From NCBI GenBank assembly GCA_022573225.1, contig JACZUI010000017.1, positions 1 to 46,546 on the forward strand: a DNA stretch of 46,546 nucleotides, written 5' to 3'. The notes below the pieces were generated by a model. That model did not search any database, was not told the origin of the DNA, and saw nothing but the letters and a program-made list of their open reading frames with translations. This document shows, piece after piece, positions 1-46,546 of this stretch (the first letter of the stretch is position 1; each line of letters begins with the position of its first letter). The position numbers and the translations under genes are program-made. This DNA comes from Acidobacteriota bacterium. Its GTDB lineage: Bacteria > Actinomycetota > Acidimicrobiia > Spongiisociales > ZC4RG35.

Positions 1-32
1 CCGAAGAGCTCCCCGATTCGAGCCGTGTCCAT
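1..32 (-). CDS. 5' end of an unidentified gene (runs off left edge)
   Basis: Reading leftward, an ATG at 32-30 opens a frame that stays open to the window edge and encodes MDTARIGELF. A strong ribosome binding site (GGAGG followed by a 7-base spacer) precedes the ATG, which is why I believe this is a real start. Too little protein is visible to name it. It lies in the same direction as the phage-like operon to its right, so it may be the next gene of that element or the first host gene beyond it. Confidence 0.5.
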   Translation of the reverse strand, partial: MDTARIGELF

Positions 33-150
33 GACCTTTCCTCCAACTCAGTTCCGTTGGACCAGGCTACGCAGACAGGCCCTAGGAGTGCCCAAATCCC
101 CCGCCCATAACCGGCATTATGTGCGGCTAGTAGGCCGACGAACATCGCCC

Positions 151-705
151 CTAAACGCGTTCGTTTTCCGGCCTCGGACCCTCCCGGTCTCCTGAAAATG
201 ATGCTCGAGCAGCCTTCATAGCTTCTACCGCTTCTCCGTGTCCCAGGGTTTTATGTTCTAACAGTGCTTCCGCCAAGCCTCGGACCATGGCGCGGACATC
301 GGGCCGTTCAAGAAATGACCGGACTCTCGGTCGAAGTTCCTCCAGAAAGCTGGATGCCTCCTCTGTCGAAGGCAAACAGATACTGGCTAACTTTTCTACC
401 TTGTACTCGTCGGTGGAGTGACGCGGTTCCTCGTTTCGCAACTCATCTGAGATGGGCCCAGCCAAGCCCGTCGCGCAAACGTGCGCCAGACAGAGGAGAT
501 CATCCTTTTCCTGGCTGGTGCCGAATGAGGGATAAAGGGGGTCAAAATCCCCCTCTCTGCCCTCATCCGGTTCAATCGTGACACGAAAGAACCGTGTGCC
601 GGTGCCCGGGTCACGACCCTCAGGGGTGCTCTTCCACCACCACCACCAGACGACGGCGTGAGATGCCTCGTGATCTGCAACGGAGGCGGGCTTAGGGTCG
701 GTCAC
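151..705 (-). CDS. small M41-like HExxH protein of the phage-like element
   Basis: A 184-residue protein of unknown role. Near the N-terminus (residues 12-16) it has HEASH, an HExxH zinc-protease motif in the context DHEASHAVV, which matches the HEAGHAVV helix of FtsH-type (M41) peptidases. The C-terminal half is helical and ends in a segment (LLEHKTLGHGEAV) resembling the LL..E.L.GEEV helix of M41 proteins. No AAA+ domain or membrane segment is present, so it is only the protease-like part. Five tryptophans in a row follow the motif, encoded by a (CCA)5 repeat on the + strand. It is the last complete gene of the leftward operon. Peptidase activity is inferred from the motif only. Confidence 0.6.
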   Translation of the reverse strand: MTDPKPASVADHEASHAVVWWWWWKSTPEGRDPGTGTRFFRVTIEPDEGREGDFDPLYPSFGTSQEKDDLLCLAHVCATGLAGPISDELRNEEPRHSTDEYKVEKLASICLPSTEEASSFLEELRPRVRSFLERPDVRAMVRGLAEALLEHKTLGHGEAVEAMKAARASFSGDREGPRPENERV

Positions 706-1438
706 GGTCCCCAGGGAACCTACTCAATGAGCGTAGACCCCCGACCACTCCGACGAGGACGCCGTAGACGCGATTTCCGCGGTGGCGGGTGAGGTTGGGG
801 TGGGTTCGGACTGGGCATGGGGATAGGGACATCCCAGTAAGGAGTACGCCGGAACCCACCCCTTCCTCACCTAGTCGAACCTACACCAACCGGACGAAAC
901 CCCCGGTGGCCGGTCCGGCTCCTAGGAAGATATTGGACGCGGTCCCCCGGGGGTTCCAACATTGAGGGGAAGTTTCAGCCATTTGGCCAACGGTTAAAAC
1001 AGTCTCAACAGGATCAAAAATACACTCAGCCCGCTCATTTGCAACCTATGTGTCCGGGCGGGAGGGGAGGTTATCCGTTGGCCTATCTCAGGCCTCCCCC
1101 ACCCGCCCGGATGACCACCGGGGAAGAGGGGTACAACTCCCCGGCATGACCAACAGGCTACGGCGGAGATGCCCATCCCTATGGCAACCCCGCTCATACG
1201 TCGTGCGTGGCCCGGGTCGGTCTCAGAGGCGTAGACATAGACAGAACCCCCCCTCCAATCGAGGGGGGTTCTGCCGTTGGAGGCCTCCCGCGCAAGCAAA
1301 CACGGGAGACGCTCCGATGGAACCGGCGAAGACAAAGGAGAAAACTCCGGCCCCTTGCGGCGGGGCCACCCAGACTCCCGGATGGGGGGGCAAAACCCCG
1401 GAGGGAAGGGCGACCCGCCGCAAACTGTTAGGTCATGT
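706..1438. other. 733-base stretch without a convincing gene
   Basis: This GC-rich stretch lies between the small M41-like gene and the gene after the capsid gene. Open frames exist on both strands, but they are rich in Pro, Arg and Gly, lack ribosome binding sites and resemble no family I know. It contains several C-run/G-run hairpins, the strongest at 1242-1273. It could hold a non-coding RNA, a packaging or regulatory site, or decayed sequence. I see nothing more specific. Confidence 0.5.
1242..1273. terminator. strong G/C-tract hairpin, terminator-like
   Basis: A long inverted repeat: left arm 1242-1255 (CAGAACCCCCCC then TC), right arm 1261-1273, loop of about 5 bases, with one extra C in the left arm. 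It lies 165 bases downstream of the leftward gene ending at 1439, where a terminator of the capsid-gene transcript would fit. No T-tract follows on either strand, so intrinsic termination is not proven. Another structured-RNA role is possible. Confidence 0.4.
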
Positions 1439-1840
1439 TCAGCCGAGGCCAAACGGTTGGATTCGATACGAAACCGAGACGAAGACGTTGCCCGACGTTG
1501 TCGAATACCTCAACGGTTCGTTGTTGTCGCACTTGAACAGGTTTCCCGCCCCGGTCGGGGGCACCGCTACGACAGGCCCATCCGTCGACTCAGTTGAGCG
1601 ACGGAGGACAAGGCGATCATCCTCAACGGTCCAGTCCCGTCGCTGGCTCCGCGGGCCACTTGGCTGCCCGGTGGCGTACTGACGCCACAGCAACGTTGAT
1701 CCTGAGTGGAACGAAACCGTCGCCCCGGTGCCCGTGGACACAAAAACGGAGTCGACTACGACGACGCTGCCCACGCCTGGCGCGGCCACCAAGACCGCGC
1801 CAGTTTGGGCTTGCAACTGATCGTCAGAAGCGTGAGCCAT
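1439..1840 (-). CDS. unknown protein encoded directly after the capsid gene
   Basis: A 133-residue protein whose ATG lies 3 bases after the capsid-gene stop, so it is almost certainly co-transcribed with it. It is rich in Val, Ser, Thr and Gly with alternating hydrophobic residues (for example GSVVVVDSVFVSTG), a pattern typical of an all-beta protein. It has no signal peptide, and I recognise no family. In phages this position often holds a head decoration or head completion protein, and the beta-rich composition would suit that. This is inference from position only. Confidence 0.6.
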   Translation of the reverse strand: MAHASDDQLQAQTGAVLVAAPGVGSVVVVDSVFVSTGTGATVSFHSGSTLLWRQYATGQPSGPRSQRRDWTVEDDRLVLRRSTESTDGPVVAVPPTGAGNLFKCDNNEPLRYSTTSGNVFVSVSYRIQPFGLG

Positions 1841-1843
1841 TTT

Positions 1844-3301
1844 CTAGGTCACGTCCAGCAACTCGAAGGCGCTGTCGTTGACCGAATCAGCCCCGGTGCG
1901 GTAGTAGGCATAGAAGCCTCTCTGACCGGTGGGTCGGTTGTTAGAAGTCGAGAAGATGTGGGGCACCATTTCGACCTGCATCCCAATTCTGTCAGCGATG
2001 ACATAATTGGAGAAGTCGCCGAGCAGCAGCAGCAAGTTTGTCTGTCCGGCGTTAATCACGCCATCCATGTACGAGCTGGTAGCCGTAGGAGCTTCGAGGA
2101 GCAGATTCCCCGCCGACTCAGTCAGGAACGGTGCCGGTGACCCGTCCGTTCCCATTTGCCGAATCAGCGAGTACGCCAGAGGCGAAGCTAGCCAGGTTGA
2201 CCTGGCCGCAAACCGCGCCGGCAGCGCATCGTGCAGGGCGTAGACGTCGGCGATCGCGAAAGCGTCGGTTGACGCTGAAGACAACGCTCCAGCCGTGACC
2301 GCCACGATGATCCCGAAGGGCTGGCCTGAGCCAGTACCAAGGGTGAGGGCGGTTCCCTCAAGGTCGTTGCGACCATCGACGAGCAAGGTTGTCACAGCTT
2401 CGGTGACGTTGGCCTCATCGGCCAAAGCCTCGATGCTGATCGGCACGAAGCCCTGCGCCTTGTGAATCACCACTGTGGGCTGAGTGAAAGTCGTAGCATC
2501 GTCGCTCACCTCCGCAGCCTCAACATCCCAGCTCCAAGAAACTGCGCCAGAGGCGACGCCGTTCCAGACATCACCGGTGGCAACCACCGTCTTGGAAATC
2601 CGGCGAATGTCGGAAATTCCTAGATCGTCGGTCATGATCACGCTGGGGTCCAACTGGAAGGGCACCAAGAATCCACCTTCGCTGTCGGTGAGGGACATGG
2701 CCCTGCCGAACTCACGAACGCGGCGAGCCGCGCGGATCTCCGGGTCGGTCAGTAGCGGGGTTGTGTCCCGCATCATCTGACTGAAGGCGCTCAAGTAGTC
2801 GGGGTCTGAAGTCACCAAGGCGTATCTCGCAATCACGCCGTCGGGGTCCTGATTTTCGATCAGCCCGGTCGCCTTAGAACGGCTGGCGTCGCTGAGTCCC
2901 GATGCAACCTCGACGGCACTAAGAGCTCTGCTCTTTGCCTCGTCGACGGAAACGCTCCGGCCGAGAACACCCGACTCCAGCGAGTCCCAAGGGTTTGAGC
3001 CGGTGAAGTAAGGAACGTCCTTGTGGTCCCGGATCGGGTCGCGGTCAAGGTCGAACCCGTCACCACGTTCGATCGCGTATTTGCCGGACTTCATGCCGGC
3101 CTGGATTTCGACGGCACGTTCGGCTTTCAGGACGGCTTCCCGTTCGTCGAGCTGGTTGATCTCCTCGATGATTTTCGAGACGCCACGGTTCAGGCGGCGT
3201 TCCCGCTCCGAGCCGTGTTCGGTGGTTTTGATATCCGCCTGAATGGACTCGACTTTGTCGAGCAGCGCTTCACGCCGCTCCGAGATTTGCTCTCGTGTCA
3301 T
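1844..3301 (-). CDS. HK97-fold major capsid protein
   Basis: A 485-residue phage major capsid protein that would form the head shell. Residues 1-70 are a charged coiled coil, the usual N-terminal scaffold (delta) domain, followed by a less conserved stretch to about residue 205. The HK97 core begins near residue 209 (GGFLVPFQL) and runs to the C-terminus, about 277 residues. The family hallmark EGTALTLGTGSGQPFGI is at 315-331. Start supported by AGGTAGGA just upstream of the ATG. In HK97 phages the scaffold is cut off by a phage-encoded protease, but none is encoded nearby. Its length resembles the capsid proteins of the mycobacterial phiRv elements. Confidence 0.9.
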   Translation of the reverse strand: MTREQISERREALLDKVESIQADIKTTEHGSERERRLNRGVSKIIEEINQLDEREAVLKAERAVEIQAGMKSGKYAIERGDGFDLDRDPIRDHKDVPYFTGSNPWDSLESGVLGRSVSVDEAKSRALSAVEVASGLSDASRSKATGLIENQDPDGVIARYALVTSDPDYLSAFSQMMRDTTPLLTDPEIRAARRVREFGRAMSLTDSEGGFLVPFQLDPSVIMTDDLGISDIRRISKTVVATGDVWNGVASGAVSWSWDVEAAEVSDDATTFTQPTVVIHKAQGFVPISIEALADEANVTEAVTTLLVDGRNDLEGTALTLGTGSGQPFGIIVAVTAGALSSASTDAFAIADVYALHDALPARFAARSTWLASPLAYSLIRQMGTDGSPAPFLTESAGNLLLEAPTATSSYMDGVINAGQTNLLLLLGDFSNYVIADRIGMQVEMVPHIFSTSNNRPTGQRGFYAYYRTGADSVNDSAFELLDVT

Positions 3302-3345
3302 TTCCTACCTCTTGGTTAAGCACGCCGATGAGGGCAATGCAGGTT

Positions 3346-3531
3346 TTAGCTTGAGCTTCCGGCGAGGCATGTGCGGCACCGGCGACACTCGCACCAAGAG
3401 GTCGGCCCTTGCACTTGGCGGCGGTCGGCTCGAGTTGAGCGGACGGCGGCACCCTTGGCTAGCGGGCGGACGGCCTGAGCTTGTCCTTCAGTCCCGGCGA
3501 GGCATGTGCGGCATCGGAACCTAGGTTCCAT
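3346..3531 (-). CDS. possible small Cys-repeat protein
   Basis: A short frame upstream of the capsid gene in the same direction. From the ATG at 3531 it encodes a 61-residue protein starting MEPRFRCRTCLAG and ending with CECRRCRTCLAGSSS. The CRTCLAG unit occurs twice, 45 codons apart, because a 24-base direct repeat lies in frame. Paired CxxC units suggest metal binding. There is no clear ribosome binding site and the middle is low-complexity, so this may be non-coding repeat sequence. Other genes of this element are also tiny and Cys-rich, which keeps it plausible. Confidence 0.3.
   Translation of the reverse strand: MEPRFRCRTCLAGTEGQAQAVRPLAKGAAVRSTRADRRQVQGPTSWCECRRCRTCLAGSSS
3359..3382. 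repeat. 24-base direct repeat, copy 1
   Basis: Matches 3494-3517 with a single difference (C at 3379, T at 3514). The copies are 135 bases apart, a multiple of three, so in the leftward frame they encode the same CRTCLAG unit. Confidence 0.8.
3494..3517. repeat. 24-base direct repeat, copy 2
   Basis: Second copy of the repeat at 3359-3382, with one mismatch. The pair lies in the roughly 280 bases upstream of the capsid gene start and could be coding or a regulatory or packaging repeat. Confidence 0.8.
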
Positions 3532-3583
3532 GTTAGCCGAACTTTGAGCGAGATTCAAAGTTGCTTCGGCGTAAAGTCAAACC

Positions 3584-3829
3584 ATGCTGCTGTTCGGGAT
3601 GCGACTACTGAGGCTTCTCGTCAGGGTGATGCTCTTCGTGATCCCGATAGTTGTAGCTCAGATGATTCCCTGGCTTGCGGACCCCGGTCCATACGATTTC
3701 GAAACTGCATTTAATGGGTGGCTAGCACTCGTGGTTGCGTTTCTCACTTTGGGGGTTGGGGTGTGGCTCAACATGTGGTTTACGGACTGGAGCCGGGGGC
3801 GGCCATTTTGGCGGCGAGGCCTGGACTAA
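3584..3829 (+). CDS. small two-helix membrane protein (candidate)
   Basis: An 81-residue frame on the strand opposite to the surrounding operon. It has two clear hydrophobic segments, about residues 8-28 (LLRLLVRVMLFVIPIVVAQM) and 44-66, separated by a short acidic loop, and a basic C-terminus (DWSRGRPFWRRGLD). This positive-inside pattern with Trp at the membrane edge looks like a real inner-membrane protein. No good ribosome binding site is seen before the ATG. Its 3' end overlaps the converging gene at 3826 by 4 bases. In a phage-like element a lone opposite-strand membrane gene often serves exclusion or lysis. That is speculation here. Confidence 0.45.
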   Translation: MLLFGMRLLRLLVRVMLFVIPIVVAQMIPWLADPGPYDFETAFNGWLALVVAFLTLGVGVWLNMWFTDWSRGRPFWRRGLD

Positions 3830-4080
3830 TCCCTCCCAGCGGCGTCTCGCAGTTCACCCTCCAGGCCAGTGATCAGATCATCAGTCGCCGCGCCAACCAG
3901 ATCAACCTTCGCTATCAGGTCAATCCCCTGGGCGTGGATCACCACCGTCACCTCGTCGTTTCGTAGTCGTTTGAGGGTTGCCGGGTTGAGGGCCAGCTGG
4001 TCGAGGAGGGCGCCGAACACGGTGCCGAGGTTCAAAATCCATTCGGCGTCGTCGATGGTCGTAGGTGGTGGCAGTTCCAT
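3826..4080 (-). CDS. hypothetical small protein of the element
   Basis: An 84-residue, acidic, mostly helical soluble protein with a good ribosome binding site (AAGGA, short spacer) before its ATG. I do not recognise a family. It belongs to the leftward operon of small genes between the RepA-like ATPase and the capsid gene and sits 12 bases after the zinc-knuckle gene upstream. No Cys, signal peptide or membrane segment is present. Confidence 0.65.
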   Translation of the reverse strand: MELPPPTTIDDAEWILNLGTVFGALLDQLALNPATLKRLRNDEVTVVIHAQGIDLIAKVDLVGAATDDLITGLEGELRDAAGRD

Positions 4081-4092
4081 TTGTCTTCCTTT

Positions 4093-4269
4093 CTATGCGA
4101 GCCAGGCGATCTCGTTACGCCTCGGCTCGGTCTTGGTTACAGCTCGGGCCCGGTAAGCAGCCTGGCGACATCGCCCCGAGCAATATCGAGCGTCGCGGCG
4201 AGACGCCATAAAAGCCTGTATGCAATAAGCGCAAATCTGGTATCGCCGTCTCGCTCGAGGTTCAGTCAC
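4093..4269 (-). CDS. small zinc-knuckle protein
   Basis: A 58-residue basic protein with CxxC (ICAYC) and then a YCSGRCRQAAYRAR segment (CxxxC), a short zinc-finger pattern common in small proteins of actinobacterial phages and integrative elements. A GTG at 4269 is chosen because AAGG lies 8 bases upstream. A GTG at 4305 would add 12 residues but has no binding site. DNA or RNA binding is likely from the zinc knuckle and basic charge, but the target is unknown. Confidence 0.6.
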   Translation of the reverse strand: MTEPRARRRYQICAYCIQAFMASRRDARYCSGRCRQAAYRARAVTKTEPRRNEIAWLA

Positions 4270-4425
4270 GGTCCCAGCCTTTTTGAGACCTGAACAAGAA
4301 AACACTATTGGGCGTGTCTAGAAGTCGGTCCCTATGAGTTCCTTCGGGGTTCCCCCCTACCCGACGGTATGCCAGGGCTAGGTCGTCCGGGTGGGCCAGT
4401 GGGTGGTGGCTATGGGGGGTGTGCT

Positions 4426-4686
4426 TCATGGGGTGTCACCGGGGAGGTGGGGGCCGGGGTAGGTCTTCAAGTACCAATCCAATCTGTCTTTCTGCATCCT
4501 CTCGGCGTGGCCTTCTTCGTCTGGCAGTTCTACGAGTTGGCGGCGGACTCCATCCGGCCTGCAACGATGAAAAAAGATCACGACGTGGGGAGGGGAGGTG
4601 CCCGACCAGGCGCACCCCTTACACGCCCACGTCCGGCGGTTGCGTTTGAGGGCTTCGCCGGGCGTCTGCTCGAAGTCGGGAGTCAT
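4426..4686 (-). CDS. small Cys-containing hypothetical protein
   Basis: An 86-residue protein starting MTPDFEQTPGEALKRN. Its ATG overlaps the stop of the preceding gene (ATGA, 4683-4686), a classic sign of translational coupling, so I prefer it to an ATG 57 bases upstream. It has a CxxC unit (ACKGC) followed about 20 residues later by HRC, a possible metal site. I recognise no family. It is the third gene of the coupled series that starts with the RepA-like ATPase. Confidence 0.65.
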   Translation of the reverse strand: MTPDFEQTPGEALKRNRRTWACKGCAWSGTSPPHVVIFFHRCRPDGVRRQLVELPDEEGHAERMQKDRLDWYLKTYPGPHLPGDTP

Positions 4687-4898
4687 TGGCGGTACTCCTT
4701 CTGCTCTTCGGCGGGCGTGATCTGTTTTGTCAGGTTGCCGCACGTTTTACAGAGGGGCTTATCCAGGTTGATGGTGACTGGTCGGGCGGGACGCTTCCCG
4801 CATGGCACCACCCACCGTTTCTCATTGATGTCCCAGCCGGCGAGGTGGATGCGTTCTGGACTATCAATGAAGTGAAAGGCGCGATAAGAGCGTCTCAC
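4683..4898 (-). CDS. small CxxC hypothetical protein
   Basis: A 71-residue protein with a GTG start that overlaps the stop of the RepA-like gene (GTGA) and a stop that overlaps the next ATG, so it is translationally coupled on both sides. It has one Cys at VVPCGK and a CxxC unit (LCKTCGN), perhaps a small zinc ribbon. No family recognised. The tight coupling to the replication-type ATPase suggests it is made in step with it, possibly as an accessory factor. Confidence 0.65.
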   Translation of the reverse strand: MRRSYRAFHFIDSPERIHLAGWDINEKRWVVPCGKRPARPVTINLDKPLCKTCGNLTKQITPAEEQKEYRQ

Positions 4899-6538
4899 GC
4901 CGGGTCCGGTTTGTCGTCGACGTCGACGGGCGGTTTCTCATCGGGGGTTGGTGGCCCGCAGTCCCGGCAGTAGGGAATCCGGTCAGCCCATCGCCAGGCG
5001 ACAGCCCCGCAGCTGCAGTGGTCACCGTCGAGGACACCGGGAGTGGAATAGTCGTCCTCCTCTGAACCGGTGGTGTCGGTGGTTTCGGTGACGGAGAATG
5101 CATCGAGGACAGGTTGGTTTGGGTCTGGTTTGTCTATCCCGCCCGCTTCTTCTCCCGACCGTGTGTTCAGTGCGCCGGTCCCTATAGGTACCGGCGCGCT
5201 CAACTGACTGCGCCGTGGTTCAGTCGGCGCACTCCCGCGCACTGGCGCGGTCAACTCGAAAAGTGTTGCATTCCTTGGTCCTTTTGTGACTTTGACCGCG
5301 CCGTTTAGTGCTCCGTCGGGTCCGCGCAGTCGGAGTGCGCGCCGGATGGATTCCCGTGAGTGCGCCGGCGCGGTCAAACCTTCACCCGATGCTTCGACGA
5401 TTTGCCTTATAGACATTGGCTTTTCGGCGTTTTCGAGCAGCTTGAGGATGTCGGGGATGGCTTCGCGGGCTTTGGCGTCTTTCCGGTTTCCTCCGGCGAC
5501 GGTGAGGTGGCGTGTCGTCTCGTCGTAGGTGAGGAGAGACTCAGGAAAGTCGACGTCTCGTCCGTAGGCTTTGATGTACCTGGGAGACGCGGGGTCTTCT
5601 TTGTCTTCCCTGACGAGCTGCCATTCGACATCGGGCCAGTCGCGGAACCGGGAGTCGCCGCGGGCACGTTCGGCGGTGTGCCCCATGTGGTGGATGATCA
5701 AAGAATCTGGGATTCCCGCCTCGTGGCACAGCTCGTCGAATGCGGTGAGGAACCGTCCGCCGTCGCGGTGTTCGTCGAGGCCGAGAGCGTCGAGGATCGG
5801 CCTGAGCGGGTCGAGAATCAGGTAGTCGAACTTGGCTAGCCGTTGAGCCCATTCGGAGAGTGTGGCCTCGTCTAGAAGGTCGAACGTTGACGCCTTGCCT
5901 CTCATCGGTATGACTGTGACCCGGTCGTCGGCTTCGATGCCCTGGTCGGCGAGCCACGCGGCCAACTGGTTGCCGCCCATTTCGAAGTCGAGGATCACGA
6001 CACGGTCGACGGTGTTCACCTCAAACTTTCCGAGGAAGAGATCCCCGTCGACCAGTGCTCGGGTGACGTTGTCCCGGACGGTCGTTTTCCCCGCCTTGTA
6101 TTGAGCTGAGAACATCACCCTCGTATCGGCGGGTTGGAGGCCTTCGATCCGATAGGTAATTTCGGGTTGTGGTCGTGCCAGTAACTCCCGGAGGGTGAGG
6201 ATCTCCGGCGGTTCCACTTGTGGCCGGTTTTCCGTGTTGAACAGTCGCCGCGCCTTGTCCCGTGTCCTGAGCCGGGTTAGCTCCTGTTCCACTTCGGGGT
6301 CGAGTGGCTGCGGGGTCAGGTAATACTCGAGGTTGTATTCGAGGTCGCCCCGGCAGTCTTCGCAGCCCCAATAATCCCCGAGGGGGCTTTTCCAGGTGGC
6401 CGGCTTCTCGCAGATGAAGCAGTCGTGGCCGTCCAGCGGTTCGTCCGGCGTGTTACTCTGGGCCTCAGTTGATGTAGTAGTTAACTTTTGGACCTGGGCC
6501 TCTGCGATGAGGCCCGGTTCATTTTCTGGCGACGCCAT
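4895..6538 (-). CDS. RepA-like RecA-fold ATPase with zinc knuckles
   Basis: A 547-residue protein, probably the replication ATPase/helicase-type protein of the element. Residues 40-62 form a zinc knuckle (CxxC, then CEDC). A P-loop SAQYKAGKTT lies at 144-153, a Walker B strand VVILDFEMG at about 180-188, and a second acidic strand DYLILDPLRP further on, the order seen in RepA-like AAA_25 ATPases. Residues about 355-425 look like a winged-helix region. The tail is acidic and ends in a second Cys cluster (CSCG, CRDCG). The ATG at 6538 overlaps the stop of the HTH gene (ATGA). A GTG one codon earlier is less likely. In similar elements this gene follows the excisionase gene, as here. Confidence 0.8.
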   Translation of the reverse strand: MASPENEPGLIAEAQVQKLTTTSTEAQSNTPDEPLDGHDCFICEKPATWKSPLGDYWGCEDCRGDLEYNLEYYLTPQPLDPEVEQELTRLRTRDKARRLFNTENRPQVEPPEILTLRELLARPQPEITYRIEGLQPADTRVMFSAQYKAGKTTVRDNVTRALVDGDLFLGKFEVNTVDRVVILDFEMGGNQLAAWLADQGIEADDRVTVIPMRGKASTFDLLDEATLSEWAQRLAKFDYLILDPLRPILDALGLDEHRDGGRFLTAFDELCHEAGIPDSLIIHHMGHTAERARGDSRFRDWPDVEWQLVREDKEDPASPRYIKAYGRDVDFPESLLTYDETTRHLTVAGGNRKDAKAREAIPDILKLLENAEKPMSIRQIVEASGEGLTAPAHSRESIRRALRLRGPDGALNGAVKVTKGPRNATLFELTAPVRGSAPTEPRRSQLSAPVPIGTGALNTRSGEEAGGIDKPDPNQPVLDAFSVTETTDTTGSEEDDYSTPGVLDGDHCSCGAVAWRWADRIPYCRDCGPPTPDEKPPVDVDDKPDPA

Positions 6539-6735
6539 CACTCAACCTCGAGGCTCGGGTTTGAGGCCTTCACCCATTCGGCGAGAAGGTTCGGGTCGTA
6601 TCGGACTCTGCCGCCGATTTTGACTGCGAGGCTTCCGGGTTGGACGCCGCGGGATCGCTGCATGGCGAGGGCTGTGGCGGATGTGCCGAGAAGCTCTGCG
6701 GCTTCTTCGGGCGGGATAACTAGGGGGGTTCCCAT
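6538..6735 (-). CDS. excisionase-like helix-turn-helix protein
   Basis: A 65-residue MerR/excisionase-type DNA-binding protein. The segment VIPPEEAAELLGTSATALAMQ is the HTH, and GGRVRYDPNLLAEWV is the wing and following helix typical of the helix_turn_helix_17 family. The ATG at 6735 is chosen because GGAG lies 9 bases upstream. The frame could extend to 6792 but without a binding site. It is the first gene of the leftward operon and diverges from the integrase, the place where satellites and phiRv-type elements carry their excision factor or operon regulator. It may do both jobs. Confidence 0.75.
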   Translation of the reverse strand: MGTPLVIPPEEAAELLGTSATALAMQRSRGVQPGSLAVKIGGRVRYDPNLLAEWVKASNPSLEVE

Positions 6736-6937
6736 TGGAAGGGTCTCCTGTCTTGTTCCGAACCCAAGACTTTCTTGGGTTCGCGGCGACATACGTTTTC
6801 CCTTCGTGTTGAATTTTCCCAGCGTTATGGGCCAATGTCAACGATGTTAGAAATGCCCGTCGTTGTTAAGGATTTCGGGTGGTCGCAGCGGTGGGTTAAA
6901 TGCTGTTTTCGCGGTTTTCGCGGGTTATCGTGGCCGC

Positions 6938-8026
6938 ATGGCCGCATGGATCACGAAAAGAGATCGGCCTAAACCGTGGCTCGCACGGTTCGCCCCACCC
7001 GGAGGCCGCACCGTCTCAAAAGCGTTCTACCTGAAACGGGAGGCGCAGGTCTGGTTGTCGGCGAAGCGGGCGGAATATGAGGCTGGCGACTTCGTCGACC
7101 CCCGAGCCGGAGCCGACACCTTCGGTGCGTATGCGGCTGGCTGGCTGGAGCGTCGAGAGGTCAAACCGTCGACAAAGTATCGGGACGGCTCTTACATCCA
7201 CTCGTTGATGCTCCCCACCTTCGGCGAACGGCCGCTCAACGCGATCACACCCGACGAAATCGAGGGGTGGCTGGTCGAGGTCAAATCTGAGAAGGCGCCG
7301 GCGACAGTCCACATGGCCCGGAGGATCATTGGCGCGGTGTTCACCGACGCGGTCGACCGGGGGCAGCTGGCCCGGTCTCCGATGCCGTCGAAGGCCAGGC
7401 TGAAACGGGTGCTCCCCAAGTATCCGAAACCGTCGAACCCGAACACCAAGTTTCTAACCATCAAGGAAGTCGGCGGTCTGGCAGACGCCATCGAGCCTAT
7501 GTACCGGGCAATGGTGCTCACCGGTGCCTACGCGGGGCTCCGCTGGGGCGAAGTTGCCGCCCTATCACCGAAGAGCGTCGACGTCGGAAAGCGTCTGCTC
7601 AGTGTTCACTCCAATTTGGCCCAGCCGGTAGGCGGTGAGCCCTTCAGGGACAACGTGATGAAGACCGACGCGGCGAGGCGGACGATTGCTCTGGGTGCTC
7701 TCACCGAGGTACTTGTCGACCACGCCGAGAAGTACGCGGCGAACGGCTGGCTGTTCCCTACGAAGGCGGGCGGCCCGTTGCGTGCCGGGTTGTGGCGCCG
7801 CCGGTATTGGCTTCCAGCATGTGAGGCCGTAGGGCTGGCTCCGCTAAGGTTCCACGATTTGAGACACACCCACGCCGCCCTTCTGATCGAGCAGGGTGAG
7901 CCGGTGAAGCTCATCCAAGAGCGTCTAGGTCATGCCACAGCCACAGTCACCATGTCGGTTTACTCCCATTTGTTCCCCGGTGTCGATGAGGCGGCGGCGG
8001 ATAGGCTAACCGGCAACCTGTTGTGA
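6938..8026 (+). CDS. int: tyrosine-type site-specific integrase
   Basis: A 362-residue tyrosine recombinase that should insert and excise the element. The N-terminal part (about 5-45) resembles an AP2-like arm-binding region, followed by a core-binding SAM-like domain. The catalytic residues are all visible: Arg in AGLRWGE (residue 202), HDLRH (306-310), His in LGHA (332) and the Tyr nucleophile in SVYSH (342). The ATG at 6938 is preferred because the residues before it do not look like the family; no Shine-Dalgarno sequence is evident, so it may be leaderless. It lies at the right end of the element, transcribed away from the excisionase operon, so the right attachment site should be in 8027-8119. 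Confidence 0.9.
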   Translation: MAAWITKRDRPKPWLARFAPPGGRTVSKAFYLKREAQVWLSAKRAEYEAGDFVDPRAGADTFGAYAAGWLERREVKPSTKYRDGSYIHSLMLPTFGERPLNAITPDEIEGWLVEVKSEKAPATVHMARRIIGAVFTDAVDRGQLARSPMPSKARLKRVLPKYPKPSNPNTKFLTIKEVGGLADAIEPMYRAMVLTGAYAGLRWGEVAALSPKSVDVGKRLLSVHSNLAQPVGGEPFRDNVMKTDAARRTIALGALTEVLVDHAEKYAANGWLFPTKAGGPLRAGLWRRRYWLPACEAVGLAPLRFHDLRHTHAALLIEQGEPVKLIQERLGHATATVTMSVYSHLFPGVDEAAADRLTGNLL

Positions 8027-8119
8027 CTTTCCGCGCACCATACGCTCACCGCAGCAATATCTGAACCCAGTAATCGTTAGGTAACAGTTGATGATTCGTC
8101 GCCTTAGGCTCATGCACGA

Positions 8120-9121
8120 ATGAGGCATTTCCTCAACACCTCAGACTGGACTCGCCCTGAGCTCCAGGCCCTGATCGACGATGCCCGCTTGCTCAAGGAG
8201 TCGCCACATGGCGATGCCCTCGAAGGTAAGACGATCGCCCTTCTCTTCCTCAACAACTCCCTGCGCACCCGCACCTCATTCGATGTCGGAGCACGCCACC
8301 TAGGTGGACACGCCATCGTTCTCTCGCCGTCCGGAGGGATGTGGCCCCTCGAGTTCGAAGACGGTGTGGTGATGGACGGGGAGGCTGAGGAGCACGTCCG
8401 CGACGCCGCCAAGGTCCTTTCCCGATATTGCGACCTGATCGGGATCAGGGCGTTTCCCAAATTCGAGAGCTGGGAGGAGGATCGCAAGGATCGAATCCTC
8501 AACGCGTTCGCCGCTCACTCGGAAGTACCGGTCATCAACATGGAGACCATCACCCACCCTTGCCAGGAGATGGCGCACTTGATGGCACTCCAGGAACGAC
8601 TTGGCCCGTTGGACGGGAAGAAATATGTGTTGACCTGGAGCTACCACCCCAAGCCGCTCAATACCGCAGTCGCCAACTCCGCTTTGATGATTGCGGCCAA
8701 ATTCGGAATGGATGTCACCCTGCTCTGTCCCACCGACGACTACATCCTCGACAAGCGGTACATGACCATCGCGAGCAAGGACGCAGAAGCGAATGGTCGG
8801 TCGGTCACGGTCACCCACGATCCCGGGGCCGCCTATGGCGGGGCCGACATCGTCTACGCCAAGAGCTGGGGCGCCCTCCCCTACTTCGGCAACTGGGACG
8901 CTGAGAAGCCGATCCGCGATCGCTACAAAGACTTCATCGTCGACGAAGACAAAATGGCGCTGACCGACAGCGCTGTGGTCAGCCATTGTCTCCCGATGAG
9001 GCGCAACCTGATCATGACGGACGGTGTTTTCGACGGACCCAACTGCTTCGCCTATGACGAAGCGGAGAATCGCCTTCATGTCCAGAAGGCCATCATGAAG
9101 CGACTGGTGGAGGCGGGCTGA
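8120..9121 (+). CDS. argF': N-acetylornithine carbamoyltransferase
   Basis: Transfers a carbamoyl group from carbamoyl phosphate to N-acetyl-L-ornithine, giving N-acetylcitrulline, in the variant arginine pathway known from Xanthomonas and relatives. The 333-residue protein aligns with that family end to end: FLNNSLRTRTSF (phosphate binding, instead of the S-T-R-T-R of normal OTCase), INMETITHPCQE, TWSYHPKPLNTAVANSA, SHCLPMRRN and the ENRLHVQKAIM tail. The residue that separates acetyl- from succinyl-ornithine enzymes is Glu90 here (MDGEAEEH), as in the acetyl type. No Shine-Dalgarno sequence is evident. It heads a tight operon with the kinase/synthase (3-base gap) and argC. Confidence 0.9.
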   Translation: MRHFLNTSDWTRPELQALIDDARLLKESPHGDALEGKTIALLFLNNSLRTRTSFDVGARHLGGHAIVLSPSGGMWPLEFEDGVVMDGEAEEHVRDAAKVLSRYCDLIGIRAFPKFESWEEDRKDRILNAFAAHSEVPVINMETITHPCQEMAHLMALQERLGPLDGKKYVLTWSYHPKPLNTAVANSALMIAAKFGMDVTLLCPTDDYILDKRYMTIASKDAEANGRSVTVTHDPGAAYGGADIVYAKSWGALPYFGNWDAEKPIRDRYKDFIVDEDKMALTDSAVVSHCLPMRRNLIMTDGVFDGPNCFAYDEAENRLHVQKAIMKRLVEAG

Positions 9122-9124
9122 TCG

Positions 9125-10456
9125 ATGGCACCGAATCAGGACGTCCGCCAGACAATCGTTCATCTTTTGTCGAACATGAGCGACAGCAAGGAGATCCGCA
9201 CCTACCTCCGCCGGTTCTCCGAGCTCGATCGCTCCCGGTTCGCTGTGATCAAGATCGGCGGGGCTGTCCTCCGTGATCGTCTCGAGGAGACGGCCGCTGC
9301 CCTCGCCTTCCTTCACACCGTAGGGCTGACGCCGATCGTCCTCCACGGTGGCGGCCCTCAGCTCGAGGAGGCCCTCAACGAACGTGGGATTGAATCCGAG
9401 AAGCTGGATGGCCTCAGGGTTACCAATGAGGGGGTACTCGATGCTGCCCGGCAGACTTTCACCGAGCAGAATATCCGCCTTGTCGAGGCCGTCCGCGGAC
9501 AGGGGGTGTCCGCCCATGGCCTCGTCACCGGTGCCTTTGACGCCCGGTTTGTCGATCGTGACAAATACGGGTTCGTCGGCGAGCCAACCAATGTCCACTT
9601 GGACCTCCTCCGGTCCATCGTTGGCTCCGGCGCCATCCCGATTCTCACCTGCCTCGGCGTGGTGCCCGGAGGCCAGTTGGTCAACATGAACGCCGATTCG
9701 GCCACAGGTCTTCTCGTCCATGCGGTCCAGCCCATGAAGATCATCTTTCTGGCCGCCGTGGGCGCCTTGCTCGACGCCGATGGCCGCCCCATCGAGTCGA
9801 TCAACCTCGCCTCCGACTATGACGAGCTCATTGCCCAGTCCTGGGTGCACTCGGGAATGAGACTCAAACTTGCCGAGATCAAGCGTCTGCTGGACGACTC
9901 GCCACCCTCATCCTCGGTGTCGATAACCACGCCTTCCGGCCTCGCCCGGGAACTCTTCACCCATGGTGGATCGGGGACATTGGTACGAAAAGGCGAGCTG
10001 ATCATCAAGGCAACCGACAAATCGGAGCTCGATCGCCACCGAATCGAGCGGTTGGTGTCTCAGGCATTTGGCCGCGAGCTCGAGCCATCGTGGTGGGACA
10101 ACCTGGACCTCACCACCGCCTATGTGGCAGAGAGCTATCGCGCCGGCGCCCTGATGGCCCGGGTCGACGATTTCACCTATCTCGACAAGTTCGCCATCCA
10201 CGAAAGTGCCCGCGGCGAGGGTCTGGCCCGCACCGTGTGGAGCCATATGGTTAGGGACCACAAGACCCTTTTCTGGCGTTCGAGGACCGACAACAACTTC
10301 AACTCGTTCTATGTCGAGCAAGCCGACGGCTCGGTCAAGCGTGACAACTGGACCGTCTTCTGGAGAGGCGAGCACGACTTCGCGCGGATATCGACGGCCG
10401 TCGACCGGGTGATGGCCATCCCCCCGGCCTTCAAGTGGGATTCCTCCGGTGTCTGA
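9125..10456 (+). CDS. argB: bifunctional N-acetylglutamate kinase/synthase
   Basis: A 443-residue fusion for the first two steps of arginine synthesis. Residues about 35-300 are an amino-acid kinase domain (KIGGAVL, LHGGGPQLEEAL, VNMNADSATGLL), which phosphorylates N-acetylglutamate. Residues about 310-443 are a GNAT-fold acetyltransferase of the vertebrate-like NAT type (YLDKFAIHESARGEGLARTVW, NFNSFYVEQADG), which makes N-acetylglutamate from glutamate and acetyl-CoA. The same fusion occurs in Xanthomonas next to the acetylornithine enzyme, as here. The C-terminus overlaps argC by 8 bases, implying coupled translation. Feedback inhibition by arginine is known for the family but cannot be seen here. 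Confidence 0.88.
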   Translation: MAPNQDVRQTIVHLLSNMSDSKEIRTYLRRFSELDRSRFAVIKIGGAVLRDRLEETAAALAFLHTVGLTPIVLHGGGPQLEEALNERGIESEKLDGLRVTNEGVLDAARQTFTEQNIRLVEAVRGQGVSAHGLVTGAFDARFVDRDKYGFVGEPTNVHLDLLRSIVGSGAIPILTCLGVVPGGQLVNMNADSATGLLVHAVQPMKIIFLAAVGALLDADGRPIESINLASDYDELIAQSWVHSGMRLKLAEIKRLLDDSPPSSSVSITTPSGLARELFTHGGSGTLVRKGELIIKATDKSELDRHRIERLVSQAFGRELEPSWWDNLDLTTAYVAESYRAGALMARVDDFTYLDKFAIHESARGEGLARTVWSHMVRDHKTLFWRSRTDNNFNSFYVEQADGSVKRDNWTVFWRGEHDFARISTAVDRVMAIPPAFKWDSSGV

Positions 10457-11381
10457 GACCTACCGCGTCGGCATCGTGGGAGCCCGCGGGCACACCGGAT
10501 CCGAGCTCATCCGGCTGATCGCAGCCAACGAGCAACTGCGCCTGGAGCTGGCCGGGTCTCGTGAGCTCGCCGGCGAACCGGTACCTGGCGCTGCCGGAGT
10601 CGTTTTCGAGTCGCCCGATCCTGCAACGACCGCCGAGCGTTATCTCGACGCGCTCTTCCTCGCTCTCCCCGACGGGGCCGGCGATGGCTATGTCGAGGCC
10701 GTCGAATCGACCTCCCCGGACACGGTGATCGTCGACATCTCGTTCGATCATCGCCTAGATGACAGTTGGGTCTACGGACTGCCCGAGTTGAACCGAGACA
10801 AGGTCCGCGGGACCCGTCGGGTGGCGAATCCCGGATGCTACGCAACGGCGATGCAGCTCGCACTGGCACCCCTGATCGATCGGACATCGGGTGTTCCGGC
10901 AGTGTTTGGAGTTTCCGGATACTCGGGGGCGGGAACCACGCCGGGCCCGACGAACGACGTCGAACGGCTCCGCGACAACCTCATGCCCTACAAGTTGGTC
11001 GGTCACAACCATGAGCGTGAGGCCTCGCGACATCTGGGTCACGAGATTCGGTTCATGCCCCATGTCCATCCCGCCTTCCGGGGCCTCATCGTGACCGCCC
11101 ATGTTCCTCTCCAAGAGCCATCGACCACCGAGGAGATCGCCACCCTGTTCCAGGAGAGATATGAGGCTGAGCCCCTCGTCTCGTTACAGGACGCACCGCC
11201 GGAACTGCGGGATGGAGCAGGGTTGACAGGAGTGGTGATCGGAGGGATTGAGACGAGTGCCGACGGGCGAAACGTGGTGGTGGTCGCCGCCGAGGACAAC
11301 CTTCTCAAGGGTGCCGCGGTCCAGGCGTTACAAAACGTCAACCTTGCCCTTGGATTACCCGAATTCTCAGGAATCCTCTGA
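10449..11381 (+). CDS. argC: N-acetyl-gamma-glutamyl-phosphate reductase
   Basis: Reduces N-acetylglutamyl phosphate to the semialdehyde with NADPH. The 310-residue protein has the N-terminal Rossmann motif (GARGHTGSELIRL), the catalytic Cys in ANPGCYATAMQLAL and a VHPAFRGL histidine region. A GTG start inside the end of the kinase/synthase gene gives an 8-base overlap, so the three genes form an operon. The acetylornithine aminotransferase, deacetylase, argG and argH that complete the route are not in the window. Confidence 0.9.
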   Translation: MSETYRVGIVGARGHTGSELIRLIAANEQLRLELAGSRELAGEPVPGAAGVVFESPDPATTAERYLDALFLALPDGAGDGYVEAVESTSPDTVIVDISFDHRLDDSWVYGLPELNRDKVRGTRRVANPGCYATAMQLALAPLIDRTSGVPAVFGVSGYSGAGTTPGPTNDVERLRDNLMPYKLVGHNHEREASRHLGHEIRFMPHVHPAFRGLIVTAHVPLQEPSTTEEIATLFQERYEAEPLVSLQDAPPELRDGAGLTGVVIGGIETSADGRNVVVVAAEDNLLKGAAVQALQNVNLALGLPEFSGIL

Positions 11382-11404
11382 TTCGACCGGATAGCTTGGA
11401 CAAC

Positions 11405-12703
11405 ATGGCGTTCACCGCAGTCGAACTGATCGAGACCAAGCGCGACGGCGGGACCCTCTCCGACGATGCCATTGCCTGGCTGATCGCGGGCTACACCGAC
11501 GGCCGAATCCCCGACTATCAGATGTCGGCGATGACTATGGCGGTCCTCGTCAACGGCCTCGACGAATCAGAGCTGTCCGCCTGGACTTCTGAGATGCTCG
11601 ACTCTGGAGAACTCCTCGACTTCTCAGACATCGCCGCCCCCAAAGTAGACAAGCACTCGACGGGAGGTGTGGGCGACAAGATCTCGATTCCCCTGGCCCC
11701 CTTGGTCGCGGCATGCGGGGTCGTGGTGCCGATGATCTCGGGCCGAGGCTTGGGCCATACCGGAGGAACACTTGACAAGCTGGAATCCATCCCGGGCTTC
11801 ACCACTGAGCTCGACCCCGGCCGATTCAGGTCGGTGGTCACAGACCATGGGCTCGTGTTGGCCGGACAGTCCGAAACGATGGTCCCCGCCGACCGGAAAC
11901 TCTACGCCCTTCGCGACGCCACCGGGACCGTCCCCTCGATACCGCTGATTTCGTCTTCGATCATGTCAAAGAAACTGGCAGAGGGGCTTGACGGGTTGCT
12001 TCTCGACGTCAAGACCGGTTCCGGTGCCCAGATGAAAACCCTTGATCGCTCCCGTGAGTTGGCACGGACGATGGTCGGAATAGGAAAGTCCTACGGAGTG
12101 AGAACAGTCGCTCTCATCACGTCGATGGATCAGCCGCTGGGGAACGAGGTGGGCAACGCCAACGAGATTCGTGAGTCGATCGATGTATTGGAAGGAAACG
12201 GCCCGGATGATGTGACCGAGCTGACCCTCGCCTTCGGCGAGGTGATGCTGGAGCTGGCCGGAATAGAAGGAGGAAAAGATCGTCTCGAGGAAGCGATCGA
12301 ATCCGGCGCCGCGCTCCAGAAGTTCATCGATGTCACGGTGGCGCAAGGTGGCGACCCCTCGGTGATCGAGGACACCAGCCTGCTCCCCATGGCATCGGAG
12401 GAAGCCGTGGTCGAGGCGCCCCGGTCGGGAGTGGTGACCAAATGTGATGCCCTGACCATCGGGCTGGCCTCCACTCACCTTGGCGCCGGGAGAGAGAGCA
12501 TGGAAGATCAGATCGACCTTGGTGTGGGCATCACGATCTTGGCCAAGCTCGGCGACCGGGTGAAAGAAGGCCAGGTTCTGGCTCGGGTGGCCTACTCCGA
12601 TGAGGCCCGATGGGAGGCACAGCGGAAATTCCTGGCGTCGGCGTGGGCCATCGGCTACACCGACCCAGAGACCGCCCCGTTGATATTGGAGCGCATCGAG
12701 TAG
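11405..12703 (+). CDS. deoA: pyrimidine-nucleoside (thymidine) phosphorylase
   Basis: Splits pyrimidine nucleosides with phosphate into base and (deoxy)ribose-1-phosphate for salvage. The 432-residue protein has the family motifs KHSTGGVGDKISIPLAPLVAACG (phosphate and metal site; shown here in part as KHSTGGVGDK), SGRGLGHTGGTLDKLES and KLAEGLDGLLLDVKTGSGA, and a C-terminal domain with GAGR. The ATG at 11405 is chosen; a TTG 9 bases upstream would add three residues. It starts 23 bases after argC, so read-through from the arginine operon is possible. Specificity (thymidine only or broad) cannot be settled by eye. It could work with the cytidine deaminase further right. Confidence 0.88.
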   Translation: MAFTAVELIETKRDGGTLSDDAIAWLIAGYTDGRIPDYQMSAMTMAVLVNGLDESELSAWTSEMLDSGELLDFSDIAAPKVDKHSTGGVGDKISIPLAPLVAACGVVVPMISGRGLGHTGGTLDKLESIPGFTTELDPGRFRSVVTDHGLVLAGQSETMVPADRKLYALRDATGTVPSIPLISSSIMSKKLAEGLDGLLLDVKTGSGAQMKTLDRSRELARTMVGIGKSYGVRTVALITSMDQPLGNEVGNANEIRESIDVLEGNGPDDVTELTLAFGEVMLELAGIEGGKDRLEEAIESGAALQKFIDVTVAQGGDPSVIEDTSLLPMASEEAVVEAPRSGVVTKCDALTIGLASTHLGAGRESMEDQIDLGVGITILAKLGDRVKEGQVLARVAYSDEARWEAQRKFLASAWAIGYTDPETAPLILERIE

Positions 12704-12764
12704 CGGATCTGATGACCCGGACGCTCGTTACTATCGCCGCCGAGCAATTCAGCAAGGAGCGGAA

Positions 12765-13523
12765 ATGAAAGTCGTCGTCTGCATCAAGCAGATTCCCGAC
12801 CCCGCCACCCCATACACCCTCGAAGAGGGCACGAATTGGCTGGTTCGCCCCGATGAGCAAATCCTCGACGACGGCGACCGCTACGGGGTGGAGGTGGGTC
12901 TTCAGATCGCCGAGGCCAATGAGGGGACCGTCACCCTGGTCAGCATGGGCCCATCCGGCAACGGCCAGGGGGTGCGCCAGGCACTGGCAATGGGAGCCGA
13001 CAAGGCCATCCTCATCGAGGACGATGCGCTTCGAGGCTCCGACGCGCTGACGACCGCTCGGGCGTTAGCCGCGGCGATCAAGGAAGAAGGCTTCGATCTC
13101 ATCATCGCAGGCACCGAGTCGACCGACGGCTACTCGGGTGTGGTGCCACAGATGATGGCCGAGCTGCTGGGTGTCCCGGCGCTCACCTACGCCACCAAGG
13201 TCGAAGCCGGAGAAGGATCCGTCACCATCCACCGCCAAACCAACGCCGGTTACGACGTCGTGAACGCAGCTCTACCCGCCCTGGTAGCGGTGACCGCTGG
13301 AGTGGTGGAGCCCCGATACCCCACCTTCAAGGGGATCATGGACGCCAAGAAGAAGCCGGTCGACAACCTGTCCGTGGCAGATCTGGGAATCGAAGTCACT
13401 TCCGACCAGACGGTGGCATCCATCGCCGAGGCAACGGCGCGAACCGCCGGCCAGAAGATCGAAGATGAGGGAGAGGCACATCTGGCGATCGTCGCGCTCC
13501 TCGAAGAGCGGAAGGTGATCTGA
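12765..13523 (+). CDS. etfB: electron transfer flavoprotein beta subunit
   Basis: The AMP-binding subunit of the FAD-containing heterodimer that carries electrons from acyl-CoA and other dehydrogenases to the membrane quinone pool. The 252-residue protein begins MKVVVCIKQIPDPATPY, has a DDGDRYGVEVGLQ segment and the GVVEPRYPTFKGIM loop that contacts the alpha subunit. Ribosome binding site AAGGAGCGGAA lies before the ATG. It is followed after 1 base by etfA, so the subunits are co-translated. Confidence 0.92.
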   Translation: MKVVVCIKQIPDPATPYTLEEGTNWLVRPDEQILDDGDRYGVEVGLQIAEANEGTVTLVSMGPSGNGQGVRQALAMGADKAILIEDDALRGSDALTTARALAAAIKEEGFDLIIAGTESTDGYSGVVPQMMAELLGVPALTYATKVEAGEGSVTIHRQTNAGYDVVNAALPALVAVTAGVVEPRYPTFKGIMDAKKKPVDNLSVADLGIEVTSDQTVASIAEATARTAGQKIEDEGEAHLAIVALLEERKVI

Positions 13524-13524
13524 G

Positions 13525-14466
13525 GTGGCCAATATCTTCGTTCTCGTGGAACAGGAGGGCGATGGGCCGACCACTCTCGGCCTCGAACTGCTCGCCAAGG
13601 CCCGGACTCTGGGCGAGGTCACCGCGGTCTACGTGGGCACTGGAGCAGGAGTCGACGTTCTCGGCGAGCACGGTGCCGCCCGCGTACTTCAGACCGACCC
13701 CGGCGATCGGCTTCCGGCCGGACCGGTGGCTGAGGCGCTGGCTGAGAGGGTTTCTGCCGAGAGCCCCGATCTGATCCTGTTCGGGCAGGCCTATACCGAC
13801 CGCGACATTGCCGGCCGGCTTGCCGCCCGGCTGGGCGTTGGCGTCCTGTCCAACGCATCAGACGTGCGTCTGGTCGAGGGAGGCGTCGAGACCGATCATG
13901 AGATTCTGGGTGGCAGCCAGATCGCCACGGCCAGAGCCTCTCGGGGACCTTTCATCGTCTTGGTTCGACCCAAATCGTTTGTCGCGGAGTCGACCGGTGG
14001 AAACGCCCCAACAGTGGAAGAGCTGGTGCTTCCAGCTGCCGGATCAGCCGAAGCCACGGTGAGCGAGTCTCACGTCGAAGAGCGCGAGGGGCCACAACTT
14101 GGTGATGCATCCATCATCGTGTCGGGTGGCCGAGGCCTCGGATCGGCAGAGGCCTACGAGCTCATCGAGAGGCTGGCCAAGCAGCTCGGCGCCGCGACCG
14201 GCGCCACCCGCGCCATCGTCGACTCGGGATGGGTCCCCTATGCCAAGCAGGTCGGGCAAACCGGCAAGACCGTCAAGCCGGATGTCTACATCGCCGCCGG
14301 CGTGTCGGGCGCCATGCAGCACATGGTGGGCATGAAGGACTCCAAGACCATCATCGCCATAAACAAAGACCCCGACGCGCCAATCTTCTCTGTAGCCGAC
14401 CTGGGAGTGGTCGGTGACGTGCACGACGTGTTACCTAAGCTGATCGAGGCATTGGAAGCGCGCTGA
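13525..14466 (+). CDS. etfA: electron transfer flavoprotein alpha subunit
   Basis: The FAD-binding partner of EtfB. The 313-residue protein has a variable N-terminal ETF domain and the conserved C-terminal FAD domain: VSGGRGLGSAEAYELI, ATRAIVDSGWVPYAKQVGQT, then PDVYIAAGVSGAMQHMVGM and INKDPDAPIFSVADLGVVGD. The GTG start lies one base after the etfB stop. No ETF:quinone oxidoreductase gene is near. Confidence 0.92.
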   Translation: MANIFVLVEQEGDGPTTLGLELLAKARTLGEVTAVYVGTGAGVDVLGEHGAARVLQTDPGDRLPAGPVAEALAERVSAESPDLILFGQAYTDRDIAGRLAARLGVGVLSNASDVRLVEGGVETDHEILGGSQIATARASRGPFIVLVRPKSFVAESTGGNAPTVEELVLPAAGSAEATVSESHVEEREGPQLGDASIIVSGGRGLGSAEAYELIERLAKQLGAATGATRAIVDSGWVPYAKQVGQTGKTVKPDVYIAAGVSGAMQHMVGMKDSKTIIAINKDPDAPIFSVADLGVVGDVHDVLPKLIEALEAR

Positions 14467-14525
14467 TCTCGAAGGAACACGGACAGATCGAGCGTTGGTC
14501 TGGTCTGAAGGCAAGTCTCTACTCC

Positions 14526-15035
14526 TTGTTCGGCCGTGACCCGAAGTCCAATCGGGCTCTCGTAGCCCATGCCGGTGTCGGCGAGGGTGACAGAGTGCTC
14601 GATATCGGGTGCGGACCCGGTGCATCCCTCGATCACGCACATATGGCAGGTGCCGAGGTCTACGGGGTCGACCCCAGTCCGGGGATGGTCAAGCGGGCTA
14701 GCCGCAGGCTTCCCTATGCGACAGTGATTGAAGGTTCAGCAGAAGATCTCGAATTCGCTGATGGGCTGTTCACTCATGTATGGACGATTTCCGCATTCCA
14801 TCATTGGGCCGACGTAGACAAGGGGATCGAGGAAGCCAAACGGGTGCTGGCTCCCGCCGGCCGACTCCTGGTCGTCGAGAGAAAGCTCAAAGATGGCAAG
14901 ACCGGTCACGGGATCAGCCGTCATGACGCCGACTCTCTTGCTGAAACCCTGGCCGAGCACGGTTTCGACGATTCACAGGTTGAGACGCTCAGGGCCGGCC
15001 GCTCCGACTATCTGGTGGTGAGCGGAAGGGCCTGA
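14526..15035 (+). CDS. class I SAM-dependent methyltransferase
   Basis: A short methyltransferase of unknown substrate. Motif I is DRVLDIGCGPGASL, the acidic residue of motif II is in VYGVDPSPGM, and motif IV is in FTHVWTISAFHHW. Listed from a TTG at 14526 as a 169-residue protein. The codons before it (reading ERWSGLKASLYSLFG) also look like the N-terminus of this family, yet only ATT (14451) or CTG (14463) could start there before an upstream stop, so the true start is unclear. It follows etfA. Part of its 3' end is repeated at 15484-15534. Confidence 0.75.
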   Translation: MFGRDPKSNRALVAHAGVGEGDRVLDIGCGPGASLDHAHMAGAEVYGVDPSPGMVKRASRRLPYATVIEGSAEDLEFADGLFTHVWTISAFHHWADVDKGIEEAKRVLAPAGRLLVVERKLKDGKTGHGISRHDADSLAETLAEHGFDDSQVETLRAGRSDYLVVSGRA

Positions 15036-15043
15036 TCAGCCGG
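14991..15043. repeat. imperfect direct repeat, copy 1 (methyltransferase 3' end)
   Basis: The last codons of the methyltransferase gene and a few bases beyond resemble 15484-15534 at roughly 80 percent by eye (both contain TCCGAC, TCTGGTG, TGAGCGG and CCTGATC in order). The two copies flank the VOC-family gene. Confidence 0.6.
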
Positions 15044-15055
15044 CGTCATTCGACA

Positions 15056-15433
15056 TCAGAGTCTGGGGTCCTCAGCCAGGCCAAGAATATTGCCCTCGGA
15101 GTCCTTGAACCACGCTCCCCTTGACCCGTCGGGAAGGGTGAGCACTCCGTTCTCGGTGCGGAAGTCTTCACCAAAGTCGTAGTCCTCGAAAACCACACCT
15201 TTTGCGCTGAGATCCTCCTTGGCAGAATCGAAGCTGTCGACTACCAGCCCGGCGGCGGTCGCTTGGTTGGTGCCTGCGAACTGGGACGGATAAACGAGAA
15301 ACCGCGACCCATCGATCTCGTAGTAAAGGGAGCCGTCCTCGGATGTGTCATACGGCTCCAAGCCCAGCTTGTCGGAATACCACTTGCGGGCTCGGTCGAT
15401 GTCCGACGCCGGGAGCGAAGCGAAAACCTTCAT
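15056..15433 (-). CDS. VOC (glyoxalase/bleomycin resistance) family protein
   Basis: A 125-residue VOC-fold protein with two beta-alpha-beta-beta-beta modules: KVFASLPASDIDRARKWYSDKLGLEP at the N-terminus (given here in part: ASDIDRARKWYSDKLGL) and a second module ending in LPDGSRGAWFKDSEGNILGL. Such proteins are metal-dependent lyases, dioxygenases or drug-binding proteins; the function here is unknown. The ATG at 15433 has GGAG at the right distance; the ATG two codons earlier sits too close to it. It converges on the methyltransferase gene and is flanked by the repeat described above, suggesting it was inserted there. Confidence 0.75.
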   Translation of the reverse strand: MKVFASLPASDIDRARKWYSDKLGLEPYDTSEDGSLYYEIDGSRFLVYPSQFAGTNQATAAGLVVDSFDSAKEDLSAKGVVFEDYDFGEDFRTENGVLTLPDGSRGAWFKDSEGNILGLAEDPRL

Positions 15434-15483
15434 ATCCATTTCTCCTTCGTTGAGGTCCGGAAACTATAGGGCTTGAAGTGGTC

Positions 15484-15534
15484 AGCGGGCCGTTCCGACC
15501 GTCTGGTGATGAGCGGTAGGCCTGATCCGCCGGC
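15484..15534. repeat. imperfect direct repeat, copy 2 (methyltransferase tail remnant)
   Basis: Resembles the end of the methyltransferase gene. In the matching frame it reads RSDRLVMSGR, against RSDYLVVSGR in the intact gene, and then loses one base before the stop. It looks like the decayed tail of a second methyltransferase copy. It lies between the VOC gene and the DUF222/HNH gene. Confidence 0.55.
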
Positions 15535-15572
15535 TGCAGAATCTGTCAGACCTTCCTTGTAGACATAGGGCC

Positions 15573-16793
15573 GTGAGCTATTCGGAATACTCAACGGACG
15601 CCCTCGAGCAGGAAATCCTCGCCCACTGCCAGGAGAGATCAAGGCTGGACAGCGAAGACATTGAAGTCCTGGAGGAACTCGATCGGCGGCAGATTGCCTC
15701 GGCCGATGGTTGCCGAAGCCTGGCCGAGTGGTACTCGATGAAATTCGACGTCGGATTGGATACCGCCAGGAAGACGGTGCGCACCATGCGACGGACCGAG
15801 CGCCGACCGGAATTGCGGCACGCCCTGGCCGAGGGAACATCATTTGACCGGGTTGAGGCCCTCTCCAAGATCCACGACGACATCGGGCTGATGGAGCATC
15901 TTGATATCGGCGGCCTCCGTCGAGAGTCTGCTCGGCGGGCACGGATCAGTGCCGACGAGGAGCACCGCACCGCCAGGGAGCGATTTCTTGTGGTCTGTCG
16001 CATAAATGCTTCGAGTGTGTCTCCGAGGCATCGGCGTTCGAATCGCAAGGACGCACAACGAAGCCGCACCTGATCGTGCGGCGAGGCGGAGGACGCCGCG
16101 AGCGGCGTCGAGGGCCGGAGAGACGCCGGAGCCATCTATGAGACGGGCCACTTGCTGCAACCGAGTCTTGACGAATCATGGTGGAAGTTGTGGGGAGGCC
16201 TGGACGGTCCTTCTGGCGCCATCGTTGAAAAGGTCTTGACCGAGAAGGCCGACCAACTGCCGGCATTCCCTGACGGAACCACGGGCGATGTCTCCTGGCG
16301 GAAAGCCACCGCCCTGGTCGAAGTGTGCACCTCGGATGACCCTCCACCTGCTCAGGTGACGATCTTCGTTGACGCAAAAGAAGCGGTCGAGTCTAAGGGT
16401 CAGGCCGGTGTTGTTCTCGAATCTGGACCGAAGGTGGGGGCCGTGGCCCTGGAAGCGATCCTATGCAATACCACCACCGAAGTGATCGCGAAAACGGAGG
16501 ACGGACGTCTCATGGAATACGGTCGGAGACGCAGGACTGTCCCGCCTGCCCTCAAGAGAGCCATCATCCACCGCGACGGCGGGGTGTGTGCCGCCGACGG
16601 TTGTGAGAGCCGCTATCGGCTCGAGGCCCACCACACCATCCTCTGGTCTGAGGGCGGGACCACAAATCCCGACGATCTTCTTACTTTGTGTTGGTTCCAC
16701 CATCGTGTCGTTGTCCACGAGCGAGGTTTCGAGCTATTCAGACACAAGGACCACGGTCGGATCCGTTTCCGAAGACCCGATCGATGTAATTAG
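15573..16793 (+). pseudogene. DUF222/HNH (13E12-type) protein interrupted by a short insert
   Basis: The first part (GTG at 15573, about 141 residues) is a DUF222 domain ending ERFLVV. The second part, from about 16152 (LQPSLDESWWKLWGG), continues the same domain and ends in an HNH nuclease motif (RDGGVCAADGC, then EAHHTILWSEGG, then LCWFHHRVVVHE). Both parts are in the same frame, but about 155-160 bases between them do not fit the family and contain a TGA at 16071. Without that insert the protein would be an ordinary 350-residue family member. It is probably broken, although the HNH half could be expressed alone. Such genes are multi-copy and mobile-like in Actinobacteria. Confidence 0.75.
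15996..16151. repeat. insert with perfect palindrome inside the DUF222/HNH gene
   Basis: An estimated 156-base segment unrelated to DUF222. It contains the perfect hairpin GACGCCGC-GA-GCGGCGTC at 16092-16109. Edges are estimated from where the protein stops and resumes the family pattern. No coding potential or clear target-site duplication is seen. It may be a REP- or MITE-like element. Confidence 0.5.
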
Positions 16794-16843
16794 GGGTGGC
16801 CCCTTCCCCACCACCCCGGATGGTTCAGGGATAATCAGAGGCA

Positions 16844-17272
16844 ATGACCGGATACAGCGGGACACCCTTGTCCAAGAAGCTGGGGATCAAGGAAGGAAGC
16901 ATCGTCGGACTCCTCGGGGCGCCCGATGGCTTTGCCGCGACCCTGGGCGACCTGCCAGCCGAGGTCGTGCTCCATCATGCCTCCAAACCTTCAGACATCT
17001 TCATTGTTTTTGCTCGATGGACCTCCGAAATGAAGGCCGGCTATGCAACGGCCATGGCACTCATCCCCGCCGACGGTGCCATCTGGGTTGCCTGGCCCAA
17101 GAAGAGCTCCGGCGTCGAGACCGATCTCACCGGAAACACCATGCGCGATCTCTTTCTCCCCACGGGAATGGTCGACAACAAGGTGTGCGCCATCGACGAG
17201 ACATGGTCCGGTCTCCGGTTTGTCGTTCGCAAGGAGAATCGCGGCTCGTGGCCTGGGCACGGTAGCGTCTGA
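16844..17272 (+). CDS. DUF3052 family protein
   Basis: A 142-residue cytoplasmic protein of the DUF3052 family, widespread in Actinobacteria and of unknown function. It starts MTGYSGTPLSKKLGIKEG and has the conserved ADGAIWVAWPKKSSGV and VDNKVCAIDETWSGLRFVVRK segments (the latter in part: KVCAIDETWSGLRFV). No membrane segment or known catalytic motif. The ATG lacks a strong ribosome binding site. A truncated PPOX-like frame starts 3 bases after its stop. Confidence 0.8.
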   Translation: MTGYSGTPLSKKLGIKEGSIVGLLGAPDGFAATLGDLPAEVVLHHASKPSDIFIVFARWTSEMKAGYATAMALIPADGAIWVAWPKKSSGVETDLTGNTMRDLFLPTGMVDNKVCAIDETWSGLRFVVRKENRGSWPGHGSV

Positions 17273-17275
17273 CGT

Positions 17276-17473
17276 ATGGGAATTGATCCCGTCTACCGCA
17301 CGCCACATGGGCTCACTGACGAGATTCGAGCGCGTCTGGCAACCCAAGGAAACGCGATCCTTGCCACTGTCAATCCCGACGGTGCTCCCCATCGAGCTGG
17401 GAGGCGACATCGACTCCAATCCACCCAACACCTGGTTCAAGGATCTGGATATTTCGTAGAGCCACCGTCCTAA
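17276..17473 (+). pseudogene. truncated PPOX-like (flavin/F420 oxidoreductase) gene
   Basis: An open frame of 65 codons whose first 38 residues (MGIDPVYRTPHGLTDEIRAR, then ATQGNAILATVNPDGAPH) match the start of pyridoxamine-phosphate-oxidase-fold proteins of the F420/flavin class. After that point no frame continues the family, and the remaining residues are Arg/Gln-rich and unrelated. About 100 residues of the usual fold are missing. I treat it as a gene remnant. Confidence 0.5.
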
Positions 17474-17499
17474 CCCGCGACTCGGCGTAGCCTGCTCCC

Positions 17500-18168
17500 A
17501 TGCGAGCCAAAGCGACGTTCACTCTTTTGGCTCTCCTTGTCGCAGCATGCGGTGGGAGCGCCGACACGACCAGCACCACGGAGGCCGCCGCGGCCACGAC
17601 CACCACTGCGCCGGCTCCGCAAACGACCACGGCTGCAGCTGCGACTACGACGACTACGACCGAGGCCCAGACCACAACCACAGTCGCAGCGGAAGAGGGT
17701 GCCCGGTTCGTTCTCTCCACCGTGGTGTTGGGGGACGGGGCCATGGTTGTCATCACCAACATCGGGAGTGAGTCCGGAAACCTGGGCGGGTACGCCCTTT
17801 GTCAGCGGCCCAGCTACTTCACCCTTTCAGACTTCGAGGTCCCCGCCGGCCAGTCAGTAGCTATCAGCCTGGGCGGAGACACATTCGATCCGCCCGACGG
17901 CGCATTGGTGATAGAGGAAGTCGCGCGCATCAGCGCACTGAGTCCCGACAGTGGTGAGGTTGGTCTCTACTCGATCTCCAGCTTCTCCACCAGCGATGCG
18001 ATCCTCGGCTACGTGGAGTGGGGCTCATCGGGGCACGGACGAAGCTCGGTAGCCGTCGGTGCCGGGATCTGGGAGACCGGTGGATTCGTGGAGACCACAG
18101 CCGAAACCACGACGCTCACCGCAGACCTCTTGCCGCCGGCCGAGTCGGGCGACTGGAGCGCTTCCTAG
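17500..18168 (+). CDS. lipoprotein with Thr-rich linker and lamin-tail-like domain
   Basis: A 222-residue secreted lipoprotein. The signal peptide ends in a lipobox (LLVAAC), so Cys17 should be lipidated and anchored outside the membrane. Residues about 22-65 are an Ala/Thr/Pro-rich low-complexity linker, typical of actinobacterial surface proteins. Residues about 68-200 look like a small beta-sandwich (MVVITNIGSESGNLGGYAL, then FEVPAGQSVAISLGG), reminiscent of lamin-tail domains, which bind surfaces or partners. Ligand unknown. Its neighbours (a gene remnant and a convergent cdd) give no functional clue. Confidence 0.7.
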   Translation: MRAKATFTLLALLVAACGGSADTTSTTEAAAATTTTAPAPQTTTAAAATTTTTTEAQTTTTVAAEEGARFVLSTVVLGDGAMVVITNIGSESGNLGGYALCQRPSYFTLSDFEVPAGQSVAISLGGDTFDPPDGALVIEEVARISALSPDSGEVGLYSISSFSTSDAILGYVEWGSSGHGRSSVAVGAGIWETGGFVETTAETTTLTADLLPPAESGDWSAS

Positions 18169-18210
18169 AAACGAGTTGACCAATCAACGGTTGGTGGCTG
18201 GGAACCCCGA

Positions 18211-18600
18211 CTACAAGCTGAACCGGTGGGGCAGCAACTCTTCGAGGGTGTGCTCCCGAATCTCAGAGCCATCACCGGCGGTCACTATCAATCTCTCGAC
18301 GTCGAACTCGGACATGATCTGACGACACCGCCCACACGAGTAAGCGCCCTCGACGTCGTCGGCGTCGATACAGGCAACGGCGACCGTTTCAATCTTGCGA
18401 ATCCCCTGAGCGGCCGCAGTGTTGATTGCAGTGGCTTCGGCACAGTTCGAAGAGGGGTAGGCGGCATTCTCGACGTTGGCGCCTGTGACTATCTCACCAT
18501 TGCCGCCGACCACGACCGCACCCACCCGGAAGTTTGAATACGGCGAGTAGGAATGCTCGGCCGCCGCCCTTGCCGCTTCAGCGAGTTCTTGGTTGTTCAT
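18211..18600 (-). CDS. cdd: cytidine deaminase
   Basis: Converts cytidine and deoxycytidine to uridine and deoxyuridine in pyrimidine salvage. The 129-residue length suits the small tetrameric type. The zinc site is NCAEATAI (ligand Cys and proton-shuttling Glu) plus YSCGRCRQIM, where the more usual PCGxCRQ begins with Ser. The N-terminus has YSPYSNFRVGAVV. Its ATG overlaps the ftsY stop by 4 bases, so it is the last gene of the leftward smc-ftsY operon. Confidence 0.9.
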   Translation of the reverse strand: MNNQELAEAARAAAEHSYSPYSNFRVGAVVVGGNGEIVTGANVENAAYPSSNCAEATAINTAAAQGIRKIETVAVACIDADDVEGAYSCGRCRQIMSEFDVERLIVTAGDGSEIREHTLEELLPHRFSL

Positions 18601-19583
18601 GCCTGCTCCAACAATTCGGTGACGAAACTATTCGGATCGAACGGCTCGAGGTCTTCGACACCCTCCCCTATACCGACAAACTTGACCGGGACCCCAAGAC
18701 GACGCTCGATGGCAATGACGATGCCACCCCGGGCGGTGCCGTCGAGCTTGGTGAGGACGATCCCACTTACCGGTACAGCCTCTGAGAAGGCGCTCACCTG
18801 GGTCAAACCGTTCTGGCCCGCCGTCGCATCCAATACCAGAAGCACTTCGTCGACCAGGCCACCATCACCGTCGGCGACTCGATGGATCTTCGACAATTCC
18901 GCCATCAGGTTCTTCTTGTCGTGAAGCCGACCGGCGGTGTCGACGATGACCACATCCGTTCCCTTCGATCGTGCCGAAGCGAGCGCATCGAAGACGACCG
19001 CGGCCGGGTCACCGCCTTCCTGACCGCCGACCACATCTATCCCGATGCGCGATCCCCAGGCCTTCAACTGCTCTCCGGCTGCGGCCCGGAAAGTATCGGC
19101 CGCTGCCAACAGGACCGACTTTCCTTCTGAGCCGAGCCTCGAACCGAGCTTGGCGATGGTGGTCGTCTTGCCGGTGCCATTGACCCCGACAACCAGGATC
19201 ACTGACGGCGCCGACCCATGTCCCAGATCCCGATTCTTTCCGTCGAGTTCGGCGAGCAATCGACTGGTCAGAAGTTGCTTCGCCTCACCAGCGGTCGCCG
19301 GTTTTTCTGCCCGAACCGCGGCAACGATCTCCGACGACGACTCCACGCCCATGTCTGCGGCGATCAGAGCCTCCTCGATCCCGACCCAGGCGCTGTTGTC
19401 GAGGCCCGATCCCCAGGCGCCTCGAAGTGCTGCCCCCAGGCTTGCCGCCGTCTTGGCAAGCCGACCAGTGAGCGCTCGATCAACGGTCGCGCCACCAGGT
19501 CGACGAGCCCGCACGAAGATCAGCCCCGCCGCAACCAGGATGAGGGCGACGACACCCAAAACGACCAGAAGCTGCGTATCCAC
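18597..19583 (-). CDS. ftsY: signal recognition particle receptor FtsY
   Basis: The membrane-bound GTPase that receives SRP-ribosome complexes for co-translational insertion. The 328-residue protein starts with a membrane segment (LLVVLGVVALILVAAGLIFV, residues 5-24), then a helical N domain and the G domain: G1 GVNGTGKTTT at 133-142, DTFRAAAGEQL, DTAGRLHDKKNLM and TKLDGTARGG. The long acidic A domain of E. coli FtsY is absent, as in many Actinobacteria. It lies 28 bases after smc and overlaps cdd. Confidence 0.93.
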   Translation of the reverse strand: MDTQLLVVLGVVALILVAAGLIFVRARRPGGATVDRALTGRLAKTAASLGAALRGAWGSGLDNSAWVGIEEALIAADMGVESSSEIVAAVRAEKPATAGEAKQLLTSRLLAELDGKNRDLGHGSAPSVILVVGVNGTGKTTTIAKLGSRLGSEGKSVLLAAADTFRAAAGEQLKAWGSRIGIDVVGGQEGGDPAAVVFDALASARSKGTDVVIVDTAGRLHDKKNLMAELSKIHRVADGDGGLVDEVLLVLDATAGQNGLTQVSAFSEAVPVSGIVLTKLDGTARGGIVIAIERRLGVPVKFVGIGEGVEDLEPFDPNSFVTELLEQA

Positions 19584-19611
19584 GATCTAAATGGTGTCCC
19601 CGAGTCGGGCC

Positions 19612-22600
19612 TTACGCAACCTGGTCGACTCCAACCTTGGTCATGTCCTTTCGGACCGCCTGCGACGATCCACCCGGTTCCATGGTGACGCCGTACAGAA
19701 CGTCGGCCGCTCCCATGGTCTGCTGCTGATGGGTCACGATCAGGAGCTGCGCCCGCAGCCGAAACTCGTCGACGATCTTCAAGAAACGACGCAGATTGGC
19801 GTCATCGAGGGCGGCTTCGACCTCGTCGAGCACATAGAACGGGCTGGGCCGGGCCTCGAAGACCGAGAACAAGAAGGCCAACGCGGCAAGCGACTGCTCT
19901 CCACCCGAAAGCAGAGTGAGCTGGCTCACCTTCTTGCCCAGGGGCTGGGCGTCGATGATCAAACCCGAGTGGGCCTCTTCGGGGTCGGTGAGCTTGATCC
20001 GGCCACGGCCCCCAGGGAAGAGAATTGAGAAGTACCGCTGATAGGCCTCTGCGACCTCATCGAACGCTTCCTGAAAACGCTGATCGATCTCGGCTTCGAG
20101 GGCAGCGATCACCTTTCTCAACTCGGCTCTCGACGACTCGACATCAGCGAGTTGTGAGGTGAGAAACTCGTGTCGCTCGCTCATCTCGGCGTATTCAGCG
20201 GACGCGAGTGGATTGATCGGCCCAAGACGTCTCAGTTGGGACGTTTTCTCCTCGAGGATCTGCTCCAGGTCGGCGTCTTCCGGATAATCGGGTCTAACCG
20301 CATCCTCGGTGGCCTCGATCTCGGCGTCGGCATCGCGACGCACTCCTTCGACGACACTCTCCCTCTGGAGTCGCAACTCGGTGAGCCTGACCTCGATCTG
20401 ACCCAACCGTTCCCTGCCGCTGCCGACGCCCGCTTGAGTGGTCTCGTAAGCGCCTCGCGCCGTCTCGAGCTCGGCAAGAGCGCCCTGGTTGGCCTGGCGG
20501 AGCTCAGCCTGACGATCGCGGAGCAGACGCAGCTTCGCGCTGAGAATCTCGACCGAACGGCGCGCGTACGACTCCACCGACTCAAGGGTGCCGGTGTCGA
20601 GCTGCCCCGGCTGACCTTCACCCACCCTGGCCAAGTCAGCCTTGATTCTGGTGACCCGCTCTTCGAGCAGCTTGCGTCTCTCTGACACAGATTGGTTGCG
20701 GGTGGCCGCCTCTTGCCATTCGGACCGGGCAACCTCGCGCGCTGCCGCGAGATCGAGCCGCCGGGACTCCATCTCTTCCCAGATCCTCACCCTGGCGGCC
20801 TCCTCCCCTTCCAGCGCAGAGAGCCGCTGTTGAAGCTGAGCAATCTGACGCTCATGCTCGGCAGCGCCCTCGGTCAGAGACAGGCTGCGCCGGGTAAGGC
20901 GGGACTGCTCCTCCTCCAAGACGTCTACCGACTTCTGGAGACGGGCCATGGCTTCAGTCTTGCCGGCCAAAGAAGCCTCGATCGCCTCAAGGGCTTCGAG
21001 GGCGGCCCGCTCGGCCTCTCGGCTCTTCTCGAAGTCTCGTTTGGCCGCCGTGAATATCGACTCGGCGCGGGCAAGCCCGGTTTCGGCCTTCTCCTGGGCG
21101 ACCTCGGAGGCTTCGAGCATCGCCGGCCCGACTCCGTCGGGATGCGCGATCTGGACACCGGCCACCGAAATGAGATCACCCTCCGGAGTCACGGCTCGAA
21201 GCGCGGGATGCTTGCGAACCAGTGACCACGCAGTCGTCCAGCCTTCAACCAGCAGCACATCTCCGAGAAGCCGGCTCGCCAGGCCCGCATCCTTCCCAGG
21301 ACCCAATCGGTCTACCAGCGCCTCGACACCTGATACGGCTGCGACCTCCGATGCCGGGCTCGGAACGGGACTCGTGACCGACACAACGGGAATCCCTCCG
21401 ACTCCCGACGACTTCACGGCCTCGACCGCCATTTGCATTTCTTCGACGCTGGTGAAGGCGACCGAGCCGACCCAGCCGCCCAGCGCAGCATCAACGGCTC
21501 TCTCGAGCCCTTCGGGCACGTCGAGAATTGAGGCAAGGTTCCCGAGTGCTCCGGTCGCCGACTCGACCTGGCGCCTGGCCTCTACGTCAAACGAGCCCTC
21601 CAGGGCCGCAGCCACGGCCTCAACCCGGGCCTGGGCCGCAGCTTGATCGAGTTTCGCAGTCGTGGCGGTCTCCTCTGCTTGTGACCAGGCCTCCTGGTCA
21701 CGGGTCCGGGCGCGGATGGCCGACTCGTAGACAACCGACAGCTCGGAGAGCCGTTCGTCGGTTGATCTGACCTCATCGTTGATTCCGGCAATCTCGCCTG
21801 CCTCATCACGAACCTGTCCGCCCACGATTTTCAACCGGCCTGCAACGGACTCTTCCTCACGTGCGTCCCGGGCGAGCGCTGCTTGGAGAACACTCAGCTC
21901 ACCTCTGACCGCGGCGACTGCGCCCTCAGGAGAAAGTGAGGTTTGGATGGCGATGGCTCGCTCTTCATCTTCGAGGCTGCGAAAGGCTGCTTCCCGGGCA
22001 GCAGCGAGGTCCGCTGCCTCGGTCTCAACAGCCACTACCGAGCCCATCTCCTCATCTATCGCGGCATGCTCCGACTCGAGGTCCTCCCTTCGCTCGACCT
22101 CTGCTCCACGACGACCTTCATCTGCCTTTATCCGCTCGTGGGCCACAGAGCCCATCCGACGAAGACGTTCGACTGTGGTCTCGAGCCGGGCTGCGGCAGC
22201 CGTGTCGCGTTCCAGGTCCGCTCCCACCGTCGAAGCCAGGTCGGTGAGCCGGGTGAGATCGGCTGAGAGTGTTGCCTTCAGGCCCCCGTCATGTTCTACC
22301 TGGGAGGCAACGGTGAGCTGTTCGGCCTCCAGTTCGACGATCTCGGCGCCATATCGCTCCAATGTGTGCCGTGCGAGATACAGGTGAAGGTCGCGAACTC
22401 CTGCCTTGAGGCCGTCGTACCGCTCGGCAGCGCGCGCCTGGCGCTTCAAGGGCCGCATCTGACGTTCGATCTCACCTACGAGGTCGCGGAGGCGGATCAG
22501 GTCGTCATCGGTGCGCTCGAGCCGCCGTTCTGCTCTCTCCTTGCGCCGCCGATGTTTGAGGACTCCGGCCGCCTCCTCGATGACCGCACGATGATCCTCC

Positions 22601-23061
22601 GGAGATGCGTTGAGCACCCTCCCAATCTCGCCCTGACCGATGATGACGTGCTGGTGGCGGCCGACACCCGAGTCGCTGAGCAGGTCCTGAATGTCGAGGA
22701 GCCGGCAACCGACGCCATTGATCTCGTATTCACTTGACCCGTCGCGGTAGAGACGGCGAGTCAGCGAAACCTCATCGAGGTCCAAGGGAATCATCCGCTC
22801 GGCGTTGTCGATGAGGAGGGTCACCTCGGCGCGATTGAGGGAAGGCCGAGTGGCAGTGCCGGCGAAGATGACATCCTCCATCCTCTCGGTTCGCAACGCT
22901 CTGGTCGACTGGGTTCCCATCACCCATGAGAGAGCATCGACGAGATTCGACTTGCCGGATCCGTTGGGGCCGACCACGACGGTGACGCCCGGTCGGAACT
23001 CCAACCGGGTCCGATCAGCGAACGACTTGAAACCGACGAGTTTGAGTGACTTCAAATACAC
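19612..23061 (-). CDS. smc: chromosome segregation protein SMC
   Basis: The condensin ATPase that organises and separates chromosomes. At 1149 residues it has the full SMC layout: Walker A GPNGSGKSNLVD at 31-42, a Q-loop region GQGEIGRVL, a long coiled coil, a hinge at about 495-660, a second coiled coil, then LSGGEQSLAALAF and the Walker B segment PFYVLDEVEAALDD near the C-terminus. Its partners scpA and scpB are not in the window. It sits between acyP and ftsY as in mycobacteria. Confidence 0.95.
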   Translation of the reverse strand: MYLKSLKLVGFKSFADRTRLEFRPGVTVVVGPNGSGKSNLVDALSWVMGTQSTRALRTERMEDVIFAGTATRPSLNRAEVTLLIDNAERMIPLDLDEVSLTRRLYRDGSSEYEINGVGCRLLDIQDLLSDSGVGRHQHVIIGQGEIGRVLNASPEDHRAVIEEAAGVLKHRRRKERAERRLERTDDDLIRLRDLVGEIERQMRPLKRQARAAERYDGLKAGVRDLHLYLARHTLERYGAEIVELEAEQLTVASQVEHDGGLKATLSADLTRLTDLASTVGADLERDTAAAARLETTVERLRRMGSVAHERIKADEGRRGAEVERREDLESEHAAIDEEMGSVVAVETEAADLAAAREAAFRSLEDEERAIAIQTSLSPEGAVAAVRGELSVLQAALARDAREEESVAGRLKIVGGQVRDEAGEIAGINDEVRSTDERLSELSVVYESAIRARTRDQEAWSQAEETATTAKLDQAAAQARVEAVAAALEGSFDVEARRQVESATGALGNLASILDVPEGLERAVDAALGGWVGSVAFTSVEEMQMAVEAVKSSGVGGIPVVSVTSPVPSPASEVAAVSGVEALVDRLGPGKDAGLASRLLGDVLLVEGWTTAWSLVRKHPALRAVTPEGDLISVAGVQIAHPDGVGPAMLEASEVAQEKAETGLARAESIFTAAKRDFEKSREAERAALEALEAIEASLAGKTEAMARLQKSVDVLEEEQSRLTRRSLSLTEGAAEHERQIAQLQQRLSALEGEEAARVRIWEEMESRRLDLAAAREVARSEWQEAATRNQSVSERRKLLEERVTRIKADLARVGEGQPGQLDTGTLESVESYARRSVEILSAKLRLLRDRQAELRQANQGALAELETARGAYETTQAGVGSGRERLGQIEVRLTELRLQRESVVEGVRRDADAEIEATEDAVRPDYPEDADLEQILEEKTSQLRRLGPINPLASAEYAEMSERHEFLTSQLADVESSRAELRKVIAALEAEIDQRFQEAFDEVAEAYQRYFSILFPGGRGRIKLTDPEEAHSGLIIDAQPLGKKVSQLTLLSGGEQSLAALAFLFSVFEARPSPFYVLDEVEAALDDANLRRFLKIVDEFRLRAQLLIVTHQQQTMGAADVLYGVTMEPGGSSQAVRKDMTKVGVDQVA

Positions 23062-23123
23062 AGTGAATCCCTGGCGAATAACACGGTTGTAATTATCCCA
23101 AAAGGCTAACAGGCGTCGATCGG

Positions 23124-23420
23124 TCAGTGGCTCTTACTGGGGTTGGAGTGGATGAAGAAGTCCTCGAGCGTCCGATCGGCGGCAACCACATCCGACTCCA
23201 CGCCGGTCACTATGGCATGCGACGGACCCGCCCACAGCCAGGTGACCAGATGGTCGATCGAGTCGGCTTCGCCCTGTGCCAATACCTCGACTCGACCATC
23301 GGCCAGGTTCCTGACCCAGCCAACCAGATCCAGGGATCGGGCCGTCTGACGACAACCCTGCCGATACCCGATTCGTTGGACTGCTCCGCTCACGAACGCA
23401 TGAATCGTCTTGTCAGGCAC
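23124..23420 (-). CDS. acyP: acylphosphatase
   Basis: Hydrolyses acyl phosphates. The 98-residue protein, from a GTG at 23420, has the family pattern HAFVSGAVQRIGYRQG and LVGWVRNLADGRVEVLAQG, with the catalytic Arg (GYR) and Asn (VRN). The frame extends upstream to 23495 but that part is not family-like, and the GTG start overlaps the mutM stop by 8 bases. The same gene lies between mutM and smc in M. tuberculosis. Confidence 0.85.
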   Translation of the reverse strand: MPDKTIHAFVSGAVQRIGYRQGCRQTARSLDLVGWVRNLADGRVEVLAQGEADSIDHLVTWLWAGPSHAIVTGVESDVVAADRTLEDFFIHSNPSKSH

Positions 23421-24246
23421 TGGGACCCTGCTGGCACGACGGGCAGAAATGGGTCGAACGGCTCCGGACCAGTATGCGTCTGATCGGTGTCCCACACGTC
23501 AGGCAGGGCAGATCGGTGCGGCCGTAAACCATCAACTGCTCCAGGTTCTCCCCCGCCCGGCCATCGGGCAGGAGATAGGCCAGATCGGACAAACTCGTTC
23601 CGCCGTTCTCGATTGCGGCCTCGAGAACCTCACGAATCGCCTGGATCAGCGCGGCGAGCTCTCCGGAGGCGATTGATCCTCCGGCACTCATCGGGTGGAT
23701 CCTTGCCTTGTGCAGGGCTTCGTCGGCGTAGATGTTGCCCAAACCTGAGATGAGGCCCTGATCGAGAAGCAGGGCCTTGATCGCAGCGGTGCGGCCAGCA
23801 AGAGCCTGCTCCAGTTCGGCCGGGCCGAGTGGTGAGGTCCAGGCGTCAGGGCCGAGCCTTGCCAGCCCTGAGAAGCCGATCTCCTCCTCATTGAAGACGG
23901 CAACGAAGCCAAAAGTTCTCGGGTCGACGAACCTGACGATGTTTCCGGTATCGAGGGACGCCCGGAAATGGGTGTGCGGCTCCGCTTCCCCGTCGATGGT
24001 GAACCGTCCCGACATCCCGAGATGGGCAACCATCATCTGGCCGTCATCGAGAGTTGCATGGAGGAATTTCCCGGTTCGGCCCACATCGGACACCCGGCGG
24101 CCAACCAGCCGGTCTTCCACTTCTCTGGGTCCCGAGTTGTAACGGGCGGTTCGTTCGTGGGTTACCGCCACCTCTTGGATCAACGCACCGGTCATGACTC
24201 CAGCGAGGTGACGGCGGGTGATCTCTACTTCGGGAAGCTCTGGCAT
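23413..24246 (-). CDS. mutM: formamidopyrimidine-DNA glycosylase
   Basis: Removes 8-oxoguanine and ring-opened purines from DNA and nicks the site. The 277-residue protein must start MPELPEVEITRRHL, because Pro2 and Glu3 are the catalytic residues; the frame upstream (to 24462) is not used. It has a helix-two-turn-helix region (LLLDQGLISGLGNIYADEAL) and a C-terminal zinc finger (CLTCG, then FCPSC). Its start diverges from the + strand membrane gene by 37 bases. Confidence 0.93.
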   Translation of the reverse strand: MPELPEVEITRRHLAGVMTGALIQEVAVTHERTARYNSGPREVEDRLVGRRVSDVGRTGKFLHATLDDGQMMVAHLGMSGRFTIDGEAEPHTHFRASLDTGNIVRFVDPRTFGFVAVFNEEEIGFSGLARLGPDAWTSPLGPAELEQALAGRTAAIKALLLDQGLISGLGNIYADEALHKARIHPMSAGGSIASGELAALIQAIREVLEAAIENGGTSLSDLAYLLPDGRAGENLEQLMVYGRTDLPCLTCGTPIRRILVRSRSTHFCPSCQQGPSA

Positions 24247-24283
24247 CTGATTCGGTCCGGGGCGGGTTACCGTACCGCCGCCC

Positions 24284-25090
24284 ATGGAGATACACGCACG
24301 CGGCTTCGGCGAGATCCTCACCGTCGGAATGGGGTACCTCGGCAAGGTATGGCGCAAGCTGATTCCGCCGTCCTTTGGGGCGTTCGTGGTCCTTGGCGCG
24401 GCCACGATCCTGATCTTTCGGGCAACCGGGGCCAATGAGGTCCTCGACCTCATCTTCACCAATCCTGAAGCCCTGGAGACAATGACCGACGAGGAGATCC
24501 TCGAGTTTGGCGGCCAGATCTTCCAGGCAATCGCTTGGGCAGTAGTCCTCCAGTTGATCGCATCGGGTTATGTGGCCCTGGCCGTGCACCGTCTGGTGGC
24601 CGCCGAGATTGCGGGCAACCCGATCTCGGCGGGTGAGGCTGCCAGGTTCGCCTTCACCAGATTGGCCCCGCTGTTGGTTGCCGGCTCCATAGGTGCGATC
24701 GGGATCTTCTTCGGATTGTTGTTTCTGATCGTCCCCGGCGTCTGGCTTGCCGGCAGCCTTGCGATGACCGCACCCGCGATGGCGATCGAGGGATTAGGCC
24801 CGACGGATGCCCTGAGACGGAGCTACCACCTGGTCCGGGGGCGCTGGTTCCCAACTGTTGGATTCATGCTCATGGTCGGTCTCCTCGGCATGGTCGCCGG
24901 TCAGTTCGTTCAACTCGTCGGCGTCCCCCTGTTCACGGTCGGGTCCCTGGGCATCGGGCTCGGGCTCGCCTTTGTCCTCTCGGTCGTGATCCAGGGCTTC
25001 ATCGTTGCCGCCATCGCGGTGATGGGCACCGCCTGGTATGTGGATCTCAGAGCTCGGAAGGAAACGTTGCTCAGCGAGAGTCTCGGCTAA
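24284..25090 (+). CDS. multi-pass membrane protein (GPDPase membrane-domain-like)
   Basis: A 268-residue inner-membrane protein with about six hydrophobic segments, at roughly 30-46, 80-98, 125-155, 180-205 and 215-250. Layout and composition resemble the membrane domain seen in DUF975/glycerophosphodiesterase-membrane-like proteins (LIVPGVWLAGSLAMTAPAMA, then DALRRSYHLVRGRWFPTVGF given in part). Function unknown. It is the only + strand gene in the 18.2-31.2 kb block, wedged between rnc and mutM. Its 3' end overlaps rnc by 20 bases. Confidence 0.75.
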   Translation: MEIHARGFGEILTVGMGYLGKVWRKLIPPSFGAFVVLGAATILIFRATGANEVLDLIFTNPEALETMTDEEILEFGGQIFQAIAWAVVLQLIASGYVALAVHRLVAAEIAGNPISAGEAARFAFTRLAPLLVAGSIGAIGIFFGLLFLIVPGVWLAGSLAMTAPAMAIEGLGPTDALRRSYHLVRGRWFPTVGFMLMVGLLGMVAGQFVQLVGVPLFTVGSLGIGLGLAFVLSVVIQGFIVAAIAVMGTAWYVDLRARKETLLSESLG

Positions 25091-25742
25091 GGGCGTCCAA
25101 CGCCTGATGCGCGGCCCCTTGCTCGGCTTCCTTCTTGGAACGCCCCGCCCCCTCTCCCAAGTCCTTCCCGTCGACGGCAACCACCGACTTGAAGACTCGG
25201 GCATGGTCGGGGCCGGAACCCTGGCTGGTATAGACGGGCCGTCGTACAGGCGCGAGGACTTCCTGGAGACGGGTTTTGTAGTCCTTGACCCCGGGCCGCT
25301 TGGCCCGCTCCACTATCCGGCTGCCCCAAAGCCGGTCAATCAGTTTGGCCGCTTCGTCAAGGCCACCGTCGAGATACACGCCTCCGATCACGGCCTCCAT
25401 CGCGTCGGCGAGTATCGAGTCTTTATCTCGCCCGCCGGTTCTCTCCTCGGCAGGAGCCAACTCGACATGTGAGCCCATATCGATCGACCTGGCCACCTCG
25501 GCCAGCGGTCCGCGGCTCACGACCGCGGCTCGAACCTTCGCCATTTTCCCTTCTGCAAGATGCGGGAAGTCCTCGTAAAGCCGGCGGGTTACCACCAACT
25601 GAAGAACGGCATCGCCGAGAAACTCGAGACGTTCGTTGTCGTTTCGGACCGGATCCTCAGAACTGACCGAGCGGTGTGTCAGGGCAAGACGAAGAAGCGC
25701 GGGCTCATTGAATTGGTAGCCAAGAGCGGATTCGATGCTCAC
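25071..25742 (-). CDS. rnc: ribonuclease III
   Basis: Cuts double-stranded RNA in rRNA and mRNA processing. The 223-residue protein has the catalytic signature NERLEFLGDAVLQLVV, the second acidic site in DAMEAVIGGVYLDGG, and a C-terminal dsRNA-binding domain (DYKTRLQEVL, then GRSKKEAEQGAAHQAL). The ATG overlaps the plsX stop by 4 bases. Its last 20 bases overlap the converging membrane gene, so the two transcripts would be antisense at their ends. Confidence 0.93.
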   Translation of the reverse strand: MSIESALGYQFNEPALLRLALTHRSVSSEDPVRNDNERLEFLGDAVLQLVVTRRLYEDFPHLAEGKMAKVRAAVVSRGPLAEVARSIDMGSHVELAPAEERTGGRDKDSILADAMEAVIGGVYLDGGLDEAAKLIDRLWGSRIVERAKRPGVKDYKTRLQEVLAPVRRPVYTSQGSGPDHARVFKSVVAVDGKDLGEGAGRSKKEAEQGAAHQALDALSRDSR

Positions 25743-26713
25743 AGTGACGCGATCATGGAGGCCACCTGATCGGGTAGGCCCTTGTCGGCTCCATCCATCG
25801 CCACTACCAGCGCATTGCAGATCGAAGTCCGGCTGGAGCTGCCGTGGGCAATAACCACGACACCCTTCACACCGAGTAGTTGCGCCCCGCCATAGGTTTC
25901 GTAATCCAAATGCTCTCGGACCTTCACCAACAGAGGCCTGATCGCCTCCTGCAGCTTGGAGTCGAGTTTCGCCACTTCCTCATCGGTGTAGTCGGCCACC
26001 ATCTGCGCAGTTCCCTCAATCGTCTTGAGGAATACGTTGCCGGTAAATCCGTCGGTAACGATCACGTCCGCTTTGTCGACCGCGATGTCCCTGCCTTCGA
26101 CGTTGCCGATGAAACGAACCCAGCTCTCTTCGAGGAGGTCGTAGGCGGCCCTCTCGAGAGCACGACCCTTCCCCTTTTCCTCGCCGATGGACAACAAGCC
26201 AACCCGGGGGTTCTCCACGCCTAAGAGCGCCCGACTGGCGAGACTGCCCATGACCGCGAACTGGAGGAGTTGCTCCGGCTTCACGTCCGGGTTCGCTCCC
26301 ATGTCGAGCACCATCGTGGGAGTTCCCGGAGTGGGAAACACGCTGACGATGGGTGGCCGGGAAATCCCCTTCACCCGCCCGACGACAATGGCCGCGGCAG
26401 CCATCGCGGCGCCGGTTGAACCAGCCGACACGAATCCATCGGCATTACCCTCGGCAACGAGACGGGCAGCCACTGTTACCGATGCCCCCGGCTTTTCTCT
26501 CAGGGCATGAGCCGGGTCGTCACCCATCCCGATGACATCGGGTGCGTCGACAATGGGAAGGCGAAAGTCATGCTTGGCCAGCTCGGCCACCATTGTGTTG
26601 TGTTCACCAACGAGGACGACATCGACGCCGCGACGCGAGGCGTCGACGGCTCCAGCGACTGTTTCCTCGGGGGCATGGTCGCCCCCCATCGCGTCGAGAG
26701 CGATCCGAACCAA
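25739..26713 (-). CDS. plsX: phosphate acyltransferase PlsX
   Basis: Makes acyl phosphate from acyl-ACP for phosphatidic acid synthesis. The 324-residue protein starts VRIALDAMGGDHAPEETV (with initiating Met in place of Leu) and has the PlsX segments GFVSAGSTGAAMAAA and VVTDGFTGNVFLKTIEG (in part: TDGFTGNVFLK). A TTG start lies 2 bases after the rpmF stop. The rpmF-plsX-rnc order is conserved in many bacteria. Confidence 0.92.
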   Translation of the reverse strand: MVRIALDAMGGDHAPEETVAGAVDASRRGVDVVLVGEHNTMVAELAKHDFRLPIVDAPDVIGMGDDPAHALREKPGASVTVAARLVAEGNADGFVSAGSTGAAMAAAAIVVGRVKGISRPPIVSVFPTPGTPTMVLDMGANPDVKPEQLLQFAVMGSLASRALLGVENPRVGLLSIGEEKGKGRALERAAYDLLEESWVRFIGNVEGRDIAVDKADVIVTDGFTGNVFLKTIEGTAQMVADYTDEEVAKLDSKLQEAIRPLLVKVREHLDYETYGGAQLLGVKGVVVIAHGSSSRTSICNALVVAMDGADKGLPDQVASMIASL

Positions 26714-26715
26714 AC

Positions 26716-26892
26716 TCAGTTGGCCTCGACTACCTCACGGCCGCTGTAAGTCCCGCACTCACGACAGACGCGGTGGGGCAACTTCGGCGTGCCGCACTGC
26801 TCGCAGGCGACTGAGTTGGGGCTTGAGACTTTCCAGGCAGCCTTGCGCTGCCGGGTCCGTGAACGCGACATCTTTTTCTTGGGCACCGCCAT
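26716..26892 (-). CDS. rpmF: 50S ribosomal protein L32
   Basis: A 58-residue protein of the large ribosomal subunit. It starts MAVPKKKMSRSRTRQRK and has a zinc ribbon (CEQCG, then CRECG), as expected for the zinc-binding form of L32. Identified by reading the strand directly. It lies between yceD and plsX as usual. Confidence 0.93.
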   Translation of the reverse strand: MAVPKKKMSRSRTRQRKAAWKVSSPNSVACEQCGTPKLPHRVCRECGTYSGREVVEAN

Positions 26893-26913
26893 TGGGGGGC
26901 ACTCCTTGGTATC

Positions 26914-27405
26914 TCAGGAATCGAACAGATCTTTCAGGACGGCGAAAGGCGAGTCAGTGTCATCCTCATGACCGTCGCAGGGGTCACTATTCAAGTCGGT
27001 TCCGCATGTTGGGCAAAGTCCCAGACAATCCTCACGGCACACAGGAGCGGCCGGCAGCGCCAGAGCCAACTCGGCGCGAGCCGGCAGGGACACATCGATC
27101 TCGCCCTCGGCGATCCCAAAGCCGTCCTCATCGGGAATGACGCCGAAGTACTGCTCCACAGCTATCGAGATCTCCTCATCCCATTTGGTGAGGCATTTCG
27201 TGCAGATCACGTGAACCGTGGCCAGGGCCCGAAACTCCGCCATGACCCCATCGGGAAGGCCATGCACGGTCCCGACCACCGACATCGGGCCGTCGATTGT
27301 GCTCTCGCCGAGGCGAAGACTCACCGATTGTCGGCCGGAGAAAGAACGCTCCTTCCCGGGCGACCCGATCAGGTTGCCGATCGGGACAACAATTTCACCG
27401 GTCAT
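26914..27405 (-). CDS. yceD: YceD/DUF177 family protein
   Basis: A 163-residue protein of the family encoded next to rpmF in most bacteria and linked to 23S rRNA accumulation. It starts MTGEIVVPIGNLIGSPG one base after the stop of the DivIVA-like gene; the longer frame to 27504 is not used. A CxxC (VICTKC) lies at the centre and a Cys-rich tail (CREDCLGLCPTCG) follows, typical of the bacterial family. Confidence 0.88.
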   Translation of the reverse strand: MTGEIVVPIGNLIGSPGKERSFSGRQSVSLRLGESTIDGPMSVVGTVHGLPDGVMAEFRALATVHVICTKCLTKWDEEISIAVEQYFGVIPDEDGFGIAEGEIDVSLPARAELALALPAAPVCREDCLGLCPTCGTDLNSDPCDGHEDDTDSPFAVLKDLFDS

Positions 27406-27406
27406 G

Positions 27407-27964
27407 TCAGATCGGCACGTCCGGCGGTTTGGGCCGGGCCTGATGGAACTCATCCCGAGCAGTCCGGACCTGGTTGATGGTCTCGGAAAGGAGGCCCTCA
27501 ACACGCTGAAGCTTCTTCTCTATCTCGTCCTCTGTCTCCAGCCGCAGCCTCCTTGCTTCGCCCTCGGCACGACGAACGAGGATGTTGGCCTCCTCGACAG
27601 CCTCGGCAAGGATGTTTGAGTTGGAGATCAGCTCGTCGGCTTCCTTGCGAGAGCGGTCGACAATCTCATGTGCATTCTCATTGGTACGAGCGATGAATGC
27701 CTCCCGCTCGCGAACCATCCAGCGGGCTGCACGCAGCTCGTCGGGCAGTTCCACCCGAATTCGCTCTAGTTTCTCGAGGAATTGCTCGCGGTCCACCATC
27801 GCATTGCTGGAAAGAGGAACCGACTTCGCCTCGTGAAGGTGGACGATCAGGTCGTCGACCATATCCTGAAGGTCTCCGACCTCGGTTCGGGCCCCCTGAT
27901 CCAACTCGACCGATTCGTTTGCTGGTGCCCCTGTCTTTTCACTCATTGCAGTCTCTTCGCTCAT
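27407..27964 (-). CDS. DivIVA-domain coiled-coil protein (SepIVA-like)
   Basis: A 185-residue, highly charged, mostly coiled-coil protein (residues about 55-175). The start MSEETAMSEKTG overlaps the coaD stop by 4 bases. It occupies the place, just before yceD, where mycobacteria encode SepIVA (Rv2927c), a DivIVA-type factor for septation and cell elongation. The N-terminal part is short for a classic DivIVA domain. A role in growth or division is inferred from position and fold only. Confidence 0.75.
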   Translation of the reverse strand: MSEETAMSEKTGAPANESVELDQGARTEVGDLQDMVDDLIVHLHEAKSVPLSSNAMVDREQFLEKLERIRVELPDELRAARWMVREREAFIARTNENAHEIVDRSRKEADELISNSNILAEAVEEANILVRRAEGEARRLRLETEDEIEKKLQRVEGLLSETINQVRTARDEFHQARPKPPDVPI

Positions 27965-28428
27965 CGCAGTCGCTCCTTGAGAGCACTTTCTACAACATCG
28001 GGGACCAATCCGCTGACCGATCCACCGAGTCGCGCCACTTCTCTGACCAGGGAAGAGGAGACGAAGCTCCAATCTGCCTTGGTGGCCATGAAAACCGTTT
28101 CCATGCCGCTGAGGTGGCTATTCATCTGGGCCATCTGGAATTCGAACTCGTAATCAGCAACGGTCCGAAGCCCCTTTACCACGACGTCTGCTCCCGTCTC
28201 GTCGGCGAAATCGACCAACAGTCCGCTGAACGTGACGACTCTGGCCCGCTCCCCGAACATCTCCGTCAACATCGCGAGTCTCTCATCCGTCGTGAAGAAC
28301 GTGTCCTTCGCCGGGTTGTCGACCACTGCCACAACGACCTGGTCGAACGAGGCGATAGTTCGCTCGATCACGTCCACATGCCCGTTGGTCGGGGGGTCAA
28401 AGCTCCCGGGGCAGAGTGCGGTGGTCAT
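27961..28428 (-). CDS. coaD: phosphopantetheine adenylyltransferase
   Basis: Catalyses the fourth step of coenzyme A synthesis, joining AMP to 4'-phosphopantetheine. The 155-residue protein starts MTTALCPGSFDPPTNGHVDV with the TxGH nucleotidyltransferase motif, and has VVVKGLRTVADYEFE and the VSSSLVREVARLGGSV segment near its end. The ATG overlaps the rsmD stop by 4 bases. Confidence 0.93.
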   Translation of the reverse strand: MTTALCPGSFDPPTNGHVDVIERTIASFDQVVVAVVDNPAKDTFFTTDERLAMLTEMFGERARVVTFSGLLVDFADETGADVVVKGLRTVADYEFEFQMAQMNSHLSGMETVFMATKADWSFVSSSLVREVARLGGSVSGLVPDVVESALKERLR

Positions 28429-28970
28429 TGGTCCTGGCCCTCTTTCTCGTATCTAAGGATTCTTGTATCTCCGTATCGCCGATTGGTGGCAACTCGCCAG
28501 GATTCTGGCGGCGTCGGTACCTCGTCGCTGTGGCGCCTCGAGATGATTATCTCAGCTTGCGCATCTACCAGACGGTCGACCCTTGCCAGGGCGGTTTCAA
28601 TCTCATCTCGGCCCAAGGGCCACGGAGGATCCATGAAGACGAGGTCGAATGATCCGTCTGAGCGTTTCAGGAAGTCCTCGACCGAAGAGCTGACCACAGT
28701 TCCTCCCAGGCCCACGGCTTCGACGTTCCTCCTCAATGCTCCCAGCGCCTTATGACCGTTCTCGACAAAGGTTGCCCGGGTCGCCCCCCGGGAAAGGGCT
28801 TCCAGCCCGAACGAGCCGGAGCCCGCGTAGAGGTCGAGAACGGCGGCTGACTCAACCCAGTCGCCAATCGATGAGAACACGGCCTCGCGCACCCGGTCGG
28901 TAACCGGGCGGGTGCCTTTGGAGTCGGGCGCCACCAACCGCCGGCTTCGGGCTGTCCCCGCGATGATGCG
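28425..28970 (-). CDS. rsmD: 16S rRNA (guanine-N2)-methyltransferase RsmD
   Basis: Methylates G966 of 16S rRNA. The 181-residue protein starts MRIIAGTARSRRLVAP, has motif I VLDLYAGSGSFGLEALSRG and the catalytic DLVFMDPPW (usual form N/DPPY/F). The ATG at 28970 is preferred over one 18 bases upstream because the family starts MRIIAG. It is separated from recG by the inverted repeat at 28988-29032. Confidence 0.92.
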   Translation of the reverse strand, partial: RIIAGTARSRRLVAPDSKGTRPVTDRVREAVFSSIGDWVESAAVLDLYAGSGSFGLEALSRGATRATFVENGHKALGALRRNVEAVGLGGTVVSSSVEDFLKRSDGSFDLVFMDPPWPLGRDEIETALARVDRLVDAQAEIIISRRHSDEVPTPPESWRVATNRRYGDTRILRYEKEGQDQ

Positions 28971-28987
28971 CATGTAGAGACGGTACA

Positions 28988-29032
28988 AGCGTGTGCAAAT
29001 ACGGGTGCCCCGGCCCGGTTTCTACACACGCT
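28988..29032. repeat. REP-like inverted repeat, copy A (after recG)
   Basis: A 45-base element with arms AGCGTGTGCAAAT and (reverse complement) AGCGTGTGTAGA. It begins at the recG stop codon, so the TGA is joined to the right arm. A near copy lies at 32087-32132 after ddl. It can form a strong hairpin and may end or trim the recG transcript before rsmD. There is no T-tract. Confidence 0.75.
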
Positions 29033-31197
29033 CAGCTGACAAAGAGCCAGTCCACCGAGTCGCCCAGCATCGCCCGAACCTCAGCAGCCAACTCGGGGTG
29101 GCCCGACAATTGCGGGTCGTCGTCGACCATCCCGAAAGCGTCTCGCCGGGCAGCCACGAGCGTGTCGAAGTCCTCGAGGATGTCCGCCAGCCGGAGATCC
29201 TTGACCCCCGATTGGCGTGTACCAAAAACGGTTCCCTGGCCCCGGATTCGGAGGTCTTCCTCGGCCAGGCGAAAACCGTCGTTGGTGCCGGCCATTGCAG
29301 CCAGCCGCCCCTCGGCCTCATCCGTCGTTGGGTCGGCGATCAGCAGGCATGTCCCCGGATATTCGCCGCGGCCGACCCGACCCCGGAGCTGATGAAGCTG
29401 GCTCAGTCCGAATCGGTCTGCATCCTCGATCACCATGACGGTTGCGTTGGGGACGTCGATCCCCACCTCGATGACCGTTGTGGAAACCAGCACGTCGATG
29501 TCGCCGGCCCTGAACTCGGCCATGACCGCCTCTTTGTCGGCGGGTCTGAGCTGACCATGGATGAGCCCGACCCGCAGATCGGGCATGAGAGCAGATAACC
29601 GCTCGTATTCAGCGACAGCGGACGCTGCCTCGACCTTGGGACTGTCCTCGACAAGCGGGCACACCACGAACGCCTGACGTCCCTCCGCAGCCTCCTCCAT
29701 GATCAGTTTCCAGGCCGTCGACTCCTCCATCGGGGTCAGGACGCTGGTCTTGACCGGAGTCCGACCCGGAGGCATTTCGTCGATGATCGAGACATCGAGG
29801 TCGCCGTAGAGGGTCATTGACAGCGTTCTCGGAATGGGAGTGGCGGTCATGATGAGCAGGTCTGGCACAACGTCGGAAGCCTTCTCCTTGAGCTGGACTC
29901 TCTGTGCCACGCCAAACCGATGCTGCTCGTCGACAACGGCAACCCCGAGCCGGGAGAAGACCACCCCTTCTTGGATCAACGCATGAGTGCCCACCAACAG
30001 ATCGACCTGGCCAGAGGCCACATCCTCGAGCAGCTCGGTCCGGCTGATCTCCGGTTTGTAATTGGCTGCGGCTCTTGATCCCGTGAGGAGGGCGAAGTGG
30101 ACTGCTGGGTCGTCGCTGGTGAAGAGGCTGTCCATGCCTAGGTCGGAGCCGGGTCCGTGAAGGTCCGGCGAAAGGCCGGCGTCCGCCAGCAGGCTGGTGA
30201 CGCCGAGATAATGCTGTTCAGCGAGAACCTCAGTGGGAGCCATGATCGCTCCCTGCCAGCCACCCTCGATGCCGTTCAGCAAAGTCGCGACCGCGACCAC
30301 TGTCTTCCCGGATCCAACCTCACCCTGAAGCAGACGGTGCATGGGGTGAGCGGTGCGAAGATCGCCTTCGATTTCGTCGAGGACTCTCTTCTGCGCCCCG
30401 GTCAACTCGTAGGGAAGTCCGGAGATGAATCGGCCGCTGAGCTCGCCGCTGGGCTCATGCGGTATCCCCACGGCGTCGAACATCTGTATCCGTTTCTGAA
30501 GCGCAAGCGCCAGTTCCAGCCGGAAAAGTTCGTCGTACACGAGACGATGCCGGGCAGGCCCGATCCGATCCATCGACTCGGGGAAGTGGATGTCCCAGAA
30601 GGCCTGGTCGCGGGACATCAGATGATTGTCGGCGACGATCGCGGGCGGGATCGGATCACCAATGGGCCGAGAGCGAGTGAGAGCATTGTGTATGGCCCGC
30701 CGCATGATCCCAGGGCTCACATTGCCGGCCGATGAATGGATGGGCACCACCCGCCCCGTCTCGAGTGACTCGGATGGCGAATCCAGCACGTCAACCGCTG
30801 GACTCTTCATCTGGAGGGCACCGCGGAAGGATTCGACAACCCCGGAGAGGGCGACTTGGGACCCCACGGTCAGCTGGCGCTGGCGAAATGTCTGGTTGAA
30901 CCAGACGGCTTTGATCATCGCGGTGTCGTCGAAGATCTTGGCCTCGATAATGGCCAGATTGCGACGGGGACGCCTCGTGCTCACCGCCTTCACCTCGCCG
31001 ATTACGGTCACCTCGGCTCCAAGCGGTATCTGCGCGATGGGGACCTTGCGGCTCCGATCGATATATCGGCGCGGCACATGGTGGAGAAGGTCGGCCACGC
31101 TGTGAATCCCCGAATTGGCGAGTGCCTGAGATCGTTTGCCCGCCAGGCCCTTCACCTCGGACACGGCGACCTCGGCCAGCCGGCTCAGGCTTGCCAT
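29032..31197 (-). CDS. recG: ATP-dependent DNA helicase RecG
   Basis: Branch-migrates Holliday junctions and rescues stalled replication forks. The 721-residue protein has an N-terminal OB/wedge region, Walker A GEVGSGKTVVA, the VAVVDEQHRFGV box (usual form DEQHRFG), ATPIPRTLSMTLYGDLD, and the motif VI region QLRGRVGRGEYPG. Length is normal for the family. It heads the leftward block and faces away from rpmB. Confidence 0.95.
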   Translation of the reverse strand: MASLSRLAEVAVSEVKGLAGKRSQALANSGIHSVADLLHHVPRRYIDRSRKVPIAQIPLGAEVTVIGEVKAVSTRRPRRNLAIIEAKIFDDTAMIKAVWFNQTFRQRQLTVGSQVALSGVVESFRGALQMKSPAVDVLDSPSESLETGRVVPIHSSAGNVSPGIMRRAIHNALTRSRPIGDPIPPAIVADNHLMSRDQAFWDIHFPESMDRIGPARHRLVYDELFRLELALALQKRIQMFDAVGIPHEPSGELSGRFISGLPYELTGAQKRVLDEIEGDLRTAHPMHRLLQGEVGSGKTVVAVATLLNGIEGGWQGAIMAPTEVLAEQHYLGVTSLLADAGLSPDLHGPGSDLGMDSLFTSDDPAVHFALLTGSRAAANYKPEISRTELLEDVASGQVDLLVGTHALIQEGVVFSRLGVAVVDEQHRFGVAQRVQLKEKASDVVPDLLIMTATPIPRTLSMTLYGDLDVSIIDEMPPGRTPVKTSVLTPMEESTAWKLIMEEAAEGRQAFVVCPLVEDSPKVEAASAVAEYERLSALMPDLRVGLIHGQLRPADKEAVMAEFRAGDIDVLVSTTVIEVGIDVPNATVMVIEDADRFGLSQLHQLRGRVGRGEYPGTCLLIADPTTDEAEGRLAAMAGTNDGFRLAEEDLRIRGQGTVFGTRQSGVKDLRLADILEDFDTLVAARRDAFGMVDDDPQLSGHPELAAEVRAMLGDSVDWLFVS

Positions 31198-31340
31198 GAA
31201 CGGTCACCTTGGCTGAATTGGCCCACAACGCCACGGTACATCCGGAGTAGGACTTGAACCGGAACGCCGCTATTCTTTTCCGCGGTCACGCGGTGCCGAT
31301 CGGCCCGTCTAATCTTCCGGCCCGTTCCAGGAGTCTTTTC

Positions 31341-31529
31341 ATGTCTTATCGCTGTGAGATCTGCGGCAAGGAGCCAAGCTTCGGCAAGTCCGTGAGCTTC
31401 TCCCACAAGCGCAACAACAGGCGCTGGCTGCCCAACATCCAGAGGGTCCGTGTCAAGCACGGCTCCAACACCCGTCGCGCCCGTGTCTGCACCTCCTGCA
31501 TCCGGGCCGGCAAGGTAGTGAAGGCCTGA
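31341..31529 (+). CDS. rpmB: 50S ribosomal protein L28
   Basis: A 62-residue large-subunit protein: [20 protein letters not shown], with zinc-type Cys pairs CEIC and CTSC, and the [16 protein letters not shown] core. The ATG at 31341 has AGGAG 8 to 12 bases upstream; the frame upstream is non-coding. A TAATCT element at about 31310 could be the -10 promoter box. Followed after 2 bases by the cold-shock-domain gene. Confidence 0.92.
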
Positions 31530-31531
31530 CA

Positions 31532-31747
31532 ATGGCTCAGGGCGTGGTCAAGACCTACGACCCTGTCACCGGCGCGGGCGTCATCGTCCGAGACGACGAC
31601 AAGTCCGAGGTCTACCTTCGCCCCGGGTCCCTCAAGGGATCCATCTTCCGCAATCTCAGACAGGGCCAACGTCTGGTGTTTGACATAGTCGACGAGGAGG
31701 GTCATCTCTTCGCCACTGCTCTCCGAATGGGCCAAGAGGGTTATTGA
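31532..31747 (+). CDS. cold-shock-domain-like protein
   Basis: A 71-residue protein with a cold-shock/OB fold pattern: GVVKTYDPVTGAGVIVRDDD (the GxVKxxxxxxGxGxI strand) and then VYLRPGSLKGSIFRNLRQGQ. The aromatic RNP1 motif KGFGFI is replaced by a GAGVIV segment, so it is divergent and nucleic-acid binding may be altered. It starts 2 bases after rpmB, hinting at a ribosome-related role. Confidence 0.7.
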   Translation: MAQGVVKTYDPVTGAGVIVRDDDKSEVYLRPGSLKGSIFRNLRQGQRLVFDIVDEEGHLFATALRMGQEGY

Positions 31748-31840
31748 GGAGTCTGCGCTCAATCCAGGCCAATCGGGCGTAATCCCCCGACGACCGCGAC
31801 TGTGTAGGGTTCCGGCCCCCTAGAGCTATAGGAGGCTCAA

Positions 31841-32074
31841 TTGGTCGAGGCTTATGTCCTGATCCAGACCGAGGTCGGCAAGGCCGCCCTGGTCGCAGAG
31901 GCAGTGCGAGAGATCCCCGGTGTTGGCTCCGGAGACGACGTCACCGGTCCTTATGACGTCATAGTCAAGGCAAGCGCCGAGGACGTCGACTCGCTGGGCA
32001 AGCTCGTCGTCGCCAAGATCCAGGCGATCGAGGGAATCACACGCACCCTTACCTGCCCGGTTGTGCACCTCTGA
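31841..32074 (+). CDS. stand-alone RAM (Lrp/AsnC ligand-binding) domain protein
   Basis: A 77-residue protein equal to the effector-binding RAM domain of Lrp/AsnC regulators, without the DNA-binding HTH. It reads VEAYVLIQTEVGKAALVAEA, then GVGSGDDVTGPYDVIVKASA and ends GITRTLTCPVVHL. A TTG start follows a perfect AGGAGG with a 5-base spacer. Such single-domain proteins oligomerise and bind amino acids, and may modulate full-length Lrp proteins. Its ligand is unknown. Confidence 0.8.
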   Translation: MVEAYVLIQTEVGKAALVAEAVREIPGVGSGDDVTGPYDVIVKASAEDVDSLGKLVVAKIQAIEGITRTLTCPVVHL

Positions 32075-32086
32075 TCTGACCTCTCG

Positions 32087-32132
32087 AGCGTGTGCAAATC
32101 ACGGGGGTAGAGCACCGGGATTTACACACGCT
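32087..32132. repeat. REP-like inverted repeat, copy B (after ddl)
   Basis: A 46-base element with arms AGCGTGTGCAAATCACGG and (reverse complement) AGCGTGTGTAAATCCCGG, about 16 of 18 matching. It starts at the ddl stop codon and fills the gap between the converging RAM-domain gene and ddl, where it could act as a two-way terminator. Its left arm shares the first 13 bases exactly with copy A at 28988. Confidence 0.8.
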
Positions 32133-33208
32133 CAGTCGAGTTTGGAGGCGATGGTGCCCGCGCTGCGGAGAGCGGTGCCGTCGCTCCCCGCCACCGAGAA
32201 GACTCTGACCGGAGGTCCTTCTGCCTCGGCAACCATGTCTCTGAAGAGCTGCTCCCGTTTGAGCGGCGGGTCGATCCACAGGTAGGTCGCCATCGATCCG
32301 GGGATGGTGTTCACCTCATTGACCACGAGTTCGCCGTCCATCTCGAGGAAGTCGATCCGGGCGATCCCGCGAAGTCCCGCAACATCGGTGATCCTTTGGG
32401 AAAGCGAGACCACTTCTGCCGCCACCCGGTCGGTCATGGTCGCCGGGAGCTCCCGCCCTTCACTCACTTCCCCGCCCCATGCCAGATACTTCTGGTCGTA
32501 GGAGTAGATCCCTTCGGCCGCCCGAAGGGGGGCCTCCACGGCGGACATCTCCCAGTCCGGATAGGTGCGAACCGCCACCTGAAGATCTCTGCTCCCCACT
32601 AGGAACGGTTCGACGACGGCGCCCTGGTCAAAGAAAGACGAGCTCTTCTTCAGAGCCAAGACCGTGTCCCAATCGTCGGCGATCTCGATGCCGATCGACG
32701 AGCCGCCAAATCGCGGCTTGGAAATGTATGGCCCCTCGAACTCCGGGGCCTCCTCCTCTCCGGTCGCGACCAAGATTCGGGGAACCGTGGGCAACCCGGC
32801 GGCAGCCATCGCCGACCCGAAGGCGAGCTTGTCCATTCCCAAAGCAGACGCAGCTTGGCCCGGGCCCGTGTACCGCAGGCCGGCCAGGTCGAGCAGACCC
32901 TGAAGGGTCCCATCTTCACCCGGCCCGCCATGGCAGGCGATCACCACCGCACTGATATCGAGTGGTTTCTTCTTCAAGACCAAACCTTGCCCTGGGACAG
33001 CCATGAAACTCAGCTCGCGGGACCTGCCTGGTGGTCCCTCAACAAAGTCGGCCGCCTCGAGGTCGGGGTCAACCAAAAACCAGTCGCCCGACTTCGACCA
33101 GAAGACCGAGTGCACCTCACCCAGAGCGTGGATCACCTGGAGGCCGGTCAGAATCGAGATGTCGTGCTCGTCGGATGGCCCTCCGAAAATCACCGCCGGC
33201 TTTGACAT
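32132..33208 (-). CDS. ddl: D-alanine-D-alanine ligase
   Basis: Joins two D-Ala for peptidoglycan stem peptides. The 358-residue ATP-grasp protein starts MSKPAVIFGGPSDEHDISIL, has ACHGGPGEDGTLQGLLDLAG (in part: HGGPGEDGTLQG), YISKPRFGGSSIGIE and the metal site VNEVNTIPGSM. It lies 7 bases after murF, so the two consecutive enzymes of D-Ala-D-Ala use are in one operon. Confidence 0.93.
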   Translation of the reverse strand: MSKPAVIFGGPSDEHDISILTGLQVIHALGEVHSVFWSKSGDWFLVDPDLEAADFVEGPPGRSRELSFMAVPGQGLVLKKKPLDISAVVIACHGGPGEDGTLQGLLDLAGLRYTGPGQAASALGMDKLAFGSAMAAAGLPTVPRILVATGEEEAPEFEGPYISKPRFGGSSIGIEIADDWDTVLALKKSSSFFDQGAVVEPFLVGSRDLQVAVRTYPDWEMSAVEAPLRAAEGIYSYDQKYLAWGGEVSEGRELPATMTDRVAAEVVSLSQRITDVAGLRGIARIDFLEMDGELVVNEVNTIPGSMATYLWIDPPLKREQLFRDMVAEAEGPPVRVFSVAGSDGTALRSAGTIASKLD

Positions 33209-33215
33209 TCAGACC

Positions 33216-34709
33216 TCATGGATAGTGATCGGGCAGATCGTTCTCGTAAAGCACGACGTCTCCTGACACCAGATTCTCTCTGACCCAGACAACCGCTTCC
33301 TCACGCGAGCCGACGACGGTAACTGAAGCCGAGCCGTTGGAGGAGCCATCGAGAAGAGCTCCCCGGTTGGTGCCTCCGACGATCACGAGATCGTCGACCT
33401 CCGTAGCGGCCCGGCGGGCAAACGCAACGTTCTCCGATTGTTGTCGAGGACCGAGCTCGACCATTCCAGGAGTCACCACGGCCCGGCGTCCATTCCCGCC
33501 GACGCGGGCGAGGGTGTCGAGTGCGGAAGCCACGCCATCGGGATTCGAGTTGTAGGTGTCGTCGATGATCGTCACGCCTCGCTCGGTCACCCGGACGGTT
33601 TGGCGATGCTCGACGACGGGAAGATCAGCCAGCCTCGGGATGATCTCGTCGACGCTCATTTCCAGGGCCAGGCAGATGCCGACCGCGACCGCGAGATTTA
33701 CTCCCAGGACCTCCCCGCCCACGTCGGCCACCCGAACGCCGTCGATGAACAGGGCGCGGTCCCTGACCACCACACGGGCCTCGGTATCTCCCGTGCCGGC
33801 CGTCATGACATCCATTTTCGACGATCTCGAATCGGCCAGGTCGGCAAGGAGGTGATTATCAACAGCGATCACCCCGACCCCGGCGTTGTCGAGAATCTCC
33901 GACTTGGCCGAGACAATCCTCTCTTCGGTCTTGAATCGTTCCAGATGGACCGGACCAACGGCGACAATTGCGGCGACCTTGGGAGGGATCCATTCACAAA
34001 GATCGGCAATCTCGCCAGGGCCGTAGGTGCCCATCTCCGCGACAAATACCTGGGTTCCTGGGACCAACTGCTCGTTGATGGCCCTCGCCAGACCCATCCG
34101 ATTGTTGAACGAGGCCGGGCTGGCCACCACCCTCTTCGACCCGCTGAGCAGGTGCACGACATAGCCCTTGGTCGTTGTCTTGCCATATGAGCCTGTGATC
34201 GCGACCACGTCGGCCCCCGACGACTTCAACCGCGAAGCCGCCTTGATCACCCACTGGTCCCCCAGGCTCTTCTCGACAGGTGTCAGAGCCATGAGGGCAA
34301 CGTCGACCAGTGCCGGAAGCGCAAAAAGCCCCACTACGACCACAAACGGGGACTGGGTCAGGCCGCCAATCAAATACGCGAGAGCTACCAGCACCCCGGA
34401 GGTCACCGCGAGACGTCTCAGCCGCGGCGTCCATGCCAATGGCGAAGTTCGGCCCCGCAGAGAGAGGCCAACCGGCCCGATCTGAGCGAGGGCTACGAGA
34501 AACCCGAGCCTGGGGCTCCACAGAACTCCGATGACGCCCACGAACGCGACAAAGGCGAGCATCCGGTTGATCGCTCCAAAACCCCACCAGCGCAGGGCAA
34601 ACCTCGTTGTCGACGGAGCCAGATAGTGCTCTCGCTGGGCGACGCGCAGCCATCTCAGCCCGGCGGGAATCGACGCTATCCCGCACGCCGCAGCCAGGGC
34701 CCACGTCAC
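33216..34709 (-). CDS. murF: MurF-type ligase with membrane N-terminus
   Basis: A Mur ligase, probably adding D-Ala-D-Ala to the UDP-MurNAc peptide. Residues about 150-480 have the central domain (ITGSYGKTTTKGYVV P-loop, SFNNRMGLARAINE, MGTYGPGEI, HLERFKT) and the C-terminal domain (DDTYNSNPDGVASAL). The usual soluble N-terminal uridine-binding domain is missing. Instead, residues 1-145 hold several hydrophobic segments, so the enzyme should sit in the membrane. At 497 residues it overlaps the hydrolase gene by 4 bases and precedes ddl. It might act on a lipid-linked substrate. Specificity is inferred from the ddl neighbour. Confidence 0.82.
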   Translation of the reverse strand: MTWALAAACGIASIPAGLRWLRVAQREHYLAPSTTRFALRWWGFGAINRMLAFVAFVGVIGVLWSPRLGFLVALAQIGPVGLSLRGRTSPLAWTPRLRRLAVTSGVLVALAYLIGGLTQSPFVVVVGLFALPALVDVALMALTPVEKSLGDQWVIKAASRLKSSGADVVAITGSYGKTTTKGYVVHLLSGSKRVVASPASFNNRMGLARAINEQLVPGTQVFVAEMGTYGPGEIADLCEWIPPKVAAIVAVGPVHLERFKTEERIVSAKSEILDNAGVGVIAVDNHLLADLADSRSSKMDVMTAGTGDTEARVVVRDRALFIDGVRVADVGGEVLGVNLAVAVGICLALEMSVDEIIPRLADLPVVEHRQTVRVTERGVTIIDDTYNSNPDGVASALDTLARVGGNGRRAVVTPGMVELGPRQQSENVAFARRAATEVDDLVIVGGTNRGALLDGSSNGSASVTVVGSREEAVVWVRENLVSGDVVLYENDLPDHYP

Positions 34710-35452
34710 CGGTTCAACGCCTCGACAACCGCCTGGCGAAGCTGATCCGGAGCCTCGACAGGAGTGAGATGCCCAACACCAGGAAGAACCGTCAGGGTCA
34801 CTTCGACACCGGCCTCCTTCATGATGTCCCGTGCGGTCTCAGCCACGACCAGAGGGACTTCGCCATCGAGCTCACCCCATATGAGATGGACAGGCGATCG
34901 CAACTGCCGGAGTTGATCCTCGTAGGACTCATTGACCACTTTCACCAAGATATCCCGCATGACACCCGACACAGCCCGATAGTCGGCCGAGCCGCGCCTC
35001 TTCTTCTCTGCCTCCAAACGGGAGTCGGACACGATACCGACACGATTGAGCGCCTTCACCGTCCGGTAGGTCAGGTTGGAGCGACCCGACGGCGCCCTCC
35101 GCACCAGGGGGACTCCGCTCAGCACCAGTGGCCCGACCCTGTCGGGGTAGGCCGTCGCAAGACACACCGCAACTCGCCCACCGAACGAGTGGCCAAGCAA
35201 GACCGGTGGCTCATCACACTCGTCGAGGAGAGGCGCAACAGCTTTGGCATAGCCTTTGGCACCCAATACCTCATCCGGAACTGGTGATGCACCGAACCCG
35301 GGCAGATCGGGTGTAATGGCGTCAACACCCTGGATAACTGGGGCGATGTCACTGCCACGCCTGGCCCAGCCGTGAAGTGCGAGGACCCTCGATGGAGACG
35401 TTCCAGTGACCTGGGCAAACAGGGTCCCATCGGCGAAAGAACGCAAAGCCAA
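34706..35452 (-). CDS. alpha/beta hydrolase
   Basis: A 248-residue alpha/beta-fold hydrolase of unknown substrate. The nucleophile elbow is GHSFGG (Ser), the acid is probably the Asp in the HLIWGELDGEVPL region, and the His is in GVGHLTPVEAP. The oxyanion region LHGWARRGSD lies near the N-terminus. It is the first gene of the leftward murF-ddl operon, so a link to cell-wall metabolism is possible but not shown. Confidence 0.82.
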   Translation of the reverse strand: MALRSFADGTLFAQVTGTSPSRVLALHGWARRGSDIAPVIQGVDAITPDLPGFGASPVPDEVLGAKGYAKAVAPLLDECDEPPVLLGHSFGGRVAVCLATAYPDRVGPLVLSGVPLVRRAPSGRSNLTYRTVKALNRVGIVSDSRLEAEKKRRGSADYRAVSGVMRDILVKVVNESYEDQLRQLRSPVHLIWGELDGEVPLVVAETARDIMKEAGVEVTLTVLPGVGHLTPVEAPDQLRQAVVEALNR

Positions 35453-35529
35453 ACTTCAATCCTCGATCATGTAGGAAGAAACGCCGAGAATACAGTCGAA
35501 GGGTTGCGACTCAGCGACATGGAGAACAT

Positions 35530-37302
35530 TTGAAACCGACCACGCACCAGGCCATGGCGCGATTCCGGGCGTCGCTACTTCGACGCGCCTCAGCAGTGGC
35601 TTGGGTAGTGCTCATCATCGTTGCGGCGCAAGCCGTGAGGACGGAGATATTCGTCGAACCCGGGTTCTGGATCCCGATGTCGGCTCTCGCCACCCTCCTG
35701 ATCGTCTCGACGGCCATCCGCTGGGAGAAAATGATGGCTACGTCGGCAGCGCCGTGGATCTCGACAGCATGGCTCTCCGGCTTGGTCATCGGGATCAGCG
35801 CCCTGGCGACAGTCCCCGAACTGACCGCTACCGCGCAGCCCATTCTCTTCGGCATCGCCGCCGTATCCGGCCTGCTCCTCGCATGGTGGGCCCACGCGTT
35901 CATGACCGTGTTCATCGGGCTGGCCATGACCTTCATCGCATTCCAATTGCAGCTGGCCGACGCCATCCCGGACGTGCTGGCGCCTGTTCTCACGATGGCA
36001 ACCGTCGCCGCGGCCACGGCTCTGGTGGGTATGGAATTCGAGCGAGAGGCCGTCAGGGCCATCGAGCGGGAGATCCAAATCGATGAGCAGCGGCTCGACT
36101 TCGAGCGGCTATATGCCGTCTCCTCCACGCTGGCCCGGGCGGAGTCACTCGCGGAGATCGTCCCTCACTTGATCGGGACCATCTGCAAGTACCTCGATGC
36201 CGAAGTGGGCGTGGTGCTTCTCTACAACCCAGACCGTCATCGGCTCGAGGTGATGAGCCCGATCTGGGTCAATGGCTATCCCGTCGACGCCGATCCGATG
36301 AGCTTGGAGATATCCGCCCCCGGAATGGTCACCCAGGCCTACCGGGCAGCCAAGCCCCTCCTGGTCAAAGAGGTATCGCAGGACACCGATGCGCATATCC
36401 TCCTCCACGAGCTTGGCATCAGTCAGGCCCTCGTTGCCCCACTCAAGGTCGAAGAGATGCGAGTCGGCGTCATCATCGTGGGAGACCCGTACGAGGGGTC
36501 GTTCAACGAGGAGCAGGCAGAACAACTCGGCTCTTTGGCCGCACCTGCCGGGCTCGTCCTGTCTCAGATTGGTCGGTACGAAGCTCAGGCCGAGACAACG
36601 AAACGCCTCGAAGAGGTGGCCCAGATGAAGACCGATTTCGTCTCAACCGTGAGCCACGAACTCCGCACACCGCTCACGTCCATCATCGGCTCTCTGGACA
36701 CGGTGAACCGACCGGAGCTGGCCCCGACCGAACCGACCGCCCTCAGACTTCTATCTACGGCACGCAGCTCGGCCGGACGGCTCCAGAGGTTGATCGACGA
36801 TCTGCTTGTCGTATCCCGAATCGATCGGGGAGCGATTCCGGTCCATCTGGAGCCGCTCAACGTGATGAAGGTTCTCCAGGAGGTCAATCGGGTGGCTTCG
36901 GTCGAGCCGAGCCTGACCGTCGACCCCGACGACCTCGTCGTCGAGGCCGATCAGGATCACCTCACCCGGATCCTCATCAACTTGGTGGAGAACGCGGCCA
37001 AGTACGCCTCCGAGAGTGCAATCGAGATCTTTGCCTGGGTGCAGAGCGGCCGCGTGATGATCGCCGTAGTCGACCACGGCCCGGGAATCCCACAGGATCA
37101 GCGAGAGCGAGTGTTCGAGCGGTTCACCCAAATCGATCAGTCAGACACGAGGACACGCGGCGGAACGGGCCTCGGTCTGTCGATTGTGAGGAGCCTCTCC
37201 GAAGTCATGCATGGCACGGTCCGAGTGGAGGAAACCGAGGGTGGTGGGGCGACATTCGTCGTCGAACTGCCGCTCGCTCCAGTCCTCCAAACTATCGAGT
37301 AG
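35530..37302 (+). CDS. membrane histidine kinase with GAF domain
   Basis: A 590-residue sensor kinase. Residues about 20-165 contain five or six membrane segments. A GAF domain follows at about 195-345. The HisKA domain has VSHELRTPLTSIIGS with the phosphorylated His near residue 375. The catalytic domain has the N box (LVENAAKYA), DHGPGIPQD and GGTGLGLSIVRSL. The TTG at 35530 has GGAG just upstream; an ATG eight codons later is an alternative. No response regulator gene is adjacent, so it is an orphan kinase. It diverges from the hydrolase-murF-ddl operon; the signal is unknown. Confidence 0.88.
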   Translation: MKPTTHQAMARFRASLLRRASAVAWVVLIIVAAQAVRTEIFVEPGFWIPMSALATLLIVSTAIRWEKMMATSAAPWISTAWLSGLVIGISALATVPELTATAQPILFGIAAVSGLLLAWWAHAFMTVFIGLAMTFIAFQLQLADAIPDVLAPVLTMATVAAATALVGMEFEREAVRAIEREIQIDEQRLDFERLYAVSSTLARAESLAEIVPHLIGTICKYLDAEVGVVLLYNPDRHRLEVMSPIWVNGYPVDADPMSLEISAPGMVTQAYRAAKPLLVKEVSQDTDAHILLHELGISQALVAPLKVEEMRVGVIIVGDPYEGSFNEEQAEQLGSLAAPAGLVLSQIGRYEAQAETTKRLEEVAQMKTDFVSTVSHELRTPLTSIIGSLDTVNRPELAPTEPTALRLLSTARSSAGRLQRLIDDLLVVSRIDRGAIPVHLEPLNVMKVLQEVNRVASVEPSLTVDPDDLVVEADQDHLTRILINLVENAAKYASESAIEIFAWVQSGRVMIAVVDHGPGIPQDQRERVFERFTQIDQSDTRTRGGTGLGLSIVRSLSEVMHGTVRVEETEGGGATFVVELPLAPVLQTIE

Positions 37303-37329
37303 GTCAAGCTCACCTCGCGGTGAAAGGGG

Positions 37330-38112
37330 CTACTCGCCCTCTTCGATCCCAGCCGCCACAGCGTGAAAGCCGCCATCGACATGGACGATCTCGCCCGATG
37401 TCATTGGCGCCCAGTCGCTGAGAAGGACACACACCATCCGCGCCACCGGGTCGGGGTTGGACGCGTCCCAGGGAAGGGGTGACCGGGCCGCCCACACCTT
37501 GTCGAATGCGCTGAATCCGGGAATCGACTTGGCGGCGACCGTTGCCAGCGGACCGGCCGACACGGCGTTGGCCCTAATCCCGTGCGGCCCCAGATCCCGG
37601 GCCAGATAGCGGGTGACACTCTGAAGCGCCGACTTGGCCACGCCCATCCAGTCATAAGCCGGCCAGGCCTTGGTGTTGTCGAAGTCCATCGCAACAAGTG
37701 CGCCTCCATCCTTCATCAGCGGAAGGAGAGCCACGGCGAGGGTCTTATATGAGAATGCTGACGTAACGAAAGCCGTTTGTGCCGACTCGACCGGGGTGTT
37801 GAGGAAATTGCCGCCAAGGGCGTCCTCGGGCGCGAACGCAATGGCATGGAGCGCACCGTCAACCCTCCCCCATCTCTCACGTAGGTCGGCAACGAGAGCC
37901 TCCACGTGAGACGGATCGTTGATGTCGAGCTCCAGGACGGGGCATTCCTGTGGAAGACGCTGAACCGAACGCTGGGTGAGACGCATCCCTCGCCCGAACC
38001 CCGTCACCGCTATCTCGGCGCCTTCCTCCTGGGCGACGCGAGCGACATGCCATGCGATGGAGTCGTCGGTGAGGATTCCGGTGATCAGCAGTTTCTTTCC
38101 TTCGAGCAGCAT
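37330..38112 (-). CDS. fabI: enoyl-ACP reductase (InhA/FabI type)
   Basis: Carries out the last reduction of each fatty-acid elongation cycle with NADH. The 260-residue SDR-fold protein starts MLLEGKKLLITGILTDDSIAW and has the active-site segment AYDWMGVAKSALQSVTRYLA (Tyr and Lys) followed by RANAVSAGPLATVAAKSI, very like mycobacterial InhA. It lies 8 bases after a small membrane-protein gene. Confidence 0.93.
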   Translation of the reverse strand: MLLEGKKLLITGILTDDSIAWHVARVAQEEGAEIAVTGFGRGMRLTQRSVQRLPQECPVLELDINDPSHVEALVADLRERWGRVDGALHAIAFAPEDALGGNFLNTPVESAQTAFVTSAFSYKTLAVALLPLMKDGGALVAMDFDNTKAWPAYDWMGVAKSALQSVTRYLARDLGPHGIRANAVSAGPLATVAAKSIPGFSAFDKVWAARSPLPWDASNPDPVARMVCVLLSDWAPMTSGEIVHVDGGFHAVAAGIEEGE

Positions 38113-38120
38113 CTCTCCTC

Positions 38121-38480
38121 CTAGAAGCTATTACCGAACGTCATGATCCCCCTGATCCCCAAACCCATGGTGAACAGCATCAGTAGGCCGTAATAGAGCG
38201 TGGGACGCTTGCGGAACTGGGCCCGGTAGATGTAGACGAACGTAAAGGTCACTGCGATTACGACACCGTAGAAAACATGCTGGTTACCCGGATCGATCCC
38301 GGTGTTGGCCAGGACGACACCAAGAACAATCTGAACGATCAGCGAGGCGATTGCCACTCCCACTGCCCAGAGGAAAGGTCGCGGAGCCCCATCTCGCCTT
38401 GCCATTAGAACGCCCCACAGACCAACCAAACCGCTGATCGAGACCGCGACGTATCCCCAAACGACATGGAAAGAACTCAC
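38121..38480 (-). CDS. four-helix membrane protein, unknown function
   Basis: A 119-residue protein with four hydrophobic segments (about 5-24, 36-58, 68-86 and 95-112) joined by short basic loops. It has no recognised family motif. It precedes fabI by 8 bases in the same direction, so it is probably co-transcribed. Its role is unknown. Confidence 0.75.
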   Translation of the reverse strand: MSSFHVVWGYVAVSISGLVGLWGVLMARRDGAPRPFLWAVGVAIASLIVQIVLGVVLANTGIDPGNQHVFYGVVIAVTFTFVYIYRAQFRKRPTLYYGLLMLFTMGLGIRGIMTFGNSF

Positions 38481-38548
38481 CGAAATGAGCTTAGAACTCC
38501 TCGTCGAGCCCGTGGAGCCTCGCTAGAATTACCGTGAGGAGGTTCGAG

Positions 38549-38809
38549 ATGTTCGAAGCGGTTGAGTTTATAGAACGACCCAATCAGTCGGATCCGGCCG
38601 AGAACGCTCTCGGTGAGTTCGATAAAGAGCTGGACGCCGTGAATGCCGCACGAGAAGCTCGCAAAGCCTTCATGGACAAGGGATCGAAGGAATACGCCTG
38701 GTGGGTAGTCCGCAAGCCGGGCGCTCGTTTGGCCCAGTTCATCTCCGACTCCAAGAGCGACAAGGAGTTCGTCCTCGACCTCTCTTCCGGCGAGCTAGTC
38801 GAAGTCTGA
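38549..38809 (+). CDS. hypothetical protein
   Basis: An 86-residue soluble protein (MFEAVEFIERPNQSD), rich in charged residues, with a WWVVRKPGARLAQFI segment. The ATG at 38549 is certain because AGGAGG lies 6 bases upstream; a GTG at 38534 overlaps that binding site. I recognise no family. It precedes the HAD gene by 15 bases. Confidence 0.75.
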   Translation: MFEAVEFIERPNQSDPAENALGEFDKELDAVNAAREARKAFMDKGSKEYAWWVVRKPGARLAQFISDSKSDKEFVLDLSSGELVEV

Positions 38810-38824
38810 CCCAGACGTCCGGAA

Positions 38825-39562
38825 ATGACACTCCCTCTAGCCGGGTTCAAGGCGCTCAGTTTTGACTGCTACGGAACCCTGATCGACTGGGAAACCGGGA
38901 TCTGGGAGGCGTCCCGCCCCCTGTTCGAGACGGACTCTGGTCGAGCCCCTGGCCGGGCCGAGTTGCTTGCCGCGTTCTCCGAGATCGAGCCGGCTGTCGA
39001 GGAGAAACACGGTGACGCGCTTTATCGCGAGATCCTCACGCGAACTCACCGTGAACTCGCCGGCCGCTTCCGCGTCGATTCGACTCCCGAACTCGACACT
39101 CTGTTCGGGGATTCCGTCGGGAATTGGCCGGCCTTCGACGACAGCCCAGATGCCCTGGCCTATCTGAAGCAGCACTTTCGCCTGGTGATTCTGTCCAACA
39201 TCGACCGGACGAGCTTTTCGGCGTCGAATGCGCGATTGGGGGTCGAGTTCGATGCGATATACACCGCCGAGGACATCGGAACCTACAAACCCGACCTACG
39301 CAATTTCGACTACCTGGTGGAGCATCTCGAAAATGACCTAGGCATCGAGAAGCATCAGGTTCTTCACGTTGCTCAGAGCCTCTTCCACGACCATGCCCCC
39401 GCCAAGCAACTCGGGTTCACTACCGCCTGGATCGATCGGCAGCGACTATCGGAGGGTGGAGACTGGGGAGCGACCACCCTGGTGGAGAACCCTCCCCAAC
39501 CCGACTACGTGTTCTTCTCGATGGCCGAGTTCGCCGACGCCGTGGCCGCCGAGCTCGGATAA
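38825..39562 (+). CDS. HAD-superfamily hydrolase (2-haloacid dehalogenase type)
   Basis: A 245-residue HAD hydrolase. Motif I is SFDCYGTLIDWE (nucleophile Asp), motif II is ILSNIDR, motif III/IV is around YKPDLRNFDYLVEHL and HVAQSLFHDHAPAKQLG. The layout fits the class II dehalogenase-like group, whose members hydrolyse haloacids or phosphates. The substrate cannot be read from the sequence. It is likely co-transcribed with the small gene upstream. Confidence 0.85.
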   Translation: MTLPLAGFKALSFDCYGTLIDWETGIWEASRPLFETDSGRAPGRAELLAAFSEIEPAVEEKHGDALYREILTRTHRELAGRFRVDSTPELDTLFGDSVGNWPAFDDSPDALAYLKQHFRLVILSNIDRTSFSASNARLGVEFDAIYTAEDIGTYKPDLRNFDYLVEHLENDLGIEKHQVLHVAQSLFHDHAPAKQLGFTTAWIDRQRLSEGGDWGATTLVENPPQPDYVFFSMAEFADAVAAELG

Positions 39563-39707
39563 CACCGCTAGCGCGACCTCGCAGATCTTGCTTCGCACTT
39601 CCTGATCGGGACTAGTCACTTGGGATTTCCTCGGGATGACACCCAAGTAGCAGCCCCGGGCGCGCCGATAAGAGAGGTCAACGACGCGTCGAAGGGATCA
39701 TCGAAAA

Positions 39708-39896
39708 GTGGACACACGTATCAGTAGCCGGGCGAAGAAGGACTGTCCGCATCTCGAAACCACCGTCACCGTTACCGCGGGTATCCGACGAGTCGCGTGT
39801 CGGGCCTGCGGCCATATCAGTGTCGAGTACCAAGGCAACGGCGTAGGCGAACACACCGTGATGACCGCGTCCGGAGTGATATCTCGCAAGAGCTAG
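39708..39896 (+). CDS. small zinc-ribbon-like hypothetical protein
   Basis: A 62-residue protein from a GTG start preceded by AAGGGA at about 10 bases. It has CPHL then CRACGHI, a possible four-ligand (Cys/His) zinc site, on a small basic protein. No family recognised. It lies 17 bases upstream of another Cys-pair gene. Confidence 0.55.
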   Translation: MDTRISSRAKKDCPHLETTVTVTAGIRRVACRACGHISVEYQGNGVGEHTVMTASGVISRKS

Positions 39897-39913
39897 CCGA
39901 AGGGAGGCGATCC

Positions 39914-40123
39914 ATGTTGAAGAACATTCTCGAAGAGAGGCCCCCGTGCGCCATCTGCGGAGCAGAGGGAATCCTTCTCACTCCTTTCGGGCTGATGTGC
40001 TACAGGGACGGCTTCGCTGCGGCAAGTGAGGAGACCGCCCACGATCACAGCTGGATACCGTTACCAGTCAAACAGCCCAACAGCGTACCCATCGAGGATA
40101 TGAGGGGCGCCCGAATCGGGTGA
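39914..40123 (+). CDS. small CxxC hypothetical protein
   Basis: A 69-residue protein starting MLKNILEERPPCAICG. GGGAGG lies 7 bases upstream of the ATG, so the start is firm. The CAIC pair and a later MCYRDG may bind metal. No family recognised. It may form a pair with the zinc-ribbon-like gene before it. Confidence 0.65.
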   Translation: MLKNILEERPPCAICGAEGILLTPFGLMCYRDGFAAASEETAHDHSWIPLPVKQPNSVPIEDMRGARIG

Positions 40124-40170
40124 CTGTTTTCGCCTGACGACGCCCTGTGTCCTGCGGCGGGGAATACACG

Positions 40171-40189
40171 GGAAGGATCGCGCCCTTCC
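40171..40189. terminator. hairpin between small gene and deazaflavin oxidoreductase
   Basis: An inverted repeat GGAAGG / CCTTCC with a 7-base loop. A second small hairpin (CGCATCCGATGCG) follows about 20 bases later. They lie in the 137-base gap after the small CxxC gene and could end its transcript. There is no clear T-tract. Confidence 0.4.
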
Positions 40190-40260
40190 GGTGGTTGCAT
40201 CAACGGCCTCGCATCCGATGCGGGGCTTAAACGTGTAACAAATTGAAGGAGACAAGAGAC

Positions 40261-40668
40261 GTGAGCGATTGGAATTCGAACATCATCGACGAGTTCAGGG
40301 ACAACGAGGGCAAGGTCGGCGGAATGTTCGAGGGGGCACCCCTGCTGCTGCTGCATCATGTGGGAGCGAGGACCGAGACCGAGAGGGTCACTCCCCTCAT
40401 GTACCAGTCGATAGACGGCGGATACGCCGTGTTCGCCTCGAAGGCGGGTGCCGACACCAACCCCGACTGGTTGCACAATGTGAAGGCAAACCCCGAGACC
40501 AAGGTCGAAGTGGGAACCGAGATAGTGGCCGTGATTGCCCGAGTGGCTGATGGCGACGAGCACGACCGCATCTGGAGCAAGCAGAAGCAGGACTGGCCTC
40601 AGTTCGCCAAGTATGAGAACAAGACTGCCCGCGACGTCATCCCGGTGGTAATACTCGAAACCGACTGA
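40261..40668 (+). CDS. deazaflavin (F420)-dependent nitroreductase-family protein
   Basis: A 135-residue protein of the Ddn/F420-dependent family, which uses reduced F420 or a similar cofactor to reduce quinones or nitro compounds. It has the signature LHHVGARTETERVTPLMYQ, then DTNPDWLHNVKANPETKVEVG (in part: NPDWLHNVKANP) and PVVILETD at the end. A GTG at 40261 with AAGGAGA upstream is chosen over a TTG at 40243 that overlaps that site. It precedes the candidate selenoprotein gene by 27 bases. Confidence 0.85.
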   Translation: MSDWNSNIIDEFRDNEGKVGGMFEGAPLLLLHHVGARTETERVTPLMYQSIDGGYAVFASKAGADTNPDWLHNVKANPETKVEVGTEIVAVIARVADGDEHDRIWSKQKQDWPQFAKYENKTARDVIPVVILETD

Positions 40669-40695
40669 CTGCGGCCTGCGCCGTAGGATCAGGTG

Positions 40696-41733
40696 ATGCC
40701 CCCATTCGTGTTGCTTGATGTCGGCCGCCCGACGGAGGTCGACGTCACAATCGATCAGGGCGATGTCTGGATCGACTCGGCAAGTGTCGACTCGGCGCTC
40801 GGCTGGGAGCTGAAGCCAGAGGGATTTTGCAAGGACGACGTCTGCATCCCGGTCGCGAGCAACCCCGGCATAGTGAACAACGGAGAAATTCGCCTGGCAG
40901 CTCTCGCGGATCTGTTGAGACGACCCCTCGCTCTGTCCCTGGAGGAGCGAGCCGCATATCTCGGCCCACCGCGGGCCCTCTACGACCAAACCGTCGAGAC
41001 GCTGGACGCCCCGGACTTCACATTTCCCGATCTCGACGGCCACCCCCACTCGTTGTCGGAGCACCGCGGTTCAAAGGTGCTTCTGGCCGTCTGGGCCTCC
41101 TGGTGAGGCTGCCGCTACGACCTGCCCGGGTGGCAGGCTCTCTACGAGGAGCTGCAAAGCGAAGGCTTTGTGGTCATCACCGTCGCAGTGGACCGCGCCA
41201 GCGACGCCAGACCCTGGATAGAGAAAGCGGCGCCTACTCACCCGAGCCTTGTTGACGAAGCTCATCACCTTGGTGAGCTCTACAACATGGTGAATGTCCC
41301 GACTGTGGTGTGGATCGACGAGGAAGGTCGTATCGCCCGACCCAACGACGTGGCCTTCACCACAGAGTGGGGCGGCAAGTACGCCAAGGTTTCGACCGAC
41401 GAGCAGATGGCTCTGTTGCGCAGTTGGATTCGGGGCGAGACGCCGTCCCAACCCGAGGACGTGCTGCGCGGCCAGATCGCTGCGATGCCGGACGAATCCC
41501 AGGAGGCGCGGGCCCACTTTGGCCTGGGATGGTGGCTCCTCCAGTCGGGCCATACCGGCGCGGCCGAGCATCACTTCCACCTTGGCGGGGAACTAGCTCC
41601 GGATGACTTCATGATCCGACGGGGCACGATGCGCTTTCGCGAGTCCGATCCGTTTGGGGCCGAGTTCGTCCAGATGGTCGCCGACTGGCACGAACTCGGT
41701 CATTCTTACTACCTGCCCCTGCCGGTCGAGTAG
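40696..41733 (+). CDS. candidate selenoprotein: thioredoxin-fold redoxin with U-G-C motif
   Basis: A redoxin-like protein of 345 residues if the in-frame TGA at 41104-41106 is read as selenocysteine. The first 136 residues include CKDDVC (Cys45, Cys50) and the start of a thioredoxin domain (DAPDFTFPDLDG, then VLLAVWASW). The TGA (residue 137) falls at the redox Cys of the WxxWCxxC region and is followed by GCRYDLPGW, so the motif is U137-G138-C139. The frame stays open for 209 codons with typical features (VVITVAVDRASD, then the cis-Pro segment NVPTVVWIDEEGRIARP) and a helical C-terminus with one TPR-like unit. Ordinary gene calling would split it. Nonsense mutation is the alternative. Selenocysteine machinery must be elsewhere. 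Confidence 0.8.
41104..41139 (+). promoter_or_regulatory. candidate bacterial SECIS hairpin following the TGA
   Basis: After the TGA, CTGCC (41109-41113) pairs with GGCAG (41132-41136). Inside it ACCT (41120-41123) pairs with GGGT (41128-41131), leaving a GCCC loop and a 6-base bulge on the 5' side. The loop starts with G, 18 bases after the TGA. Bacterial SECIS elements lie just downstream of the codon and need a G in the apical loop. The fold was done by eye and its fit to the SelB consensus is not proven. Confidence 0.5.
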
Positions 41734-41752
41734 CCCTATCTCGAGTGCCCTG

Positions 41753-43576
41753 TCACTTATTCCTCTTGTGGCGACGGCGTTCACTCTCGGTGAGGTGACG
41801 CTTCCTCACCCGAATCGCCTCTGGGGTGATCTCGACCAACTCGTCGTCCGAGATCCACTCCATGGCCAGCTCCAACGTCAACACACGGGGAGGCTTGAGC
41901 TTGATGGCGTCGTCGGCGGCGTGAGTGCGAATGTTGGTCAGCTGCTTGCCCTTGGTGGCGTTGACCTGCATCTCCTCAGGTCGGGACGCCTCGCCGATGA
42001 TCATGCCTTCGTAAACGTCGACACCCGGTCCAAGAAACAACTCGCCGCGCTTCTGAAGGTTGTCGAGAGCGAAGCCGGTTGTGGCCCCGATCCGATCGGC
42101 AACCATGGCACCACCGATACGGTGTGGAAGCTCTCCTGCCCACGGTATCCAGCCCGCATGATGCTGATGCACCAGCGCGGTTCCTCGAGTGGCCGTCATC
42201 AGCAGCGAGCGAAACCCGAGCAGGCCGCGTGCCGGCGCCTCCAAGGTCACCACTGTTCTCCCGGTGTCACCAGGGCGTAGATCTGTGACTTTGCCTTTTC
42301 GAGGGGCGATGGCCTGGGTCACCGTGCCAACGTGATCGTCGGGAACATCGACGACGGCCCGCTCCAATGGCTCGTGAGGCTTGCCATCGACCTCACGAAT
42401 GATGACCTGCGGTCTGCTCACCTGTAGTTCGTAGCCCTCTCGCCGCATCGTCTCGATGAGGACGGCTAGCTGCAACTCGCCCCGGCCGGCCACCTCGATC
42501 ACCTCGGGTGACGCCGTGTTGCCGATCCGTATGGACACGTTGCCCAACACCTCGCGTTCGAGGCGGTCACGGAGCTGACGTGACGTGAGAAACTTGCCTC
42601 CGCCCGACAGCGGCGATGTGTTGACACCGAAGGTCATCCTGAGGACTGGCTCATCGACCTCGAGCCGCGGCAGGGGCTTTGGGTTGGTCGGGTCGGCCAG
42701 GGTGTCACCGATCTCCACCTCGGGAAACCCTGCAACGATGAATAGATCGCCGGCGCTCCGCTCGTCGACGTCAACCCTCCCCAGCCCGGCGAACCCCAAG
42801 AGCTGAGTGAGACGTCGCCGTAGCGGCGGCTCCTCTTCGTTCGAGTGACAAAGGGCAACCCGCTCCCCGCTGCGCAAAGTGCCTTCCACCACTCGGCCTA
42901 TCGCAAGACGCCCCAGGTAGTCGGAGGCGTCCAGGTTGGTGACGAGGGCCTGAAGCGGTGCGTCCGGATCGCCCGCAGGACCGGGGATCGCTTCGACGAT
43001 GGCGTCGAGCAGAGCGCTGAGATCAGCGTCGTCGTCGGGTATTCCGATTCCGGCAACGGCCCGGCCATGACGAGCAATGGTCGAGACTATGGGGAATTCG
43101 ATGTGTTCCTCCGCCGCACCAAGATCGAAGAACAGCTCGTACATATCGTCGACGACCTCGTCGATTCTGGCTTCCGGGCGATCGACCTTGTTGATCACGA
43201 CGACTGCGGGCAGTTGCAACGCCAGAGCCTTGGAGAGGACATAGCGAGTTTGAGGCATCGGGCCCTCTGCGGCATCGACGAGAAGCAGCACACCGTCGAC
43301 CAGCGCCAACGCCCTCTCCACCTCACCGCCGAAGTCGGCATGCCCCGGCGTGTCGACGAGGTTGATCTTGGTTCCCTTCCACTCCACAGAGGCCGCCTTG
43401 GCGAGGATGGTGATGCCCCGCTCGCGCTCCTGATCGCTCGAATCCATGACCCGGTCGACCCGCGTCTCGTGGGACGCGAACACACCGGTAGCACCGAGCA
43501 TCGCATCGACAAGAGTGGTCTTGCCATGGTCTACGTGCGCGATCAATGCGACATTGCGAAAAGGGGCTCCAGACAT
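41753..43576 (-). CDS. typA: translational GTPase TypA/BipA
   Basis: A ribosome-binding GTPase needed under stress and for ribosome assembly. The 607-residue protein starts [21 protein letters not shown] with G1, has the ERGITI switch, [16 protein letters not shown] and [11 protein letters not shown], and ends in the TypA-specific C-terminal domain ([16 protein letters not shown], then [14 protein letters not shown]). Upstream codons (to 43774) are not family-like. It converges on the candidate selenoprotein gene with a 19-base gap and follows tadG in the same direction. Confidence 0.94.
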
Positions 43577-43608
43577 GGAATTGGGGATGGTAATGCCCGA
43601 CCGGAGAT

Positions 43609-45408
43609 TCAGCGGATCAGAGTCGTCCTTGGATCGAAGTTGAAGGTGACCGCACGGCCAAACTCGGGTTTGATCACTAACAGACCTTGACCTCGTGCCA
43701 GGAGCCTGTAAGCGACCCATTGGGCTTCGGTCTGGTTCTGACCGCTGGTACCGGAGTAATCCGCCAGGGCCCAAGGCGTGAAGAAAACTCCCTCCATCTG
43801 GAGTTGCCCTTGACCCGCCCAGAAGTGGGTAAAGGGTGAGTCGGACCAGAGCGCCAGGTCGTCGAATGGGCCGCTATCCGGCGCAATCCAGACGAGGGCG
43901 CCATTGCCGCCGCCCGCTATGTCGATACTGGAGGTCTTTGACAGGTACACGGCGTTGTATTGGATACTTAGCGACGATTGTCCGCCCTTGGTGAAGGTCC
44001 CATCGCGGAAGAAAGTCCATCCCGGATTTCCTGCTGGACTCTGGATCTCAAGGGAGCCTTGCGACTTCACTTCAACATTGCCTTTGAAGATGACGTTTCT
44101 GCCGTTGATCGCGACATCTCCCTCCACGATGAAGTTGTCACAGTCGACGAATATGGGGCGGGAACCGCTGCCGACAGTGGCAGTCTCATCCGCTAGAACA
44201 TTGCAGGCCTTGCCCAGGTCTGCGACCCACGCAAGGCCGCCGGCCTTACCGGACTGACCCACGGTGTTGATCAGGTCATAGATGTTGGCTGCCGTTCCGT
44301 CCGTGCAGCCTGGAATGTCCTGCTCAGGGGCGGTGAGGGCGTCGACCGCCCATATCACCCCGGCCGGAGGCGAGGCGTAGTTACCCCAGCAATTGTATCT
44401 GTGATCGATAGGTGCCCTGGTAAGCCGTCCCGGAAGTGCCGTAGGCTCGGGGTTGGGCGGGTTGGCGCCACCCGCTCCAGCAGTGCAGGCCGGGAGGTTG
44501 CATCCCGGCGTACCCGGGGCAAGGACCTGGATATCGCCGCACCCGAAACCGCTGAAGAACCCCCCGACAGTCCCAATTCCGGTCTGGTTAGCGCAACCTA
44601 GGGGTCCGTCCGCTCTCAATACACCATTCGAACCGTCGATATCGATGACACCGTCGGCGGTGCATCCCGCGCTCCCATCGGAATCTGAGGCCGCGATCCC
44701 CGCAAGCAGACCCGTGCCGGCCTCGTTGATGACCGCGTTGACGCTGACCCCTCCGTTCCCTTGCACGAGGATCGCCTGGCACCCGAAGCGGTCGAGCACC
44801 AGAAGATTGAGCGGCACTCCACCCTCGTCCGGCAGGAAGGCAGTCGCCACCGTGCGCACCGTGGTGGTGCCCTGATCGAATCCGAGAAGCTGGGAAAAGA
44901 GTCCTTGGTGAATCGCACTCATCTCCACGCCGACGCGCTCACATGGATCGCCATCACTCGCCACGACAGGCTGGGAGGTAGTGACGCCGAGAATCCCGGA
45001 CGTCATCATGGGATCAGTGTCGGGCACCGGATATGTCACGGTGATGGTGAATCGACCAGAGAAGACGGTAAGAAAATCTGCCATCGTCGGATCACAAGTG
45101 GTGGAAAACGCAGGGGGTGCGCACCCCGAGTCATCCAGCGAATCGATGGCGTTAGCGTTGTTCTCAACATAGGCAAGGGCCGTCTCACAAGCTTTCTGTC
45201 CGGCCGTTGGTCCGGCCGCGCTGAATGCCGCCAGGCTTCCTGCGGCAGCTGCACTATCGGTGACCTTTTGATCAATGCTCCTGTCGGCGCGCATCGCAGC
45301 AAAATCGACAGCAATCGCCGAGGCTCCGAGCAGCATGAACAGGGCGGTCGCGAGCAGGATCATCGAGGCGCCCCGATCCGACGACTTGATGACAGGTCCT
45401 AGGTTCAT
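43609..45408 (-). CDS. TadG-like pilus/secretion-associated protein
   Basis: A 599-residue protein with the TadE/TadG N-terminal signal: SSDRGASMILLATALFMLLG and a membrane helix through residue 35, so the remainder is outside the cell. The central part is Cys- and Gly-rich. Residues about 440-520 look like a repetitive beta-strand region (FIVEGDVAINGRNVIFKGNV and following). No von Willebrand A domain is evident, so it differs from classic TadG. Its ATG overlaps the tadE stop by 4 bases. It is likely part of a Flp/Tad system whose other genes are elsewhere. Confidence 0.7.
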   Translation of the reverse strand: MNLGPVIKSSDRGASMILLATALFMLLGASAIAVDFAAMRADRSIDQKVTDSAAAAGSLAAFSAAGPTAGQKACETALAYVENNANAIDSLDDSGCAPPAFSTTCDPTMADFLTVFSGRFTITVTYPVPDTDPMMTSGILGVTTSQPVVASDGDPCERVGVEMSAIHQGLFSQLLGFDQGTTTVRTVATAFLPDEGGVPLNLLVLDRFGCQAILVQGNGGVSVNAVINEAGTGLLAGIAASDSDGSAGCTADGVIDIDGSNGVLRADGPLGCANQTGIGTVGGFFSGFGCGDIQVLAPGTPGCNLPACTAGAGGANPPNPEPTALPGRLTRAPIDHRYNCWGNYASPPAGVIWAVDALTAPEQDIPGCTDGTAANIYDLINTVGQSGKAGGLAWVADLGKACNVLADETATVGSGSRPIFVDCDNFIVEGDVAINGRNVIFKGNVEVKSQGSLEIQSPAGNPGWTFFRDGTFTKGGQSSLSIQYNAVYLSKTSSIDIAGGGNGALVWIAPDSGPFDDLALWSDSPFTHFWAGQGQLQMEGVFFTPWALADYSGTSGQNQTEAQWVAYRLLARGQGLLVIKPEFGRAVTFNFDPRTTLIR

Positions 45409-45914
45409 GGTGCTCTTTCGTACCGGGCGACAGCCGGCGCCGACAGCGTGACGTCCGTGGAGAACACAACCGCCTGGATCGAAGTGTCGCGTTGTGTCAC
45501 CACCTGGACGCGTGCCTCACCAGCTGGGCGACCATCACTAAAACACTCGAGAGCCGCCGGGGGAGCCGCCGGAGGATCCTCCGTTCCGGCGATATCCGTC
45601 ATTCGGAAGTATGTAGACCCGTCATAGTACGCAACACAGATGTACTGACCTTGAACAGACGTCTCTAGGTCTCCGAGAGCCGCCCCCCGGGCAACATCAC
45701 GCACGTTTCGGAGCCAAGTGATATCTGCTGCTCCGGGCAAGGTAGCTGCGAAGCGACTCGCCTCCCTAGCCGCGTTCTGAATCGAGTTCTGCTGACCGAA
45801 TGCGATGGCAGACGTGACGGTGCCGACCAGGAGCATCATCAGGAGCGTCAGCGTCAGGGCCAACTCGATCATGGCCGCTCCCCTATCGCGACTCGCATCG
45901 CGATGCCGCGTCAT
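45405..45914 (-). CDS. TadE-like minor pilin
   Basis: A 169-residue TadE-family protein (pseudopilin of Tad/Flp pili). It starts MTRHRDASRDRGAAMIELAL and continues with a membrane helix (TLTLLMMLLVGTVTSAIAFG), then a 110-residue extracytoplasmic part. The GAAMIE sequence with Glu is the prepilin-type processing and assembly site. The open frame continues upstream through a second, truncated TadE-like start; a GTG at 45986 is an alternative start that would fuse the two. Coupled to the tadG-like gene by a 4-base overlap. Confidence 0.75.
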   Translation of the reverse strand: MTRHRDASRDRGAAMIELALTLTLLMMLLVGTVTSAIAFGQQNSIQNAAREASRFAATLPGAADITWLRNVRDVARGAALGDLETSVQGQYICVAYYDGSTYFRMTDIAGTEDPPAAPPAALECFSDGRPAGEARVQVVTQRDTSIQAVVFSTDVTLSAPAVARYERAP

Positions 45915-45989
45915 TTGGCGCCTATCAGTCTCGAGTAGGGCGAACGCCATTTCCACGAGAGCCGCCCCTCGATCGGAGAACCTCACGCC
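45915..45989 (-). pseudogene. remnant of a second TadE-like pilin
   Basis: In the same frame just upstream of tadE lies RFSDRGAALVEMAFALLETD, which is the start of another TadE-type signal (DRGAALVE) broken off after five or six hydrophobic residues. Tad loci often carry two or three such genes in a row. I read this as a copy whose body was deleted and whose start now abuts the intact gene. Confidence 0.5.
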
Positions 45990-46189
45990 CGCTGATTCAC
46001 GATTCGCCGTAGACCTCCCAGGTCCGGTCAACAAAGCTACACCACGGAGAGTGGCAGTGGAAGGGAAACTTCTTCGCGCGACCAAAGACTGGAGATCGGT
46101 CGATGCCTTGGCACCACTCGCCGACATGGCGTCGCCGGATGTCGGTCCAGCCTTTTCAACCTAGTCCACGGGATAGGCTCGGTCCTCAG

Positions 46190-46546
46190 ATGGCACTTCC
46201 CGGCGTCCGGACCCAGGAGCTGTTCGCTCCGCTGGCAAAGGATTACGAGCGGTGGGCGGCGGTCCTGTCGATGGGCCAGGATGCTCGGTGGCGCCGTCGC
46301 ATGGTCGCGAACCTGGGTGTGGAGCCCGGAGACTGGGTACTGGATGTCGCCGCCGGCACCGGTTCAATAACCAGGCTGCTGCAAGCCCGCGGAGCAGAGG
46401 TAGTTTCACTGGATCTGACTGTCGTGATGCTGGCCCACGCCGTAGATCGAGGCGCGACCGGAGTGATTGCAACAGGGGAGGGGCTTCCCTTCCCGGACGC
46501 CTCCTTCGACGCGGTGACCTTCGGCTACTTGTTGCGTTACGTCGAA
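46190..46546 (+). CDS. UbiE/MenG-family methyltransferase, 5' part
   Basis: An open frame from the ATG at 46190 to the window edge (119 codons). It encodes a class I SAM methyltransferase start: LFAPLAKDYERWAAVLSMGQ, motif I WVLDVAAGTGSIT, VSLDLTVVML and ATGEGLPFPDASFDAVTFGY. This combination is typical of UbiE/MenG enzymes that methylate quinone precursors. It runs away from the tad genes. The remainder lies outside the window. Confidence 0.8.
   Translation, partial: MALPGVRTQELFAPLAKDYERWAAVLSMGQDARWRRRMVANLGVEPGDWVLDVAAGTGSITRLLQARGAEVVSLDLTVVMLAHAVDRGATGVIATGEGLPFPDASFDAVTFGYLLRYVE

Follow-up and report, generated by a model that had tools for sequence, protein, structure and literature searches.

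The locus described here lies at the left end of a window of 46,546 nucleotides, which is the complete contig C1 of a draft genome (75 contigs, 2.46 Mb, 89% complete). Position 1 is the end of the contig and nothing is assembled further left; therefore, the element at this locus may be cut. From right to left, the genes are an N-acetylornithine carbamoyltransferase gene, a tyrosine integrase, a small HTH_17 gene, an AAA_25 helicase, four small ORFs, a gap, a capsid gene and a gene for a protein of 133 amino acids. The carbamoyltransferase gene (argF, 8120-9121; NF003384, 3e-164) is the right neighbour of the integrase, and there are no tRNA genes within the window. The integrase and the capsid, both of which exceed the curated cut-offs, are 3.6 kb apart. 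The main core frames (including integrase, helicase and capsid) are open and coding-like, the exception being one ORF of 70 amino acids, which is weak. The gene content, i.e., integrase, HTH, helicase, Cys-rich genes and an HK97 capsid, with no portal, terminase or protease, is real.

The tyrosine integrase (6863..8026, plus strand; PF00589, 2.9e-18; phrog_1, 5e-63) has the motifs GLRWGE, HDLRHTHA and GHATATVTMSVYSH. Its start codon is uncertain, with an alternative ATG near 6939. Its translation shows the R..HxxR..H..Y motifs, in agreement with the identification made in an earlier first-pass annotation of this DNA, and it is thus an intact tyrosine recombinase with the R-H-R-H-Y motif, as expected of an integrative mobile element. 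Divergent from the integrase is the gene for the small HTH protein (6538..6792, minus strand). It had been called a divergent excisionase: the divergent HTH gene is present, but its match to HTH_17 (2e-4) is below the curated cut-off and its match to a PHROG excisionase is about 1e-3, and the protein may be an excisionase-like or helicase-coupled regulator. The next gene encodes a replication helicase of the AAA_25 RepA/DnaB type (4895..6541, minus strand; PF13481, 9e-23), previously named a RepA-like ATPase. It has zinc-ribbon-like Cys motifs at the N- and C-terminal ends alike, and 38-45% identity to its phage and plasmid relatives.

The four small ORFs between the helicase and the capsid span 3826-4898 (minus strand). 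Three of them contain Cys motifs, and the tiny Cys-rich genes that had been listed for this element are therefore present. The first, of 71 amino acids (4683..4898), is Cys-containing, is recognised as an ORF only, and overlaps the end of the helicase gene by 4 bp. The second, of 86 amino acids (4426..4686), has a CxxC motif, an RBS-like GGAG upstream, and a 4-bp overlap with the first. The third, of 70 amino acids (4093..4305), is Cys-rich and zinc-finger-like, with matches to PHROG families (2e-5 to 3e-4), some of which are named HNH or primase; it is weakly supported because its codon score is negative. The fourth encodes a protein of 84 amino acids (3826..4080) with no family match, a good codon score and an RBS.

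The capsid gene (1844..3301, minus strand) encodes an HK97 major capsid protein of 485 amino acids (PF05065, 9e-32; TIGR01554, 1e-37), which matches a solved structure (PDB 9lw6) at 7.5e-112. The protein is full-length and has the long N-terminal scaffold domain that was noticed at the outset: about 208 residues lie ahead of the GGFLVP motif, as in complete phages. The same long domain is found in the siphophages Mycobacterium Sbash and Gordonia Eyre and Kita, whose capsids are 44-48% identical to this one; these, however, are complete phages, which have terminase and portal genes and in which a distinct head protease gene immediately precedes that of the capsid. The terminal branch of the present capsid is 1.6 changes per site, against a median of 0.19 (8 times the median), and the protein is altered at 20 of 115 near-invariant positions, where the median is 1 and the next highest count is 10 (in L179, its neighbour in the tree). 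Judged by these two measures, the capsid is fast-evolving.

Three bases past the capsid stop begins the gene for the protein of 133 amino acids (1439..1840, minus strand). Its composition is coding-like, but it is an orphan, having no real relative in phages, Pfam, PHROGs, PDB or 395 genomes, and its fold model is unusable; by its position, it is perhaps a virion decoration protein. A putative regulated promoter of this unit (3516..3562, minus strand) has the form TTGAAT-17-TAACAT and is overlapped by an inverted repeat, AACTTTGA-N7-TCAAAGTT, inside which it lies; such a repeat (8 + 8 bp) would be expected 0.02 times in the window. The promoter was read by eye, and a stricter promoter scan does not return it. 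After the inverted repeat comes a 14-bp palindrome, GGAACCTAGGTTCC, in its sole exact copy. After the gene for the 133-amino acid protein, the unit is closed by a strong terminator-like hairpin (1248..1268, minus strand) with a GC-rich stem of 8 pairs and a T-rich tail. Thus, as far as can be read from the sequence, the capsid gene and its small partner appear to form a self-contained unit, with an operator-like promoter region and a terminator-like hairpin. Between the capsid gene and the putative promoter there is also a 24-bp direct repeat (3359-3382 and 3494-3517; 23/24 identical, 135 bp apart).

To look for the missing head genes, profiles for portal, protease and large terminase were built on two complete cassettes of related genomes (L024 and L025), together with phage Sbash (L022), and the 80 viral loci holding the best capsid relatives were scanned. 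The protease is directly upstream of the capsid in 78 of the 80 loci (the remaining two begin too close to the capsid), and the portal is present in 53 of the 56 loci with enough upstream sequence. In these relatives, terminase, portal and protease are upstream (5′) of the capsid, which corresponds here to the integrase side and is fully sequenced. A six-frame translation of 1-8200 has no match to portal, protease or terminase, either whole or as fragments (best E 0.03, in an integrase-strand stretch), in agreement with the absence first noted for all three. A hidden or broken protease was looked for in the 525-bp gap (3301-3826) and not found, and PF04860 (Phage_portal) has no match in the whole 89%-complete assembly.

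With the upstream side complete and free of head genes, the missing genes do not simply lie beyond the end of the contig, unless this element departs from the order seen in every relative with room. This bears on the possibility that the locus is an ordinary or rearranged prophage, with its packaging and tail genes beyond the left contig end, a possibility for which the first-pass annotation had looked to portal, terminase and tail genes left of position 1. The contig does stop at position 1, and the search for an attL gave none. However, relatives with room carry terminase, portal and protease on what is here the sequenced side, the DNA downstream of the capsid consists of a terminator and of modules shared with islands that have no capsid, and the portal family is absent from the assembly. 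An ordinary prophage with the canonical gene order is nearly excluded by this comparison, and the wider reading, rearranged forms included, is improbable.

The three loci without a portal (L204, L211 and L247) keep protease and capsid, and lack portal and terminase. These three we take to resemble mycobacterial phiRv-type elements. The phiRv1 and phiRv2 elements keep a protease next to the capsid. Since the portal-less relatives retain the protease, the present element differs from them, and the loss of the protease appears to set it apart from all relatives found, the portal-less ones included. In the capsid tree, the present capsid stands apart from L204, L211 and L247; therefore, the lone capsid is probably of separate origin, with the usual caution for long branches. 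L204 carries a helicase along with a serine-recombinase-like gene. In L211 and L247, the capsid is immediately followed by a long gene that is tape-measure-like and by one for a minor tail protein, which is odd for a satellite. By this comparison, the gene plan with its missing head protease is real and is unusual among the relatives found.

Elements with an integrase and a major capsid protein have been recognised as candidate PICIs in Mycobacterium, phiRv1 and phiRv2 included [PMC10654092]. The present element is like these in being integrated, in having an integrase and an HK97-type capsid (and, as in some of them, a replication helicase) and in having an incomplete phage gene set; it differs in having no head protease, in the absence of a visible tRNA attachment site and in its non-Mycobacterium host. 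The likeness to phiRv1 and phiRv2 that had been drawn for it thus holds in outline, through this class and through the three portal-less relatives, but not for the protease. The element would add a variant to the known class, in which the protease is absent too. Capsid-encoding satellites of another kind, the cf-PICIs, have genes for protease, portal, connectors and terminases as well [reviewed in PMC10690885]; the present element shares with them its own capsid gene and an integrase, but is not a cf-PICI because protease, portal and terminase are absent. The Mulch and Flayer satellites of Streptomyces phages are likewise actinobacterial, capsid-encoding and tail-less, and MulchRoom has an integrase; they have terminases, portal and scaffold genes and no obvious replicases, whereas the reverse is the case here [PMC10690885].

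On the replication side, the closest parallels are the Rhodococcus plasmid pDJL3 and the IMG/VR contig L134, which have an integrase, an HTH gene ahead of the AAA gene (a pair annotated as such in pDJL3) and a helicase of the same AAA family, 43-45% identical in the case of pDJL3. They differ in that pDJL3 has terminase and tape-measure genes and L134 has terminase-, portal-, capsid- and tail-like genes. The int-HTH-AAA layout is thus that of complete mini-phages or plasmid-phages, whose terminase and structural genes come after the helicase, at the place where here there are the small ORFs and the 525-bp gap. This would suit a defective prophage remnant, i.e., a small actinobacterial tailed phage from which terminase, portal, protease and tail were deleted, leaving the integration and replication end and a capsid that makes no particles. 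The long capsid branch with its many changed conserved positions points the same way, as does the rest of the genome: contig C18 (L038; 5188-6507) has another copy of the AAA helicase (74% identity), adjoining a tRNA-Arg gene (6816-6889) and without a neighbouring integrase or capsid, suggesting that elements of this kind also decay in the same genome. Contig C44 (L052), which has a 45-bp match (8367-8411) to the tRNA stretch of C18, may be the other end of this helicase island. However, every core frame is open, the capsid comes with a promoter-like operator and a terminator of its own, and the six-frame translation holds no debris of the head genes. A remnant is a serious candidate, somewhat short of an even chance.

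Slightly favoured over such a decayed prophage, at a probability of about 0.47, is an integrated PICI-like satellite that depends on a helper, if that term is taken broadly enough to cover actinobacterial elements with integrase and capsid. None of the integrase, helicase and capsid frames is broken, each is coding-like, and the sequenced upstream side is free of the genes that nearly all relatives carry there. The operator-like promoter region and the terminator-like hairpin of the capsid unit would be of no use to debris. Furthermore, a class of candidate PICIs with integrase and capsid is recognised in Mycobacterium [PMC10654092], and the same capsid family includes three portal-less relatives. 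Against this, the helper, excision and the particle are hypothetical, the left end and the att sites are missing, the helicase relative on C18 stands without a capsid and is remnant-like, and the capsid has diverged at conserved positions. Moreover, neither the 395 genomes of the class nor IMG/VR yielded another element with this gene order. Scans of genome and viral contigs for close relatives, by capsid or helicase alone, returned nothing; the relatives came via alignments.

If the element is a satellite, its life cycle may be pictured as follows. Its own integrase, together with the HTH factor, would excise it, and the RepA-type helicase would support its replication. Induction via the operator-like region would switch on the capsid and the 133-amino acid protein, giving the element its own HK97 shell protein. 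This shell protein would assemble on the portal of a co-infecting helper, perhaps a phage of the Sbash/Eyre capsid lineage, whose protease would trim the shell, whose terminase would fill it and whose tail would be fitted to it. The satellite-like plan of the first-pass annotation is sound as a gene plan (integrase, helicase and capsid, without portal, terminase or protease), and the decayed prophage fits nearly as well as dependence on a helper. The gene plan and the missing protease are real, and we infer helper use, maturation in trans and the limits of the element; therefore, that earlier picture is partly supported.

A narrower form of the satellite reading is doubtful: a minimal capsid satellite that gives only the major shell protein and one orphan (perhaps virion) protein, taking protease, portal, terminase and tail from its helper, with a capsid that has diverged at conserved positions for its own, perhaps smaller, heads, made on an assembly line of mixed origin. 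If functional, the element would make the smallest head contribution among the capsid-encoding satellites compared, i.e., the shell protein only, with maturation outsourced. It would then allow one to ask which head functions a satellite and its helper can share, and whether a foreign protease processes a scaffold-bearing HK97 shell in trans. As a remnant, it would be no more than a common case of prophage decay.

The capsid could also have been kept as an interference protein, which co-assembles with the shell of an infecting phage and spoils or resizes it, protecting the host or the element without making particles of its own. A full-length, separately regulated capsid without partners and with changed conserved sites would be in keeping with such a role, and capsid redirection is a common strategy of satellites, although by other proteins [PMC12409344, PMC10690885]. 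A precedent for a full-length major capsid protein acting alone in this way was not found, and defence families have no match among the neighbouring small proteins and the helicase; this role is quite unlikely.

The left limit of the element had been placed at 151. This is unsupported, as the window is a whole contig and two stretches, 1-127 and 735-1162, are common to other contigs; the defensible core is approximately 1235-8026. Close to its end, contig C58 has a stretch identical to positions 1-127, the two sequences diverging directly after a 26-bp palindrome (101-126), and positions 99-285 have a 90% DNA match to C8:4814-5000. The stretch 735-1162 is a hairpin-rich non-coding module of about 430 bp (RNA fold z -2.2), 88-90% identical to C6:114-588 (L050) and C8:639-911 (L051), and it may serve in packaging, regulation or recombination. 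IMG/VR gave no exact match either to this module or to the palindrome. A left boundary near 1163, suggested by the shared module, was dropped, as the other copies are also in integrated islands and C58 pairs 1-127 with island-like sequence. Since the shared modules are in other islands, the left 1.2 kb is a zone common to several mobile islands. A tRNA gene is present on each of C6, C8, C18 and C2, and integrases are present on C6 and C56; C44, C56 and C58 have short matches to the tRNA stretches of C6, C8, C18 and C2, as expected of opposite island ends.

Within the earlier range, but outside the provable core, is a cargo-type gene for a protein of 184 amino acids (151..705, minus strand). 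Because its flanks (1-127 and 735-1162) are common to other contigs, it belongs to an island cargo zone and not clearly to the phage-like core. Its protein starts with a HEASH motif, presumably like that of M41-type metallopeptidases, and has no family match, no PDB match and a poor fold model; the motif is not claimed as a substitute head protease.

Attachment repeats above chance were not found: direct matches to 7990-8180 are at most 10 bp long, which is at chance level, as are the 9 bp that the palindrome core (108) shares with the end of the integrase (8007). In related genomes, the gene before argF differs, being in several of them a SIMPL-domain gene, of which no homologue was found in this assembly, so the empty site could not be drawn.

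The palindrome at 101..126 (plus strand), which is attC/dif-like, is one of approximately 21 copies in the genome, of the form CCGC[AC]CATAA-N6-TTATGTGCGG; the others are on C6 (597-667, 1326), C44 (4677-4747, 5883, 6317, 7254), C56 (988, 1586, 3992), C2 (764-823, 1348), C8 (375, 920, 3767, 4816), C58 (18191) and C18 (4766). No integron integrase was found at the TIGR02249 cut-off. Several of the palindromes are paired, each pair giving an imperfect hairpin of about 72 bases that has AAC/GTT ends and one bulged base; some of the copies bracket single small genes. The palindromes resemble the cassette ends of integrons (attC, or dif-type), lying within genomic islands.
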